The position numbers and the translations under genes were made by a program. From Ahniella affigens (GTDB taxonomy: Bacteria > Pseudomonadota > Gammaproteobacteria > Xanthomonadales > Ahniellaceae): a stretch of 64,000 bases of DNA. The notes beneath the pieces were generated by a model, which saw only the letters and a program-made list of their open reading frames with translations, was not told where the DNA came from and did no database searches. The first letter of the stretch is position 1; each line of letters opens with the position of its first letter. The DNA is taken from positions 868,001 to 932,000 of the forward strand of contig NZ_CP027860.1 of NCBI RefSeq assembly GCF_003015185.1, given 5' to 3'. Below, piece after piece: positions 1-64,000 of this stretch.

Positions 1-2
1 CT

Positions 3-1862
3 GAAGGCGGCTGCGCGCTGAAATCGCAGCCGATTGCGAATGGCCAAACTGCAGCAATTGCTTACACTGGGATGTTCGCTGCGGGCGACATCCAATTCCG
101 TCGTCGTGTCGATAGTGAGGCGGGGTGGGACCAATTTCGCTTCGAGATCGACGGCATTGTGCAAGGCGTGCCGTGCGCGTTGGCCGATGACCGCTGCGCG
201 GGTAGCGGTGCCACCGATGCAACGGCCTCCGGTGCGACGGACTGGAATCAACCGGGCGCTACGTTGCGCGTTCCCGTTACCGGTGGGCTGCACACGATCA
301 CTTTTCGGTACGACAAGGACGCCGTATGTTGCGACGCGGGTGCCGACGCCGCCTGGGTCGATGCACTGATCCTGCCACTAGCGCAGAACGTGATCGTGGC
401 TGCAACCGGGCCGGGATCCGTGAACGCCACGCCAGCGGGTATCGCTTGTGGGGCTCAGTGCATGGCGTCGCTGCCGCGGGATACACCGTTAATGCTGACC
501 GCGATTCCAAATGCGGGCGCCGCGTTTTCGGGTTGGACGGGCTGCCCCGACTTCCACGGCAACCAGTGCTTCGTGTTGATTGAGAACGCCGTGTCGGTGG
601 CCGCGGCGTTCACCAGCGTGCCGCGCAACATCACGGTCGCGCGGAACGGCACCGGCACGGGAAGCGTCGCGTCGAGCCCTGCGGGGATCGATTGCGGGCA
701 AGACTGCAATGAGTTGTACGATTCGGGTACCGTGGTGACGTTGACCGCAAGTCCCGACACTCAGAGCCTCTTTACCAGTTGGGGCGGGGTGACCTGCCTT
801 GGCGGCAACAGCATGCCGATCTGCACGTTTACAGTCTCATTCGATGCGATTGCGACCGCAACGTTCAGCACGATCGTGACGGTGCCGGACGCACCATTGA
901 ATCCGGTTGCTTCGCCGGGCAATGCGGAAGCGCTGATCTCGTTCACGCCACCAGCGAGCGATGGTGGTTCACCGATTACGCAGTACACCGTGACCTGCAG
1001 TCCCGGTGCCGTGACCGTGACTGGCGATGCGTCACCGATCTTGGTGTCCGGCTTGATCAATGGCACCAGTCATACGTGCACGGTCAGCGCGACGAATGCA
1101 GTCGGCGCAGGACCCGCCTCGGTGCCTACCAACAGCTTCATCCCGGCAACCGTGCCGTCGGCGCCGAGCCTGTTGTCGGCCCAACCGATCGATCAAGCGG
1201 CGCAGCTGACGTTCAGTGCGCCAAATTCGAACGGCGGTGCGGCGATTCTTGATTACACCGCGCGTTGCACGCCCGGCAACGCGACCGCGACAGGCAACGC
1301 GTTGAGCCTGGACGTCACGGGCTTGAGCAATCAGGTCGCATATCAGTGTTCGGTGCGGGCGCGAAACGGGGTCGGGCTGAGCGCCGCATCGAATGTGCAG
1401 AGCGTGATTCCAGGCAGTAGTGGCAGCAGCGCCGATTTGTCGATCAGCAAGACCAATGGCACGAATTTTATCGGCGCGCCAGGGTTTACCGATTATGTGA
1501 TCATCGTGAGCAACCTCGGGCCGGCAGCGGTGACGGATGCGCGCGTCGAGGACACCGTTGCCATCGGCACGGATTTTGAAAGCGCAACGTGGACGTGTGC
1601 CGCGTTCAACGGCGCCGCGTGTCCTGCCAGTGGTAGCGGCAGTCTGGATGTCCGCGTTGATCTGCCGGTGAACGCCACGGTGCGGTTCGTGTTGCGGGCC
1701 GTGCCAAACCCGGGGTCGGAAGCACCGGTTTCCAATCTGGCGTCGGTCACGCCGCCTGCAGCGATCAGTGATCCGAACCCGAACAACAACGTTGCGACCG
1801 ACGGGCCGGATCGGCGTGGCGTATTTCGAGACGGATTCGAGGCGCCGCCGCAACCGCCCTGA
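3..1862 (+). CDS. Secreted multidomain protein: InlB-like repeats, two FN3, DUF11, C-terminal DGFE motif (5' partial)
   Basis: The frame is open to the left edge, so the start and any signal peptide lie outside the window. The visible protein begins with a beta-rich, Cys-containing region and continues into two Listeria-Bacteroides (InlB B-type) repeats, recognisable by G(S)VxxxPAGIxCGxxC followed by FSGWTG or FTSWGG. Two fibronectin type III domains follow, each starting near VPDAP or VPSAP. A DUF11 domain comes next (ADLSISKTNGTN, VSNLGPAAVTDARVED, then DPNPNNNVAT). The protein ends in GVFRDGFEAPPQPP. This is the architecture of large extracellular adhesin-like or matrix proteins; no catalytic motif is visible. 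The terminal F-x-DGFE tag recurs in the next gene. Function is unknown; surface location is inferred from the domain types. Confidence 0.8.
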   Translation, partial: EGGCALKSQPIANGQTAAIAYTGMFAAGDIQFRRRVDSEAGWDQFRFEIDGIVQGVPCALADDRCAGSGATDATASGATDWNQPGATLRVPVTGGLHTITFRYDKDAVCCDAGADAAWVDALILPLAQNVIVAATGPGSVNATPAGIACGAQCMASLPRDTPLMLTAIPNAGAAFSGWTGCPDFHGNQCFVLIENAVSVAAAFTSVPRNITVARNGTGTGSVASSPAGIDCGQDCNELYDSGTVVTLTASPDTQSLFTSWGGVTCLGGNSMPICTFTVSFDAIATATFSTIVTVPDAPLNPVASPGNAEALISFTPPASDGGSPITQYTVTCSPGAVTVTGDASPILVSGLINGTSHTCTVSATNAVGAGPASVPTNSFIPATVPSAPSLLSAQPIDQAAQLTFSAPNSNGGAAILDYTARCTPGNATATGNALSLDVTGLSNQVAYQCSVRARNGVGLSAASNVQSVIPGSSGSSADLSISKTNGTNFIGAPGFTDYVIIVSNLGPAAVTDARVEDTVAIGTDFESATWTCAAFNGAACPASGSGSLDVRVDLPVNATVRFVLRAVPNPGSEAPVSNLASVTPPAAISDPNPNNNVATDGPDRRGVFRDGFEAPPQPP

Positions 1863-1921
1863 CGATCCGCACCCGGATTTTCCGATTGTGCGTTCAATCC
1901 CACTCCATTCGATGGTTCATC

Positions 1922-3139
1922 ATGTTTGTGATCAGAACGCCCTCGCTACTGATGCTCGCGCTCGGTGTCATTTCCGTAGCGGTCAACGCGGCCACGATTG
2001 CCAATCCAGCCACGTTGCCGGGAGGCGATGGTGGCGCGGGGGACTACTTTGGCAGCGCCTTGGCCTTGGCCGGCGACACCCTGGTTGTCGGGGCGCCGCG
2101 CGATCGCCCTAATGGAGCCAATAGTGGCTCGGTGTATGTGTTCGCGCGCGACGGCGATGACTGGGCACTGCAGCAACGCCTGGTCCCCAGTGACAACACC
2201 TCTGGCGACCAATTCGGCTTTTCGGTCGCGATACACGGCGATCTGCTGATCGTCGGTGCGCCCTACGTCGGCGGTGCGGATCAGGGTGGGGCCTATGTGT
2301 TCGAGCGCAGTGCCGGCGTGTTCACAGAGGTGCAAAAGTTTGAGGTCACACCGATGCCGCAGCCGCGCTATTTCGGCTGGTCGGTGGCAGCCGGTCCAAA
2401 CGTAGTCTGGGTCGGATCGCCGGCACACCGAATCGTGGGCAACTTTCAGGGCAGTGCGACGCAGTTCGCGAAAGACCAAAACGGCGCGTGGATTGAAGGG
2501 CCGACATTCGGACCTTTCGGTGGCACGGGCGGCGAAACGTTTGGTATCGCCATGGCTTACTCGGCCGGGCAATTGATCGTTGGCGAAAAGGGCGAACGTG
2601 TGGGGAATCAGGACTTCGCGGGCGCAGCCATTGCCTATCGCTACGATGGCAGCCTGACCCAGATCGGCGAGGTGTCGATTTCGAGCGCGCAGTCGTTCGA
2701 TCAGTTTGGCGCCGCGGTGGCTATCAGTGGACCTTGGATGGTCATTGGCGCACCGGCCACCCAGCGCGCGGGTTACGCCCAGGTGTTTCATTGGAACGGC
2801 ACAGCATGGCTGCCGGATGGTGCAACGCTCAGCCGGGGTGACACTGGTTTCGGTTATGCCGTAGCAGTTGATGGTGATCGCTTGGCCATCAGCGGATTGT
2901 CGGGCGGTGGGTTGGTGCAGCTCTATCAACGTGTCGACGGGCAGTGGCTGGCACTGGACTTGATCACGCCAGCCGATCTGTTTAACGGTGATGACTTCGG
3001 TGCCGCTTTGGCGCTCACCGATGGTGAGGTGATGGCAGGCCTGCCTGGTCGCGATTTGGTTGGCGTCAGCGCCGATGTTGGCGAAATACGAACGCTGCCG
3101 TTTCAAACCGAGATCGTGCACCAGGATGGATTCGAGTGA
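1922..3139 (+). CDS. Secreted FG-GAP/integrin-like beta-propeller protein with C-terminal DGFE
   Basis: I chose the ATG at 1922 because it opens directly into a signal peptide (MFVIRTPSLLMLALGVISV, cleavage near VNA-AT); an upstream in-frame TTG at 1886 would put 12 hydrophilic residues in front. The mature protein is made of FG-GAP-type repeats of the form G-D-x-FG-x-A-[LV]-A...L-[IV]-[VI]-GAP, for example YFGSALALAGDTLVVGAP, QFGFSVAIHGDLLIVGAP, QFGAAVAISGPWMVIGAP and DFGAALALTDGEVMAGLP. These should fold as a calcium-binding beta-propeller. The last residues are IVHQDGFE, the same tag as in the upstream protein. It starts 60 bp after that gene and may be co-transcribed. Probably an exported structural or binding protein; its ligand cannot be inferred. 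Confidence 0.85.
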   Translation: MFVIRTPSLLMLALGVISVAVNAATIANPATLPGGDGGAGDYFGSALALAGDTLVVGAPRDRPNGANSGSVYVFARDGDDWALQQRLVPSDNTSGDQFGFSVAIHGDLLIVGAPYVGGADQGGAYVFERSAGVFTEVQKFEVTPMPQPRYFGWSVAAGPNVVWVGSPAHRIVGNFQGSATQFAKDQNGAWIEGPTFGPFGGTGGETFGIAMAYSAGQLIVGEKGERVGNQDFAGAAIAYRYDGSLTQIGEVSISSAQSFDQFGAAVAISGPWMVIGAPATQRAGYAQVFHWNGTAWLPDGATLSRGDTGFGYAVAVDGDRLAISGLSGGGLVQLYQRVDGQWLALDLITPADLFNGDDFGAALALTDGEVMAGLPGRDLVGVSADVGEIRTLPFQTEIVHQDGFE

Positions 3140-3154
3140 CACGCACACAGCAAC

Positions 3155-3187
3155 AAAAACGGCCGGGTGCTTTAGCCACCCGGCCGG
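3155..3187 (-). terminator. Rho-independent terminator of gltA
   Basis: The nine-base stem GGCCGGGTG (3161-3169) pairs with CACCCGGCC (3177-3185) around a 7-nt loop. Read on the minus strand it is followed by GTTTTTGTTG. It lies just downstream of the gltA stop. Confidence 0.8.
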
Positions 3188-3208
3188 TTCGTGAAGTGAG
3201 CGAGCGGT

Positions 3209-4501
3209 TCAGCGCTTGTCGAACGGCACGTAATCGCGTGGGCCCGAGCCGGTGTAAATCTGCCGCGGACGGCCGATCTTGGTGTCCGGCGTGACGTTCT
3301 GCTCCAGCCAATGCGCGACCCAGCCCGCGGTGCGGGCAATCGCGAACATGACAGTGAACATCTCGGTCGGAATCTTCAGCGCCTTGTAAATGATGCCGGA
3401 GTAGAAGTCGACGTTCGGGTACAGCTTGCGCTCAATGAAGTACGAGTCTTTGAGCGCGGCTTCTTCGAGCTTCATCGCCACATCGAGCATCGGGTCGTGC
3501 ACACCGAGGTCGTTCAGCACCTTATGGCACATCTCGCGGATGATGGTCGCGCGTGGGTCGAAGTTCTTGTACACGCGGTGACCGAAACCCATCAGGCGGA
3601 ACCCGGAGTTCTTGTCCTTGGCTTTTTCAATCGCCTTGCCGACTTGATCGGCAGTGCCGATTTCTTCGAGCATCTTGAGCACGGCTTCGTTTGCACCGCC
3701 GTGTGCCGGGCCCCACAACGCCGCAATGCCGGCAGCCACGCACGCGTAAGGATTGGCGCCAGTCGAGCCGACCAAGCGCACGGTCGACGTCGACGCGTTC
3801 TGCTCATGATCGGCGTGCAGAATGAACAGCAGATCGAGCGCTTTCGCCGCGACCGGTGGCAATTCCAGCGGCTCGGACGGCACTTCGAACATCATGTGCA
3901 AAAAGCGCGTGCAGTATTCCAGGCTGTTACGTGGGAAGCGCGTGGGCCAGCCAATTGAATAGCGATAGCAGGCGGCGGCGATGGTCGGCATCTTCGCGAT
4001 CAGGCGGATCGCTGCCAGATGGCGCTGCTTCGGATCTTCAATATCCAGGGAGTCGTGATAGAACGCGGCCAGCGAGCCCACCACGGCGCACAGCATAGCC
4101 ATCGGGTGCGCGTCATATTGGAAGCCGTTCAAGAACTGCCGCAGCGATTCGCGCATCATCGTGTGGTGCGTGACTTCGTGCTCGAAGTTCTTGAACTCGC
4201 CAGGGGTCGGTAGCTCGCCCTGCATCAGCAGATACGCCACTTCCAGAAAACTCGAATTCTGTGCCAGCTGCTCGATCGGGTAACCACGATACAACAGCAC
4301 ACCGGCATCGCCGTCGATGTAGGTGATCGCCGAGCGGCATGCGGCCGTCGACATGAAGCCAGGGTCGTAAGTGAACAACCCGGTATCCTTGTGCATCTTG
4401 CCGATGTCGATCGCCGACGGGCCGACGGTACCGGACACGACCGGCAGCGTGGACGTTTTTTGCGAACCGTTGTCGGTCAGGGTGACGGTGTTTTGGGACA
4501 C
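3209..4501 (-). CDS. gltA: Citrate synthase, hexameric type
   Basis: Condenses acetyl-CoA and oxaloacetate to citrate, the entry step of the TCA cycle, in the cytoplasm. At 430 residues it matches the NADH-regulated Gram-negative type II enzyme (E. coli 427). The catalytic triad is present: His267 in [10 protein letters not shown], His308 in GFGHRVYK and Asp365 in NVDFYSG; the substrate-binding [10 protein letters not shown] stands at 229-238. The start is a GTG preceded on the minus strand by AAGGAGATCATC, a strong ribosome-binding site; no ATG lies closer to that site. It is monocistronic, with a clear terminator after the stop. Identification is secure. Confidence 0.98.
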
Positions 4502-4780
4502 GATGATCTCCTTGGATCAAGCTTGTTGGTTCTGTTTCGGACTGCCCTGTGAATAAATGGTCAAGAATGAGCGCCATTCGTGCCGGGGCATTCGAACGCT
4601 TGAATTATGGCAGTGATCGCACCGAAATCGAACCTGATTTTTGTGTCATGGCCGATCGGTCATGAGGCGACCGGACATCGGCGCACCATGCGCCCCCGTA
4701 TGTGAAAATGACTGTTGCGCGAGCTGCGGGTCGGGTCTTATGGCAGTCGCTTCGCGTGTTGGCCAAAACCCATCGCCCAA

Positions 4781-4810
4781 AACAAAAGCGCCGCCCGAGG
4801 GCGGCGCTTT
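4781..4810 (-). terminator. Rho-independent terminator of rpmE2
   Basis: AAAGCGCCGCCC (4785-4796) pairs with GGGCGGCGCTTT (4799-4810). On the minus strand it is followed by TGTTTTGGG. It lies about 20 bp after the L31 stop. Confidence 0.85.
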
Positions 4811-4830
4811 CGGCATCAAGCAAGGCGAAC

Positions 4831-5073
4831 TTACTTGCCGTAGCGCTTGCGGAACTTGTCCACACGACCGCCGGTGTCGACGATCTTGTGCTTGCCCGTG
4901 TAGAACGGGTGCGAGGCGCTGGAGATTTCAACCTTGACGACTGGGTATTCCTTGCCATCTTCCCACTTCACGGTTTCCTTGCTCGTCATGGTCGAGCGGG
5001 TCAGGAACTTGAAATCGCAGGAGATGTCGTGAAACACGACGTCGAAGTATTTCGGATGGATATTGGCTTGCAT
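4831..5073 (-). CDS. rpmE2: 50S ribosomal protein L31 type B
   Basis: An 80-residue protein from the ATG at 5073 ([16 protein letters not shown]). Motifs typical of L31 are [39 protein letters not shown], of which the central [17 protein letters not shown] part is diagnostic. The CxxC zinc pair of type A L31 is absent: only one Cys (in DISCDF) is present. This is therefore the zinc-independent type B form, which in many bacteria replaces the zinc form under zinc starvation; whether this genome also has a type A copy cannot be seen. Its gene is monocistronic with its own terminator. No Zur-like operator was recognised upstream. Confidence 0.95.
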
Positions 5074-5376
5074 GACAGACCCTGCCGGGAAAAAATGGAC
5101 ACTGATTCTAGCCTCTGGTGCCTTGACTTCGCAAGTTGGGTTTGCAGCCACCTCGGTGCGCCGCCAGCGAATCGTTCAGGATCAAGCGTTTAGGGCGCGC
5201 GGGCGGGCAGCGCGTGACTCGGATTGTTGGCTCCCGGCCGCATTCTGAACCGATCGCGCGACCCGACGAAAGGAGCCGACCGCTCGGACGGTCCCGCTGT
5301 TCGACGCACCAACGCACTGATCATCTAGCCTTCGCGTGTGGTCACACTAATCTGAGTCATCTGAAGGAGTCAAACC
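5074..5376. other. Divergent intergenic region rpmE2/msrP
   Basis: About 300 bp between two divergent genes, so it must hold both promoters. No convincing sigma-70 boxes, operator dyad or small gene was recognised. The msrP ribosome-binding site (GAAGGAG) lies at its right end. Confidence 0.5.
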
Positions 5377-6393
5377 ATGCCCGTCTTCCAGGATCGCCAC
5401 CTGAAACCTTCTGACCTCACCGATGAGCGTGACTTTTTGAATCGGCGCAAGCTGATCGCGGCGATGGCCGTGTCGCCGTTGCTCAGCGCCTGTGGCCAGG
5501 CCAACTCTGAAGCCAAGGCTGCTGAAGCCGCTGCTGCGGCCAAGCCAAATCCTGTCCCCGTCAGTCCTGAAGGTGTGCCGGCCGATGCAATTCCCGGGTT
5601 GAAGACCTCTCCGTTCAGCACTACGGATGCGCTGACCAGTTGGGGGGACGTGACCAGCTACAACAACTACTACGAATTCGGCACCGACAAGTCGGATCCG
5701 GCGCAGAATGCCGGTGCGTTCAAGGCGCGGCCCTGGTCCATCACGGTTGCTGGCGAATGCGAGGCACCCGGGACCATTGATCTCGAAGACTTGCTGAAGC
5801 CGGTCGCACTCGAAGAGCGGATCTATCGCATGCGCTGTGTCGAGGCCTGGTCGATGGTGATCCCCTGGGATGGTATTTCGTTGGCCGAGGTCCTCAAACG
5901 CTTCAAGCCGACCTCGAAGGCCAAGTACGTCCGTTTCGTCGGGCTCAAAGACGCCGATCGCATGCCTGGTCAGCGCTGGCCAGTGCTCGACTGGCCCTAT
6001 CAGGAAGGGCTTCGAATTGATGAGGCCATGCATCCGCTGGCGTTCTTGGCCGTCGGTGTCTACAGCCGCTGGCTGCCGAATCAGAATGGCGCGCCATTGC
6101 GCCTCGTCGTGCCTTGGAAGTACGGGTTCAAGGGCATCAAGGGCATCGTACGGATTGAGTTCACCGAAAAGCAGCCACCAACCAGTTGGAACGATTCCGC
6201 GCCTGACGAATATGGGTTCTTTGCAAATGTGAATCCAGCGGTTGATCATCCGCGCTGGAGTCAGGCGAGCGAGCGCCGTATCGCCAGCGATCGGAGCGTG
6301 TTCAATGCACGCATCGCCACGTTGCCGTTCAATGGCTATGCCGAGCAGGTGGCGAGCCTTTACAGCGGCATGGATCTCAGCCGGTTCTACTGA
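5377..6393 (+). CDS. msrP: Periplasmic methionine-sulfoxide reductase catalytic subunit (molybdopterin)
   Basis: MsrP (YedY) repairs oxidised methionines of periplasmic proteins using electrons from MsrQ. The ATG at 5377 follows GAAGGAGTCAAACC. The N-terminus has a twin-arginine signal ([10 protein letters not shown], Arg23-Arg24) and a hydrophobic stretch ending SPLLSACG. The oxidoreductase molybdopterin-binding domain covers roughly residues 90-320, with the molybdenum-ligand Cys154 in [15 protein letters not shown], a family signature. Length (338) matches E. coli MsrP (334). Unusual: LLSAC-G at 35-40 resembles a lipobox, so the protein might be a Tat-exported lipoprotein rather than soluble. 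It overlaps msrQ by one base (TGATG). Confidence 0.95.
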
Positions 6394-7037
6394 TGAACGC
6401 GACTGCGACCAAACGCTGGGACCGGATCGCCTGGAGCAAGTGGCTTTTGTTCCCCGCCGCATTGCTGCCCGCTTTGTTGTTGCTGCAAGGGGCGCTGCAG
6501 AACACGCTGGGTGCTGATCCGGTCAAGGCCCTGACGCACGCTACCGGTCTTTGGGCGTTGCGGTTTCTGTTGCTCAGCCTCGCGATGACGCCGTTCCGGC
6601 TGTGGACCGGTTGGACCGGTTTCATCCGCTACCGGCGCATGCTCGGTCTGTATGCGTTCTTTTACGCGTGCCTGCATTTGCTGGTGTATCTGGTGTTGGA
6701 CCTTGGCACGTATTGGGCCGATTTGCTGACCGATATTCAGAAGCGCCCATACATGACCGTGGGTTTTGGGGCGTGGCTGATCATGTTGCCCCTGGCGATT
6801 ACGTCGACCCGCGGCATGATCCGCCGCATGGGGCGGCATTGGCAGCGTTTGCACCGCTTGGTCTACGTCGCCGGAATTCTCGCGGCGCTGCACTTTTTGT
6901 GGTTGGTCAAGGCCGATCTCCGGGAGCCGGGCATTTATGCGGGCATCCTGGCAGTCTTGCTGCTGGCCCGCCTTTGGCCCAAGCGGCGCGCGCGAGGCAC
7001 AGGGCCCGTGGGCGCCGCGACGACAAGCCGGAAATAG
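6393..7037 (+). CDS. msrQ: Heme-binding membrane subunit MsrQ
   Basis: MsrQ (YedZ) is the inner-membrane b-type cytochrome that passes electrons from the quinone pool to MsrP. The 214-residue protein has several membrane segments of the ferric-reductase-like transmembrane domain, with conserved histidines in FFYACLHLLVYLVLD, MGRHWQRLHRLVY and ILAALHFLW that should bind heme. Its ATG shares one base with the msrP stop, indicating translational coupling. The pair works in the envelope oxidative-damage response. Confidence 0.95.
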   Translation: MNATATKRWDRIAWSKWLLFPAALLPALLLLQGALQNTLGADPVKALTHATGLWALRFLLLSLAMTPFRLWTGWTGFIRYRRMLGLYAFFYACLHLLVYLVLDLGTYWADLLTDIQKRPYMTVGFGAWLIMLPLAITSTRGMIRRMGRHWQRLHRLVYVAGILAALHFLWLVKADLREPGIYAGILAVLLLARLWPKRRARGTGPVGAATTSRK

Positions 7038-7163
7038 CTGGCCGCATGCAGGCAATGCTTTGAAAATCAAGCAATAAATTGGTAAATGCCGCGAACAAGG
7101 GTTTCTTCGGTATCCCCTCTCGACAGCAGCAGCCGAGGCGGTGACAATCGCTTGGAATGATCC

Positions 7164-8609
7164 TTGCTTCCGCGCGGTCCAACCTTGAAACAATCCCTCC
7201 AAATTGGTCTGAATCAGAGCCTCAAGCTGACGCCTCAGCTGACGCAGTCGATTCGCCTGTTGGCCATGTCGACGCTGGAGTTGGAAGCCGAACTGTCGTC
7301 GCTGCTGGATGCGAACCCGCTCTTGGATCGCGAATCCGATCAGATGCCTGATGACGATGCAGGGCTTGGTCAGCAGGACGGCGCTGACGATCGCGAGCCG
7401 GAATCTGACGTGATCGACGACAACCTCGATCTGCAGAGTTTTGAAGAGGCGGGCGATTGGGTCGAGTCCACCGGCTCGGGCAACGGGCAAGATGAAGACA
7501 ATGATCAGTTCGAACGCAATGCCGAAGTGCCAACATTGGCCGCCGAGTTGCTGTGGCAGATCGCGCTGACGCCGCTCTCGGACCGCGATCGGCAGATTGC
7601 CGCAGCGATCATTGATGCCCTGGATGACGATGGCTACCTGCGCACGCCAGACGCCGACCTGTTGGCGGCATTGCCAAGTGCGCCGCTGATTGGCGCATCC
7701 GAGATCGAATCGGTCCGCCGCCTGATCATGCAAATGGATCCGCCCGGTGTTGCAGCCCGAACGTTGGTGGAGTGTCTGGTCGCGCAGCTACAGCAGCTCG
7801 ATCTCCCAAAAGCGCAGCGTGATCTCGCCATCAAGATTGTCACCGACTATTTGGAACAGTTGCCGAAGCTCGATACCCTGAAACTGGCGACGCGGCTCGG
7901 GTGCAAGGAACACGAATTGCGTGAGGCGATTCAATTGATCCGTTCGTTGAATCCGCGGCCCGGTAGTCAAGAAGACCGGCAGTCTGCCGAATACGTGGTG
8001 CCTGATTTGATCGCCAGGAAAATCAACGGGCGGTGGCGTGTGACGTTGGCGAACGCGACTATTCCGGCGTTGTGCATCAATCGTCATTACGAGCGCATGG
8101 CGGCCGAATCACGTGGTGAAACCGGTACCTATCTGCGCGCGCAACTGCAGGAAGCGCGCTGGCTCATGAAGAGTCTGCAGCAGCGCGGCGAAACGTTGAT
8201 TCGGGTTGGCGAATGCATCCTGCGCGAGCAGGGCGCGTTCCTGGACTACGGGCCCGAGGCGTTGCGGCCGCTGACACTGAAGCAGATCGCCGAAGAAGTG
8301 GGCCTTCATGAGTCGACCATTTCGCGCGCGACGCTGCGCAAATACATGTCCACCCCGCGCGGCGTGTTTGAGTTGAAGCGGTTCTTTTCGAGCGGCGTCA
8401 GCACCGACGGCGGGGGCGAAGCGTCGGCGACCGCAGTCCAAGCCATGATCAAGAAACTGATTGACGCCGAAGATCGCGCCAAACCGCTTTCTGATCAAAC
8501 ACTTGCGGAAATGCTAAAAAAAGATGGCGTACAGGTAGCCAGACGCACCGTGGCGAAGTATCGTGAGGCCATCAACATTCCAAGCTCCAGCGAGCGCTGC
8601 CGACTGTAG
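7164..8609 (+). CDS. rpoN: RNA polymerase sigma-54 factor
   Basis: Sigma-54 directs transcription of nitrogen, motility and stress genes together with AAA+ enhancer-binding proteins. The Gln-rich activator-interacting region I is at the N-terminus (LKQSLQIGLNQSLKLTPQL), followed by an acidic region II, the core-binding domain, a helix-turn-helix (LKQIAEEVGLHESTISRATLRKYM) and the RpoN box ARRTVAKYRE near the C-terminus. About 480 residues is the family norm. The start is ambiguous: the frame has no ATG between its upstream stop (7158) and region I, only TTG codons at 7164 and 7185. I use 7164 because GGA lies about 8 nt upstream; the protein would begin MLPRGPTLKQ or MKQSLQIG. It precedes hpf, the usual order, but lptB is not upstream as in most relatives. 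Confidence 0.95.
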   Translation: MLPRGPTLKQSLQIGLNQSLKLTPQLTQSIRLLAMSTLELEAELSSLLDANPLLDRESDQMPDDDAGLGQQDGADDREPESDVIDDNLDLQSFEEAGDWVESTGSGNGQDEDNDQFERNAEVPTLAAELLWQIALTPLSDRDRQIAAAIIDALDDDGYLRTPDADLLAALPSAPLIGASEIESVRRLIMQMDPPGVAARTLVECLVAQLQQLDLPKAQRDLAIKIVTDYLEQLPKLDTLKLATRLGCKEHELREAIQLIRSLNPRPGSQEDRQSAEYVVPDLIARKINGRWRVTLANATIPALCINRHYERMAAESRGETGTYLRAQLQEARWLMKSLQQRGETLIRVGECILREQGAFLDYGPEALRPLTLKQIAEEVGLHESTISRATLRKYMSTPRGVFELKRFFSSGVSTDGGGEASATAVQAMIKKLIDAEDRAKPLSDQTLAEMLKKDGVQVARRTVAKYREAINIPSSSERCRL

Positions 8610-8905
8610 ATGCGAAAATTTCCTGCCTTTGTTGCGGTCGAAAGCCAGTACCCAACCTGCAGGAATCGTATTGATCTCGGTTTTTTCATCAACGAATTTC
8701 TCACATTTTTCCGCCTGCGGTCACCCGCGAAAGTCTTGCGTCCGCGCACAGATTCGCGCACAGCGTTGTGTCCGAATGTCGGCGCAGGACTTGAAATGAA
8801 AGAGCTGTTCCCCAAGTCTTTTAGTGAGTGGCGCGAACATGGTCGTTCTCGCCGCTCACAATATCGGGTGCCGGAACGGCACCAAACACAAGACGGAGGT
8901 TCCGT
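8610..8905. other. Intergenic region rpoN/hpf
   Basis: Nearly 300 bp. An open frame from 8610 crosses it but has no recognisable homology and runs into hpf in another frame. The hpf ribosome-binding site (GACGGAGGT) is at the right end; the long leader suggests that hpf has its own promoter. Confidence 0.4.
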
Positions 8906-9223
8906 ATGCATATCGAAGTTTCTGGACATGGTGTGGAAGTGACTGGCGCGCTGCGTGACTATGCGAACGACAAGATGGGTCGCGTTGTGCGCCACTTTGA
9001 TCACATGACTGGCGCACACGTGATTTTGAGCCTGGAGAAGTTGAAGCACCGGGCTGAGTGCACCTTGAATGTGTCGCAACGTCGCATTCACGCTGAAGCT
9101 GAATCCAGTGACATGTACGCCGCGATTGATGCCCTTGTCGACAAGCTCGACGGCCAAGTCAAGAAGCACAAGGAGAAGCTGCAAGAGCACCGCCGCGACC
9201 AGATGGATCGCGATCTCGTTTGA
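8906..9223 (+). CDS. hpf: Ribosome hibernation promoting factor, short form
   Basis: Binds the 30S subunit and promotes formation of inactive 100S ribosome dimers in stationary phase. I chose the ATG at 8906 because GACGGAGGTTCCGT precedes it and it gives the normal N-terminus MHIEVSGHGVEVTGALRDYA. The 105-residue protein has the S30EA domain only (ECTLNVSQRRIHAEAESSDMYAAIDALVDKL), with no C-terminal dimerisation domain, so it is the gammaproteobacterial short type. It follows rpoN as in many Gammaproteobacteria and ends at a strong terminator; ptsN is not present after it. Confidence 0.95.
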   Translation: MHIEVSGHGVEVTGALRDYANDKMGRVVRHFDHMTGAHVILSLEKLKHRAECTLNVSQRRIHAEAESSDMYAAIDALVDKLDGQVKKHKEKLQEHRRDQMDRDLV

Positions 9224-9247
9224 CTCATCGAATTCATTGACCCAACA

Positions 9248-9280
9248 AAAAGCCCCCGTAGACGGGGGCTTTTCGTTTCT
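9248..9280 (+). terminator. Rho-independent terminator of hpf
   Basis: AAAAGCCCCCG (9248-9258) pairs with CGGGGGCTTTT (9263-9273), loop TAGA, followed by CGTTTCTT. The A-rich left flank could let it work on the other strand too. Confidence 0.88.
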
Positions 9281-9355
9281 TGCACGCACTCAGCGTGCAG
9301 CAGGATTGATGCAGGCCTGAAGGGCATCCCGCCAAAGTCCACAATCTTGCCGGTA

Positions 9356-9455
9356 CTTGTAGGAGCGGCTTCAGCCGCGAATGGATCTCGCGGCGAGCTT
9401 GGTTCGGGCCTGAAGGCCCTCCCACAAAAGGATCGGGCCTGAAGGCCCTCCTACA
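9356..9455. repeat. REP-type palindromes, three units
   Basis: First unit: CTTGTAGGAGCGGCTTCAGC followed by CGCGA, with hairpin GCGGCT-TC-AGCCGC at 9365-9378. Two further units contain the hairpin GGGCCT-GA-AGGCCC (about 9404-9418 and 9435-9449), each followed by CTCC[CT]ACAAAAGG. These resemble the GTAG-headed REP elements known from Pseudomonas and Stenotrophomonas. They lie between the hpf terminator and the 3' end of the convergent exoprotein gene. A related cluster in inverse orientation is at 18601. Confidence 0.75.
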
Positions 9456-9515
9456 AAAGGGTCGGGCCCACTGCTTGCCCGCTGCATCCTTGCCGAGCGC
9501 ATCCGCACGCAACCG

Positions 9516-11330
9516 TCAATTTGCTGCGCCCGGCGTGATGATGGACTTGAAGCTCCAATCCGTGTTCGCCTCGTTGGTATCCGTGCCGAGACTGTCGCGC
9601 CCCAGGCTGCCCACCACGGAATTGCTGTCAGCAGTGCCAACGGCGAGCTGCGTTCCTTCAACGAGATTGAACGGATTGCTGCTGATGGTTGGAATGCTCG
9701 CAACCGTGATGCCGCCCTCATAGGACAACGCGTCAATCAACTCTGCGCCGGCGCCAGTACCTTTGATCAGCGCGATCCCATCGGGCGCGCCGTTCTGGAT
9801 CTGATCGGTGCTGCCGGTGAAATTGATGCGGGCAACACCTGGCGGCGTTACGACGTTGACGTTGTTGCTGACAATGGCGAGAAACGCGCCCGGTGCGAGA
9901 CTGCCCGCGCTCGCCAGATCAACCACCGTGTAGGCCAGGTTGTTGCTGCCGTTCACCAGCGCGACGCGGTAGTCGGTGAGATCAATGCTGGCGTTCGACG
10001 CGTTGAAAAGTTCAATGAACTCGGCGGTGTCGGTGCTCACTTGATCGTAATCCACTTCGTTGATCACGAGGTGACCCGAGGCAACCACCGGATCATTGCT
10101 GAAGCCAGGGGTCAGTTGGACCGCCAGGCTGAAGTCGGTATTCGCATTGTTGTTGTCGGTGCCATTCGGCAAACGGGCTAGGCTCCCGGTACCGCTCCCA
10201 TCGTCCAATGCAACAAGACTGGTGCCTTCAACCAGATTGACCGGGTTCGTGAAGCCGTCAATCAAGGCTGCCGTGACATCACCCTCATACGACAAAGCGT
10301 CGAGAATGGTGCCTGCTTCGGTATCGACAATCGCAATCGCGTCCGGGGCGCCATTCTGAACGATCGAGTCGGTGCCAAAATCGATGAAGGGCACGTCTGG
10401 TGGCGGCTCGGTACCAGTCGTGGCGAGCAGCAAATAGCCGCCCGATGGCAAACTTACCGCGGCATCGCCCAGGTTGAACCGGTTGTATTCGGTGCTGTCA
10501 GTGCCATTCACTAGGACCACGGCCATGCCGTCGAGTGGTACCGCATCAGGGGAGCGATTGAAGATCTCGATGAACTCGGTGGAGTCACTGACTTGCTGGT
10601 CGTAGTCCACCTCGTTGATGACGAGCTTGCCGACAGGCGATTGCACGATCTGACCTTGTGCAGCAGGGCCCGCACCGACGCTGCCTGATAACGTCGAGAT
10701 CTCAGCGACATCCTGATCGGTGTATGAAAAGCTGGCACTGAAGCTGTCGGTCGGGACCGTCACCGTGGTCGGAAACGTTCCGGCCGCGAGCGGGTCCACG
10801 CTCAAGTCGACCGTTGTGCCATTTAGTGGTGCCGGCAAGTCCAAACGCGCGATCAACAAGCGGCTGCCACCTGCGGCAATGCGCGCGGGTGAGGGTCGAA
10901 TCGACACGACATTGCGCGGTTCCGAATCGGCGACGACACGCACCGAGCCGTAGACGACGTTGCCGAGCGTTGCACGGAGCACCGCCGGTTGTGGATTGGC
11001 AACCAGCGCATTGATCGTGACGACCGCATCGGTTTCACCTGCAAGCACTGTGGCACCGCCGCCAACGACGGTCACCTGGGTGATGTTCATCGAAACGATC
11101 GGCACAAACGTGTCAACCAGCGCGGGCTCCGCGAGGCGGATGACCAATGGGCCACCCAGGCCGTTGGTCGTGGTGCCTTCGCGCGCGTAGACAAGTTCTG
11201 GGCTAAACGTGGCGGCGCCTGTTTCAAACTGATTGCTGAACAGCGGGTCAGCTGTCTGCGCGAATGATGAAGTCGCTGGCACAAGGGCACAGAGGCCCAA
11301 CAAGAACGATGTCAGTATTCGGATTGCCAT
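9516..11330 (-). CDS. Secreted protein with two lamin-tail domains
   Basis: The ATG at 11330 opens into a signal peptide (MAIRILTSFLLGLCALVPAT, cleavage near SFA-QT) and gives 604 residues; longer versions add a non-signal leader. The mature N-terminus is DPLFSNQFETG, which resembles the F-x-DGFE tag of the first two genes in the window but at the other end. A beta-rich region with Ig-like strands follows, then two lamin-tail (LTD) domains starting LVINEVDYDQQVSDSTEFIE and LVINEVDYDQVSTDTAEFIE, each with ENxxxLxGxxL-type strands and ending in DALSYEG. The LTD copies are close internal duplicates. Bacterial LTD proteins are extracellular and often linked to nucleases or esterases; no catalytic domain is visible here. 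Confidence 0.85.
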   Translation of the reverse strand: MAIRILTSFLLGLCALVPATSSFAQTADPLFSNQFETGAATFSPELVYAREGTTTNGLGGPLVIRLAEPALVDTFVPIVSMNITQVTVVGGGATVLAGETDAVVTINALVANPQPAVLRATLGNVVYGSVRVVADSEPRNVVSIRPSPARIAAGGSRLLIARLDLPAPLNGTTVDLSVDPLAAGTFPTTVTVPTDSFSASFSYTDQDVAEISTLSGSVGAGPAAQGQIVQSPVGKLVINEVDYDQQVSDSTEFIEIFNRSPDAVPLDGMAVVLVNGTDSTEYNRFNLGDAAVSLPSGGYLLLATTGTEPPPDVPFIDFGTDSIVQNGAPDAIAIVDTEAGTILDALSYEGDVTAALIDGFTNPVNLVEGTSLVALDDGSGTGSLARLPNGTDNNNANTDFSLAVQLTPGFSNDPVVASGHLVINEVDYDQVSTDTAEFIELFNASNASIDLTDYRVALVNGSNNLAYTVVDLASAGSLAPGAFLAIVSNNVNVVTPPGVARINFTGSTDQIQNGAPDGIALIKGTGAGAELIDALSYEGGITVASIPTISSNPFNLVEGTQLAVGTADSNSVVGSLGRDSLGTDTNEANTDWSFKSIITPGAAN

Positions 11331-11430
11331 AGTGCGAGCCTTGTCAGTTGGAACCTCAGGGGTTCCGAATCGAAGCGGGCATGCCGGCGGCTTGTCTGCA
11401 TCGACCGAAATTAGAAAGGAATGAAACGCC

Positions 11431-11793
11431 ATGAGCACGACGCGAACCCTGTATCGCCCGGTTGGGCCCAAAGAACTGGCGTTGATTGAAGCGTCCGGCT
11501 GGCGGGCATTCCCGCCGCGGCTACCGGAACAGCCGATATTCTACCCAGTTCTGAACGAAGGGTACGCCATTCAGATTGCGCGCGACTGGAACGTGCCGGA
11601 GAGCGGCTCGGGATTCGTGCTCCGATTCGAGGTAGACGCAGCGTACCTGGCCCGGTTTCCGGTGCAAATTGTGGGTGGGCGAGAGCACGAGGAGCTATGG
11701 GTTCCGGCGGCCGAGCTCGCAGCGTTCAACGCGCATATTGTCGGGCAGATTGAGGTCACGCAGACGTTTGGCGCTGCCGTCAGTCAAGACTGA
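11431..11793 (+). CDS. Conserved small protein of unknown function (LYRPVGPKEL family)
   Basis: 120 residues with a ribosome-binding site GAAAGGAATGAAACGCC before the ATG. The segments LYRPVGPKELALIEASG, FPPRLPEQPIFYPVLNEGYA and IARDWNV are strongly patterned and match, from memory, a widespread single-domain family often labelled ADP-ribosylation/crystallin J1 in databases, although that label has no experimental basis I can cite. It has no signal peptide or membrane segment, so is probably cytoplasmic. It is divergent from the LTD exoprotein and its 3' end lies 10 bp from the end of allA, so it is not part of the ureide operon. Confidence 0.7.
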   Translation: MSTTRTLYRPVGPKELALIEASGWRAFPPRLPEQPIFYPVLNEGYAIQIARDWNVPESGSGFVLRFEVDAAYLARFPVQIVGGREHEELWVPAAELAAFNAHIVGQIEVTQTFGAAVSQD

Positions 11794-11803
11794 TTGGCGC
11801 CGT

Positions 11804-12301
11804 TCAGCCGGCATCGATCCCAGTCAGCCACCAACTCGGCTGCAGTGCGATTTCATCGCAGTTGTTGCCTGGGCCATCACGATCGACGATCAGAAACTGA
11901 GAGCTGTCTTGCAACGCGATGAGCGGGTGATGCCACGTTCCGGCTCGGAAGTTGATGCCTTCGCCCTGCGTGGCGAGAAACGCATGCGGCTGATGTGTTG
12001 GCGCGCTGGCGACGACGATGATGTAGGGGCGTTGGTCCAGAGGGATAAAGGCCTGCGAGCCCTTGGGATGCCGCTCCAGCATGCTGATTTCAAACGGAAA
12101 CTGTCGGGCTTGAGCGAGCGCCAGGCTGATGACTACATCGCCGTCATCGGCGCGGGCACGCGCCAAAGCGTGCAGTCGCTCAGTGGTGCCGCCATTGATC
12201 GCAAAGCGTTGCAGTGCCGCGCCGGCGGCGATGACCTCGCCAAACGGTGCAAACGCCGCAGCGCTCAATGGCTCGATCGACAGCAAACGATCCACGTTCA
12301 C
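11804..12301 (-). CDS. allA: Ureidoglycolate lyase
   Basis: Splits ureidoglycolate into glyoxylate and urea, the step after allantoicase. The 165-residue length and motifs (FAPFGEVI near the N-terminus, [33 protein letters not shown] with the paired metal-region histidines, and [15 protein letters not shown]) match the AllA cupin family. The start is GTG, sharing four bases (GTGA) with the stop of the upstream alc gene, so the two are translationally coupled. Together they degrade allantoate to glyoxylate with release of urea; no urease or allantoinase gene is present in the window. Confidence 0.92.
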
Positions 12302-13311
12302 GCCGGTTTGCCCCGCAATCGCAATCTGGACACGCCGCCGTCTGGAAAGATATTCAGCCGCACATGGCTGATGGGCACATGCTTGATGATCTGGTCCTGA
12401 TAGAAATGCTGACGATCCATCTCCAGCTTTTGCTCAGGTAGGAGCGTGGGCCAGAACATCGATTGCGTGATCATGGACTCGCGTGTACCCCCTGCGGCCG
12501 AAGTCGCCTGGATCGAGCAACGATCGGGAAAGTTGCCCTTGAAGTGACACGTGTCGACTTCGATCGACTCAATAGTGCCGGGGCGCGCGAGGGCGATGAT
12601 GCACCAATCGTTGCCGGGCTCGCGTCGACGCCTGGTTTCCCAGCCGTCGCCCATGTTCAGACCGCGCCCTGGCAGCAGCAGGTTGGCAGCAAGACCAAAG
12701 TGTTCGTTATTCGCGGCGACGATCGTGCCGCCGTTCAGCGCAGCAATCAAATCGACGAGATCGTCGGCATCCTGCGAGCGCGCGTCGAAACTCGGGGCGC
12801 CATAAACACGCAAGCGCGCCAGGCCGCCATCGGGGAACAGGTTCACCCGCAGATGCGAGTATGGCCCTTGATCTGGCACAGCAAAGTAATGGTGGCGGTT
12901 GCCCTGCAGGTTGCTGGCCGGGAGTAGCACCTGCCAATTCGTGTCGGCGTCAGGTTCGTCGCCATCAGCTAGCAGACACGCTTCAATCGACGCCGCAGGC
13001 GGAAAATTGCCGGTGAAGTGCGAGGTGTCGAGATCAAGGCCATAAATCGTGCCGGGGCCGGCCAAGCGAACGACGCACCAGTCGTGCCCAGGCACACGCT
13101 TGCGCCGGCTTTCCCAACCATCCATCCACTTGCCGTGGGTGTCGTATTTGCCCGGAATGAACACTGCCGGGTCCGGATTCAGCATCCGGTTCATGTCGGC
13201 AAAAAAGTCGTCCGAAGAAGCAAGCGCCTGAGCGCCGAGGCGGGCGTTTGCCAAGTTCACATATTGGCGGACAAAGCTTGGGGCATCTGGATCGATTTGC
13301 GGCAGGGCCAT
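12298..13311 (-). CDS. alc: Allantoicase
   Basis: Hydrolyses allantoate to ureidoglycolate and urea. The protein from the ATG at 13311 ([20 protein letters not shown]) has 337 residues and shows the family's internal duplication: two jelly-roll repeats, each with [19 protein letters not shown] or [19 protein letters not shown], then a DWCxxxLAxPGTI and D(T)SHFTGNFP or [10 protein letters not shown]. The frame extends to 13401 but that addition is not homologous to the family. The ribosome-binding site is weak (CAAGAAC). The gene is first of a two-gene unit with allA. Confidence 0.93.
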
Positions 13312-13429
13312 GTTCTTGATTCTCGGGCTGAGCCTCGAATCATGCATGAGCTCGGCCCTTGTCGGCAATCCGGAACGGGAGGGTCGTTGGCCTGTGGCCA
13401 AGCTGAACGGGACCAGCGCCGTCCCGCAG

Positions 13430-14161
13430 TTACTTGCCGGAGTTCAGCTTGAAGCGATCGCCCAAGTAAACCTCGCGAACGCGCTTGTCCTCGACGATGT
13501 CTTTGGGTTTGCCATGCGCCATCACTTCGCCGGCATTAAGGATGTAAGCGCGGTCGACAATGCCGAGTGTCTCCTGGACATTGTGGTCGGTGACCAGCAC
13601 GCCAATCCCGCGATCCTTCAGATGCGCGACGATGTTCTGGATCTCGGCGACGGAAATCGGGTCGACGCCCGCAAACGGCTCATCGAGCAGCATGTAACGG
13701 GGTTTGGCAGCCAGTGCGCGGGCGATCTCGACGCGGCGGCGCTCGCCGCCCGACAGACTCTGGCCCTGGCTCTTGTGAATGTGCTCGATCTGCAAGTCGG
13801 CCATCAATTGTTGGCAGGCGCGGCGCCGATCGTCACGCTTCAACCCTTGTCGGAGCTCCAGCACGGCCATCAGATTCTCCTCGACCGTCAAGCTTCGAAA
13901 GATCGAGGCTTCCTGGGGCAGATAGCCAATGCCGAGGCGCGCGCGGGCGTGCATCGGCATGGTCGTGATGTCGTCACGGTCCAAACGGATCCGACCGCCA
14001 TCGACGCCGACCAGGCCGACAATCATGTAAAAGCAAGTGGTCTTGCCGGCACCATTGGGGCCGAGCAAACCAACGCATTCGCCAGGATGGATCAATAGCG
14101 AAAAGTCGCGCACGACCTCCCGCTCCTTGTAGCGTTTTTTCAGGTGTTCTGCGATCAGCAT
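13430..14161 (-). CDS. lptB: LPS export ABC transporter ATPase LptB
   Basis: Powers extraction of lipopolysaccharide from the inner membrane with LptF and LptG. In order it shows Walker [10 protein letters not shown], the Q-loop [10 protein letters not shown], the signature [15 protein letters not shown], Walker [13 protein letters not shown] and the switch His in [10 protein letters not shown]. Length 243 matches E. coli LptB (241). Last gene of the kdsD-kdsC-lptC-lptA-lptB unit; its ATG overlaps the lptA stop by one base. A weak GC hairpin (13409-13425) follows the stop but has no T-run. rpoN, which follows lptB in most relatives, is 5 kb away on the other strand. Confidence 0.97.
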
Positions 14162-14667
14162 CAGTTCGTCTTGGTTTTCGGCTTCGGCTGAATGATCAGC
14201 TCGACGCGACTGCCGCTGTTGCCAGCATCCATGTCGCCGGTGGCGAGGTTGTAGACGATCCGCTCGCCGCGCATACTGCCGCGTGGACGGTCGATCTTGA
14301 CGCCACCAATCAGGGTGATGACTTCCTTTTCAACCTGGTACTCGACCCGTTTGGCTTCGGCATGCAACTTGCCCTGACCATCAATGTCCTGCTCGATCGT
14401 CACCGGGGTGCCATCGAAGTTGGCGCGGTCGAACCGACCGTCAACTTGCAAAATCTCGCCCGAATTGGCGCGGATGATCAAACTGCCCTGAGTAATCTCG
14501 ACGTTTCCGGCCAGCGTGACACGGCCTTCTTCGAGATTACCGTTGGAGGTGTCGGATTTCAGACTCATCGGCAGTTCCCGGTCCGTGCTCTGGCCGGCGA
14601 GGGCCGAGGCCGAGAGCAAACTGGCAAGCAGAGCACTAGCGAGAACGTGCAGGCGGCATCGTGGCAT
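14161..14667 (-). CDS. lptA: LPS transport periplasmic protein LptA
   Basis: Forms the periplasmic beta-jelly-roll bridge along which LPS moves to the outer membrane. It has a signal peptide (MPRCRLHVLASALLASLLSA, cleavage near ALA-GQ) and the OstA-like domain (GNVEITQGSLIIRANSGEI, GKLHAEAKRVEYQVEKEVI, GGVKIDRPRGSMRGERIVYN). 168 residues, normal length. It overlaps the 3' end of lptC by 32 bp, so its signal sequence lies within lptC coding sequence. Confidence 0.95.
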   Translation of the reverse strand: MPRCRLHVLASALLASLLSASALAGQSTDRELPMSLKSDTSNGNLEEGRVTLAGNVEITQGSLIIRANSGEILQVDGRFDRANFDGTPVTIEQDIDGQGKLHAEAKRVEYQVEKEVITLIGGVKIDRPRGSMRGERIVYNLATGDMDAGNSGSRVELIIQPKPKTKTN

Positions 14668-15202
14668 GGAAATCCTTCTCGATCACGTAGGTCTTGTCGT
14701 TGAGGTTGGCCTTGAGGCCCGTGCCGGTGAGTGTAGCGCCGCGCGCCTTGATCTCAATCGGGGTGGCGGTTTCGACCCGGCCTTCCTTGTGAAAGGCAGT
14801 GATCTGGTCGCTTTTGAAGCGCATTGGATCGACATTGCTGTCCCGCTGCATGACCACGTTCTGGTCAAAGTCGATACGGTCGGCCTTGACGTCGATGTAG
14901 CCGGATTTGGCGGTAATCAGCCAGTTCTGTTCGCGCTGATCATAAAGGCGCACGCGCGGGCGATCGATCGTGAACGACTCACGTTGCGCGTCGCGTGACA
15001 GGCGCGGCGCTTCGACGTAGTAGCTCAGCTTGCCATTGTCGTCGAACACCTGCATGTCGAATTGGCCGAGTTCGTAGTCCGAGCGTGGCGGGCCAACAAA
15101 CGCGTCGGGCAGCACTGGCTCCGGCCGAAACCAGACCCAGTACGACGTGATCACCGCGCCGATTAGCAGCAGAATGAACATTAGCCCCTGGCCGCGACTC
15201 AC
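14636..15202 (-). CDS. lptC: LPS export protein LptC
   Basis: Inner-membrane, single-pass protein that links LptBFG to LptA. The N-terminal helix GLMFILLLIGAVITSYWVWF is followed by a periplasmic LptA-like beta domain (YYVEAPRLSRDAQRESFTID, PRVRLYDQREQNWLITAKSG, GYIDVKADRIDFDQNVVMQR). 188 residues, as usual. It overlaps kdsC by four bases and lptA by 32. Confidence 0.94.
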   Translation of the reverse strand: MSRGQGLMFILLLIGAVITSYWVWFRPEPVLPDAFVGPPRSDYELGQFDMQVFDDNGKLSYYVEAPRLSRDAQRESFTIDRPRVRLYDQREQNWLITAKSGYIDVKADRIDFDQNVVMQRDSNVDPMRFKSDQITAFHKEGRVETATPIEIKARGATLTGTGLKANLNDKTYVIEKDFHATMPPARSR

Positions 15203-15738
15203 AAATGGGACTCCAGCAAGCGCTGGTAATGCCCTTGTGCGATCAGCAGCAGATCGCAGACATCACGCACCGCGCCCTGGCCGCCAGCGCGCGGCGTCTG
15301 CCAATGCACATGCTGGCTGACGATCCGGTCGGCGTTCGCGGGTGCGGCGGACAAGCCGACGCGCCGCAACACGCCAAGATCGGGCCAGTCATCGCCCAAG
15401 TATGCGGCCTCGGGCCATTGGAGCTGACGCTTGGCCAGCAGGGCGTCCAGGCAGGCCCGCTTATCCGGGACATTCTGATGCACTTCGGCAATACCCAGAT
15501 CGCGCGCACGACGGGTGACGATGGCGCTGTCGCGACCCGTGATGACGACGACCTCGATGCCCGCCTGCATCAGCAACTTGAGTCCGAATCCATCTTGCAC
15601 CTGAAAGCGCTTGCAGAGCTCGCCGTCGCCGGAAAAATACAGGCCACCGTCAGTCATCACGCCATCGATATCGAATCCGATCAAACGAATGCGTTTGGCG
15701 CGCACGAGCACATCGGCGGGGAAATCCAATCCAGTCAT
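15199..15738 (-). CDS. kdsC: 3-deoxy-D-manno-octulosonate 8-phosphate phosphatase
   Basis: Removes phosphate from Kdo-8-phosphate, giving the Kdo needed for the LPS inner core. A C0-type HAD enzyme: nucleophile Asp23 and acid Asp25 in IGFDIDGVMTDG, motif II VVVITGRDSAIV, and motif III in YLGDDWPDLGVL. 179 residues, without a large cap domain, typical of the tetrameric KdsC. Placed between kdsD and lptC with a four-base overlap, as in E. coli. Confidence 0.96.
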   Translation of the reverse strand: MTGLDFPADVLVRAKRIRLIGFDIDGVMTDGGLYFSGDGELCKRFQVQDGFGLKLLMQAGIEVVVITGRDSAIVTRRARDLGIAEVHQNVPDKRACLDALLAKRQLQWPEAAYLGDDWPDLGVLRRVGLSAAPANADRIVSQHVHWQTPRAGGQGAVRDVCDLLLIAQGHYQRLLESHL

Positions 15739-15745
15739 TGGCGGC

Positions 15746-16762
15746 TTAGACCACGCGTGCGCGCAACAAATCGTGAATATTCAGGGCGCCGACCAGGCGG
15801 CCATCTTCGGCCACCACGAGCAGCGCGTGAATCGCATGATCTTCCATCAGTTTGGCGGCCTCGACGGCGAGGCGGTCGGCGCTGATGCTCTTGGGTCGCC
15901 GCGTCATGACTTCGATCACGGCCGTGGCGCGGAGATCGATCTCGGCGTCATCCAGCATGCGGCGCAAGTCACCGTCGGTAAATACGCCCAGCAAGCGCTG
16001 ATCGGCGTCCACCACGGCGGTCATGCCGAGGCCCTTGCGCGTCATTTCGACGAGCGCCTCAGAGAGATTCGCCGATTCAGAGACGCGCGGGACCTGATCG
16101 CCCGTATGCATCAAATCGCTGATGCGCATCAGAAGCTTGCGGCCCAGGCTGCCAGCCGGGTGCGAGAGCGCGAAGTCTTCTTCGGTAAAGCCTCGGGCTT
16201 CGAGGAGCGCAATGGCCAGCGCATCACCCATGACCAGCGCCGCAGTCGTACTGGCCGTGGGGGCCAGGTTCAGCGGGCAGGCCTCCTCCGCGACACTGAC
16301 GTCGAGATGCACATCGCTGAGCCGCGCCAGGGTGGAATTTGGTTTGCCACTCATCGCAATCAGCGGAATCTTCTTACGCTTGATCACCGGCACGATCATC
16401 AGCAGTTCGTCGGTTTCGCCGGAATTGCTGAGTGCGAGCACGACATCCTGATCGGTGATCATGCCGAGATCGCCGTGGCTCGCTTCGGCAGGATGCACGA
16501 AGAACGACGGCGTGCCAGTGGACGCGAGCGTGGCAGCAATCTTGTTGGCAATATGACCAGACTTGCCCATCCCGGTCACGACCACGCGCCCCTTGCAAGT
16601 CCGCATCAATTCAGTGGCGCGTACGAAGTGCACATCGACGCGATCAGCCAGCGCCGAAATCGCGCGTGCCTCAATCGCGAAGACACGGTTCGCGCTGTCA
16701 ATGACCTGTTGATGTTCGGCCTTGAGTGGCATATTGAGCAGAGACTTCAACTGGGCATTCAT
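15746..16762 (-). CDS. kdsD: Arabinose-5-phosphate isomerase (SIS plus two CBS domains)
   Basis: Converts ribulose-5-phosphate to arabinose-5-phosphate, the first step of Kdo synthesis. An N-terminal SIS domain (GRVVVTGMGKSGHIANKIAA, SHGDLGMITDQDVVLALSNSGETDELL) is followed by two CBS domains (MRISDLMHTGDQVPRV and VIEVMTRRPKSISADRLAVE onward). 338 residues versus 328 in E. coli KdsD. First gene of the five-gene Kdo/LPS-transport unit; divergent from ibaG-murA. Confidence 0.96.
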   Translation of the reverse strand: MNAQLKSLLNMPLKAEHQQVIDSANRVFAIEARAISALADRVDVHFVRATELMRTCKGRVVVTGMGKSGHIANKIAATLASTGTPSFFVHPAEASHGDLGMITDQDVVLALSNSGETDELLMIVPVIKRKKIPLIAMSGKPNSTLARLSDVHLDVSVAEEACPLNLAPTASTTAALVMGDALAIALLEARGFTEEDFALSHPAGSLGRKLLMRISDLMHTGDQVPRVSESANLSEALVEMTRKGLGMTAVVDADQRLLGVFTDGDLRRMLDDAEIDLRATAVIEVMTRRPKSISADRLAVEAAKLMEDHAIHALLVVAEDGRLVGALNIHDLLRARVV

Positions 16763-17045
16763 TCAGGGAGACAGTCGCGTGTCGCCCATGGCCTGGGCTA
16801 GAATGCCCCATTCTAGCAGGCTGATGTTAAACGCCCATCGAAGCTGGCGGCGCTGGCTTTGGGCCGGTTCAGCCGGCGATGAGCAACCGCCCTGGTTGGT
16901 GTGAGCGGGGTTTCGAACCCGACAAATCAATCACTTATGCCTGCAACATGGTCTATCGGGTGGGTTTTCGAGGCAATCGCCCCGAAGCCCTGCCGGTGCG
17001 CCGCCGAACGCCCACGGGCGCCCGCAAATTTCCCGAACTGATGCC

Positions 17046-18568
<1,523 letters not shown>

Positions 18569-18600
18569 GTCTGGGGCTGCGGCAAGATCGGTTCGCCTTA

Positions 18601-18717
18601 TGTGGGAGGCCCTTCAGGCCCGAACCAAGCTTGCGGCAAGATCGGTTGAGACCGCCGGGCCTTCAGTCCTGAACCACGTTTGCAGCGTGCCCGTTCGCGG
18701 CTGAACACGCTCCCACC
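18601..18717. repeat. REP-type repeat cluster after murA
   Basis: Starts with TGTGGGAGGCCCTTCAGGCC then CGAACCAAGCTTGCGGCAAGATC. The reverse complement of 9383-9425 reads TGTGGGAGGGCCTTCAGGCC then CGAACCAAGCTCGCCGCGAGATC, so the two loci share a repeat of about 43 bp. A second GGGCCTTCAG half and a GTTCGCGGCTGAACACGCTC head (18692-18711) follow. It fills the gap between murA and the convergent PilZ gene. Confidence 0.7.
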
Positions 18718-18738
18718 GGAGCCATTCACCGACACCCA

Positions 18739-19107
18739 TCAGCTCAGAAAATTGAGCTCTTCGGTCATCAGATCGGGGTTGCCAATGTTGAGCTCGATCA
18801 GGCGCTTCAGTTGGACGAAGCTGTCCAGATCGATGCGGTCCCACTTGAAACCAATGGCGGTCTCTGAGCAATGCACCATCGTGGCCGCCATGCTGATTCG
18901 CGGGCCATCGTCGACCCGGAGTTCGATGCGGTGTGATGCACCGGTCTTGCCTTGCCAATCGGTAGGCCGGGCAATCAACGCGCCCTTCAGCGACACATCG
19001 AGCAGCGTCGATTCCCACATCGCGGACGTTGAATAGAGCCGCACCTTGCCCTCAAAGGCGAAGCGCTGGAACCGGCGGCGATTTTGTGAGGTAGGCACGA
19101 CTGCCAT
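18739..19107 (-). CDS. PilZ domain protein
   Basis: 122 residues, essentially one PilZ domain, predicted to bind cyclic di-GMP. Both ligand motifs are intact: RxxxR as Arg11-x3-Arg15 in NRRRFQRF and DxSxxG as Asp37, Ser39 and Gly42 in DVSLKGAL. No output domain is fused, so it probably acts by contacting a partner, as with single-domain PilZ adaptors of motility or exopolysaccharide machinery. It stands alone between murA and an MFS transporter. Confidence 0.88.
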   Translation of the reverse strand: MAVVPTSQNRRRFQRFAFEGKVRLYSTSAMWESTLLDVSLKGALIARPTDWQGKTGASHRIELRVDDGPRISMAATMVHCSETAIGFKWDRIDLDSFVQLKRLIELNIGNPDLMTEELNFLS

Positions 19108-19372
19108 CTGGTTCCTGTCTGCGGTGAATAACGATCAACATGGCCAACGCTGTCAACCGGGGGGAGTCTGCCTAGATCGTCGTCCGCCCGCAAGCCCGTT
19201 CATCGGACTCACGCACAACCAAGTCGCTGGCGGACGTGACAACCCTGTTCTGAATGGCATACACGCAATAAACCAGACGCTGGCACAAGCGCGAACCCGG
19301 AAATGCGATGCGGCACACAATTTGACGCTGCACCCGCCGTTGAAGCCGGACAACGCGGCGGGTTAGGCGTGT

Positions 19373-20629
19373 TCACGCGTCAGGCGCTGACGCTGCCAGG
19401 ACTGCTGGTTCAACAGGCCTTGCGGGCAGGGACCTCGCGACCTTCCAGGCCAGGGTGCAACTGCCGAGCAGGATCAATCCGGCCAGAATGAACGCCGCGC
19501 CCGGTTCGTGCCAGACGGCTTCCGGTGCGATCGAATACGCGAACACCTGAGTAAACAGTGCCGGGCCGATCATGCCGGCAACCCCCATCACACTGCTCAA
19601 CATGCCTTGCAGCTTGCCTTGCTCATGACCATCTATGCGTGCACTCATCAATCCTTGCATTGCCGGACCGCCGAGGCCCCAGATCGCCATGATGGGCACC
19701 GCCGCCACAAACCAAGGTCCGGTCGCAGCCAATCCGTACAGCACAAAGCCAGTGGCGCCGAACACCAGGCCGAGCAACAGCGTGCGCCGCTCGCCGAGCG
19801 CTGGCACGACTTTCCTAACGAGCCCGCCTTGCACAATGGCGGAGCACACACCAACCGCCATCAATGTCAGGCCGATTTCCTTGGGAGACCATTGGTAGCG
19901 ATAGCCCGCGTACAGGGCAAACGTTGCGGGCAGCACAAAGTGCGCCAGACTGTTCAGAAAGTGAACGCAGGCGAGGCCCAGCAGTTTGCCGTGGCGGGCG
20001 AGCCAGATCAGGCCACCAACCGGGTTCGCGCGCTTCCAGTCCAGGCTACTGCGGCGCTCTGGAGGCAATGACTCAGGCAGGACGAAATAGCCATAGCAGA
20101 AGTTAGCCAGACTCAGGCCGCCTGCAATCCAGAATGGCAGGCGCATATCGACGGCGCTGAGTGTGCCGCCCAACGCCGGACCCAACACAAAACCGATACC
20201 GAACGCGGCGCCAATACTGCCAAACGCAGCGGCACGCTTCTCGGGTGGCGTCACATCGGCGATATAGGCACTGGCCGAACTGACACTCGCGGCACAGATA
20301 CCCGACACGGCGCGGGCAATGAAAAACCAGGGCAGCGAATTGGCGAGTGCCATGAGCACGTAGTCCAGACCGAGCCCGGCATTCGACAGCAGAATGATCG
20401 GCCGGCGTCCAAATCGGTCCGACAAGACGCCGAGCAATGGCGAGAACACAAACTGCATCGCCGCCCACAGCACGCCCGCGGCGCCGTAGTAATGGGCGGC
20501 CTGCACGGTATCGCCATTCAAAAACGTCTTCAGCAAATTGGGCAGCACGGGGATGACGACGCCCAGAGCGAGCATGTCCAGAATCACCGTGATCAGGACG
20601 AAACGAACGGCAGCCGTGTGTTTTTGCAT
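19373..20629 (-). CDS. MFS transporter, TetA/TCR-like drug:H+ antiporter family
   Basis: 418 residues and about 12 membrane segments. The MFS signature between helices 2 and 3 is GVLSDRFGRRPIILLSNAGL, followed by DYVLMALA, a pairing typical of the Tet (DHA1) branch; motif C-like GIGFVLGPALGGTLS is in helix 5. It is probably an inner-membrane efflux carrier, but the substrate cannot be told; many homologues are labelled TCR/Tet without tetracycline activity. It lies 115 bp from the end of a MerR-type gene on the same strand, which may regulate it. Confidence 0.85.
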   Translation of the reverse strand: MQKHTAAVRFVLITVILDMLALGVVIPVLPNLLKTFLNGDTVQAAHYYGAAGVLWAAMQFVFSPLLGVLSDRFGRRPIILLSNAGLGLDYVLMALANSLPWFFIARAVSGICAASVSSASAYIADVTPPEKRAAAFGSIGAAFGIGFVLGPALGGTLSAVDMRLPFWIAGGLSLANFCYGYFVLPESLPPERRSSLDWKRANPVGGLIWLARHGKLLGLACVHFLNSLAHFVLPATFALYAGYRYQWSPKEIGLTLMAVGVCSAIVQGGLVRKVVPALGERRTLLLGLVFGATGFVLYGLAATGPWFVAAVPIMAIWGLGGPAMQGLMSARIDGHEQGKLQGMLSSVMGVAGMIGPALFTQVFAYSIAPEAVWHEPGAAFILAGLILLGSCTLAWKVARSLPARPVEPAVLAASAPDA

Positions 20630-20744
20630 GAGGGCAGGGGAGTCTGTCAGCCCGCGATCATGCCAGAAACCTTTGGAGTCGCATGTGCCAACTGATGCGC
20701 TGGAATCACTCAGGTTCAGATTCGTGCGCCGGGACTGGGCACAA

Positions 20745-21206
20745 TCAATCCGGTGAGCGCCGATTGCGGCGCGGGCCGTTTGGCGCGCCAGGCGTGAGTC
20801 GCCCCTTTTGCTGCCGCTCCCGTTGGTGCTTGCCGGCCCAGCCCATCAGGCGACGAAAACTCGGACACTCGAGATGATGCGGGGCACGGCACACCGCGGC
20901 ATGCGCGAGTCCATCGTGCAGAGCCTGCAAGCGTTTGATGGTCGATTCCAGCGATAAAGCCTTGGCGGCCAGAAGATCACGATCAATGTGTGGCGTGTCG
21001 GTATCGCCAAGCATCGCGGCCATTTCGTCGAGCGAAAACCCAGCGGCCTGGCCGAGCGCAATCAGCTCCAGCCGCTCTAACACAAGTTCCGGAAACACGC
21101 GCCTGAGGCCAGCCCGACCCACCGAGCGGATGAGGCCTTTGCGTTCGTAATGGCGCAGCGCCGATGCCGGAACACCGGAGCGCCGGGCAACTTCTGCAAT
21201 ATCCAT
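20745..21206 (-). CDS. MerR family transcriptional regulator
   Basis: 153 residues. N-terminal winged helix MDIAEVARRSGVPASALRHYERKGLI, then a wing RAGLRRVFPELVLERLELIA, the dimerisation helix with DRDLLAAKALSLESTIKRLQ, and a Cys pair in AAVCRAPHHLECPSFRRLM. The Cys pattern does not match SoxR (CX2CXCX5C) or a canonical metal site. The C-terminal 25 residues are very basic. A perfect seven-base dyad sits just upstream (21214-21240), between this gene and the divergent DUF2938 gene, so it probably controls both. The signal it senses is unknown. Confidence 0.88.
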   Translation of the reverse strand: MDIAEVARRSGVPASALRHYERKGLIRSVGRAGLRRVFPELVLERLELIALGQAAGFSLDEMAAMLGDTDTPHIDRDLLAAKALSLESTIKRLQALHDGLAHAAVCRAPHHLECPSFRRLMGWAGKHQRERQQKGRLTPGAPNGPRRNRRSPD

Positions 21207-21213
21207 GTTCGTT

Positions 21214-21240
21214 CACTTGACTTAAAGTCGACTTCAAGTG
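21214..21240. promoter_or_regulatory. Predicted MerR operator
   Basis: CACTTGA (21214-21220) and TCAAGTG (21234-21240) form a perfect inverted repeat with a 13-bp centre that contains the shorter dyad GACTT-A-AAGTC. It begins 7 bp outside the merR start codon. The arm TTGACT could serve as a -35 box for the divergent gene, as at MerR-type promoters, but a clear -10 box was not seen. Confidence 0.65.
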
Positions 21241-21282
21241 GCAGTCTGCACGCATGGAAACGGTAACGCAAGGAGTCGGTAC

Positions 21283-21768
21283 ATGAATTCAGTCGTCAAT
21301 ATCTTGGTTCTCGGCGTCGGCGCGACGCTCGCGGTGGATCTGTGGGCTTGGCTCCGACAGCACTTGCTGCGTGTGCCATTGCCGGATTACCGATTGCTGG
21401 GTCGTTGGGTCGGACACTGGCCCGCCGCAACGTTCCGGCACCAATCAATCACCAAGGCGCCCGCTATCCGCCATGAATACTGGCTTGGCTGGCTTTCGCA
21501 CTATGGCACCGGCATCGCCTTTGCCCTGCTGTTCAACTGGTTGGTGGGCGACACATGGATGGCCAAGCCGACGGTATGGCCGGCGCTGCTTTTTGGCCTT
21601 TTGACGGTGCTGGCCCCATTTCTCATCATGCAGCCGGCTTTTGGTTTCGGTTGGGCTGGGAGCCTGACGTCAAGCCCCTGGCGAACCCGGCTGCAAAGTG
21701 TGCTGACCCATGTGGTGTTTGGTCTGGGCTTGTACGCAACCGCGAGGCTCATGATGATTGAACCATGA
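21283..21768 (+). CDS. DUF2938 membrane protein
   Basis: The ATG at 21283 follows AAGGAGTCGGTAC, a strong site; the frame extends 45 bp further into the operator region, which is unlikely. 161 residues with about four membrane helices (NSVVNILVLGVGATLAVDLW, YGTGIAFALLFNWLVG, WPALLFGLLTVLAPFLIMQP, VLTHVVFGLGLYATARLMMI). GWAGSLTSSP-like and QPAFGFG motifs fit the DUF2938 family. Divergent from and probably regulated by the MerR protein. Biochemical role unknown. Confidence 0.85.
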   Translation: MNSVVNILVLGVGATLAVDLWAWLRQHLLRVPLPDYRLLGRWVGHWPAATFRHQSITKAPAIRHEYWLGWLSHYGTGIAFALLFNWLVGDTWMAKPTVWPALLFGLLTVLAPFLIMQPAFGFGWAGSLTSSPWRTRLQSVLTHVVFGLGLYATARLMMIEP

Positions 21769-21991
21769 ACCACACACGACTGCGTTCGCGTTCTACGGCG
21801 TCCGTTCCCGTGCTAATGGGTGTGGATTGGCCCGCGCACCTTTGATTCGCTCGCGGCCTTAAACGCTGCTGCCCATTCATCCGGATGTTTCGCCCAGGCC
21901 TTGTTTGGCGTTGGGTTGACCGTAGCGGCAGTGCCACATCGACACAAAATTCGCTCAACCTTTTCTTCATTTTTCTGACTAGAGAACCCCT

Positions 21992-22225
21992 ATGAAAATC
22001 CCGGCTCGTTATGCCCCCATCCTGTTTAGTGCACTATTGTCGGCGATCATGGTGATCGTGGTTTCCGCTTATGTGTTGTTGATCAACCAAGGCCTGCATG
22101 CGGGGTTTCTCTCGCAATGGCTCATCAGTGCCGCGAAAACATGGCCGATCGCGTTTCCAACGGTAGCGCTCGTTGCCCCGCCAGTCAGGCGGCTGGTCGC
22201 GACGTTGACCGCACCGGCCATATGA
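21992..22225 (+). CDS. DUF2798 small membrane protein
   Basis: 77 residues, two hydrophobic helices (APILFSALLSAIMVIVVSAY, LISAAKTWPIAFPTVALVA) and the family features KIPARYAPILF, FLSQWLISA and a terminal PPVRRLV. It follows the DUF2938 gene on the same strand with a gap of about 220 bp in which nothing was recognised, so a separate promoter is possible. Function unknown. Confidence 0.85.
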   Translation: MKIPARYAPILFSALLSAIMVIVVSAYVLLINQGLHAGFLSQWLISAAKTWPIAFPTVALVAPPVRRLVATLTAPAI

Positions 22226-22288
22226 AGGCGGCTTGCCTTGACTCGAAATGCGTCCGGTTGATCTTCAAGCTATTTGCAGCGCACGACA

Positions 22289-25200
22289 CTAGATGATGGT
22301 CCAGACCCAAGCCAACATGCGCTTCGGTAGCGCCATCTGGCGGAGTACGTGCCGGCGCAGTGCCCGCTGGTACGTCTTGGCAAGATCATTCGTTGGCCGG
22401 ACCTTCACGAGTTGGCACACTGCGCGCCACGGACTTGGCTGCTCGACTGCCGCCAACATATTCAATGCGAAGTAGGCATGGTTCTGGGAGAACTTATGCG
22501 ACAGATTTTGTCGAGCCACTGCCGCCATGTTGCGCCAAGTGGTTTCAACCGGGTCCGCGCATAGGATGGCATCCAAACACGCATAGGCAGCATGCGCGCC
22601 GCCCAGGCCTTGCCGGTTGTAAATGGCTGCGCGTCTGACATCCAGGCTGTCTGCAAACTGTCCGCGGCGTGCGAGTGAGGTCGCATAATTGAACGATACC
22701 GAACCCGGCAAGGGCGGCCGCTCACGCCACGACTGCAGCAACGCGCAGACTTCGGCAGGGCGGTTCAATTCAGTCAGCGCGTAACACAGATCATCGCGAA
22801 GAACTGGGTCGGTCTTGAACAGGTCCTGATGCTCGTAAAACAGCGACGCGACAAACGGGCCGTTGTTCTGGTCCTTCGCCCAATGGTTGAGCAACGCTGT
22901 TATCAAGCCGCGATCGGAGTGATCGGTTGCGCCTGTTTCCAGGCGTTGCAGGATTCGCGGCAGAGCGCGATAGCAATCGCTGTAGCGTGTGGCGACGAGT
23001 GCACTCGAAAACGCGGCGCACGGCACTGGGTCGACCAGCAGGCGGTTGAGACGCGTCAGCACCTCAATCCATCTTGGCGCAATGCGCCGATGCAGCGCAT
23101 CAACTTGCTCTTCCGTAATGCTGGCATCGGCAAGTGCTGCGCTCATCGCGCGGTCGATTTCGGCGCTGGCGTTTCCGTAGATCTGCAGTTCGACATTCGC
23201 CAGTCGCAGATCGCTGCATTGACTGTGCTCGCGAGCGCGGTGGTACAACGCAAACGCCTCGGTAAGTTGCTTCTGATCCAGCGCGTGCTGTATGAGGGCC
23301 ACCCAGGCATCAACGAGGCTCGGATCAAGTTCAACCGCCTGTCTGAATGCCGCTTCGGCGGCTGGCGTCATGCCCCGTCGGCATTCGAGCCACGCGAGGC
23401 GCAGCACGGTCGGCGCGTGCTTGGGCGCCAGGCGACGCATGGCATTCAAAGAGTCGCGCGCCCGTTCGTGCAGCCCGGGCTCCCGGCAATAGTCGGCATT
23501 TAAGCTCAGCAGGGCGAAGTTGTCAGGAAAGCGCTGCAGCGCTTGCTGCAACACCTTGGTGGCCTCGCCGCGCCGATGGCCCGCCCAGAGCACCCAGGCG
23601 CGCCGCCAGCAGAGGGACGCATGCTGGCCGTCTGGGTCGAATTGATCCAGGCAGCCCAGGGCTTCGTCGATCCGACTCAAACTCGCGAGCGCCATGCTCT
23701 TCAGACTGATCGAATCGAGATGGTCCGCGCGCCGACGCAAGGCTTCGTTGCAAGCGATCAGCGCGCGCTCAGGATTGCGGTCGACACAAATGTATGCGAG
23801 CCGATACCAACTAGCCACGATTCCCGGGCGACGTTGGGTCCAATGCACCGCCTGGGTTTCGGCCGCTGCCGGCGACAATTCTTCCAATCGTTCCCAGGCC
23901 CAGGTCTGGCTGTCATCCAGCTGCAGCACCCGTTCGAGCAGGCGCTGCGCCTCTCGAGTCTCGCCTAGGTCCATGAGTACCTGTGCTGTTCGACACAGCA
24001 GCGGTACGTGGCGTGGCGACCGGGCACACGCGGCGCGCAGTTCGGCCGCCGCCGCGCCAAGTTGGCCGCTACCAGCCAGGATGGTGCCAAGCAAGGTCAG
24101 GGCATCGGCCCAGTTTGGCGCGAGCGTCAGCAGATGGCGCGTGGTGTGGAGCGCCGCTTCGACATCGACGTTGCGCTCGACCTTCGCGCGCGTCAGCCAG
24201 GCAATCGGCAAGCGACTGCGCTGCTCGGTAAACGCAGTGGCAGCTGTCAGCGCCGCTGCAGCGTCGAATCGATGCAGCATCTGGATTCGGCCGACATGCC
24301 ACTGCCAGGCGTGTCCAAAGCGCGCCGCCAGTGCGTCCCAGGCGTTCAGGCAGGTTTCCTGGTCGAGATATTCCGGCGCCTCGCGCGCCCAGTCGAGCAG
24401 CGCTTCTTCATCTTCGGCACATCGGCCGAGAATGGCCGCCTGGCGTTGGAGCAGGTCGCCACGGCCCGCATCGTCCAGAAACTCGAACGATTGCGACAAT
24501 GCATAGCCCTGCGCGCCACCCTTTGTGATCGACTGCCACCAGAACGCGAGCGCTTCGTCCTTCTGTTGCGCTGCGGCCGCCAAGGCGCCCAGCAGATTGA
24601 AGCAGGCTGCCGCATTGGGCTGTAGTTCGCGGGCACGCTCGGCCACCCTCTGGGCGTCTGGCAGGCGCCCGCACTCCAAGTACAAAAAGCCAAGTTGGCG
24701 CGCGAGCCAAGCGTTGTTCGGATGCTGGGTCATGGCCCCTTCAAGCAGGCGGATGACCACCTCTGGCCGCCGCTCTACCAAATAGCTCAAACACAAATTC
24801 AGGCGCTCGATCTGGTGTGGCGCGGCGTGGTAGGCATCGAGCACAAAGCGCTGCACGGCTTCATCACCGTTGCGATCGGCGATCAGTCTCGCAATCCAGT
24901 AGTGGAGATCTATTGCCAGCGGCTCAACGCTAAGGCGCGCCTCAAGCAGCTTTAGCGCAGCGGCCGAGTCGCCCGCGGCTTCATACGCCTGTGCCAACTG
25001 ACGAATGGCCGTGGGATGTTCGGGCCAAGCCTGCAGTCGGTGTTGCACATCTGCCAGCGGAAGGGTGTTGCGGTCGCGTTCGATGACCTCGAACTGGACC
25101 TTTGGGTCATCGGCAAAGTCACGCTCCAGCTCGGTCAGCAGTGCCAGAGCGTCGTCGTCGTGCTGCGCCTGCAACAAGCAGCGATAGCGTGTCAGCGCCG

Positions 25201-27181
25201 GCTCACGCGTGAGACTCCGACCATCCTGGTCGCGTTTGGCGAGCCAACTCAGTGCCGGCGTCAGATCGCCGTGTTCGCGCGCCAGATCAAAGTAGCGCTG
25301 GGCCAGGCTTTCACTGCTGGGGGACTGCAGACTAGCGAGGCGCGCTTGAAAGCTCGCGGCGGCAGGATCGCCTTGCAGTTCAGACCAATCCGCGAGCGCC
25401 GAGAACAGCGTGGCGCTGATCGGGCGCTTCTTGCTGGCTCGGTTAAGTAACTGACCCGCGAGGGCCCATTGTCGCGCGTCACCAAAATAAAAGCGCGCCA
25501 GGCTGATCAAAAAGTTTGGGTGCGCCGAGTGCAGCGTGGCGGTTTTCATGGCGCGTTCGCGCTCGGCATGCGATTCCAGTCCGGTTGAGGCGGACAGTCG
25601 CATCCAATGCAGCCAGGCGTCTTCCGGGAAGTGCTCCAGGAGCGCATCGATCGACCGCAGCGCGCGCTGCCGATCCTGGTCGAAACTCGCCATCTGCCAT
25701 TCGGTGAGCCAGTACAAACGGGTCGCATCAGGTAGACCGCGCAGCGTCTCCAGTGCCGCCCGGGCACGATCCGCCTGCTCCAGATCCAGGGCTTCTTCAA
25801 ATTCACCGACCGTTGCGTAGGCGTCGGACTCGGGTAGCGCGATTGCATCCAGATCAGCTGCGCGTGCGGCCGGCACAAACGCGAATGCCTTCGGCCCATT
25901 AGCCATCTGACCAAACTGGAAATAGTCAGAAGCGACCTCTGTATCGACGTCACGTCCGGGATCGCGGAGCCGGTACAAATCGGTCGACGCGTCATAGCCA
26001 ATCACAGCCAGCAAATGGCCGCTGTCAAATTCATGCATCGAGAGCGCGAACGGAACGCCGGCAGCCAGCAATGCCTGTGCGGACTCGGCCGTCATTCGAA
26101 ATTCGCGGATCACAAAGCCGCGCTGGCGGAGATATCGGCGCTGATGCCGGTCGTAGGTACCGCCAAAGCAGATCGCCGCTGCGACTTCGGGCTCTGCGGT
26201 GGGCGCGCCAAAATAGTCGAGTAGTGACGCGATCGTCGCTGGCGCACACGTCATGAACCGCTGGCGGATGACTTTGACGGGCAAACGGGAGCGCGGTGCG
26301 TCTGGTGCTGCCAGGCGGAGGCGTCGCAAGCGTTCTTCCCAGAATGGTGGCAGATCGCAAGCCCGCTCCAGCACCGTCCGCGCCTGATCAGGCTGCCCCA
26401 GTCGGAGTAGCAGCCGCGCTTGTTCCGTGGTCAGCCATGTCTCGATGCGCTGGGCGGGTGGCAGTGCCAGCGCGCGAATGCGCGCGACCCAGTGCGCAAC
26501 CGCAGTGGCATCTTCGCATTGTACCGCTTGCTGCAGGCCGAGGCTCGCTGGATAGAGGCATTCCGTCGCCGCATCGGTGTCCAGCAGCATTTGTGCAAAG
26601 CGCTGCTGATCCTGCCGCTCCCGATACCAACCAAGCAGCAGCATGCGTGTTCGATAGGCGGACGGGTCGGCGGCGAGCAGCGCCTCAAGCCGAGCGACTG
26701 CCTCGTCGCGTCGGTCTGCCATCCAATCGATTTCGCCCAGCAAACGCTGGCCAATTCCGCCGTCTCGAATGGATTCTGGCAGGCCCGCAAAACAGTGCTC
26801 GGCGGCCTCGAAATCATGAAGTTGCGCCAATGCCTCACAGCGGCGCATCAGCCAGAACGTGGTGTCGGGCGCAGTTTGGAACCGCTGTAGAAACGCGAGC
26901 GGACCGCGACCGTCCAGTATTTGATTGGCCCATATTTGACGCGCCCGCTCATGTCGCGGGTGCAGTCGGCGAGCCCGTATCTGCAAGCGCCTGCCCGTCG
27001 CGGCGTGGCCGAGATTCGCAACGATCGATGCCAGCAGCAGGAGTCGGTCGGGGTCGCGTTCCGCGCCCATCTGGTCGAGACTGGGTGCGCCCAATGCGTG
27101 CCATGCCTGCCGCCATAAGCCGAGATCGTCGAGTTGCGATGCGCGTTCGAATGCGTCGTCAAGTCGTTGTGATGCGTCCAT
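22289..27181 (-). CDS. Giant TPR protein with an embedded C39-like cysteine peptidase domain
   Basis: 1630 residues. Residues 1-290 are TPR-like helical pairs. Residues about 300-450 form a C39/papain-like domain: oxyanion Gln307 and nucleophile Cys312 in RQRFMTCAPATIASLLDYFG, His389 in FDSGHLLAVIGYD and Asp407 in YRLRDPGRD, so all four expected active-site residues are present. From about 460 to the end the protein is again repeats (for example HPNNAWLARQLGFLYLECGR and APNWADALTLLGTILAGSG). No signal peptide or membrane segment was seen, so it may be cytoplasmic. C39 domains usually cleave GG leader peptides on ABC transporters or act as stand-alone peptidases; here no transporter is adjacent. 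Substrate unknown; the domain could also be a peptide-binding pseudo-peptidase. Confidence 0.85.
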   Translation of the reverse strand: MDASQRLDDAFERASQLDDLGLWRQAWHALGAPSLDQMGAERDPDRLLLLASIVANLGHAATGRRLQIRARRLHPRHERARQIWANQILDGRGPLAFLQRFQTAPDTTFWLMRRCEALAQLHDFEAAEHCFAGLPESIRDGGIGQRLLGEIDWMADRRDEAVARLEALLAADPSAYRTRMLLLGWYRERQDQQRFAQMLLDTDAATECLYPASLGLQQAVQCEDATAVAHWVARIRALALPPAQRIETWLTTEQARLLLRLGQPDQARTVLERACDLPPFWEERLRRLRLAAPDAPRSRLPVKVIRQRFMTCAPATIASLLDYFGAPTAEPEVAAAICFGGTYDRHQRRYLRQRGFVIREFRMTAESAQALLAAGVPFALSMHEFDSGHLLAVIGYDASTDLYRLRDPGRDVDTEVASDYFQFGQMANGPKAFAFVPAARAADLDAIALPESDAYATVGEFEEALDLEQADRARAALETLRGLPDATRLYWLTEWQMASFDQDRQRALRSIDALLEHFPEDAWLHWMRLSASTGLESHAERERAMKTATLHSAHPNFLISLARFYFGDARQWALAGQLLNRASKKRPISATLFSALADWSELQGDPAAASFQARLASLQSPSSESLAQRYFDLAREHGDLTPALSWLAKRDQDGRSLTREPALTRYRCLLQAQHDDDALALLTELERDFADDPKVQFEVIERDRNTLPLADVQHRLQAWPEHPTAIRQLAQAYEAAGDSAAALKLLEARLSVEPLAIDLHYWIARLIADRNGDEAVQRFVLDAYHAAPHQIERLNLCLSYLVERRPEVVIRLLEGAMTQHPNNAWLARQLGFLYLECGRLPDAQRVAERARELQPNAAACFNLLGALAAAAQQKDEALAFWWQSITKGGAQGYALSQSFEFLDDAGRGDLLQRQAAILGRCAEDEEALLDWAREAPEYLDQETCLNAWDALAARFGHAWQWHVGRIQMLHRFDAAAALTAATAFTEQRSRLPIAWLTRAKVERNVDVEAALHTTRHLLTLAPNWADALTLLGTILAGSGQLGAAAAELRAACARSPRHVPLLCRTAQVLMDLGETREAQRLLERVLQLDDSQTWAWERLEELSPAAAETQAVHWTQRRPGIVASWYRLAYICVDRNPERALIACNEALRRRADHLDSISLKSMALASLSRIDEALGCLDQFDPDGQHASLCWRRAWVLWAGHRRGEATKVLQQALQRFPDNFALLSLNADYCREPGLHERARDSLNAMRRLAPKHAPTVLRLAWLECRRGMTPAAEAAFRQAVELDPSLVDAWVALIQHALDQKQLTEAFALYHRAREHSQCSDLRLANVELQIYGNASAEIDRAMSAALADASITEEQVDALHRRIAPRWIEVLTRLNRLLVDPVPCAAFSSALVATRYSDCYRALPRILQRLETGATDHSDRGLITALLNHWAKDQNNGPFVASLFYEHQDLFKTDPVLRDDLCYALTELNRPAEVCALLQSWRERPPLPGSVSFNYATSLARRGQFADSLDVRRAAIYNRQGLGGAHAAYACLDAILCADPVETTWRNMAAVARQNLSHKFSQNHAYFALNMLAAVEQPSPWRAVCQLVKVRPTNDLAKTYQRALRRHVLRQMALPKRMLAWVWTII

Positions 27182-27481
27182 GCAAGTTCCCGATTCCTAG
27201 ACGGTAGCTGGGCCAAAATATTCGCAGCAGGACCGATTTCAGTTTCGGTCGACGCGGCGGTTCCGCGCGCAGACCCCTTGATCAGCAACCGATCTCAACT
27301 CGATGACGGCACCCGTTTGCCAGGCGCCGCGGGCAGCTTATCAGCGCGCGTGGGCGACCAAACTCAAGATGGCGGTAATCAGCGCAGAACGGTCATGCGC
27401 GCGCTTCCGATCATTGCGAAATTGGCGCGGGCCAAGGCTGGCCGGGTCTGAACGTTCAGGATGGACGGATCAAGACTCTGT
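27182..27481. other. Intergenic region, nothing recognised
   Basis: 300 bp between two minus-strand genes. No convincing hairpin, repeat or small gene was seen. It should contain the promoter of the TPR gene. Confidence 0.4.
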
Positions 27482-28432
27482 CTAGCGAGCCAAGACGAGC
27501 TGATACAGCAGCAAGCCGACGAACGCGAACAGCAGGATCCCGCCTTCACGCCGCGACACCACCGCATCCCCCTTCAGCATGGGGTAAAACGCCGCGCTGA
27601 ACGCAATCAGCACTGGCAGCTCGACGTACACGAGCGAGCGCGCCATCGGAATGGGCTTCCAGATCGACATCAAGCCCAGCACGAGCAACAGATTGATCAC
27701 GGTGGAGGCGACGGCGCTGCCCACCACTACATTGCCCTGGCCGCGGGCAGCCGCGACGATGGCGGTGGTCATTTCCGGAATGGCGCTGCCAATTGCAAGC
27801 AACGTCAGTCCCGTCAACAGTTCGCTCATCCCAAGTCGCGTGCCGAGCGCCAGACCTTTGTGCACGGCCAGATACGCACCGCCGCCGAGCACGGCTAGAC
27901 CCACGACAATACGCAACACATTGCGCGGCACTTCCAGCTGGGTATTGCCGACATAGGCCATTTCCTTGCGGACGGCGTCGTTTTCCTGGACTGCCGCGCG
28001 TTTGATCGACCAGCCAAACAAAATGACGGCGATCAGCAGCACGGCGCCGTCCCAATAACCCAACGTGCCGTTGTGGCTCATCGCCATCAGCGCCAAGGCC
28101 GAGGCGGCGACCATTGGCAAAGCGACGTAAAGAAAGCGGAAGTTCACGTTCAACGGTTTGGCCAACGCGGCCACGCTGATGATCAATCCGAAATTGGCAA
28201 TTGAGCTGCCAATGACATTGCCAAGCGCCAGTTCGAAATGGCCGAGTGCCAAAGCGGCAATGGAAATGGCCACTTCCGGCAGCGACGAGCCCACCACTAC
28301 CATGGCAAGCCCGGCGGCATAGCCTCCTGCACCACGGTTCTGGGCCAGCCCGGAGGTGCCCTTGAGCAGCGAATCGGCACCCAGGGTGACCAGAAACAGT
28401 CCCAGTACAAACAGGCCGATCAGTTCAAGCAT
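27482..28432 (-). CDS. Calcium/sodium antiporter, CaCA family (YrbG-like)
   Basis: Inner-membrane cation exchanger of 316 residues and about ten helices. The two inverted alpha repeats are clear: GSSLPEVAISIAALALG with GNVIGSSIANFGLI in the first half, and AIGSAIPEMTTAIVAAARG with GSAVASTVINLLLV in the second. The Glu of each (SSLPE, SAIPE) is the ion-binding residue in NCX-type structures. E. coli yrbG lies beside kdsD, but here the gene is 11 kb away from kdsD, next to the cytosine deaminase gene. Confidence 0.93.
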   Translation of the reverse strand: MLELIGLFVLGLFLVTLGADSLLKGTSGLAQNRGAGGYAAGLAMVVVGSSLPEVAISIAALALGHFELALGNVIGSSIANFGLIISVAALAKPLNVNFRFLYVALPMVAASALALMAMSHNGTLGYWDGAVLLIAVILFGWSIKRAAVQENDAVRKEMAYVGNTQLEVPRNVLRIVVGLAVLGGGAYLAVHKGLALGTRLGMSELLTGLTLLAIGSAIPEMTTAIVAAARGQGNVVVGSAVASTVINLLLVLGLMSIWKPIPMARSLVYVELPVLIAFSAAFYPMLKGDAVVSRREGGILLFAFVGLLLYQLVLAR

Positions 28433-28531
28433 GGTGGTTCTTCCATCGCATCATTTCCGGAGCATAGCGAGCGCTGGCGGGGTGCGTCACTCTTGACAGC
28501 GCATTCGGCCAGGCTGTCGGCATCTGGTGCC

Positions 28532-29773
28532 TTACCAATGGACGTTGAGCTGGACCGTCCTTGGCGCCTGTTCCAGCAGAATCTGGCCGCGCCGCAGTAC
28601 CAGTAGTCGGTCGGCACGTGTGCGGATCGCGTGAAACACGTTCTCGGCGTCGAGCAGCAGCAAGTCGGCGGATTTCCCGACCGCCAGGCCGTAATCGTCC
28701 AGTCCCAGAATGCGGGCTGGCGTGGTCGTGACTGCCTCGAATGCCTGATGAATCGCCGACTGCGCGGTCATCTGGCCGACATGGATACCCATGTGAGCCA
28801 CCTCCAACATGTCCGCCGAACCAAACGAATACCAAGGGTCGAGCACGCAGTCGTGGCCGAACGCTACCGGCACGCCAGCGGCCAGCAGTTCAGGTACACG
28901 GGTCATGCCACGCCGCTTCGGGTACGTATCGTGGCGGCCTTGCAGCGTGATGTTGATCAATGGGTTCGCGATCGCAGCCACGCCGGATTCAGCCATCAGC
29001 GGTAACAGCTTCGACACATAGTAGTTGTCCATGGAATGCATGGATGTCAAATGCGATCCCGCTACTCGGCCCTGCAACCCTAGGCGCAACGTTTCGGCGG
29101 CGAGAGTCTCGACGTGCCGGGAGTGTGGGTCGTCGGACTCATCGCAATGCAGATCAGCCCGGAGGCCGCGACTGGCGGCGATTTCGAGCAGGCGCGTGAC
29201 CGAACGCGTGCCGTCGTGCATGGTGCGTTCAAAATGCGGAATACCACCCACGACATTGACGCCCATGTCCAGTGCGCGCAGCAGATTATGCTCGCCGTCA
29301 CGGTTGCGATAGAGCCCATCCTGCGGGAATGCGACGAGTTGCAGATCGAGCCAAGGTGCCACCTTCTGCTGCACCTCAAGCAACGCTTCGACGCCGAGCA
29401 GACGGGCATCGGAGGTGTCGACATGCGAACGAATGGCCAGCAATCCTTGGCTGATGGCCAATTCACAATAGCGAAGCGCACGCGCGACCATGCTGTCGAT
29501 GGTCAGTGTCGGTTTCAGCTCTGCCCAGAGCGCGATCCCTTCGAGCAGCGTGCCGCTTTGATTGATGCGCGGCTGACCGTATGTCAGCGCCGAGTCGAGA
29601 TGAAAATGCGCGTCGACGAACGGGGGGGATACCAGTTTGCCGGTGGCGTCGATTTCGCGGAGCGCGGTGGCCTCCAAATTCTGGGTCAGCGCAACAATCC
29701 GCCCCTTGTCGATGCCGAGGTCTATGCCGCTCCGACCATCGGGCAGGTTGCCGTTGCGAAGAATCAGATCCAT
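28532..29773 (-). CDS. codA: Cytosine deaminase (amidohydrolase family)
   Basis: Deaminates cytosine to uracil and ammonia. The 413-residue protein follows E. coli CodA closely: metal ligands in VDAHFHLDSALT (HxH), LHCDESDDPHSRHVET, SHLTSMHS and GHDCVLDPWYSFGSADMLEV, plus NPLINITLQGRHDTYPKRRG, a nearly invariant CodA stretch. The ATG is preceded by TAGGAGTGCGCTG. It is divergent from mmsA and sits at the edge of a pyrimidine catabolic cluster, which supports cytosine as substrate and uracil as product for PreTA. Related deaminases of isoguanine or creatinine-like rings cannot be fully excluded. Confidence 0.92.
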   Translation of the reverse strand: MDLILRNGNLPDGRSGIDLGIDKGRIVALTQNLEATALREIDATGKLVSPPFVDAHFHLDSALTYGQPRINQSGTLLEGIALWAELKPTLTIDSMVARALRYCELAISQGLLAIRSHVDTSDARLLGVEALLEVQQKVAPWLDLQLVAFPQDGLYRNRDGEHNLLRALDMGVNVVGGIPHFERTMHDGTRSVTRLLEIAASRGLRADLHCDESDDPHSRHVETLAAETLRLGLQGRVAGSHLTSMHSMDNYYVSKLLPLMAESGVAAIANPLINITLQGRHDTYPKRRGMTRVPELLAAGVPVAFGHDCVLDPWYSFGSADMLEVAHMGIHVGQMTAQSAIHQAFEAVTTTPARILGLDDYGLAVGKSADLLLLDAENVFHAIRTRADRLLVLRRGQILLEQAPRTVQLNVHW

Positions 29774-29994
29774 CAGCGCACTCCTAGAATCGCCAGGACG
29801 CCGATCCTAGCGCGCCGGACGGAGCCTTGGCACCTGCCGACAGGATTCGCTTCTTTTCGGGCGAAATCAAGCGTTTGCGGTCAGGTTAGGGCTTGCGCGC
29901 GCACGTCTTTGGCCGACCGGTGCGCGCTGGCATCTGCCCGGAAAGCCAAGACAGTGGTAAAACCGAGTTTGCAAACCAGAGACCGAAGCGAATC

Positions 29995-31503
29995 ATGAGT
30001 CAGGCAGCACGTATTCCGCATTTCATTCAGGGCCAGCGCCACGAGGGCAGCAGTGGCCGGAACAGCCCCGTTTTCAACCCGGCGACCGGTCAGCAGACCG
30101 GAACGTTGTACCTCGCTGACGTCGCCGATATCGATGCCGCCGTGGCCGCCGCGAAAGCCGCGTTTCCCGCTTGGGCAGCGCTGTCGCCGCTGCGACGCGC
30201 TCGCGTGTTGTTCAAGATGCGCGACATCGTGGATGCGCGCGCCGATCAACTCGCCGCCCAGATCACCGCAGAGCATGGCAAGACCCATTCCGATGCGCTG
30301 GGCGAAGTCGCCCGCGGTTTGGAAGTGATCGAGTTCGCGTGCGGCATTCCGCAACTGCTCAAGGGTGAGTTCAACGAGAACGTCGGCGGTGGCATCAATG
30401 CGACATCGATGCGACAGCCGCTGGGCGTAGTCGCAGGGATCACGCCGTTCAATTTCCCGGCGATGGTGCCGTTGTGGATGGCGCCGATTGCGATTGCGTG
30501 TGGCAACGCGTTTGTGTTGAAGCCGAGCGAGCGCGATCCGTCGAGCTCGCTGCTGCTCGCTGATTGGTTCAAAGAGGCCGGATTGCCGGATGGCATTTTC
30601 AATGTGCTGCATGGTGACAAGGTTGCTGTCGATGGGTTGCTCGCGCATCCGGACGTCAAGGCCATCAGCTTTGTCGGCTCGACGCCCATCGCCAAATACA
30701 TTTACGAAACCGGCGCTCGTCATGGCAAACGCGTGCAGGCGCTTGGCGGCGCCAAAAATCACATGGTGGTCATGCCGGATGCCGATCTCGATCAAGTTGC
30801 CGATGCGTTGATGGGCGCTGGCTACGGTTCCGCGGGCGAGCGCTGCATGGCGATCTCGGTGGCGGTGGCGGTGGGCGATGCAACCGCCGATGCGCTGGTG
30901 GCCAAGCTGAAGCCGCGCGTGGAAGCGCTGAAGATTGGCGCCGGCACGGCACCGGGCATGGACATGGGGCCGCTGATCACGCGTGAGCACCGTAACAAGG
31001 TCAAGGGCTATGTCGACCAAGGGGTGCAGGAAGGGGCGAGCCTGGTGGTCGATGGGCGCGAGCTCAGCGTCAGCGGCTGTGAAGATGGCTTCTTCCTGGG
31101 CGGTTGCTTGTTTGATCGCGTGCAGGAAGACATGCGCATTTACCAGGAGGAGATCTTCGGGCCGGTGTTGTCGATTGTGCGCGCCCGCGACTATGAACAC
31201 GCGCTCGCGATGATCAACGCGCACGAGTATGGCAACGGTACGGCGATCTTCACCCGCGATGGCGATGCGGCACGCGATTTCGTGTCACGCGTCCAGGTTG
31301 GCATGGTCGGCGTCAACGTGCCGATTCCCGTTCCGTCTGCGTATCATTCATTTGGCGGTTGGAAGAATTCGCTGTTTGGCGATCAGCATATCTACGGGCC
31401 CGAAGGTGTGCGCTTCTACACACGGCTCAAGGCTGTGTCCGAGCGTTGGCCAACGAGTATTCGCGCGGGTGCGCAATTTGTCATGCCCACCAATGGTGGT
31501 TGA
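29995..31503 (+). CDS. mmsA: CoA-acylating methylmalonate-semialdehyde dehydrogenase
   Basis: Oxidises malonate or methylmalonate semialdehyde to acetyl- or propionyl-CoA with NAD and CoA. The ATG at 29995 gives 502 residues and the expected start [18 protein letters not shown]; the 34 extra upstream codons are not homologous. Typical motifs are [32 protein letters not shown], the catalytic Cys in [11 protein letters not shown], and [13 protein letters not shown]. In this locus it fits the final step of reductive pyrimidine degradation (beta-alanine or beta-aminoisobutyrate to semialdehyde). Valine or inositol catabolism is an alternative, but no other gene of those pathways is near. It starts a plus-strand unit with the beta-ureidopropionase-like gene. 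Confidence 0.94.
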
Positions 31504-31567
31504 GCGGTCGGTTCGATGAACGGATGGGGCGCCGGCATGGGCGGGCGTTCGCAACGAGGAGTCCAAT

Positions 31568-32827
31568 ATGAATGCATTGCTGAAACCGGTGTTGTCGACT
31601 GACCTTCATATCAATGGCCAGCGACTTTGGGATTCGTTGATGGAGATGGCGAAGATTGGTGCCACCGTGAAAGGCGGCGTGTGTCGCCTCGCGCTGACCG
31701 ACCTCGACAAAGAAGGCCGTGACTTGTTCGCGCGCTGGGCCAAGGAAGCGGGCTGCACCATCAGTGTGGATCAGATGGGCAATGTGTTTGCCCGGCGCGC
31801 CGGTCGTGACAATAGTCTGGCGCCGGTGGTGACTGGCTCCCATGCCGATTCGCAACCGACTGGCGGCAAGTTCGATGGCATCTATGGGGTGCTGGGTGGT
31901 CTGGAAGTGATTCGGTCGCTGAATGATCACGGCATTGAAACCGATCGCCCGATCGAAGTGGTGATCTGGACGAACGAAGAGGGCTCGCGGTTTGCGCCAG
32001 CTATGGTGGCATCCGGTGTATTCGCCGGGGTGTTCACGCTCGAGTATGGGTTGTCGCGCGCCGACGTTGATGGCAAGACCATGGGTGAGGAACTCGCGCG
32101 CATTGGTTATGCCGGTGATCAACCTGTCGGCAAGCCGATCCATGCGGCATTCGAACTACATATCGAGCAGGGTCCGATCCTTGAAGCCGAAGGCAAGACC
32201 ATTGGCGTCGTCACGCATGCCCAAGGCCAACGCTGGTACGAAGTGGTGTTCACCGGGCAGGAGTCCCATGCTGGCCCGACGCCGATGCCGCGTCGACGTG
32301 ACGCGCTGCTTGGCGCTGCGCGCGTCATCGACTTGGTGAATCGCATCGGGCATGAGCATGCGCCGTTTGCCTGCGCCACCGTCGGCATGATTCAGAACTT
32401 CCCGAACTCGCGCAATGTGATCCCTGGGCGGGTGTTCTTTACGATCGACATCCGGCATCCGGATGATGCGGTGCTGGCGGAGATGGATCGCAAGGTTCGC
32501 GAAGGCGTCGCTCGGATTGCCGCCGAGACCAAGGTTGAGGTCAGTAAGCTAGAGCAGATCTTCTACTACGCGCCCATCGCATTCGATCAAGCGTGTGTCG
32601 AGTCCGTGCGCGCTGGTGCGGAGCGCTTCGGCTACTCGAATCGCGACATCGTTTCCGGTGCCGGTCATGACGCGTGCTACTTGTCGAAGGTTGCGCCGAC
32701 CGCGATGGTCTTTGTGCCTTGCGTCAACGGGATCAGTCACAACGAAGTCGAAGACGCAACGCCCGAATGGATCGAAGCGGGCGGCAACGTGCTGCTGCAT
32801 GCGATGCTGGGTCGGTCCGGCCGCTGA
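31568..32827 (+). CDS. M20-family N-carbamoyl amidohydrolase (beta-ureidopropionase type)
   Basis: A zinc-dependent hydrolase of 419 residues in the HyuC/PydC/AllC group. Metal ligands are visible in order: His in GSHADSQPTGGKFDG, Asp in FDGIYG, Glu in TNEEGSRF, His in ELHIEQGPILEAEG and His in CVNGISHNEVE; the dimer-contact QESHAGPTPMPRRRDAL is also present. Good ribosome-binding site (GAGGAGTCCAAT). The position after mmsA and near preT/preA favours N-carbamoyl-beta-alanine as substrate; with alc and allA in the same window an allantoate or ureidoglycine amidohydrolase role is less likely but not excluded. I leave the gene symbol blank for that reason. Confidence 0.9.
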   Translation: MNALLKPVLSTDLHINGQRLWDSLMEMAKIGATVKGGVCRLALTDLDKEGRDLFARWAKEAGCTISVDQMGNVFARRAGRDNSLAPVVTGSHADSQPTGGKFDGIYGVLGGLEVIRSLNDHGIETDRPIEVVIWTNEEGSRFAPAMVASGVFAGVFTLEYGLSRADVDGKTMGEELARIGYAGDQPVGKPIHAAFELHIEQGPILEAEGKTIGVVTHAQGQRWYEVVFTGQESHAGPTPMPRRRDALLGAARVIDLVNRIGHEHAPFACATVGMIQNFPNSRNVIPGRVFFTIDIRHPDDAVLAEMDRKVREGVARIAAETKVEVSKLEQIFYYAPIAFDQACVESVRAGAERFGYSNRDIVSGAGHDACYLSKVAPTAMVFVPCVNGISHNEVEDATPEWIEAGGNVLLHAMLGRSGR

Positions 32828-32911
32828 TCGGCCAACACTGAGAAATTTGTCATGGCGGCTGGAGGCAGCTTTGCCCTGGTCGCCGATTCTGTCCTTACCA
32901 AGAGTCCTTCC

Positions 32912-33364
32912 ATGCGCTGCGAGATTACTGCCGGGTTCCTGAGTTTGCTGCTCCTTGCCATTGCCAGTCCGTCACGCGCATTCGAACCCAGCGAAGCGCT
33001 GAAAGTGACGCCCTTACTGAAAACGACGACCAGTTGGGATGGCGCTGCGCTGAAGTATCCCGAAGGCGAGGCTGAGATCACCGGGCTGCAGATCGAAATT
33101 GCGGTCGGCGCCGAAACCGGCTGGCATCTGCATCCCGTGTCTTCGTTTGGCATGGTGCTCGAAGGCGAACTCGAGGTCAGCCTGCGTGATGGCCGAAAGA
33201 AGCTGATGAAAGCCGGCGAAAGCTTGGCCGAGGTCGTCAATACGGAACACAATGGTCGCAACGTCGGCAAAGTGCCGGTGAAGCTGCTGGTGTTTTATGC
33301 CGGCGCCAAGGGCGTGCCGCTGACGATCAAGTCCGAACCCGCGAAGGTAGATGCGGCGAAGTAA
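32912..33364 (+). CDS. Exported cupin-domain protein
   Basis: The ATG at 32912 opens into a signal peptide (MRCEITAGFLSLLLLAIASP, cleavage near SRA-FE), giving 150 residues; an upstream ATG at 32852 would mask the signal. The mature protein is a single cupin: GWHLHPVSSFGMVLEGELEV carries the HxH metal motif, followed by GESLAEVVNTEHNG. Periplasmic small cupins bind metals or small ligands; the substrate is unknown. It lies 85 bp after the amidohydrolase and immediately before the A/B array. Confidence 0.85.
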   Translation: MRCEITAGFLSLLLLAIASPSRAFEPSEALKVTPLLKTTTSWDGAALKYPEGEAEITGLQIEIAVGAETGWHLHPVSSFGMVLEGELEVSLRDGRKKLMKAGESLAEVVNTEHNGRNVGKVPVKLLVFYAGAKGVPLTIKSEPAKVDAAK

Positions 33365-33478
33365 GGCCGCTTGGCGTGCCCATGCAGCACGCCATCTCAT
33401 CCGCGCACATCAGGCTTTGTTCAATCCTGTCGTTTTGGGCAGACTCTGAGCGTCGTGTTCATCCAGAGTGGCGTTTCC

Positions 33479-34609
33479 TTGGGATCGAATCGCAATCTGC
33501 GTTACGTGTTCTTTCTGCTGATGGCTGGTGGCGCGTTCGCGGTCACCGACCTGCTGCTAGGTGGCATGCCGTCCCGGCAGCGCGCCACCGTTCCCGCTGA
33601 ATCGTCCGCTATCCATGGCGACAGAGATGTGTCGTCGCAGTCGCCATCTGTGCCGTCGGACACAGCAGACTTTGGGAAACGGTCTAGCGCGCCACTGTCG
33701 CCCGTGGCGCGCTCAGTGCCAAAGTCCGCGCAACCCGAAGCCAACCTCAGCACCGAGCCGTTTCCATTGGTGGCAGTGCCGGTTCGCGATGTCATTGCTT
33801 CATATCGACAACGCGCAAAAGCAGGCGATGCGCGCGCGGCGTGCTGGTTGGGGCGGCGTTTGGCTGAGTGTGGTGTGTTGGATAGCTCCCCGGCGGCCAT
33901 CGCGCATTCTGCCGAAATGAAGCTGGCGCAGGCTCGTGCTCTGAACGAAGACGAAGAGCGGGCACTCGATCAACTGCGACCGATGTTCGTTCGAATGGAG
34001 CGCTGTCGTGGCTTGACGACGGCTGACTATCGCGAGGCGTATCCGTTGCTTCGTCAGGCCGCCGTTGCCGGCAGTAGCGATGCGTTGGCAACCCTTGCGG
34101 ATACGTTCAGTGCGTTGGGGCCAGGCATGCCCAATCCGTCGGATTTTCGTCAATACAGTGTCGAGCGGGATGCCGTGCTGTGGTCTGGGATGCTTGCTGG
34201 AAACACCAAGTCGTTCAATGTGCTGACGGGTTTGAGTAGTCCCCACGGCATCGGTCTGCAATCGTACGATGCCCGCGGTGAACCCATCAGCCGGGAGCGA
34301 GTCGGAATCCTTGCTGAGGTGCTAGCGCGGCTTCGTCAACGCGTTGAACAGGCGCATCCGGACCTTCATTTGGGAATGGCGACGGCCAACCGTGACAGTC
34401 CAGCCAATTCCGCAATGATCTTGACGCCCGAGCAGGACCGACGTGTCAACGACTTGGTGACGCAGATCTTCGAGCGCGGCTGGTCAGATGCGGCACGAGT
34501 CAAGGCGCGAAATAAAGTGCGTCCGATGATTCGCTTTGACGATGACTGCGAAGATTTTGATGCAACGTTTGATCCTGCGCTGAGTTTGAGCAAGGCGGTG
34601 CCAGAATGA
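33479..34609 (+). CDS. Array protein A1: membrane-anchored Sel1-like protein, four conserved Cys
   Basis: First of six paralogous genes. No ATG stands at the natural N-terminus; the frame is open from a TTG at 33371. I place the start at a TTG followed by GGATCG because the homologous gene A2 has the same context and the two proteins then have 376 and 375 residues; a GTG at 33455 is the main alternative. A short positive segment precedes a membrane helix (YVFFLLMAGGAFAVTDLLLGG), then a Ser/Pro-rich linker. The Sel1-like repeat YRQRAKAGDARAACWLGRRL carries Cys122 and Cys131; Cys176 (MERCRGL) and Cys357 (DDDCEDF) complete the framework. PLLRQAAVAGSSDAL is the second repeat. FERGWSDAARVKAR is shared with A2. 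It overlaps B1 by four bases. Function unknown. Confidence 0.85.
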   Translation: MGSNRNLRYVFFLLMAGGAFAVTDLLLGGMPSRQRATVPAESSAIHGDRDVSSQSPSVPSDTADFGKRSSAPLSPVARSVPKSAQPEANLSTEPFPLVAVPVRDVIASYRQRAKAGDARAACWLGRRLAECGVLDSSPAAIAHSAEMKLAQARALNEDEERALDQLRPMFVRMERCRGLTTADYREAYPLLRQAAVAGSSDALATLADTFSALGPGMPNPSDFRQYSVERDAVLWSGMLAGNTKSFNVLTGLSSPHGIGLQSYDARGEPISRERVGILAEVLARLRQRVEQAHPDLHLGMATANRDSPANSAMILTPEQDRRVNDLVTQIFERGWSDAARVKARNKVRPMIRFDDDCEDFDATFDPALSLSKAVPE

Positions 34610-35649
34610 ACCCAAGTTGGCGACTGTTTCTGCTGGCGGTGTTATTGGGGTCATGTCTTGCAGGCCTGAAGCACTGGTGGCTAATTCCCGCGTCGGCGCC
34701 CACTTCGGCGGAGACGCCGACCTCGGAAACGGCCCAATTGTCCCAAACTGATCGATCGACAATATCGGGTGGCCTGCCTGACACGAAACCGGCCACCGCT
34801 ATGCGCGCCTTGCCGGCACCCACACCGCGATCTACGTGGGCGCCATTGCCTGCGATCGACTTGCCGATTGCGGCAGCTTATCCGACACTGAAGGCACGTG
34901 CCGATCAGGGCGATGCGTCGGCCGCCTGTCGGCTGGCGGCAGAGCTCGATTGGTGTGCGACGCGACTCGATTGGATTCAATCGGCACCATCCGACCGGCG
35001 CATGGCCGTGATTCAGGAACTCGACCCAGACAACCATTGCAGCGGGCTTCAGCCCAATGCCGCCAAGGACCGCTTGCACTATCTGCGCCAAGCGGCGTTG
35101 GCCGGCAATCTGGATGCCATGGCCAATTACGTTTCCGCTTATCTCATGATGACGCACCCGGACCTAGCTGCCGACTATCTGGAGGCCTATGCGTGGGAAG
35201 CGCCCAAACTCGCCGAAGCCGGAGTCAAGGCGGGGTCGGTACAGATGCTGAACGAACTGGCGCTGTCGTATGGTCGGCACAATCGGTTCTCGTGGTTGAG
35301 TCGGGCGACCAATCAAACGTGGCAGCAGTCACGTCTGGTTGTCTTGCAAGAGCTCAGCAGGCTGGTATCTGGCCGGCCCATGGCGCCGGGTTCGGGCAAT
35401 CCAGCCGCTGCCAACGATCCCGCCATGTACGCGACACTCGGCCTGTCAGCTGACGCAGTGGCCAAGCTGCGCGCGCAGGCGGCGGCCTGGCACCAGGAGT
35501 GGTTTCAAGGGAAGCCGAAGTACCCAGGGGTGAGCACTTACACGATCAAGCCTTCTGGCAACCGGCGTCCTGATTTCAATCTGCCGTGTTCTGATGGTTT
35601 TATCGACGCACCGTTGCAGGACCCAGGCATTGCGTGGCCGGACGCGTGA
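34606..35649 (+). CDS. Array protein B1: membrane-anchored Sel1-like protein, four conserved Cys
   Basis: 347 residues; the ATG overlaps the A1 stop (ATGA). The N-terminal helix LFLLAVLLGSCLAGL is followed by a Pro/Ser/Thr-rich linker and WAPLPAIDLPIAAAYPTLKA, the type-B signature. The Sel1-like repeat ARADQGDASAACRLAAELDW carries Cys108 and Cys117 (C-x8-C). Cys145 lies in DPDNHCSGLQ and Cys328 in DFNLPCSDGF; LHYLRQAALAGNLDAM is the second repeat. The end (IDAPLQDPGIAWPDA) is repeated in B2 and B3 as I-[DE]-x-P-L-x-x-P-x-I-x-W. Extra Cys17 sits in the helix but not in a lipobox context. Predicted topology: N-in, large periplasmic domain. Function unknown. Confidence 0.87.
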   Translation: MNPSWRLFLLAVLLGSCLAGLKHWWLIPASAPTSAETPTSETAQLSQTDRSTISGGLPDTKPATAMRALPAPTPRSTWAPLPAIDLPIAAAYPTLKARADQGDASAACRLAAELDWCATRLDWIQSAPSDRRMAVIQELDPDNHCSGLQPNAAKDRLHYLRQAALAGNLDAMANYVSAYLMMTHPDLAADYLEAYAWEAPKLAEAGVKAGSVQMLNELALSYGRHNRFSWLSRATNQTWQQSRLVVLQELSRLVSGRPMAPGSGNPAAANDPAMYATLGLSADAVAKLRAQAAAWHQEWFQGKPKYPGVSTYTIKPSGNRRPDFNLPCSDGFIDAPLQDPGIAWPDA

Positions 35650-35808
35650 GTGCGAGGATGCGCGGCTGGAAATGAGCGATTGGGAGTGCGGCCGATTGCT
35701 CTGTCTCGTCGAGTGATTCCCTGAGCGGAGATTCGCGCAAAACGCTCATTGCTGCGTGTATCTGGTTCATGCAAACTCAGGTTCGTGCCGCCATTCTGGA
35801 CAAGTTCC

Positions 35809-36936
35809 TTGGGATCGTCGCCGTTGCGTCATGTGCTTGCCTGTCTTGCGCTGGGGCTCGTTGCCTTCGGGTTGGGTTTCTCTTATTGGCGGACTGAGCC
35901 TAGGTTCGATCGCCAGTCTGCTTCGCAAGAGTTGCCTGCTGCGGCCAGGGCCTTGAGTGGGCCGGAGCCCGCAAGCAGGCCAGGTCCAAAGGCGACCATG
36001 ATTGCGGCGGACAAGGCCCAAATCCTGCAGTCGGCGCCGGTTGCGCCAACGGCGTTCAGCGCAGTGCGTGACGTACCGCACGAGCCGTTTCCAGCGCTCG
36101 ACGTTCCCGTTCGAACGGTCTTCGATCAGTACCTGACGCGCGCCGAAGCGGGTGACGCCAAAGCGGCCTGTTGGCTTGGTCAACGTTTAGCCGAGTGCAC
36201 GCGCAGTCAGCTTGACCGCGAGAAGACGTTGAGGCAGGCGGGCGCTTCTCTGGATCCGAAGATGCCTGATTCCGAGGTGGCGTTGCGTCTTGAAACCGAA
36301 GCTCAGCGTTTGGCGCAGATCAATCGTTGCGAGGGTATCGGCGCCCAACAATTTCGATTTGCATTGCCACTGCTCAGGCAAGCGGCTTTAGCGGGTAGCG
36401 TCGAAGCGGCGTCGAGTTTGATGCGCAATCCTAATGCGCTGGGGCCAGGTATGCCGGAGCCTGAGTCGCTACGCCTGCTGGCTCGCGACCAAGCCGGATT
36501 GGCCTGGTCAGGAATTCAGGCTGGCAGTTTTGATGCGCTGGTCAGATTGTCTGAAATGTCAGTGACCACAGGCACGTCTATGGCCATCGGGAACTCCCAG
36601 AGCGTCAGCATGAGCGGTGATGAGCGGCTGATGCTGCATCAGCTGATGCAGCGTTTGCAACAGCGTCTGCACACGACCTATCCGGATCTGCGCGGACACT
36701 GGATGTTTGCCGGCATGCTGCTCAACGAGCGTCAGCCAAATGAGCCGCTCGCGCCTCAGCAAATCGCTCGCATCCATCAACTCGCGGACCAGTTGTTTGA
36801 GCGAGGCTGGTCCGACGCCAAGCGGGTTCGCGCCCGGGCAGCCCAGCGGTTCAAAGTGCAGGTGGAGTCCGATTGCCAAGAATTTGCTGCACCGTTCGAG
36901 CCTGATTTTCGCTTGAGCGAGGTCTTGCAGCCATGA
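35809..36936 (+). CDS. Array protein A2: paralogue of A1
   Basis: Start uncertain, as in A1: I use TTG at 35809 (GTTCCTTGGGATCG, the context shared with A1); GTG at 35785 is the alternative. From 35809 it has 375 residues. Membrane helix HVLACLALGLVAFGLGFSYW. The repeat YLTRAEAGDAKAACWLGQRL holds Cys121 and Cys130; Cys174 is in QINRCEGIG and Cys356 in ESDCQEF, almost the same numbers as in A1. ALGPGMPEPESLRLLARDQA and FERGWSDAKRVRAR repeat A1 segments, so the pair are recent relatives. It begins 159 bp after B1, the only real gap inside the array, and overlaps B2 by four bases. Function unknown. Confidence 0.85.
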   Translation: MGSSPLRHVLACLALGLVAFGLGFSYWRTEPRFDRQSASQELPAAARALSGPEPASRPGPKATMIAADKAQILQSAPVAPTAFSAVRDVPHEPFPALDVPVRTVFDQYLTRAEAGDAKAACWLGQRLAECTRSQLDREKTLRQAGASLDPKMPDSEVALRLETEAQRLAQINRCEGIGAQQFRFALPLLRQAALAGSVEAASSLMRNPNALGPGMPEPESLRLLARDQAGLAWSGIQAGSFDALVRLSEMSVTTGTSMAIGNSQSVSMSGDERLMLHQLMQRLQQRLHTTYPDLRGHWMFAGMLLNERQPNEPLAPQQIARIHQLADQLFERGWSDAKRVRARAAQRFKVQVESDCQEFAAPFEPDFRLSEVLQP

Positions 36937-37985
36937 GAGTTTGGCCTCTTGCGTATCTCGGCTCAGTGCTGGTCGGTCTGTTCGCGGCGTGGGTTTACCG
37001 CGCGCAGCAGCCAACAACAATTGAAGCCACGATCGTGTCAATCGACGCTTCTGGACCAGTGGCGAGGAATCAGAAATCCTTGAGCAAAGCGGAAAATCCG
37101 CGCCCGTTCTTCCGACCGGCAGTGCCTCCCAGTGAACCCGGGCGTTGGTCACCATTGCCGTCGCTGAATGCCCCATTGGCGGCACTGTATCCGATCTTGA
37201 AAGCACGCGCGGACCAGGGCGATGCACCGGCCGCGTGTCGTCTCTCGGCTGAACTCCATTGGTGTACGCGCGTCCAGGAGGCAATTGACTTTGAAGTATC
37301 AGCGAATCGAATCAAGGTCCAAAAACGGCTCGATCCCGATGGACATTGTTCGGGCGTGAGCGCGTCGCACCGGCGACAGGCAATCGGCTATGCGCGCCAG
37401 GCCGCTCTGGCTGGGAGTCTCAGCGCTATCGAAGCCTATGTTGGCGGCGACTTGATGTCGGCAGATATTGAAGCGGCAGCAGACTACGTAGCCGAATATG
37501 CCGACGAGGCGCCAAGGCTCGCCGAAGCGGGACTGCAAGCCGGGTCGCGACGGATACTCGATCGCTACATGATGGCTACCGCGGATAGCGGTGGGCTAGA
37601 CTGGTTCTCGCGGGCCGTCGGATCAAATCTGCGCCCGTCGCGGCGAGCGATGATTTGGCTGTTGGCGATGCGGGTTTCGCCAGAGACCGCGCCAGAATTG
37701 ATGGTCCCGGGCGACCCGAATCCGGCGATCCGAAAAGTCGGCTTCATCTTCGATTTGCCCATTGACTCAGTGCAAGCTTTGAATGTTGTAGTGGCCGATT
37801 GGCAGCAGATGTGGTTTTCGGAAGCCGGCCGAGCACATTCGGGTCAGGCAGAGGGCACTCGATCATTCGCCGCGCGGCCCGAGAATGAGCCCCGGCCGGA
37901 TTTTAATCGCGACTGCAGCGAGCGCTATATCGAAGCGCCTCTGAGTCGGCCGGCGATTGTCTGGCCGGAGGTTCGGACCCTATGA
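36933..37985 (+). CDS. Array protein B2: paralogue of B1
   Basis: 350 residues, ATG overlapping the A2 stop. Membrane helix LAYLGSVLVGLFAAWVY, linker, then RWSPLPSLNAPLAALYPILK. The Sel1-like repeat ARADQGDAPAACRLSAELHW carries Cys102 and Cys111; Cys139 is in DPDGHCSGVS and Cys328 in DFNRDCSERY. IGYARQAALAGSLSAIEAYV and EYADEAPRLAEAGLQAGSRR align with B1. The end is IEAPLSRPAIVWPE. It overlaps A3 by four bases (ATGA). Function unknown. Confidence 0.87.
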   Translation: MRVWPLAYLGSVLVGLFAAWVYRAQQPTTIEATIVSIDASGPVARNQKSLSKAENPRPFFRPAVPPSEPGRWSPLPSLNAPLAALYPILKARADQGDAPAACRLSAELHWCTRVQEAIDFEVSANRIKVQKRLDPDGHCSGVSASHRRQAIGYARQAALAGSLSAIEAYVGGDLMSADIEAAADYVAEYADEAPRLAEAGLQAGSRRILDRYMMATADSGGLDWFSRAVGSNLRPSRRAMIWLLAMRVSPETAPELMVPGDPNPAIRKVGFIFDLPIDSVQALNVVVADWQQMWFSEAGRAHSGQAEGTRSFAARPENEPRPDFNRDCSERYIEAPLSRPAIVWPEVRTL

Positions 37986-39100
37986 GCCCTGTTATTCGGA
38001 CTTGGATGGTCCATGGCGTCGTGTTTGGCATATCGGCATGGCTGGGTATGGCTTGTTTGGCGCCTTGGATCGCATCCCATCAGAGACTCGAACGTGATCG
38101 CGAATGTTCTGAGCGCCAGGCATCTCAGCGTATCGCGGCCCAATCCGGCAGGGATACAGCGGCTTTTCGAAGTCCCTTGGCCGCCGCCGCACCCGTAGCG
38201 ACAAGCAGTAGCGAGACCTCTGCGAACAAGCCTTGGCACCCAAGCGTGACGGCCGAAGATCGGTTTGATACCAATCAAGCTACGCCGCTTCCAAGCCCCG
38301 ATCGGCGCATCGATGAGGCGCTGCCCGAAATGCTCGCCCGCGCCGAGCAGGGCGATCATGGTGCGGCGTGTTGGCTCGGGATCGAACTTGCTCGCTGTGC
38401 TGAGCGCTTGCAGACTCAGGCGACTCGGGCGCACGAGCTGGCTTGGTATCGGCGTGCGAACGCACCTGAGGATGTGCGCGTTAGGCTTCTCAAGCGTCAT
38501 GATGCGGAGGCGGCGCGTTGCGCGGGCGTCTTGCCGACGCAATGGGAAGCCAGCGCCACGTGGCTCATGCGTGCGGCCGATGCCGGCAGTTTGGCGGCAA
38601 TGGAGCGTGTGCTCGGCCGCGGGCTCGCGGTGTCTGGGCAGTTTCCACAACGAACATACCTGGAGTGGGCGGCGGCGCGCGAGGCGCGGTTCCGTGTGGC
38701 GCTGCTACGCGCCGGTTCGTTGGATTCACTCGATGGTCCGCTTGCTTTTCGGGGGCAATCGTTGCCGGTCATCATTGGACTCAGCGATTCGGATTTGCTG
38801 ACGCCCGAACTCAGCATGGCCTTTTGGCAATTCCAGGAGTCGTATCTGGCCGCTGTTCAAGGAATGCCAGCGCTCCAGCATGTCGCGCCACCACCGGCAT
38901 TTGCAAAGCCCAATGTGACCTTGCCCGAGGCGCGGTTGAATCGAATTCGGGCGCAGGCATTCGCTTTGGCACGAGCGGCCATCGATTCCAAGATCGAGCC
39001 CGCGGCGCCGTATGTCGATGACATCCCGACCGACACGCAATGTCGTCGATTTGTGGCACCGCCCCAGCACCACGAATCCATCGCCGGGATGCTGCAGTGA
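37982..39100 (+). CDS. Array protein A3: divergent A-type paralogue
   Basis: 372 residues, ATG overlapping the B2 stop. Membrane helix HGVVFGISAWLGMACLAPWI. The Sel1-like repeat MLARAEQGDHGAACWLGIEL carries Cys130 and Cys139; Cys180 is in EAARCAGVLP and Cys354 in DTQCRRF. SATWLMRAADAGSLAAMERV is the second repeat. It has the A-type CWLG motif but lacks the FERGWSDA segment of A1 and A2, so it has diverged further. It overlaps B3 by four bases (GTGA). Function unknown. Confidence 0.85.
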   Translation: MSPVIRTWMVHGVVFGISAWLGMACLAPWIASHQRLERDRECSERQASQRIAAQSGRDTAAFRSPLAAAAPVATSSSETSANKPWHPSVTAEDRFDTNQATPLPSPDRRIDEALPEMLARAEQGDHGAACWLGIELARCAERLQTQATRAHELAWYRRANAPEDVRVRLLKRHDAEAARCAGVLPTQWEASATWLMRAADAGSLAAMERVLGRGLAVSGQFPQRTYLEWAAAREARFRVALLRAGSLDSLDGPLAFRGQSLPVIIGLSDSDLLTPELSMAFWQFQESYLAAVQGMPALQHVAPPPAFAKPNVTLPEARLNRIRAQAFALARAAIDSKIEPAAPYVDDIPTDTQCRRFVAPPQHHESIAGMLQ

Positions 39101-40149
39101 GCAACGAGATATCGACGCGCAAACCGTTCGCGGCGCTGGCGCTCACGGCGCTTCTCGGGCTCTTGGTGGGAACCATCTGGTCGGCGGCAACCTCGATCGG
39201 ACCACCGGCATCAGTGGCGGCCGATCAGCGCTGTCAATCCGAGATCATCGCAACGACGCCAGGCGTATCGCTGGCAAGCCCGGTCACCGTGCCGCCAGTG
39301 CGCCCATGGCACCCCGACGTTCCGATTTCTCCGCGCCATACCTGGCAACCGCTGCCGCCCAACGACATGCCACTGCGAGCGAGCTTTGCGATCCTGAAGG
39401 CCCGTGCCGATCAGGGTGATGCGTCCGCAGCGTGCCGGTTGTCAGTCAATCTCGGCAAGTGTCGGGACATTCTTGAAGCGGAAGTTGCAGTGACGCGTAT
39501 AAAGTTCGCCCATGAGCACTTGCTGCCAAGCTGCGCAGGGATGACCCAGGCAGAGCTGCGGCTGGAGCACCGATATCTGCGCCAAGCCGCCTTGGCGGGT
39601 AACCTTGCCGCAATCGAATCCTACGTTCGAGGGCGCCTTCTCAAAGTGGACCCTTATAGTCATCTGGATGATCTGGAAGCGTACCGCGCCGAAGTCAGGC
39701 CGCTTCTTGAAACGGCAGCACAGCATGGATCAGCGCTGGCGGTCATGTACCTGCAATCGGGGTTCGCGGGCATCTATAGCAACGATTTGGCGTTCAAAGC
39801 GTTGAACCTGCCTTTTGACGACGATCGCGCGCAGGAACTGCGGATTCTGAGCGAATTGGCCATGAATGTTGCGCCGGGACGCGACCAGTCGCTGGATTCC
39901 CGCCGTGCCAGGATACGCGAGCAATCCTTGCCGTATCTAGGTGACCGCTACGATGAGTTGGAGCGCCGCGCGCTGCAACGCTACCAAGCTTGGTTTGGCG
40001 GGCAACCGAGTCAGCAGATGGGACTCGGTCTCAGCGCCCATGATGGACCGAATGGCGTTCCCCAGTTCAACGAGGCGTGCAGTGGGGCGCATATTGACGA
40101 TCCATTGAATCAACCGCCAATTGCGTGGTCCGGCGACGAAAATGGCTGA
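39097..40149 (+). CDS. Array protein B3: paralogue of B1 and B2
   Basis: The start is taken as GTG at 39097 because it overlaps the A3 stop as GTGA, like the other couplings, and leads directly to MSNEISTRKPFAALALTALL; an in-frame ATG at 39040 lies inside A3 coding sequence. 350 residues, the same as B2. Linker, then WQPLPPNDMPLRASFAILKA. The Sel1-like repeat ARADQGDASAACRLSVNLGK carries Cys113 and Cys122; Cys146 is in LLPSCAGMTQ and Cys328 in FNEACSGAH, the same residue number as in B1 and B2. RYLRQAALAGNLAAIESYV matches the other B repeats, and the end is IDDPLNQPPIAWSG. Last gene of the array; preT follows after 220 bp. Function unknown. Confidence 0.86.
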   Translation: MSNEISTRKPFAALALTALLGLLVGTIWSAATSIGPPASVAADQRCQSEIIATTPGVSLASPVTVPPVRPWHPDVPISPRHTWQPLPPNDMPLRASFAILKARADQGDASAACRLSVNLGKCRDILEAEVAVTRIKFAHEHLLPSCAGMTQAELRLEHRYLRQAALAGNLAAIESYVRGRLLKVDPYSHLDDLEAYRAEVRPLLETAAQHGSALAVMYLQSGFAGIYSNDLAFKALNLPFDDDRAQELRILSELAMNVAPGRDQSLDSRRARIREQSLPYLGDRYDELERRALQRYQAWFGGQPSQQMGLGLSAHDGPNGVPQFNEACSGAHIDDPLNQPPIAWSGDENG

Positions 40150-40369
40150 CCGCCGCCCAATCGAGCGACCCTCTTGTTCGAAATTCGGGAAGCTGGATCG
40201 AGTGGGCCAACCTCGGCCCGCCTGATCAAATTGGCAGCATCGCTGAGATGCAGCCTTGCCGGTCGCGCATCGCACCGCTCGCGATGACTTGCATCTGTTT
40301 GCATTTGCGAATACAACCTTCTTTTCGATCAATCCGGGCGACGATGAAGATCGCCCCACGGGAGACAAG

Positions 40370-41713
40370 ATGGCACGGAAAGAGTTGGGTGATATCGCCG
40401 CAGGGCGGTTGGGTGCAGGGGATTTGGCCACGAATTTTGGCGATGTGGCGCCGCCGTTGAGCCGGCAGCAGGCCTTGATCGAAGCCAGTCGCTGCCACTT
40501 CTGCTACGAGGCGCCCTGTATCGTGGCTTGCCCGACGAGCATCGACATCCCGGGATTCATTCGGGGCATCAGTACCGACAACCTCGGTGGCGCCGCGCAC
40601 AAGATTCTGGATGCGAATATTTTTGGTGGCCAATGCGCCCGCGTGTGTCCGACTGAGATCCTGTGTGAAGGCGAATGCGTGCGGAACGGACCGGAAGACA
40701 AACCGGTGGCGATCGGCGCATTGCAGCGCTATGCCACCGATTGGGTCTATGACGCGCCGCAAACGCTGTTTACGCGGGCCCCGGCAACGGGCAAACGGAT
40801 CGCGGTGGTGGGCGCAGGGCCCGCCGGATTGGCGTGCGCGCATGCGTTGGCGCGCCTTGGGCATCAGGTAACCGTATTCGAGGCTCGCGAGAAGTCGGGT
40901 GGTCTGAACGAGTACGGCATTGCCGCTTACAAGGTCGTCGATTTTTCCGCAAAGGAAGTCGCCTGGCTGCTGTCAATCGGTGGCATTGAGGTGCGCCATG
41001 GGCAGGTTTTGGGCAAGAACTTGAAGCTTGAGACATTGACCGAAACGTTCGATGCGGTGTTTCTTGGCATCGGCTTGGCAGCCGTCAACCAGTTGGGCTT
41101 GCCGGGCGAAAATCTCGCGGGCGTTCGCAACGCGGTCGACTTCATTGCCGAGTTGCGCCAAGCAGCCGACAAATCGTCGGTGCCGATTGGTCGCCGCGTG
41201 GTCGTCATCGGTGGCGGCAACACCGCGATTGATGCGTCCGTGCAGAGCAAGCGTCTTGGTGCGGAGCAGGTCCACCTGGTCTACCGACGTGGCGCCAATG
41301 CCATGAGCGCCACCAGCGCCGAGCAAGCGTTTGCGAAGGACGAAGGGGTGTTCGTCACGCATTTCGCGCAGCCCGTTGCGATCCTTGGGCAGAACGGCCA
41401 CGTGTCAGCGGTTCGATTCGAACACACGCGCATCGATGATGGTGGGCGATTGACGGGTACGGGCGAGTACTTCGAGATCGCCACCGACATGGTGCTGAAG
41501 GCGATTGGGCAGACGCTGGACGCCAACAGTGCGACCGGATTGAGCTACCGTCGCGATGGCAGGATCGACGCAAACGCAACGGGCGCGACGCGTCTCGCGA
41601 AGGTGTTTGCCGGTGGCGACTGCGTTGGTGGCAAGACCGATCTCACCGTGCAGGCGGTTGCCGACGGCAAGGCTGCGGCCGGGGCGATTCATGCGTTTCT
41701 GGGGCAAGGCTGA
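40370..41713 (+). CDS. preT: NAD(P)-dependent dihydropyrimidine dehydrogenase subunit PreT
   Basis: Flavoprotein subunit that moves electrons between NAD(P)H and PreA in reduction of uracil and thymine. The ATG at 40370 follows GGGAGACAAG; 114 bp of upstream open frame is not homologous. 447 residues. N-terminal Fe-S domain: CHFCYEAPCIVACPTSIDIP and GGQCARVCPTEILCEGEC, the two Cys clusters of the GltD-like family. FAD fold VVGAGPAGLACAHALA; NAD(P) fold VVVIGGGNTAIDASVQSKRL; C-terminal VFAGGDCVGGKTDLTVQAVADGKAAA. It is separated from preA by two unrelated genes, unusual because the subunits are normally adjacent. Confidence 0.93.
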   Translation: MARKELGDIAAGRLGAGDLATNFGDVAPPLSRQQALIEASRCHFCYEAPCIVACPTSIDIPGFIRGISTDNLGGAAHKILDANIFGGQCARVCPTEILCEGECVRNGPEDKPVAIGALQRYATDWVYDAPQTLFTRAPATGKRIAVVGAGPAGLACAHALARLGHQVTVFEAREKSGGLNEYGIAAYKVVDFSAKEVAWLLSIGGIEVRHGQVLGKNLKLETLTETFDAVFLGIGLAAVNQLGLPGENLAGVRNAVDFIAELRQAADKSSVPIGRRVVVIGGGNTAIDASVQSKRLGAEQVHLVYRRGANAMSATSAEQAFAKDEGVFVTHFAQPVAILGQNGHVSAVRFEHTRIDDGGRLTGTGEYFEIATDMVLKAIGQTLDANSATGLSYRRDGRIDANATGATRLAKVFAGGDCVGGKTDLTVQAVADGKAAAGAIHAFLGQG

Positions 41714-41725
41714 TCAGCCGCGCAC

Positions 41726-42781
41726 ATGCTCACGTTTCTGAAAATTCTGCTCGCGGTATTCATCACAATCATCATTCTGATTGCGTTGGTGTTCTATTGG
41801 CTGAAGCGCAAGTTCGGACGCTTCGTCAAGAACGCGATGCAGATGGCCGCTTTGCTGCCCAGGATGCCGATGCGGGTGCGCCTGCAGCCAATGACCCGGT
41901 TTGATGCGGAAGACGCGGGCTTGGATGAGACTGCCACGGCCCAACTCACCACGTATCAGGAAGACTTGCAGCGGCTCGGTTTCAGCCAGACGGGGTTGTT
42001 CGAGAGTGAGCGCGGATCGTTGCTGGCGTACCGCCACCCTGACCGACCCGTTCTCGTGCTGCTTTGTGCCGAGGCGTCGCAATGCACCTTGGAGACGTTG
42101 GCGTTGAGTCGAGAGCCGAAGGCCTATTGGCAACGCCACGACAACGACCCGCAGACGCTTGAACTCTCCCATCTGTCGCTGCAAGTCGGGCCGTTGTCCG
42201 ATGTTGCGTCAGCCGTCGGCGCAGCCGAAGCGCGCCAGTCTGACTTGCGGCCGCTCGGCCCTGAGCATGTCGTTAGCCTGTATGAACGGGTTGCCGCCAT
42301 GGAGGCGGACCATTTCCTGGCGGAGAAGCCGAGCTCGCAATGGATTCGCCAGCGCGTTGGTAAGGACAAGGCGGCTGGCCTGGACGCGGCGAAGTGGGCT
42401 GAACTCGAACAGTCGGTCGAACAGCAGTGGTATGGCGCTTTGCAGAGCGCGCTGAACGATGAGGCGCGTCGGCAACTCGGCTGGTCGCAGGAAACATGGG
42501 ATCGACTGTCTCAGCACCTCGCGTTGGTGCACCGCTACTTTAAGGCTGGTGAAATCAGCAGTTGGTTCAACGAGGAGCCACTGACAGAGCGCCTGGTGCA
42601 GCAGTTGCAACAACAACAGCTGACTGACCGACAAGTCTTCGATGAGGTCAACCAGCGGGTGGATGCACCGAACAAACTAGTACGCGTAGCGCAACTCAAG
42701 GCGCCGATTCCGGCTGATGTGTATCTGCCAGAGCGGTTTCTAGAATTCGCCAAACAAATTGATGCGGCATTGATTCCATGA
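41726..42781 (+). CDS. Single-pass membrane protein of unknown function
   Basis: 351 residues. The N-terminal helix FLKILLAVFITIIILIALVF is followed by a basic stop (YWLKRKFGRFVKNAM), so most of the chain is predicted cytoplasmic or periplasmic soluble domain; the positive residues after the helix favour N-out/C-in. The rest is mixed helical with a Gln-rich segment (LVQQLQQQQLTDRQVFDEV). No known domain was recognised. It lies 12 bp after preT and overlaps the next gene by four bases (ATGA), so the two form a coupled pair inserted between preT and preA. Confidence 0.75.
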   Translation: MLTFLKILLAVFITIIILIALVFYWLKRKFGRFVKNAMQMAALLPRMPMRVRLQPMTRFDAEDAGLDETATAQLTTYQEDLQRLGFSQTGLFESERGSLLAYRHPDRPVLVLLCAEASQCTLETLALSREPKAYWQRHDNDPQTLELSHLSLQVGPLSDVASAVGAAEARQSDLRPLGPEHVVSLYERVAAMEADHFLAEKPSSQWIRQRVGKDKAAGLDAAKWAELEQSVEQQWYGALQSALNDEARRQLGWSQETWDRLSQHLALVHRYFKAGEISSWFNEEPLTERLVQQLQQQQLTDRQVFDEVNQRVDAPNKLVRVAQLKAPIPADVYLPERFLEFAKQIDAALIP

Positions 42782-43872
42782 AAGAGTTTGTTTACGAAGC
42801 AATCGATGCGGCAGGGCAGAAGCGGCAAGGCAGTATCGTGGCGACGACCATTGCTGACGCCCGGTTCCAACTGACCCGTATGGGCTTTCGACAGGCCCGG
42901 ATCTTGTCGAGCGAGCTGGAATTTTCAAAGATTCCGGAACTCGATCTGAAGGACGAGGCGACCGCCAAAATCTACGTGCAGTCGCAGCGTGATTCCCTGT
43001 CCATGGTCTTGATCCGCATTGCCCTGGGCAACTGGCTCATCTGGTTGCCGTTCCTGTTGTGTTCGGTGTGGTCGCTGGTTGAGGGCCCACCCTTCTCCTT
43101 GTCCGACTACGCCGCGTTTGGTCTGCTGGCGCTGAGCGTTTGGGTGGTCGTCAAGCTGATGATGCCGTCCGCCCTATACAACGTCGTTCTGGAGCGTCGG
43201 ATTCAGAGCGACTACCAAGGCGCTTTGACCATCAGCGGGATCGCGCTCCGCCTGGTCGGTGGCAATGCATTCATGCGCAAGGCGTTCACACAGGAGCGGG
43301 CCAAGGCGCTGGCTGGATTAGGTCGGACTGCCGAGGCTGAAGCCACATTGGTTTCGATCCAAAACGAATTGACTGACGACGAATTCCGGGTCGCCCGAAC
43401 CGGCATGGCGGATGCGGCCCGCAACTATGGCGAGTATTTGCGGCTTGCCGAGGCAAACTATCGACACCGCCCTGACAACAGCGAGATGGCGCTCGATTAT
43501 GCCACCGCGTTGCTGCATCACGATCGACAAGTAGAAACGGCTCGGCAGATCGCGAGCGCCTTCCACCCGAGTGCGCTGAACGAGCTCAGCCGGGCGGGCC
43601 TCAACAATGTGTTTGCCCTGATTGCCTGGCACGAGCAGCAATGGCAGCTGGTCGTTGACAAGATTCAGTTGGTGGAAGCGGCGTTGCAGCCGTTCAAGAG
43701 CAACCCCATGGCACGGGGCTATTTGTTCCGATGCCTGTGTTACAAGGCCAGCGCGCTGCGGCAACTCGGCCGACAGGGCGAGGCAGAAGCGATTTGGCAG
43801 CAGATTGCGCCGGTACTAAATCGCAACGACCCCGAACTGTGGCAGCGAATCTATGATCGCCGCGCCGATTGA
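42778..43872 (+). CDS. Membrane protein with GspF/PilC-like N-terminal motif and TPR-like C-terminus
   Basis: 364 residues, ATG overlapping the preceding stop. Residues 1-45 (FVYEAIDAAGQKRQGSIVAT then ADARFQLTRMGFRQARI) follow the pattern that opens type II secretion/type IV pilus platform proteins (F-x-Y-x-A-x-D-x2-G-x4-G-x3-A-x5-A-x2-L). Instead of the T2SSF domain, two helices follow (LGNWLIWLPFLLCSVW and AAFGLLALSVWVVVKLMM), then an alpha-helical, TPR-like region (TQERAKALAGLGRTAEAEAT, MARGYLFRCLCYKASALRQL). It is not a full GspF. Coupled to the preceding single-pass protein; function unknown. Confidence 0.75.
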   Translation: MKEFVYEAIDAAGQKRQGSIVATTIADARFQLTRMGFRQARILSSELEFSKIPELDLKDEATAKIYVQSQRDSLSMVLIRIALGNWLIWLPFLLCSVWSLVEGPPFSLSDYAAFGLLALSVWVVVKLMMPSALYNVVLERRIQSDYQGALTISGIALRLVGGNAFMRKAFTQERAKALAGLGRTAEAEATLVSIQNELTDDEFRVARTGMADAARNYGEYLRLAEANYRHRPDNSEMALDYATALLHHDRQVETARQIASAFHPSALNELSRAGLNNVFALIAWHEQQWQLVVDKIQLVEAALQPFKSNPMARGYLFRCLCYKASALRQLGRQGEAEAIWQQIAPVLNRNDPELWQRIYDRRAD

Positions 43873-44096
43873 TCGTTCGCACACGAACGAAGCGGTTGCA
43901 CCAGCGCAGGTGCGATCGTGCGCGTCGACGGTTGCGCGATCAGGGGTCATGCCGGCGCGCATGAGTTTAGTGTTTCATCATCGGGCACCGCGATGCCCGA
44001 ATCCAGGCGGGCCGTTCTTGGTCCACACCGACTCTGAACGGGTTCAGAGTCTTGCAAGCGGTATTGATTCAGACGGCGTAGACGGGAGTAGCAGAC

Positions 44097-45362
44097 ATGG
44101 CTGACTTGACCAGCAACTTTATTGGTATTCGATCGCCCAATCCATTTTGGCTCGCGTCAGCGCCGCCTACGGACAAGGCTTACAACGTCATTCGTGCCTT
44201 TGAAGCCGGCTGGGGTGGGGTGGTCTGGAAAACGCTGGGCATCGACCCGCCGGTCGTCAATGTCAGTTCACGTTATGGCGCCGTGCAATGGAATGGTCAG
44301 CGCATGGCGGGCTTGAACAATATTGAGCTGATCAGCGACCGCCCGCTCCAGGTCAATCTGGATGAGATTCGCCAAGTCAAACGCGATTGGCCGGATCGGG
44401 CCATGATCGTGTCGCTGATGGTGCCTTGCGATGAGCAGAGCTGGAAGTACATCCTGCCGATGGTCGAAGACACTGGCTGCGATGGGGTGGAGCTGAACTT
44501 TGGTTGCCCGCACGGCATGAGTGAGCGCGGCATGGGCTCGGCGGTCGGCCAAGTGCCGGAATACATCCAGATGGTCGCGGCTTGGGTCAAGCAGTATTCC
44601 AAGCTGCCCTGCATCGTCAAGTTGACGCCGAACATCACCGATGTCCGCTATCCGGCCCGCGCAGCGAAAGCGGGTGGGACCGATGCCGTGAGTCTGATCA
44701 ACACGATCAACTCGATCACGACGGTTGACCTCGATTTGATGGCACCGACCCCGACCGTCGACGGCAAGGGCACGCATGGCGGTTACTGCGGCCCGGCGGT
44801 GCGCCCGATTGCGCTGAACATGGTTGCTGAAATTGCCCGTGATCCGGCTACTCGCGGATTACCAATCAGCGCGATCGGCGGCATTGGCACCTGGCGCGAT
44901 GCGGCCGAGTTCATCGCACTCGGTGCGGGCACTGTCCAAGTCTGTACCGCGGCGATGCATTACGGCTTCCGCATCGTCGACGACATGATTTCGGGTCTGT
45001 CGAACTGGATGGACAGCAAGGGCTATCGGACCATCGAAGACTTCCGCGGCAGGGCGATCCAGAACGTCACCGACTGGAAGTTCCTGAACCTGAAATACGA
45101 CATCAAAGCCCGTATCAATCAGGACCTCTGCATCAAATGTGGCCTGTGCCACATTGCGTGCGAAGACACGTCGCACCAAGCGATCACGCGCGAGAAGGAT
45201 GGTCAGCGCCACTTCGACGTGGTGGACGCCGAATGCGTGGGCTGCAACCTCTGCATGCATGTGTGCCCGGTGGATCATTGCATCACGATGGAACGCGTTG
45301 ATGATGGCTCGTTCCAAAATTGGACCACGCATCCGAACAACCCGATGGCGGAGAAAGCCTGA
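44097..45362 (+). CDS. preA: NAD-dependent dihydropyrimidine dehydrogenase subunit PreA
   Basis: Catalytic subunit that reduces uracil or thymine to the 5,6-dihydro form. A class 2 dihydroorotate-dehydrogenase-like FMN barrel makes up residues 1-330, with the active-site Cys in NFGCPHGMSERGMGSAVGQ and the pattern VKLTPNITDVRYPARAAKAG. A C-terminal ferredoxin domain has two [4Fe-4S] motifs: CIKCGLCHIACEDTSHQAI and CVGCNLCMHVCPVDHC. 421 residues, the normal length (E. coli PreA 411). Ribosome-binding site GGGAGTAGCAGAC. The stop overlaps the start of the NCS1 transporter by one base (TGATG). Confidence 0.96.
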   Translation: MADLTSNFIGIRSPNPFWLASAPPTDKAYNVIRAFEAGWGGVVWKTLGIDPPVVNVSSRYGAVQWNGQRMAGLNNIELISDRPLQVNLDEIRQVKRDWPDRAMIVSLMVPCDEQSWKYILPMVEDTGCDGVELNFGCPHGMSERGMGSAVGQVPEYIQMVAAWVKQYSKLPCIVKLTPNITDVRYPARAAKAGGTDAVSLINTINSITTVDLDLMAPTPTVDGKGTHGGYCGPAVRPIALNMVAEIARDPATRGLPISAIGGIGTWRDAAEFIALGAGTVQVCTAAMHYGFRIVDDMISGLSNWMDSKGYRTIEDFRGRAIQNVTDWKFLNLKYDIKARINQDLCIKCGLCHIACEDTSHQAITREKDGQRHFDVVDAECVGCNLCMHVCPVDHCITMERVDDGSFQNWTTHPNNPMAEKA

Positions 45363-46834
45363 TGCAATCACCCCGTAGCGAGTTTGATGCGACGGCGCCG
45401 GTCAGTGCCGACCTGGTCAATGACGACCTGCTGCCAGTAGCAAAGGCGGCACGCACGTGGACTTGGTATCACTATGCCGCCGTGTGGATCGGCATGGTCA
45501 TGTGCATTCCGTCCTACACGCTCGCTGCGGGTCTGATCGATCAGGGGATGTCGCCATGGCAAGCCGTCACCACCGTGTTGCTCGGCAACGTGATCGTCCT
45601 GGTGCCGATGCTACTCATTGGCCATGCCGGCGCGCGTTACGGTATCCCCTACGCGGTGCTGGTGCGGGCGTCATTTGGCACTGAAGGCGCTAAGGTGCCG
45701 GCTTTGCTCCGCGCGATTGTGGCGTGCGGCTGGTATGGCATCCAGACCTGGTTTGGTGGGCTTGCCATCTATACCCTGGTCAACATTATGAGTGGTGACG
45801 CGCTGAAGGGAGCGCCGCTGCCTTGGTTCGGTATTGATGCCGGCCAGCTGGGTTGCTTTGTTGCCTTCTGGCTGCTGCAACTCTATTTCGTCGTCCATGG
45901 CACGGAATCGATCCGCTGGCTGGAATCGATCTCGGCGCCAATCAAGATCGTCATCTGTATTCTCGTTGTGATCTGGGCGCTGAACGCGACCGGTGGCTTT
46001 AGCCACATCATGAGCGAGCCATCGCAGTTTGAGGTGGGCGGCAAGAAGGAAGGCCAGTTCTGGCAAATCTTCTGGCCGTCGTTGACTGCGATGGTCGGCT
46101 TCTGGGCAACGCTTGCGCTGAACATTCCCGACTTCACCCGCTTTGCCCGTTCGCAAAAGGATCAACTGCTCGGACAGAGCATTGGACTGCCGATCCCCAT
46201 GGCAATGCTCGCGCTGATGTCGGTCATCGTGACGGCCGCTACGGTGGTGTTGTTTGGCAAGGCGATCTGGGATCCGGTCGAACTTGCCGGGCGCTTCCCT
46301 GGCTTTGCGGTGTTGCTGGCGCTGTTCTTTCTGACGCTCGACACAATGTGCTGCAACCTGGCCGCCAATCTGGTCGGTCCAGCCTATGACTTCTCGAACC
46401 TCTCGCCGCGTCGCATCAGCTATCGCACCGGCGCGTTGATCACCGCGGGGATTGGTCTCGTGGCCATGCCTTGGAAGATTCTGGCGAGCACTGAAGGCTA
46501 TATTTTCACGTGGTTGATTGGCTACTCGGCGTTGCTCGGCCCGGTCGCCGGCATCATGTTGGTTGACTACTTTCTGATTCGAAAGACCGAACTCAACACG
46601 CAGGACTTGTTTCGCCATGACGGCCAATACCGGTACACCTCGGGGTATCACTGGCCGGCGTTTGCGGCGTTGATTCTTGGTGTGCTGCCGAACCTGCCCG
46701 GGTTCTTGAAGGCGGCTGGGTTCGTCCAGTCGGTGCCGACCATCTTCAGTACGATCTATGCGTATGCCTGGTTCGTTGGTCTGGCGATCGCGGCGTTGAT
46801 CTATGCCGTGTTTGCCAAGCGCGTGCGACCATGA
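45362..46834 (+). CDS. NCS1 nucleobase:cation symporter
   Basis: 490 residues with about 12 membrane helices. Opening motif TWYHYAAVWIGMVMCIPSYT and the helix 3 region YGIPYAVLVRASFGTEGA are typical of NCS1 carriers; helix 6 includes NIPDFTRFARSQ, an NCS1 signature. I start it at 45362 because the ATG shares its A with the preA stop; the frame's earlier ATG (45320) is inside preA. Being coupled to preA it most likely imports uracil, thymine or cytosine, but allantoin and hydantoin are also NCS1 substrates and alc/allA lie in the window. Confidence 0.92.
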   Translation: MQSPRSEFDATAPVSADLVNDDLLPVAKAARTWTWYHYAAVWIGMVMCIPSYTLAAGLIDQGMSPWQAVTTVLLGNVIVLVPMLLIGHAGARYGIPYAVLVRASFGTEGAKVPALLRAIVACGWYGIQTWFGGLAIYTLVNIMSGDALKGAPLPWFGIDAGQLGCFVAFWLLQLYFVVHGTESIRWLESISAPIKIVICILVVIWALNATGGFSHIMSEPSQFEVGGKKEGQFWQIFWPSLTAMVGFWATLALNIPDFTRFARSQKDQLLGQSIGLPIPMAMLALMSVIVTAATVVLFGKAIWDPVELAGRFPGFAVLLALFFLTLDTMCCNLAANLVGPAYDFSNLSPRRISYRTGALITAGIGLVAMPWKILASTEGYIFTWLIGYSALLGPVAGIMLVDYFLIRKTELNTQDLFRHDGQYRYTSGYHWPAFAALILGVLPNLPGFLKAAGFVQSVPTIFSTIYAYAWFVGLAIAALIYAVFAKRVRP

Positions 46835-47670
46835 TCGAAGGGCGCTGCCCAAGGTTTTTGGCAGTGCTTGTCATGGCGTTGGCTGCGAACGTGGTTGAAG
46901 GTGCCGATGGTCTCTTGAGCAATGAATCGGCGCTGGATGCCGCTTCCTGGCAAGTCACGCTGCCGAAAGGGTGCCACGCTGAACCGAAAACGGTTGCGGC
47001 AAACTGGCTTTACGATGCGGCCGATCAGCAGCGGATCGACGCGAATCCGATGATGATCTTAAAGCCAGATTTCGAGAATATGCCGGCTCATGTCTGGCGC
47101 GACCTGGAGCCGTGTTTTCCGGGCAACGACTGGTTCAAAGCGCAGTGGCGCCTGTTGCCGGTGGTGGCATACACGCGGATCTACGACCGTCACCATCAGG
47201 TCGATGCGGATCTGCAGCAGGATTTTGAGCAGTTTTCCAGTTGGACGCGGCAGGGAGACCTTGATTCGGGCTGGTTCTTTCTACCGTTCCTCGATACCAG
47301 CAAGGCGTTTGTCGTGCTCCCCAAGCGACTCAAAACCGATGCGTTCGATGGTGTGCGCGTCATCGTGCAGTTTGATGTGGATGGCGGCAACATTGCCACT
47401 GCCGGACGCTTGCTCTATGTCTACCAAGGGCTGAGTGCCGATCGCAGCCAGTTTCAGTTGCTGATCGTGCCGCTGCGGCATCCGGATTTGCCGGACGGCG
47501 ACGCCACCGAACATCTGGGCGTCACACGGGAATCGCTCTATGAATCGGTTGCGGCCCGAGAGGCGTATGCCGGGCGACTTGCGCCCTGGCTGGAGACTCG
47601 CGCCGACACCATGACGCCGACTCTGACAACGCTTGATCAGATGGTGCTGTCGGTGCACGCGCAACGCTAG
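46831..47670 (+). CDS. Exported protein of unknown function
   Basis: 279 residues; the ATG overlaps the NCS1 stop (ATGA). The N-terminus MIEGRCPRFLAVLVMALAAN then VVEGA-DG looks like a signal peptide. The body has motifs SWQVTLPKGCHAEPKTVAAN, LEPCFPGNDWFKAQWRLLPV and SGWFFLPFLDTSKAFVVLPK; two Cys could form a disulfide. No family was recognised. Coupling to the transporter suggests co-expression with the pyrimidine genes, though a functional link is only inferred. It converges on the DUF1631 gene with 28 bp between. Confidence 0.75.
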   Translation: MIEGRCPRFLAVLVMALAANVVEGADGLLSNESALDAASWQVTLPKGCHAEPKTVAANWLYDAADQQRIDANPMMILKPDFENMPAHVWRDLEPCFPGNDWFKAQWRLLPVVAYTRIYDRHHQVDADLQQDFEQFSSWTRQGDLDSGWFFLPFLDTSKAFVVLPKRLKTDAFDGVRVIVQFDVDGGNIATAGRLLYVYQGLSADRSQFQLLIVPLRHPDLPDGDATEHLGVTRESLYESVAAREAYAGRLAPWLETRADTMTPTLTTLDQMVLSVHAQR

Positions 47671-47698
47671 GCGCTGCGGGCACCGAGGGTGGCGCCGT

Positions 47699-49939
47699 TC
47701 ACGCCGATCGTCGCCCGCGCACCCGCTGCATTGCTGCCGCCAAGGCACGCTCAACCAACGGCTTGGATTCCAGCGTTTTCAGCGCTTCCGCCTTCAGGTC
47801 GAGCGCGAGTTCACCGAGCTTGCGTTCCATGGCCTTGATGCCATTGCCGTTGACGAACATGAACTGCTGGTGGTCGCCACTGATCCAAAGCAGTTTGATC
47901 TGCTCGGTTTTGCCCGGCTGCTTTTGCCATTCGAACCACTGACCGCTCTTCATCGCGCGCGCTTTCTCGACCCAAGGACCGAGTTCTTCTTCAGCGCTCG
48001 CGCTTTGAGCCGCAATTAGCGGGGCCTCAACAGGCTTCGGTTGCAGCGCTTCGATCTTGACGCGCGGCGTTTCGGCACGCTCAATCACTCGCTCGGCAAC
48101 GGTTTGCTGATGTTCGATCTGCACCAGTTCGCGCAGGCCAGACATGATGAGATCGCAGTCGGCTTCGGTAACGCCCGTTTGTTTCATGCCCTGACGCAGT
48201 TGGGCTTCAACCTCGGCAAACTGCTTGCGCCATGGGGCGACCATTTCGGGGCTCGCATCGGCTTTCGGAAAATGGGCCAACAGATCAACCAGACGGAGCG
48301 CATCCAGCCATTCTTGCGAATCACGACCGTGCCGGACGTGGGTCAAAACCAGATACTGCTGCCAGTATTGCTCTACCAACTTGGCCATGGCCATCGGCAG
48401 TTCGGTCGAGCCGAGTTTGACCCGCAACGTCTCTTCCGTGTCGCGCTTTGCCACTTCCATCCGATTCTTGCCGTCTGCAGCCTGGCTCGCTTTGCGTTCG
48501 GCCAACTGGACGCGTTGGTGTTCCTTGCCAGCAAATTCGGCAAGCTCTTTGCGGAGCGCGGCGAACAATTCAGGCTGCGGGTCGCTGACCTTCATCAGGT
48601 CATCCACCATTCGTGTCATCAGCGTCTTCAGACCACGATCGGTTGCCTCGGTCCAGCCCAAAGCTGCCTGGGCAAGCTCATTGAGCAGCAAACGGGCTGG
48701 ATGTTCGCGACGCGCCAGGAACTGCGGATCGGCGAGCGCAAGCTTCAAATATGGAATCTGCAAATGGCCCAGCACGGCTTGCAGCTCAGCTGGCAAGTGG
48801 CGATCGCTGACGGTGTAGTCGAACATCATTCCCATCAGGTCGATCAGGCCGGCGTCGAGCGGACGGATCTGCACTGTGCTGCCATTTCGCTGCTGTGTGA
48901 GCGTCTCAATGATGGCGGTCGACAGACTGTCTGGTCTCGATACGGCCGGTTGTTCAAATTGCAGCGCAACCGCCTGGATGGCCTCGGTCAGTTCCTGGCG
49001 ACTTGCGACCGGAAGGCCGGAGCCAGGCTGGAAGCGATGATGCGCGGCATAGCGCAGACCCAACGCATTGATCAGCTCGCGCAGCGAGTGCATGATGGCC
49101 TGGTCGGTCGTGAATCCACCTGCCGGAATCGCGTAAGGGTTCGCCGCAGCGGCTACCTCGGCCGCTGACGGACTCGGCATTGCGGCCGGTAGTCCCGCTG
49201 CGGGTGCGGCACTTGCGGGTGCGGTTGGGCGTTGAAAGGTTCGGTACGGCACATCCACCGCGACCTGGCACGCGTTCATCGCGGCATGGGCGCGCATCAA
49301 CAGAGTCTCGCAGGCCTTCAGCAGTTCGCGCTCGAACAGCTTCATCAGTACGAGTCGCGTTTCCAGCGTGCACTCGAAATGGTTCAGGGCCTGCATGAAA
49401 CTCATGCACAGCATTTCCGGACCCAGCGTGTTGTTCTGGTCGCCCTCCTGTGGCACCCATTGCACAGTGGAAAAGCGCTTGCTCAGCGCCTGGAAGTCCT
49501 GGCTATAGCGGTTCCGGACCCGGCTCGCCGCGGCCTGCGCGGCAACTTCGGATTCAATTGTGTCGGGGTCTACCAAGCTCAATGTATCGGACTGAGCCGG
49601 AACCGGCATACGGCCATAACGCTCGTTGCGCGTGCCGAGCAGGCGGGCGAGCTCACTCTGCACCGCTTCGAACGTGCGCGCAGCCAGATCGACCTTGGCG
49701 AGGCGCAGGCGACGCATGATGTCGAAGTGCGTGCTCTGCTGATTGAAATTGCCGGCGCGTTCGGAGCGGTCGAACAAGGCATCGTCGCCGTCCTGAAATA
49801 CCAGCGTGCACAGGTCCTGCACCGGCTGTTGCCAAGCCGTGGTCAGCGCGTCGAACAAGCGGCGGTTGCGCGACTCGGTCTGCGCATCGGCACGCTGAAA
49901 CGGAAGCACATTGCGGGAACTGCTGAAATCGGAGGACAT
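47699..49939 (-). CDS. DUF1631 family protein
   Basis: 746 residues from the ATG at 49939 (MSSDFSSSRNVLPFQRADAQ); the frame extends 36 codons upstream into non-homologous sequence. The pattern fits DUF1631, a large family of Lysobacterales and Betaproteobacteria: N-terminal DALFDRSERAGNFNQQSTHF, NRYSQDFQALSKRF, a Pro/Ala-rich hinge, PYLKLALADPQFLARREHPA followed by RLLLNELAQAALGW, and a C-terminal beta-rich domain (GQWFEWQKQPGKTEQIKLLW, ISGDHQQFMFVNGNG) that looks PilZ-like. Some database entries call it thymidine phosphorylase without support. No enzyme motif is visible. Probably cytoplasmic. Confidence 0.85.
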   Translation of the reverse strand: MSSDFSSSRNVLPFQRADAQTESRNRRLFDALTTAWQQPVQDLCTLVFQDGDDALFDRSERAGNFNQQSTHFDIMRRLRLAKVDLAARTFEAVQSELARLLGTRNERYGRMPVPAQSDTLSLVDPDTIESEVAAQAAASRVRNRYSQDFQALSKRFSTVQWVPQEGDQNNTLGPEMLCMSFMQALNHFECTLETRLVLMKLFERELLKACETLLMRAHAAMNACQVAVDVPYRTFQRPTAPASAAPAAGLPAAMPSPSAAEVAAAANPYAIPAGGFTTDQAIMHSLRELINALGLRYAAHHRFQPGSGLPVASRQELTEAIQAVALQFEQPAVSRPDSLSTAIIETLTQQRNGSTVQIRPLDAGLIDLMGMMFDYTVSDRHLPAELQAVLGHLQIPYLKLALADPQFLARREHPARLLLNELAQAALGWTEATDRGLKTLMTRMVDDLMKVSDPQPELFAALRKELAEFAGKEHQRVQLAERKASQAADGKNRMEVAKRDTEETLRVKLGSTELPMAMAKLVEQYWQQYLVLTHVRHGRDSQEWLDALRLVDLLAHFPKADASPEMVAPWRKQFAEVEAQLRQGMKQTGVTEADCDLIMSGLRELVQIEHQQTVAERVIERAETPRVKIEALQPKPVEAPLIAAQSASAEEELGPWVEKARAMKSGQWFEWQKQPGKTEQIKLLWISGDHQQFMFVNGNGIKAMERKLGELALDLKAEALKTLESKPLVERALAAAMQRVRGRRSA

Positions 49940-50313
49940 AGTGCACCTGGATGCGGTTGCAACGTGTCTGGGCCACGTTGCGGATTGTGCGTTCGGATCG
50001 GCCCCAACCGACCAGTGGCGACCCCTTACTGGCAGCGTCCACAACAAACCATCCCTGGTCTGCCTGATTAAACCGAAAGAAGCGGCTCAATCGCACGCGA
50101 TCACGACCATCAATTACTTGGCGCTTGACGGTCGTCACGATCCAAGACGCGGACACCGATGCTGATTTCTCAGTCCACCCGCGCCAATTCCGGAAAGTCG
50201 TCACAAATCTAGAAACTGGGGTGCAAACGGACTGTGATTGGAGTCACATTCGTTATCGTTTTCCGGCATCATTGCGACAGGCGGTTATTTCGCCCGGACA
50301 AGCAGGGATTTTC

Positions 50314-52680
50314 ATGCACAAGGCCTTCACAAGCCTGCTGTGGCGGCAGGCATTGTTGGTGCTGCTGGCAGCCTTGCCGGTGGCGTCGGCGCGTGCCCAA
50401 ATCGAGAGCTACCGCGATCAGCACCCGCTCGAACAGCAGGCGCTGACCGATCCTGATGCCGTGCTCCTCAGTATTCAGCCCCTTCGGAAGCGTGCGGAGC
50501 AGAGTGGCGACCACCTGACGCTCGCCCGGCTGGCGCTGGCCGAAGCCAACGCCTGCCGCGTCAAGGCCGACTGGTTTTGCCAGCGACGGGCCGGCAGTCT
50601 GGCCACCGAAGCGGCGCGCAACGGCAATGACCCCTACCTGGAGATCCGCGGGCTGATCATGACCGCTCGCGGACACGCGGCAATGCAAGACTTCAATTCG
50701 GCCGAAACAGCCCTGGGTGAAGCCAGTGCCAGGCTTCGGCACTTGAATGAGCCGACCTTGCGCGCCGATGTGGCGCTCGCGTACTCGTCGATCAGTGCGA
50801 GCCTGGGCAAGAGCGAACTCGCGCAACGGTACGCAGAATCCGGGATTGCCGAGCTGCCGCCCGGGCAGGCACTGCCGCTCCGGGTTCGTCTGCTGCGCAA
50901 TCTGGCCAAGGCGGCGGTTGATCTGCGCCGGTTCGAGCGTGCGCGCGAGGCGCTATTCGAAGCGCAAGAGCTCGTCCTGAAGATCGACGACCCGAAGCTG
51001 CGTGGCGAGATCTGGTTGGAATACGGGCGGCTTGCACTGGCCCGCCAGGACCCGGAAGAGACCAAGCGCATGGCGTCGCTGATCGGCAAGGAAGCGCTGA
51101 TGCTGAAGAACAGTCAGCTTAGTGGGTTGAGTCTTGAACTGGCGGCGCGGGGTGAGATCCTCAGTGGCAATGTCATCAAGGCCGAACAGGGTTTGATCGA
51201 TGCCGCCCGGAAGTTTCGCGAACTCGACCTGTATCGCGACGAGATCAGGGTGGTGCGCGAAGTGGTGCGCCTGCATGCGAGCCGGACTGATGTCGGCACG
51301 TTCCGCGAAATGCTGGACCGGTTGAACGAACTCAGTGAGCAAGTGACTGAACGTGAACGCGAAATTGCGACCGACGATTTCGAGGACCGGCTCCGATATG
51401 CCGAGCAGGAGGCCGAGCTGACCCAGGCCAACGCGCGCGCGGAGGCCGACCGGCTGCTTGCTGCCTCGGCAACGCGAACCTCGCAGCTGAGCCGCGTCAT
51501 TGCGGTCGTCAGCGTCATTGCGGTGGTCGCGCTCGCAGGGCTTTACCTGATGCTTCGCCGCACGATGCGGCGGCTGAAGCATGCCGAAGCGGAGCGGGTC
51601 AATGCGATGCTGCGAGTGAGTCACGACCTTCGGAATCCGCTGAACGGCATCCTTGGGTTGTGCGCGTCGTTACGGAGCAAGGCGCTCGATCAGCAAAGCC
51701 AGCAATTGGTTGCGTCCATCGAGTCGGCGACCCAGGGCATGGGCGCGCTCGCCCAGGACTTGCTCGATCACGGCCAATTGGAGCGCGGCAAACTTGGCCT
51801 CAAGCTCCGTGCCGTCCAGCTTGGCACCAATCTGCGCGCCTTCGCCGAGCAATACAAGGCGCGCGCGTATGCTCGCGGCTTGGAGTTCAAGCTGGTTGTC
51901 GATTCGCGGATACCCGCAGCCGTGGAAGTCGACGCCGACCGTTTGCAGCAAGTGCTCGGCAACTTACTTGGCAACGCCATGAAATTTACGCAGCAGGGCT
52001 ATGTGGGCTTGAGTGTGCGCTGCCTTCAGCAAACCCCTACCCAGGTGGAGTTGGAATTCGCGGTAGATGACAGCGGGCACGGGATTGCCGCCAACGAATT
52101 GGCGCGCTTGTTCCGGCCATTCGAGAAGGGCGAGGAGGGCGCGCGGCATCGCAGTGGCGCTGGGCTTGGACTCGCGATTTCTCAGGATCTCGTGCAACTC
52201 ATGGGTGGACGGATCGAAGTCAGCAGCGACCTCGGTCGGGGTACCCGGTTCCAGTTCCGACTGTCGCTGCCGGTTGTCGATCCGGGCTATCCCGATGAAG
52301 CGCCCAGCCAAGAGCCCCCGCCCGTCGCTGGCCGGCGTGTGCTGCTGGTGGACGACGACTTGCTGAATCGCGAATTTCACGTGCTCTTGCTGAATGCGAT
52401 GGACTGCGACGTCCGGACCGCCGAGACCGCCGAGCAAGCGTTGATCCTGGCGCGCCAAGAAGATTTTGGCGCGTGTCTGCTCGACTATGAGCTACCCGAT
52501 GCCAAAGGGACCGAATTGGCTCGCGAGCTCCGATCAGTGTTTTCGGCGCGTGGCGTGAAGCCCCGAATTGTCGCGGTGTCGGGGCACGCGCCTAGCAGCA
52601 GTCTCGGTCGAGATCTGGTGGATGATTGGGTCATGAAGCCTACGAGCCTTGAACGGCTGCGGGAAGCGCTGGAAGCCTGA
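50314..52680 (+). CDS. Hybrid sensor histidine kinase with TPR-like periplasmic sensor and receiver
   Basis: 789 residues from the ATG at 50314, which follows GCAGGGATTTTC and opens a signal peptide (SLLWRQALLVLLAALPVASA). A helical, TPR-like region of about 300 residues would be periplasmic, followed by a coiled coil (EQVTEREREIATDDFED), a membrane helix (VIAVVSVIAVVALAGLYLML), HisKA with His437 in RVSHDLRNPLNGILG, HATPase_c (N-box LLGNAMKF, VDDSGHGI, GAGLGLAISQDLVQLM) and a receiver with phosphoacceptor Asp724 in CLLDYELPDAKG. The receiver has a DDD acidic start (VLLVDDDLLNREF). No dedicated response regulator is adjacent, so signalling may proceed through phosphorelay to an unlinked Hpt protein. 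Confidence 0.9.
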   Translation: MHKAFTSLLWRQALLVLLAALPVASARAQIESYRDQHPLEQQALTDPDAVLLSIQPLRKRAEQSGDHLTLARLALAEANACRVKADWFCQRRAGSLATEAARNGNDPYLEIRGLIMTARGHAAMQDFNSAETALGEASARLRHLNEPTLRADVALAYSSISASLGKSELAQRYAESGIAELPPGQALPLRVRLLRNLAKAAVDLRRFERAREALFEAQELVLKIDDPKLRGEIWLEYGRLALARQDPEETKRMASLIGKEALMLKNSQLSGLSLELAARGEILSGNVIKAEQGLIDAARKFRELDLYRDEIRVVREVVRLHASRTDVGTFREMLDRLNELSEQVTEREREIATDDFEDRLRYAEQEAELTQANARAEADRLLAASATRTSQLSRVIAVVSVIAVVALAGLYLMLRRTMRRLKHAEAERVNAMLRVSHDLRNPLNGILGLCASLRSKALDQQSQQLVASIESATQGMGALAQDLLDHGQLERGKLGLKLRAVQLGTNLRAFAEQYKARAYARGLEFKLVVDSRIPAAVEVDADRLQQVLGNLLGNAMKFTQQGYVGLSVRCLQQTPTQVELEFAVDDSGHGIAANELARLFRPFEKGEEGARHRSGAGLGLAISQDLVQLMGGRIEVSSDLGRGTRFQFRLSLPVVDPGYPDEAPSQEPPPVAGRRVLLVDDDLLNREFHVLLLNAMDCDVRTAETAEQALILARQEDFGACLLDYELPDAKGTELARELRSVFSARGVKPRIVAVSGHAPSSSLGRDLVDDWVMKPTSLERLREALEA

Positions 52681-52914
52681 TGTGCGGCATGAGCTTTTGG
52701 CAGCGCGGCGAGGTGGTTCGGTCCGTGCAGCGCTGCGATGTTTGGATGCAATCCGTCGCCGATGGGTCGAGGACGCAAGCGGCGTGCGGTGGACATTGGA
52801 ACGCTGCGCGCAAACAGCGACCGGTTCGCTCTGGGGCCATCAGTCGCACCGAGGCGCGCTGAATAGCGCATCAAACTATCGGTGACGATACGCGGCTTTC
52901 AAGATGGCGGTATG

Positions 52915-53018
52915 TCGCAAGTAGCCCTCTCCCCAGCCCTCTCCCACTCGCGTGGGAGAGGGAGTCGGCTCCCTCCCCCGCGAGCGCGGGGGAGGGTCGG
53001 GGAGGGGGCTACTTGCGA
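52915..53018. repeat. 104-bp inverted-repeat element (MITE-like)
   Basis: Left end TCGCAAGTAGCCCTCTCCCC (52915-52934) and the reverse complement of 52999-53018, TCGCAAGTAGCCCCCTCCCC, match at 19 of 20 positions. Inside are two further hairpins: CTCTCCCAC-TCGC-GTGGGAGAG and CCCTCCCCCGC-GAGC-GCGGGGGAGGG. The whole could fold as a three-arm structure. No coding capacity. It lies in the 680-bp gap between two convergent genes. Confidence 0.75.
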
Positions 53019-53093
53019 TCAGGACGGGCATCAGTCGTAGATCTACTGGGTACATAAATCAACGGGTTATCGTGTGTTTGATGAGAGCGGGAG

Positions 53094-53200
53094 CGCTCCC
53101 TCCCCCGCGATCGCGGGCGAGGGCCCGGGGATTGGGCTGCTTTCGGTCCAGATCGTCATTGCGCGCAAATCGCTCAATCGGGATGCTGGGCGCGCAATGA
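53094..53200. repeat. Second hairpin group in the same gap
   Basis: GCTCCCTCCCCCGCGA then TCGCGGGCGAGGG (about 53094-53123) repeats an inner arm of the 52915 element with one mismatch in the stem. It is followed by a perfect 11-bp inverted repeat, TCATTGCGCGC (53156-53166) and GCGCGCAATGA (53190-53200). Up to 53359 nothing else was recognised. Confidence 0.6.
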
Positions 53201-53359
53201 GGCAACGACATGTACAGCGCGGCGCGTCCGTAAGTCGCTAGGCGAATCCGGTGGCGCACGTTCGCGGTTCGGCGTGTTGGATTCAGAATGCAAGCGGTTT
53301 TACCAACTGAATGTTGCTGCGGCAGTGCCACATTCGAGCGGCTACCGGCGCGCCTGTCG

Positions 53360-56122
53360 TCAATAGCAAGCAGCGTCGCTCAACCGCTGCAGACTCAGGT
53401 TGTTGCGGACAAACAGGCTGCCTTCGAGGCCCGGATAACGTAGATCCATGCTTGTGCGCAGCGACACTTCGCCGCAAGCGCCGCTGCTTTGAAGATCCAT
53501 CTGCCCGATCGCCCGGTATTGCGGCTGCACCGACGCGCAGGTTGGGCAACCGTTCAGAACGTTCAACATGCTCAAGGTTGCGCGGCCATCTGCCTGTACG
53601 CCGCTGCCGAGCGCCCATCGCGGCTGCCCGGCACCATCGAAGTAATACACAATCGCACCCTGGGTGGTTTCGGCGCCAAGGCCCTGGGCGAACAGCGACA
53701 CGCCCCAGCCCGAATCCAGCAGGCCTGCCGTCCAAATACCGTTGTTGTCGACAGCGCCGTTGCCCGCACCACGAATCTGCATGGGCTCGATGCACCAACG
53801 CCGCGTTGCCTGCCCGGGCATCGTGATTTCCGCTTCCGCGAGCGCGAGCGCGTCCGCGCGGTTCACGCCGTCGGCGCACGCCGCGTCGCCAGCGCCAAGC
53901 CCAAAGCGGATCTGCAGCTGTCCGGTTCGTTCGGTATTGATCGACGACACCAGATTGCCATCGCGCAGCACTTGCTCAGTGAACATCAGACCATTCTGAT
54001 TATTGACGAACTGGCCGTTGGTGATGCTGCCGAGAGCGCTCCACCACTGCGGCTGGCCGTCACTCGCAAAACTGTAGAACAGCACTGCCCACTGGTTGCC
54101 GATCTTTTGAATGTCAAAGCCATGCCCGCTCTGTGCGCGATTCCACCATGGGCCGCGCTTGACTTGGGCTTGCTGCAGTGCGCCCTGATCGAGCCACGCC
54201 TGATTGCCCGACTCGGTCGCGCCCGCCCCGGCAAAAAACCAGCGGCGACCCTGGTCTTCGACAAAGGGTGACGGGGCCATGGCTGCGATCGCGCCGCGCT
54301 GCCAGGCCGCACCCGTATCGGGCGCCAGGCTACGAAGGCTGTAACTGCCGCCCGACTGACGAATCAGCACATGACTGTAAAGCGTCGGGTCGGCCGCGTT
54401 GCCGGCGATCACTGGGCGCCGGAATCCAATGATGGTCAGACGTTCGTTGGTCTCGGGATGCAGTGCCGTCTGGACACCGGTGTTCATGAACGTCAGCGGC
54501 TGGCCCTGGTCATTGAACTGTCGACGCATCGCCGCTTCGAGCTCGAACTCCAGCACCGGCCGTTCGCCTGAACCGGGGCGGACGCGCGTAATTCGGCCGG
54601 TTACCGTGTGCGCAATGAGCAGGCTGCCGCCGCCCGCGTCATCGGTGATCGCCGCCATGGCAGCGGCCTCGCTGCCGACTTCGGTGTCCGTATCGCCGAC
54701 ATAACGCCAACTGACCGCACCGTCAGAAACCTGCCGCACGTAGACACGACTGCCAACGCTCGCGTAGCGCCAAGCCGCATATACCTGGCCATTCAAGCTC
54801 GCCAGACCGGCGCCGCGGCCATTGAAATTGACTTCGGCTTGCGCAACCACTTTGATGGTCCCGAGCCGGTCACCCTCGATGCGCCAGATGCCGCCAGAGC
54901 GGCCGTCCGCCATCAGAAGCGTGTCCTGCTGGAGCGGCAGCACACTGTGCACACGCGACTGTGCGAGATCCCAGGGCAGCGGCACACTGACCCAGTTCCG
55001 ATCAGCTTGTTGCACCCAGAGCATGCTGCCATCAGCGTCACTGCCGACCATGGCAGCCAGCACGCTTTGACTTGCCAGCGTGACGCGTCCGATCCATTGG
55101 ACATTTCGGACAGAGTCGGGAAACCGGAACGCTTCCTGCCAGCTCTGACTTGATCCGCGCAGTACCAGTATCCGGCTCGGTCCGCGCGATGACACCGCGC
55201 CATCCAACCCCGCGTACAGCATCCCACGATCGGCGAACAAGGCACCGACGCCATCGGCCTGCCAGCCTTCGAACGTCGGAGTCTGGCGACCGCTTTCGAG
55301 CACGGTACCAAGGTTCATCGTCTCGAATCGCTGGACCCTGCCAATAGGCAACGCTTTCAGCCATGCGGCCATCCATTCTCGTTCTCGGTCGGCAAGCGCC
55401 GCTTCCGTTTCGGCCTGCACTTCGGTGACGGCCATGCCCAGGTTTTGCAAGCGGCTTGCCAGGTCGCGATTCGCGGGCGCATCGGTTGCCGGGTAGCTCA
55501 ACAACACCGGCCAGTCGTGACTCGCCAACTGCTGGACGGGCGAACGCTGCTGCCAAGTCGCGGCATCGCGCATTGCGGCTGGGACATTGCTGCCCGGTTG
55601 CCAGACAGTCGGCTCCTGATTCATGCCCTGGGGCTCGCTCAGCATCAGGCCTCGGATCGCATTCAGATCAGCCGACTCCAACGCAAACTCGGCAGGCTTG
55701 GCAAGCAAGCTGCCAACCAAGTGGGCGCCAGAACCGTCGGCCAGCAAGAGGATCTGATTCGGGTCGCCCCCCCAGATCTCGGCGCGCGCCCGAACAAATG
55801 TGAGGGCCATCGCGAGGTCTGCAGTCTGTTCCCGCCAATCCGCTTGTGGCTGTGCGCGATAATTCAGCGCGACCACCAAGTGGCCGGCGCTCGTGAGTGT
55901 CAGCGCGCGATTGCCGATGTGGCGCTTATTGATTTGCTGCCAGTCCTGGCCGGGGACGTACACCACCATCGGGTGCATGCCCGGCGTGTCCGGGCGATAG
56001 ACGTCCAGGGTTTGATCAGGCCCAGCTTGCTCCGAGTAGGCCAGATCGGCCAGTTGGTCGGCCGCCGCCAAAGACGGCAGGCAGGCAAGCACCAGCAACA
56101 TGAGTAGGCGAGTCCGGATCAT
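53360..56122 (-). CDS. Exported protein: degenerate alpha/beta hydrolase plus propeller and WW-rich C-terminal repeats
   Basis: 920 residues with signal peptide MIRTRLLMLLVLACLPSLAA (cleavage near AA-DQ). Residues 25-270 resemble BD-FAE-type esterases (AYSEQAGPDQTLDVYRPDTP, MVVYVPGQDWQ, EIWGGDPNQILLLADGSGAHL). Family members have GHSAGAHL at the nucleophile elbow; here the aligned residues are ADGSGAHL, so the nucleophile Ser is replaced by Gly. Residues about 280-660 are beta-rich, propeller-like. The last 260 residues contain two copies of a module with SGHGFDIQKIGNQWAVLFYS followed by GQPQWWSALGS, and SGWGVSLFAQGL followed by GQPRWALGSG, common in Lysobacterales exoproteins. Probably a binding protein rather than an esterase. 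Confidence 0.8.
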   Translation of the reverse strand: MIRTRLLMLLVLACLPSLAAADQLADLAYSEQAGPDQTLDVYRPDTPGMHPMVVYVPGQDWQQINKRHIGNRALTLTSAGHLVVALNYRAQPQADWREQTADLAMALTFVRARAEIWGGDPNQILLLADGSGAHLVGSLLAKPAEFALESADLNAIRGLMLSEPQGMNQEPTVWQPGSNVPAAMRDAATWQQRSPVQQLASHDWPVLLSYPATDAPANRDLASRLQNLGMAVTEVQAETEAALADREREWMAAWLKALPIGRVQRFETMNLGTVLESGRQTPTFEGWQADGVGALFADRGMLYAGLDGAVSSRGPSRILVLRGSSQSWQEAFRFPDSVRNVQWIGRVTLASQSVLAAMVGSDADGSMLWVQQADRNWVSVPLPWDLAQSRVHSVLPLQQDTLLMADGRSGGIWRIEGDRLGTIKVVAQAEVNFNGRGAGLASLNGQVYAAWRYASVGSRVYVRQVSDGAVSWRYVGDTDTEVGSEAAAMAAITDDAGGGSLLIAHTVTGRITRVRPGSGERPVLEFELEAAMRRQFNDQGQPLTFMNTGVQTALHPETNERLTIIGFRRPVIAGNAADPTLYSHVLIRQSGGSYSLRSLAPDTGAAWQRGAIAAMAPSPFVEDQGRRWFFAGAGATESGNQAWLDQGALQQAQVKRGPWWNRAQSGHGFDIQKIGNQWAVLFYSFASDGQPQWWSALGSITNGQFVNNQNGLMFTEQVLRDGNLVSSINTERTGQLQIRFGLGAGDAACADGVNRADALALAEAEITMPGQATRRWCIEPMQIRGAGNGAVDNNGIWTAGLLDSGWGVSLFAQGLGAETTQGAIVYYFDGAGQPRWALGSGVQADGRATLSMLNVLNGCPTCASVQPQYRAIGQMDLQSSGACGEVSLRTSMDLRYPGLEGSLFVRNNLSLQRLSDAACY

Positions 56123-56244
56123 GGTCCGAAATGTACCGGATTCGCCGTCGCAAAGGTGTTATCCAAGGTCTTGTTTTGCGCGGATTTGAACGCGGCCCAC
56201 CGACATCTCGCCCTGAACCTCAGAACCCGGACGCCCGGAAGCGG

Positions 56245-56979
56245 TCAGGCGTGCTTTCGAATCGGTGTAGGTTCGTAGTCGCCGTGGCTCATGGCGGCGA
56301 TTGTATCGGGCTTCAATATTCGGATTTCCCGGCCCTGAACCTGGATCAGGCCTTGATCTTGCATCTGGCTCAAGCCACGGCTCACGGTCTCGATCACCAG
56401 CCCTAGGTAACTCGCAATGTCGGCCCGGCCCATGGACAGCAGCAATACGTCCGAAGGCCTGCCCAGTGCCCGCTGCCGCTCGGACAGCCCGTGCAGGAAC
56501 ATCGCCAGACGATCTTGCGCCTGCTTGCGGCCCATCATGGTCAGGTGGTCCTGATCCTGCTCCATCGATTTGCCGATGTTTCGGAGCAGCTGCCATTGGA
56601 GCCCGGGGATTTTCTGGGACAGCCGTTCCAGGCTCGCCATAGGCACTTCGCAGACCAAACTCGGTTCCAGTGCAACGGCGTCGCACCGATGCGCGCCAGC
56701 GCTCAGCCCGTCCAGGCCAATCAACTCGCCCGGCATATAAAACGCGATTGTCTGCTCTTCGCCACCTTCGTTGACGACGCTCGTCTTGAACGAACCTTGG
56801 CTGGCGACATACACCGCGCGCTGATTCTCGCCGGCATTAAAAAGGCGATCGCCGCGCTGCATGGGCCGGCGCTGGAGCACAATTTCCTCCAGACGCTCGA
56901 TCTCCTCGATCGACACCGAAGCAGGCAGGCACAGAGGATGCAGGGCGCACTCACTGCATTTGACACGGTTTGCTTTCAT
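56245..56979 (-). CDS. fnr: FNR-type oxygen-sensing transcription regulator
   Basis: 244 residues of the CRP/FNR superfamily. The N-terminal cluster motif is complete: Cys8, Cys11 and Cys17 in VKCSECALHPLC, with a fourth Cys in AGAHRCDAVALE, so an oxygen-labile [4Fe-4S] cluster is expected. The helix-turn-helix ADIASYLGLVIETVSRGLSQ keeps the E-T-V-S-R recognition residues of E. coli FNR, so it should read TTGAT-N4-ATCAA sites. In relatives this protein controls anaerobic respiration. No such site was recognised near its own gene. It stands alone on the minus strand. Confidence 0.93.
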   Translation of the reverse strand: MKANRVKCSECALHPLCLPASVSIEEIERLEEIVLQRRPMQRGDRLFNAGENQRAVYVASQGSFKTSVVNEGGEEQTIAFYMPGELIGLDGLSAGAHRCDAVALEPSLVCEVPMASLERLSQKIPGLQWQLLRNIGKSMEQDQDHLTMMGRKQAQDRLAMFLHGLSERQRALGRPSDVLLLSMGRADIASYLGLVIETVSRGLSQMQDQGLIQVQGREIRILKPDTIAAMSHGDYEPTPIRKHA

Positions 56980-57194
56980 GGCGCCAAGCGTACGAAAAAA
57001 CCGCCGATGGCGCCATCAAACTTTGGGACAATGGCGGGTATCAGGCAATTGCACCGCGATCCGCCGACAAAGCCCTGTGAAATTGTGACATTCCATTTGC
57101 AAGTGTTTGATTCCGCGCATCTGTGTCCAAGCCTTCCGATCTCAAATCAGGGCCCGCCACGTCCGGCAATGGTCGTCGCGCGCGGCATCACTGC

Positions 57195-57506
57195 TCAATC
57201 CTGAGGGCCGGGAAAGCTGTTCACGTACATGATGGTGAAGTCCGGAAAACTGTCGACGAACTGAATCTTGTAGTCCGGGAAACTGTTGACCATCTGCCAT
57301 TTGCCCGGGTCGTCCGGAAAACTCTCGACAACCTGCACATGCAAATCAGCGAACGATTCCACGACTTTGACCTTGTAATCCGGAAACGATTCGACCACCT
57401 GAATTTTCCCGTAGATCTTGCTGACATCAGGCTTGTCGCCAGCCGTCACCACAGCAGGCGTTGCCAGAATCAACAAAAGGGGAAGCAGACTCACGAGCGT
57501 GCGCAT
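57195..57506 (-). CDS. Small exported SFPD-repeat protein, probable 7(1) septoil knot family
   Basis: 103 residues with signal peptide MRTLVSLLPLLLILATPAVV (cleavage near TAG-DK). After a short segment (DVSKIYGKI) come six short beta-strand repeats: QVVESFPDYKV, KVVESFADLHV, QVVESFPDDPGKW, QMVNSFPDYKI, QFVDSFPDFTI and MYVNSFPG. The consensus is [VF]-V-[EDN]-SFPD. I recall this pattern as the 7(1) septoil knot (Septknot) domain, whose chain is predicted to form a seven-crossing torus knot; the match is from memory. Mature length is about 80 residues. Neighbours are fnr and a VWA lipoprotein gene; function unknown. Confidence 0.78.
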   Translation of the reverse strand: MRTLVSLLPLLLILATPAVVTAGDKPDVSKIYGKIQVVESFPDYKVKVVESFADLHVQVVESFPDDPGKWQMVNSFPDYKIQFVDSFPDFTIMYVNSFPGPQD

Positions 57507-57655
57507 CGGTGGTTCTCCTGATCAGTGCCTCCCGGATGCGGGATGGCTCGTCTGCAGTGTGCGCTTCGTGGCTGAATGCGGCATGAGTGCGCGTCGACGC
57601 AATGCAGCATGACGGCGATGGCTCGTTCCACCGCGTACCTCGCGCAAAAGAGAAC

Positions 57656-57678
57656 GGGCCTGGCGCTTGGCCAGACCC
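57656..57678 (-). terminator. Probable terminator of the VWA lipoprotein gene
   Basis: GGGCCTGGC (57656-57664) pairs with GCCAGACCC (57670-57678), one G-T wobble, loop of five. On the minus strand it is followed by GTTCTCTTTTGCG. It lies about 33 bp after the stop of the VWA gene. Confidence 0.65.
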
Positions 57679-57710
57679 ATTCGGATTCCCCCTGTGGGAG
57701 ATGACTGCAA

Positions 57711-59582
57711 TTACTCGGCAATGCTCAGGCTCGGGCTAGCCTCGCCGGAGAGCGACTTGGCGCGCTCGACCAAGCCGACGAGTTCCTGGCGATAGCCGAA
57801 ATCGTCGCGACCGACATGCTGGCGAGCGAGGTTGGCGATTTCTGAATACGAGAACGTGCCGATGTGTTCCCCACCGCGCAGACGATCGGCAAAAGCCGCG
57901 ACTGCGGCCGCGAACGCTAGATTGTTGCTGGCCTTCGCTTGCATCGAATGGGTGCTGATCGGGAAGCTCAGCAACTGGCTGTTGTCAGCGTCTGGTGCCT
58001 TGTAGCGCAGCTTCAGGAACGCGAGCTCGCTGTTTGGTGCGCGGACGTTTTGTGTTTTGCCATAGCGAAGCGGATCGACCTGCTCGCCGCCACTGCCGAC
58101 CAGCGCCAACTCGTACAACGCGGTGACATCGTGGCCGGCACCAATTTCTCCGGCATCGACCTGGTCGTTGTTGAAGTCTTCGCGGGCCAGCAGGCGATTT
58201 TCGTAGCCGATCAGTCGGTATTCAGCGACGACGCTCGGATTGAATTCGATCTGGATCTTCACGTCCTTCGCAATCGTGAACAGCGTCGAGCTCATCTCTT
58301 CGACCAGTACTTTGTGGCCTTCCTGCAGCGTGTCGACGTAGGCATGGTTGCCGTTGCCGACATCGGCGAGTTGCTCCGACAGCTCATCGTTGTAATTGCC
58401 CTGACCAAAGCCAAGCGTCGTGAGCGACACGCCCGACTTCCGCTGCTCGGCCACCAACGTCTTCAGTGCTTCGGTACTGACCAAGCCGACATTGAAGTCG
58501 CCATCGGTCGCCAGGATGACGCGGTTGACGCCGTCCTTGATGAACGCGCGACGCGCTTGGTCATACGCGAGTTGAATGCCCTGCGCGCCGTTGGTCGAAC
58601 CGCCCGCGCTGAGTCGGTCCAATGCTGCCAGAATCGTTTCGTGCTGATCGCCAGCAGTTGGTGGTAGCACGAGACCAGCCGATCCGGCATAGACGACGAT
58701 GCTGACCCGATCCTGAGCGCGCAGCTTCGGCACCATCAGTGCAAACGACTGCTTCAGCAGGCCGATCTTGTCGGGCGAATCCATGGAGCCCGAGCTGTCG
58801 ATCAGGAACACCAAGTTGGCAGCGGGAATCTCGGATGCCGCAATCTCGTAGCCTTTCAATCCCACCATCAAAAGCTGATGCTTGCCGTTCCAGGGGGCAG
58901 GTGCGAGTTCCGTATGCACCGCAAAAGGCTTGCTGCGGTCTTTGGGCGGACTCAGTTGATAGTCGAAATAGTTGATGAACTCCTCGGCGCGCACAGCGTC
59001 GGCCGGCGGCGCATAGCCTTGGGCCAGCATCCGGCGCACGTTGCTGTAGCTGCCCGTGTCGACATCGATACTGAATGTCGAGACAGGTTCCTCCTGCACC
59101 AATTTGACGTCGTTGTCTTGGCGCTCCTGATACGTCTCGCGATTGGCTGGGTCGATGGGTGAGGCGCCAGCCGGCTGCGTCTGCAGCGCGCCGCCGGAGC
59201 CGATTGCGATCCGCTCCATGGGCGCCGCCGCAGCGACCGAGCTTGGATAAGACGCAGGGGGTGATGCTGGGGCATCGGCCAACACGGGCATTGCGCTTTC
59301 CATGTCTACGCGCTGAATCCGACTGCCGGTCACGACGATCGTATCCAGTTCTTCGGATGCGTCGTCCTGCTTGGCCGGCTTCGCCGTGGCACGCATCTGG
59401 TCCACTACGGGTTGATTGATCGCCGCTTCGACGCGGGCTAGTTCCTTTCGCTCAGGTTCCGGTGCTCGGTCGGCATCGGCGAGCGTTTCCGCATGCTTGG
59501 CGCAGGCGCCGAGCAGCAAGGCGGCAGAGATAGCGAGAGACAGCGAAGACGCGTTGAACAGGGAACGACGAGCAGTGGACAT
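57711..59582 (-). CDS. VWA-domain lipoprotein (YfbK-like) with a TonB-receptor-like motif
   Basis: 623 residues from the ATG at 59582, chosen for its AAGGAGTCGCCC site. Signal peptide with lipobox LLLGAC, so a lipid-anchored protein; Lys after Cys gives no clear retention signal. About 85 residues from the start is ELDTIVVTGSRIQRVDMESA, the sequence style that opens TonB-dependent receptors. A YfbK-type N-terminal domain follows (FSIDVDTGSYSNVRRMLAQG, RAEEFINYFDY), then the von Willebrand A domain with an intact metal site (DSSGSM, GGSTNG, ATDGDFN), and a C-terminal YfbK-type region (YALELVG-like, GRDDFGYRQELVGLVERAKS). It probably binds a divalent metal and a protein partner at the envelope. 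Followed by a terminator. Confidence 0.9.
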   Translation of the reverse strand: MSTARRSLFNASSLSLAISAALLLGACAKHAETLADADRAPEPERKELARVEAAINQPVVDQMRATAKPAKQDDASEELDTIVVTGSRIQRVDMESAMPVLADAPASPPASYPSSVAAAAPMERIAIGSGGALQTQPAGASPIDPANRETYQERQDNDVKLVQEEPVSTFSIDVDTGSYSNVRRMLAQGYAPPADAVRAEEFINYFDYQLSPPKDRSKPFAVHTELAPAPWNGKHQLLMVGLKGYEIAASEIPAANLVFLIDSSGSMDSPDKIGLLKQSFALMVPKLRAQDRVSIVVYAGSAGLVLPPTAGDQHETILAALDRLSAGGSTNGAQGIQLAYDQARRAFIKDGVNRVILATDGDFNVGLVSTEALKTLVAEQRKSGVSLTTLGFGQGNYNDELSEQLADVGNGNHAYVDTLQEGHKVLVEEMSSTLFTIAKDVKIQIEFNPSVVAEYRLIGYENRLLAREDFNNDQVDAGEIGAGHDVTALYELALVGSGGEQVDPLRYGKTQNVRAPNSELAFLKLRYKAPDADNSQLLSFPISTHSMQAKASNNLAFAAAVAAFADRLRGGEHIGTFSYSEIANLARQHVGRDDFGYRQELVGLVERAKSLSGEASPSLSIAE

Positions 59583-59728
59583 GGGCGACTCCTTGGTGGG
59601 TTTCCATGCAACGGGGGGCACTTGAAATTGGGGTTTTATTTTTTTGGACGGCACACGTGACAACAGTCAGGTTGTATTCACGCACGGAGGGGCTTCGCAG
59701 CCGGGCCGGTTCGTGGTCGAATGGCTGA

Positions 59729-60661
59729 ATGAAATCAGCCATCTCAATCAGTGCCGTCAACAAACAGTTCGGCAGCAAGCGTGCCGTGCAGGACCTGAAC
59801 CTGGAAATCCCGGAGGGCGCGTTGTACGGCGTCATCGGTCCGAATGGTGCGGGCAAATCCACCACACTCAGGATGATTCTGTCGATCCTGTTTCCTGACT
59901 CGGGCAGCATTCGCGTGCTGGGTCACGATTCCGCTTTGAAGGCGAAAGATCAGATCGGCTATCTGCCCGAAGAGCGTGGTGTCTACAAAAAGATGCAGGT
60001 GCTTGAGTTCCTTCAGCACATGGGCATCCTGAAAGGCCTTGGCCGCGCCGACGCAAAAGCCAAAGCGCTGAAATGGCTCGACACGGTTGGACTGCCGGAT
60101 GTGCAAAAAAAGCGCTGCGAAGAACTGTCCAAGGGCATGCAGCAGAAGATCCAGTTCATTTCGGCGGTGATTCACGATCCGGAACTGCTGATCCTCGATG
60201 AGCCGTTCAGTGGACTCGATCCGGTCAACATGCGCTTGCTGCGCGAATTGGTGGAAGCGCAGCATCGAAAGGGCACGACCATTCTGTTCTCGACGCATGT
60301 GATGCCGCAGGCAGAGGAAATGTGCGATCACATCGTCATGCTGCATCAGGGCCGCAAGGTGCTCGACAACTCGTTGGACGAGATCAAGCGTCAGGAGGTT
60401 GTCCGCGAGATTCTGTTTGAGCCGCTGCACGCCGAGTCGGTTGTTCCGGCGCAGTTGGCCGCAGTCCCTGGGATTGACGGTGTCGAAGGCAAGGATCGCA
60501 GCTATCGGCTGAAGCTCGTCGAGGGGGCTGATCTGGAACAGACGGTGCAAGCGCTGACTCGCAGTGTGGTGCCGGCGCGGCTTGAGCTGGTGCGGCCGCG
60601 ACTGGAGGATCTCTTTGTCAGCATTGTGACGGGCAGCGGCCAGACGGAGGAGTCGGTATGA
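59729..60661 (+). CDS. ABC transporter ATPase, NatA-like
   Basis: 310 residues. Walker A GPNGAGKST, Q-loop YLPEERGVYKKM, signature LSKGMQQKIQF, Walker B LLILDEPFSGLDP and switch His in FSTHVMPQAEE. The LSKGMQQK signature and C-terminal DUF4162-like extension (RLELVRPRLEDLFVSIV) are typical of the NatA/YhaQ sodium-exporter or drug-exporter group. Its partner permease overlaps by four bases. The ATG starts MKSAISISAVNKQFGSK. Substrate cannot be determined from sequence. Confidence 0.92.
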   Translation: MKSAISISAVNKQFGSKRAVQDLNLEIPEGALYGVIGPNGAGKSTTLRMILSILFPDSGSIRVLGHDSALKAKDQIGYLPEERGVYKKMQVLEFLQHMGILKGLGRADAKAKALKWLDTVGLPDVQKKRCEELSKGMQQKIQFISAVIHDPELLILDEPFSGLDPVNMRLLRELVEAQHRKGTTILFSTHVMPQAEEMCDHIVMLHQGRKVLDNSLDEIKRQEVVREILFEPLHAESVVPAQLAAVPGIDGVEGKDRSYRLKLVEGADLEQTVQALTRSVVPARLELVRPRLEDLFVSIVTGSGQTEESV

Positions 60662-62046
60662 ATGTCGGCAAAGTGATCCAGATCGCGTGGCGCGAATTTA
60701 CGACCACCGTTTTGACCAAAGCGTTCTTGTTTGGTCTGCTGTTCTTGCCATTGATGATGGTGATTGGTATCGCGGTCGTGCCTTGGTTGACCAATCTCAA
60801 GTCGCCGCCGGTGACGGGGACGATTGCAATCGTCGATCCGAGTGGCGAACTGTTGTCGCGCCTGACTGAATCGATGTCGCGTGAGGCATTGCTCGCCAAG
60901 CGTGAGGCACTGAACCAGCGCCTCGACGAGGTCATGCCGGGTTCGTTCAAAAGTCTGCGGTCGCAGCCTGGCGTCGAAAGCAAATTGCAAGAGGCGCTCG
61001 GCGATGTGCCGAATCTGAAATTCCGAGCCATCTCACTGGCGGCGCTCGACGCTGAGAAGGAATTACTGAAGCAACCAAAGCGCGCCGATCAGGACAACGA
61101 CACCCTGCAAATGATTCTGGTGGTTGACGCCAACGCCGTCACCACGAGTGATGGCAGCACCGCGCTCGGCGGCTACCGCGCGTTCGAGCGCGAGGTGCTG
61201 GACAGTCGCTTCAGCAAGGAAGTTCGCGATGGGATGCGGCAGGCCATCGTGGACGCGCGTCTGAGCGCGCGGCAGTTGAATGCTGCTGATATTCGTGCGC
61301 TGATGGAAGTGCCGCGGCCGGAGGTCGAAGTGGTGTCGGCCAAGGGCACTGAGAACAAGAATGAAGTGGTACGCATGTTGCTGCCCATTGCATTCATGAT
61401 GCTGATTTTTATCAGCGTGATGGCGGGCGGCCAGCAACTGATGACCTCGACGATCGAAGAAAAGTCGAGCCGCGTCGTGGAAGTGCTGTTGGCCGCGGTG
61501 TCGCCGCTTGAGTTGATGACGGGCAAGATCATCGGTCAGATGGCGGTCGGCGCGCTGATGATGGGGGTTTACGGTGGGCTGTTGTTGATCGGTCTGGCGA
61601 CATTTTCGTTGGTTGGTCTCATCAGTGTCTCGTCGCTCGTGTATCTGTGCCTGTTCTTCGTGTTGTCGGCCACGACCGTGGCAGCGTTGATGGCCGCAAT
61701 CGGCGCTGCCGTGAACGAAATCCGCGAAGCGCAATCGCTGCTCACCCCAGTGATGTTGCTACTGATCCTGCCGATGATGCTGATGGGGCCAGTCATGTCT
61801 GACCCGAACGGCGGGCTCGCCACCGTAGTCAGTCTGGTGCCGCCAGCATCGCCTTATGTGATGATGATGCGATTGAGTTCGAATGTCCCGCCGCCCGTGT
61901 GGCAAATCTTGTTGGCGCTGTTGTTGAACGCAGTTGCGGCCGTGATGGCGGTCTGGTTTGCCGGCAAGGTGTTCCGGATCGGGCTGTTGATGTACGGCAA
62001 GCCGCCGAATTTGCTCACGTTGTGGCGTTGGGTACGCATGGCGTGA
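60658..62046 (+). CDS. ABC-2 type permease, NatB/YhaP-like
   Basis: 462 residues; the ATG overlaps the ATPase stop. One N-terminal helix (FLFGLLFLPLMMVIGIAVV) is followed by a large extracytoplasmic domain (about residues 40-230), then five to six helices (IAFMMLIFISVMAGGQQLMT, MAVGALMMGVYGGLLLIGLA, VMLLLILPMMLMGPVMS). The stretch STIEEKSSRVVEVLLAAVSP with LELMTGKIIGQM is characteristic of the ABC2_membrane_3 family. Forms the membrane half of the exporter. Confidence 0.92.
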   Translation: MNVGKVIQIAWREFTTTVLTKAFLFGLLFLPLMMVIGIAVVPWLTNLKSPPVTGTIAIVDPSGELLSRLTESMSREALLAKREALNQRLDEVMPGSFKSLRSQPGVESKLQEALGDVPNLKFRAISLAALDAEKELLKQPKRADQDNDTLQMILVVDANAVTTSDGSTALGGYRAFEREVLDSRFSKEVRDGMRQAIVDARLSARQLNAADIRALMEVPRPEVEVVSAKGTENKNEVVRMLLPIAFMMLIFISVMAGGQQLMTSTIEEKSSRVVEVLLAAVSPLELMTGKIIGQMAVGALMMGVYGGLLLIGLATFSLVGLISVSSLVYLCLFFVLSATTVAALMAAIGAAVNEIREAQSLLTPVMLLLILPMMLMGPVMSDPNGGLATVVSLVPPASPYVMMMRLSSNVPPPVWQILLALLLNAVAAVMAVWFAGKVFRIGLLMYGKPPNLLTLWRWVRMA

Positions 62047-62076
62047 GCGTACGCGTGAGCGTCGGGGCAGGCTGGT

Positions 62077-63120
62077 TCAATTCACCAGCAATGTTTTCAG
62101 CAAGGTCTTGATCGGCTTGGGCAGGCCCAATGTCGGCAGTTGTGCACGCGATACCCATTGCAGCGGCCCCGGGTCCATCATGGCCGCTGTTGGCAAGACA
62201 ACAGCCTCCAGCACCTCAGCACGCAACGTGAAGTGCGTGAACTTGTGGCGGAATTGGCTGAACGTCGACGTTGGTCCGATTCGCAATCGGTAATGCGCGT
62301 CGCACCACGTGCCGGGGTCGGCGTCGACTGGCAGTTCGGGCAGGCTGTATAGCCCGCCCCAGATCCCACGCTCTGGTCGCCGCTCCAAGATCAGTCCGTG
62401 TCCGCCGTCCTTGAGCAACAGCATGCGCGTGTGCCGTTCCGGCACCTGAGCCTTGGCGGTTTTTGCCGGAATGGTGGCAGTCAATCCGAGTTGTCTGGCC
62501 TGGCAAATAGATTGGATCGGGCACATCAAACAGGCGGGTTGGCTCTGTGTGCACAGCGTGGCCCCGAAATCCATGATGGCCTGCGTGTAATCCGCTGCGC
62601 GATGTGTGGGCAGCGCTGCCTCAGCCAATTGCCAGAGTCGCTGCTCGGCGTGGCGCTGTTCGACAGGTTCGGTGATGCCATGCACGCGGCTCAGCACACG
62701 TTTGACATTGCCATCAAGCACCGCAGCAGGTTGGCCAAATGCTTGGCTCAAAATCGCCGCGGCGGTCGAACGCCCAATGCCTGGCAACTTGATCAAGTCA
62801 ACCAGACTGGCCGGCAGCTGGCCGTGATGCTCGGCAACACAGACCTGCGCGGCGCGGTGCAGATTGCGGGCACGGCTGTAGTAGCCAAGACCTGCCCATT
62901 GTGCGAGCACTGCATCAAGCGGTGCGCGCGCCAGATCAGGTAGTTCTGGAAACGCCTGCAGGAAGCGTTCGAAATACGGAATGACGGTGGTGACCTGGGT
63001 TTGCTGCAGCATGATTTCTGATAGCCACACCCGGTAGGGCGTGCGTGGATGTTGCCAGGGCAGATCATGGCGCCCATGCACGTCGAACCAGGCTAGCAAC
63101 GATTCAGCGAACCCACTCAT
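62077..63120 (-). CDS. mutY: A/G-specific adenine glycosylase
   Basis: Removes adenine mispaired with 8-oxoguanine. Catalytic Glu in WLSEIMLQQTQV, helix-hairpin-helix KLPGIGRSTAAAIL followed by the catalytic Asp in LDGNVKRVLSR, and the [4Fe-4S] loop with Cys spacing C-x6-C-x2-C-x5-C in CTQSQPACLMCPIQSIC. The C-terminal Nudix-like domain (LLLKDGGHGLILERRPERGI, FSQFRHKFTHFTLRAEVLE) is present, so it is full length at 347 residues. It overlaps the upstream AsmA-like gene by four bases. Confidence 0.97.
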   Translation of the reverse strand: MSGFAESLLAWFDVHGRHDLPWQHPRTPYRVWLSEIMLQQTQVTTVIPYFERFLQAFPELPDLARAPLDAVLAQWAGLGYYSRARNLHRAAQVCVAEHHGQLPASLVDLIKLPGIGRSTAAAILSQAFGQPAAVLDGNVKRVLSRVHGITEPVEQRHAEQRLWQLAEAALPTHRAADYTQAIMDFGATLCTQSQPACLMCPIQSICQARQLGLTATIPAKTAKAQVPERHTRMLLLKDGGHGLILERRPERGIWGGLYSLPELPVDADPGTWCDAHYRLRIGPTSTFSQFRHKFTHFTLRAEVLEAVVLPTAAMMDPGPLQWVSRAQLPTLGLPKPIKTLLKTLLVN

Positions 63121-64000
63121 GCCGGCGGTTGCGCGCGGGGCTCCGGTGCAGGCGCCGGCGCTGGTGCTTGCGGTGGCAGTGCGGTGCCGACGGTTTCTTC
63201 GAGCGGCTTGCCTTCGATGCTAAGGCGGACCCATTCGCTCATGCCGATGCGGAGGCGGGCCAGTTTGATCTGGCCCTGCAGTACATCAAGCAAGGCCATT
63301 GGCGGGTCGAGATGCGCGCGCCAATCCGCCGGCAGGCCGATATCCAGATCGATCGCTTCGCCAAACAACTGACCCACGGCGCGCAGGCGCAACGCGCCAT
63401 CAAGGTATCCACGCGTTTGCAGCGCGAGCGCGCTTTGCTGGTCAAGGTCGAGCGCATCCATGCCGATCCGCCGACTCAGGTCGCCCGTCTTCAGCGCGCC
63501 ATCAAACCCGAACTGCTGCAGATGGTTGAAGGCTGCGTTGCCGCTGATCTCGATGTTCGCGATGCCGGGATCCACATTCAGAGCAAACGGGCTCAGCTGC
63601 AGGTCGGGCCCGGCTTGGCTCGGCGTCAGCAGCGCGACAATGGGAATGTCCTGCTCTTGCTTCGGTAACCGGACTTGCAGTTCCAGGCGGGACATCTGGC
63701 CTGGTTGCAGCCGATCGAGGCTCAGCCCCTTGAGCGACCAGGAATCGTCAGGGCTGCTGCCTTGCCATTGCAACGCGTCGATCTGCAGCGGCGCCGTGAG
63801 CTCGGGCCATTGCCAGGGTTGCGCCGGTCCGAGATCGGCCGAATATTGTCTGTCCCACCAGGCACCCAGTGCCGGACCCTGCAAGATCAATGCCTCGACT
63901 TGCACACCGCCGAGTTGCAACGTGTCGCCACGGAGCGCCGACCAAGGCAGTTGAATGGACAGCTGGCGAGCCGCCGCGACGGTCGCCTCGCCGTCTTTCA
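63117..64000 (-). CDS. AsmA-like protein, C-terminal part (5' end outside the window)
   Basis: The frame is open to the right edge, so the N-terminal membrane anchor is not visible; a TTG at 63920 is only an internal codon, because the residues upstream (LPWSALRGDTLQLGGVQVEA) continue the family pattern. The visible chain has the amphipathic beta character of AsmA/TamB-type proteins (WQWPELTAPLQIDALQWQGS, LSLDRLQPGQMSRLELQVRL, FNHLQQFGFDGALKTGDLSR) and ends in a Pro/Ala-rich tail. AsmA-like proteins are inner-membrane anchored and are implicated in phospholipid or outer-membrane assembly. It is followed by mutY with an ATGA overlap, an arrangement typical of Lysobacterales. Confidence 0.85.
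   Translation of the reverse strand, partial: KDGEATVAAARQLSIQLPWSALRGDTLQLGGVQVEALILQGPALGAWWDRQYSADLGPAQPWQWPELTAPLQIDALQWQGSSPDDSWSLKGLSLDRLQPGQMSRLELQVRLPKQEQDIPIVALLTPSQAGPDLQLSPFALNVDPGIANIEISGNAAFNHLQQFGFDGALKTGDLSRRIGMDALDLDQQSALALQTRGYLDGALRLRAVGQLFGEAIDLDIGLPADWRAHLDPPMALLDVLQGQIKLARLRIGMSEWVRLSIEGKPLEETVGTALPPQAPAPAPAPEPRAQPPA

What the first reader, a model, noticed from the sequence alone, without database searches (positions are those of the whole stretch)
33479..40149. Alternating six-gene A-B-A-B-A-B array of membrane-anchored Sel1-like proteins
Seen: six consecutive plus-strand genes fall into two types. A (33479, 35809, 37982) has AACWLG in the first repeat; B (34606, 36933, 39097) has A-A-C-R-L and ends in P-L-x-x-P-x-I-x-W. 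Both types share one N-terminal helix, a low-complexity linker, two Sel1-like repeats (RADQGDASAACRL, LRQAALAG) and four Cys. Sizes are uniform (347-376 residues). Known: Sel1 repeats mediate protein contacts, and some periplasmic Sel1 proteins act as immunity factors to secreted lipases. Inference: the array arose by triplication of an ancestral A-B pair, and A and B probably work as partners (hetero-oligomer or matched specificities). An orphan immunity array or a multi-specific envelope scaffold are both possible; no toxin gene is adjacent.
Basis: partly seen in the sequence, partly recalled or inferred. Interest (0 to 1): 0.85.

Follow-up and report, generated by a model that had tools for sequence, protein, structure and literature searches.

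The report
Paired periplasmic Sel1-like protein gene array
Six neighbouring genes encode two alternating types of membrane-anchored repeat protein that arose by copying a two-gene unit; they belong to an uncatalogued family spread through the Lysobacterales, and they most likely work in pairs as binding scaffolds in the cell envelope, although that job is not proven.

Summary
Six plus-strand genes (33479-40149) alternate A-B-A-B-A-B, with 4-base overlaps at four of five junctions. Trees support copying of an A-B unit: A1/A2 and B1/B2 are sister pairs of equal depth. A3 joins the A side only moderately; B3 lies near the B side, unresolved. A fourth A-B pair, same order, lies elsewhere in the genome.

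The proteins reach no Pfam, NCBIfam, PHROGs or PADLOC family. AlphaFold models (pLDDT 83 and 78) and a profile search identify a Sel1-like repeat solenoid behind one N-terminal helix, with four near-invariant cysteines. The family occurs in 119 of 398 Lysobacterales genomes. At least 53% of 128 genes outside this genome stand in tandem.

Ordinary immunity roles are disfavoured: the genome has no T6SS sheath gene and no X-T4SS effector domain. The array was gained inside a uracil-catabolism cluster; four relatives lack it there.

Best reading: translationally coupled A/B partners forming periplasmic adaptor complexes. An ancestral locus with an ECF sigma factor and a PDZ protein hints at envelope homeostasis. 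Pairing as a unit is shown; physical partnership and function are inferred. Closest precedents: Haemophilus slrV tandems and Pseudomonas PA5086-5088.

The parts
33479..34609 (+). A1: membrane-anchored Sel1-like repeat protein, type A (376 aa; TTG start, alternative GTG at 33455)
   Evidence: sister of A2 (100/98)
34606..35649 (+). B1: type B (347 aa); AlphaFold model pLDDT 82.7, pTM 0.77
   Evidence: sister of B2 (100/99)
35809..36936 (+). A2: type A (375 aa; TTG start); AlphaFold model pLDDT 77.7, pTM 0.72
36933..37985 (+). B2: type B (350 aa)
37982..39100 (+). A3: divergent type A (372 aa); keeps AACWLG and the C..F.A tail
   Evidence: (joins A1/A2 with 84/76, long branch)
39097..40149 (+). 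B3: type B (350 aa; GTG start)
34606..34680 (+). B1 N-terminal hydrophobic helix (residues 3-25), uncleaved anchor or signal; the other five have one at the same place
   Evidence: secondary structure; hydropathy
34867..35505 (+). B1 helical solenoid (residues about 88-300), Sel1-like fold

Best explanation
The array consists of three copies of a two-gene unit encoding partner proteins A and B. Each is held in the inner membrane by one N-terminal helix, with a flexible linker and a cysteine-stapled Sel1-like repeat domain in the periplasm. Shown: the genes, the alternating types, the Sel1-like fold prediction, duplication of an A-B unit, and recurrence of tandem pairs across the order. Inferred: the topology (N-terminus inside, domain in the periplasm), disulphide bonding, and that A and B, made side by side by translational coupling, form a heteromeric scaffold that binds envelope proteins. 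Each pair would have its own client. The general role would be envelope homeostasis or signalling, because the widest-spread genomic context places family genes after an ECF sigma factor and a PDZ-domain protein (with a putative anti-sigma gene in the closest matches).
For: Paralog similarity and 4-base overlaps. Sister pairs of equal depth, A1-A2 path 1.78 and B1-B2 1.67; A side with A3 and L047_1of2, B side with B3 and L047_2of2, and matching tails in the fourth pair. Sel1 fold: best structural matches LpnE Z 9.6 (B1) and 9.0 (A2), most top rows being Sel1 proteins; profile against PDB chains: Sel1 protein 6ok3 E 3e-5 as top hit. Four near-invariant cysteines, as expected for an oxidising periplasm. 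Pairs kept as pairs: first and second genes form separate clades over 11 loci behind a TonB receptor. Tandem in 31 of 91 loci outside this genome, a lower bound. ECF sigma and/or PDZ genes upstream in L052, L056, L061, L105, L114, L125, L126, L128 and L130; the putative anti-sigma gene detected in L105, L125, L126 and L128. Sel1-like periplasmic adaptors are known: ExoR binds and inhibits the sensor kinase ExoS (PMC7327166).
Against: No complex was predicted or measured. About half of the family genes stand alone, so a partner is not always needed. The window array itself has no sigma factor, PDZ gene or other envelope gene next to it; it sits among uracil-catabolism genes. Foldseek alone gave no match under E 0.5, and helical repeats produce middling Z values easily (notes). 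Conserved neighbours may only reflect shared descent.
Confidence: 0.42

Rival explanations
1. Ordinary paralog expansion without partnership: tandem duplication of a family prone to it, with A and B having drifted apart; the alternation is only the footprint of a two-gene duplication unit.
For: Sixty of 91 loci outside this genome hold a single detected gene (tandem counts are lower bounds). Tandem duplicates of the family seem to have arisen more than once (copies in L065, L056 and L129 group with each other). All six are deeply diverged from one another.
Against: A-B order is kept in four pairs of this genome, and both genes are kept in 11 of 11 loci of the TonB-receptor context, which drift alone would not favour. 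Open frames with shared signatures suggest that all six are under constraint.
Confidence: 0.28
2. Orphan immunity array: periplasmic Sel1-like proteins that neutralise secreted antibacterial enzymes of rivals, as PA5086-PA5088 neutralise PldB.
For: Precedent of tandem Sel1-like immunity proteins (PMC13133936). PA5086 (6lch) is among the structural matches, Z 5.7 over model residues 65-346. Multiple diverged copies fit varied specificities.
Against: No T6SS sheath gene in this genome (control positive in E. coli). No XVIPCD effector domain in this genome or in eight other carriers; where present (11-20 copies in five genomes) none lies next to the family locus fetched there. Neighbours in the inspected loci look like housekeeping, transport and regulation genes. 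Wide vertical synteny does not fit fast-moving immunity genes.
Confidence: 0.12
3. Local role tied to pyrimidine catabolism: the array inside the uracil cluster encodes periplasmic sensors or regulators of uracil uptake.
For: Same strand and embedded between the M20 hydrolase/cupin and preT. Relatives carry family genes next to nupC and rbsK.
Against: Four relatives have the same uracil cluster without the array. The fourth pair of this genome lies beside hutU, and most contexts elsewhere are unrelated to pyrimidines.
Confidence: 0.06
4. Variable surface or secreted factors, like Haemophilus slrV genes, diversified by interaction with other organisms.
For: slrV genes are also found in tandem, with signal peptides, conserved cysteines and variable copy number (PMC4792463). 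The array was gained in this lineage.
Against: The N-terminal helix looks like an anchor rather than a cleaved signal, without a conserved lipobox. The family is retained widely and in conserved neighbourhoods.
Confidence: 0.08

Closest known systems
Pseudomonas aeruginosa PA5086-PA5088 (Tli5b), immunity proteins of the T6SS phospholipase PldB
   Same: Sel1-like repeats, tandem paralogs, periplasmic action; 6lch aligns along most of the B1 model
   Different: They belong to an effector locus in a T6SS bacterium; here there is no effector next to the array, no VipA and no XVIPCD; PA5086-5088 are three of one kind, not alternating pairs
Haemophilus influenzae slrC/slrV (msf) Sel1-like gene family (PMC4792463)
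   Same: Tandem genes for N-terminally targeted Sel1-like proteins with conserved cysteines and copy-number variation
   Different: Recognisable Sel1 repeats, signal peptides and a role in survival in macrophages; no A-B alternation described in the passages read
ExoR (Rhizobiales), periplasmic Sel1-like inhibitor of the sensor kinase ExoS/ChvG
   Same: Periplasmic Sel1-like adaptor with an envelope client
   Different: Single protein, another order, no paired paralogs; sequence relation not tested
Sel1 repeat family PF08238; structures LpnE (6deh), LceB (8sxq), c5321 (4bwr), AlgK (7ula)
   Same: Alpha/alpha solenoid of Sel1-like units
   Different: Members here do not reach the Pfam threshold and have few, degenerate repeats with an extra C-terminal segment holding the fourth cysteine

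Membership tests
Sel1 repeat family (PF08238) | Repeat matches the Pfam Sel1 model over its curated cut-off | tested here: not met
   0 of 6 window proteins; 1 of 35 relatives at E 0.3
Sel1-like repeat (SLR) fold | Alpha/alpha solenoid matching solved SLR structures above unrelated rows | tested here: met
   Sel1-like proteins fill most of the top rows for both models: LpnE Z 9.6 and 9.0, LceB 8.8 and 8.9, 4bwr 8.0 and 8.1. Caveat: Z under 13 can occur for helical repeats; the independent profile hit to 6ok3 at E 3e-5 supports it
PldB immunity proteins (Tli5b, PA5086-5088) | Encoded beside a T6SS phospholipase effector in a genome with a T6SS | tested here: not met
   No lipase or phospholipase beside the array; VipA absent from the genome, control positive
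PldB immunity proteins (Tli5b, PA5086-5088) | Binds and neutralises the cognate lipase | not testable with these tools
   Needs a binding or protection assay
X-T4SS immunity proteins (X-Tfi) | Encoded beside an effector with an XVIPCD domain | tested here: not met
   PF20410: none in this genome; in five genomes with 11-20 copies none adjoins the fetched family locus
Haemophilus SlrV-type SLR family | Tandem array of N-terminally targeted SLR genes with copy-number variation between strains | tested here: inconclusive
   Tandem and targeted: met. Array absent at the orthologous site in four relatives, but no second strain of this species was available

The most novel reading that the evidence does not exclude
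The family is a paired-receptor-like envelope system: each A-B pair is an obligate heteromeric Sel1-like scaffold with its own client, and new specificities arise by copying the whole two-gene unit, giving four pairs in this genome.
Probability: 0.18. Interest if true: 0.6.

Novelty: new variant of a known kind. Interest (0 to 1): 0.4.

Why it matters
It defines an order-wide family of envelope proteins that the main family libraries do not name, present in about 30% of sampled Lysobacterales genomes including Xanthomonas-like ones. The co-duplicated A-B unit gives a natural set of four diverged pairs in one genome, which makes partner specificity in Sel1-like proteins directly testable by matched and mismatched pairs.

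Tried and rejected
Defence-system or phage origin: no PADLOC or PHROGs match. Known family by name: no NCBIfam or Pfam match. Immunity to T6SS or X-T4SS effectors. Foreign DNA: array GC 0.609 against 0.608 for the window, GC3 somewhat lower than neighbours (0.62-0.68 against 0.70-0.75), no strong sign of recent import. Promoters and terminators: no more than in shuffled sequence, so operon limits are not resolved. Foldseek alone found no match with E below 0.5; the fold call relies on the second aligner and the profile search. Plasmid record search to name the organism: no match. The first alignment for the genome scan was too divergent; a closer one worked. The original PA5086-5088 paper is not held, so the claim rests on a citing paper. 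Papers on Sel1 proteins in Xanthomonas gave nothing on this family. Gene calling in high-GC loci was rough; neighbour identities rest on recognisable sequences, a few Pfam scans and tblastn.

Full report
Observation. The six genes are real and lie where stated, with 4-base overlaps at A1/B1, A2/B2, B2/A3 and A3/B3 and a 159-base gap between B1 and A2. Pairwise comparison gives two clear types: B1-B2-B3 at 34-38% identity, A1-A2 at 36%; A3 is the odd one, 31% over 162 residues to A1 and about as close to the B proteins. The AACWLG signature is unique to the three A proteins among the family members where the motif could be read, and the PLxxPxIxW tail is unique to the three B proteins. The start codons of A1 and A2 (TTG) are uncertain.

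What the proteins are. None of the six reaches a Pfam family, and the representatives tested reach no NCBIfam, PHROGs or PADLOC family. Only one of 35 relatives touches Pfam Sel1, at E 0.3. A profile of the family searched against solved chains puts a Sel1 repeat protein first (6ok3, E 3e-5), followed by eEF2 kinase, AlgK, a designed TPR, MotX and SEL1L. AlphaFold models of B1 (pLDDT 82.7, pTM 0.77) and A2 (77.7, 0.72) show one N-terminal helix, a disordered linker and an all-helical solenoid. The second-look structural aligner puts Sel1-like proteins in most top rows for both: LpnE Z 9.6 and 9.0, LceB 8.8 and 8.9, c5321 8.0 and 8.1; PA5086 appears at Z 5.7 for B1. Foldseek alone was not significant. 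Together this supports a degenerate Sel1-like fold with at least three units. Four cysteines are near-invariant across the order, as expected for disulphides in the periplasm; pairing could not be read from the models. Topology is inferred from the N-terminal helix and the cysteines.

Distribution. The family was found in 119 of 398 sampled genomes of the order (48 of 98 genera). Outside the order, matches were few and weak. Named carriers include Pseudoxanthomonas, Arenimonas and unclassified Lysobacteraceae and Rhodanobacteraceae. Outside this genome, 68 of 128 genes (53%) and 31 of 91 loci are tandem; only five candidates per genome were scored in that search, so these are lower bounds. In the search of 101 genomes with up to 19 candidates scored, this genome had ten members against at most four in any other.

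Evolution of the array. In both trees A1-A2 and B1-B2 are sister pairs with near-equal path lengths (1.78 and 1.67), which indicates copying of the A-B unit. In the careful tree A3 joins A1/A2 (84/76), and the first gene of another pair of this genome (C1 near 1,458.7-1,460.8 kb, L047) joins the A side (82/87). B3 and the second gene of that pair fall next to B1/B2 without resolution. Their tails carry the A-like C..F.A and B-like PIAW patterns in the same order. The genome thus holds four A-B pairs, plus two single genes. The older splits have long branches and are not firmly resolved; the quick tree of 88 rows did not place A3 with A1/A2.

Genomic setting. The array lies on the same strand inside a uracil-catabolism cluster: aldehyde dehydrogenase, M20 amidohydrolase, cupin, then the array, then PreT-like and PreA-like subunits and a cytosine/uracil permease. 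Three relatives of the same family (L144-L146) carry the ALDH-M20-PreT-PreA-permease order, and a fourth (L147) carries it without the M20 gene; none has a family gene at that site. The array is therefore a gain in this lineage. The nupC locus, which carries family genes in relatives, has none here: nupC is at C1 833.1-834.6 kb.

Other contexts. A recurrent and probably ancestral locus reads ECF sigma factor, putative anti-sigma, PDZ protein, one to four family genes, GDT1 transporter, GGDEF protein, NupC, ribokinase. It is complete in L105, L125, L126 and L128 and partial in several others, across at least three families of the order. The anti-sigma label rests on gene order only, as it has no Pfam match. 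A second context, in 11 loci, has a TonB receptor and exported proteins before a pair whose first and second genes form separate clades. A third has a single gene between an AMP-ligase and a XanB2-like chorismatase.

Immunity reading. PA5086-PA5088 give the precedent (PMC13133936). Here the genome has no VipA, with a positive E. coli control, and no XVIPCD domain; the domain rings 11-20 times in five other genomes, none beside the fetched family locus. No lipase adjoins the array. This makes cognate T6SS or X-T4SS immunity unlikely; protection against foreign effectors is not excluded.

Mechanism. Shown: two types, unit duplication, Sel1-like fold prediction, recurrent pairing. Inferred: inner-membrane anchoring, periplasmic repeat domain, A-B partnership through coupled translation, and a scaffold or adaptor role in the envelope, by analogy with ExoR (PMC7327166, PMC3460628) and the sigma/PDZ context. 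Plain paralog expansion remains a serious rival.

Verdict. A real, uncatalogued, order-wide Sel1-like family with a lineage-specific, pairwise-expanded array. It is a new variant of a known kind (multigene Sel1-like envelope families such as slrV, PMC4792463), of moderate interest until partnership or a client is shown.

Noticed in passing
window 41726-43872: Two further overlapping genes of unknown family (351 and 364 aa), each without a Pfam match, lie between the preT-like and preA-like genes; in four relatives preT and preA are only about 70 bases apart, so this pair is another lineage-specific insertion.
   Followed up: partly
L047 6683-8835 (G000 C1 near 1,458.7-1,460.8 kb): A fourth A-B pair of the same genome, directly after a urocanate-hydratase-like gene.
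   Followed up: yes
L058, L127, L132: A single family member sits between an AMP-ligase and a XanB2-like chorismatase in what looks like a xanthomonadin pigment cluster of Xanthomonas-like genomes.
   Followed up: partly
L124 5741-7532 and ten similar loci (L064, L115-L123): Conserved exported proteins of about 189 and 308 aa without a clear Pfam family lie between a TonB receptor and the family pair (the 189-aa one was not detected in L116 and L118).
   Followed up: partly
L060 7586-8794: A family gene is interrupted by an in-frame TGA, a probable pseudogene or sequencing error.
   Followed up: no
G000 C1 833119-834600 (L148): The nupC locus of this genome lacks the family gene that adjoins nupC in relatives, about 67 kb from the array.
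   Followed up: partly
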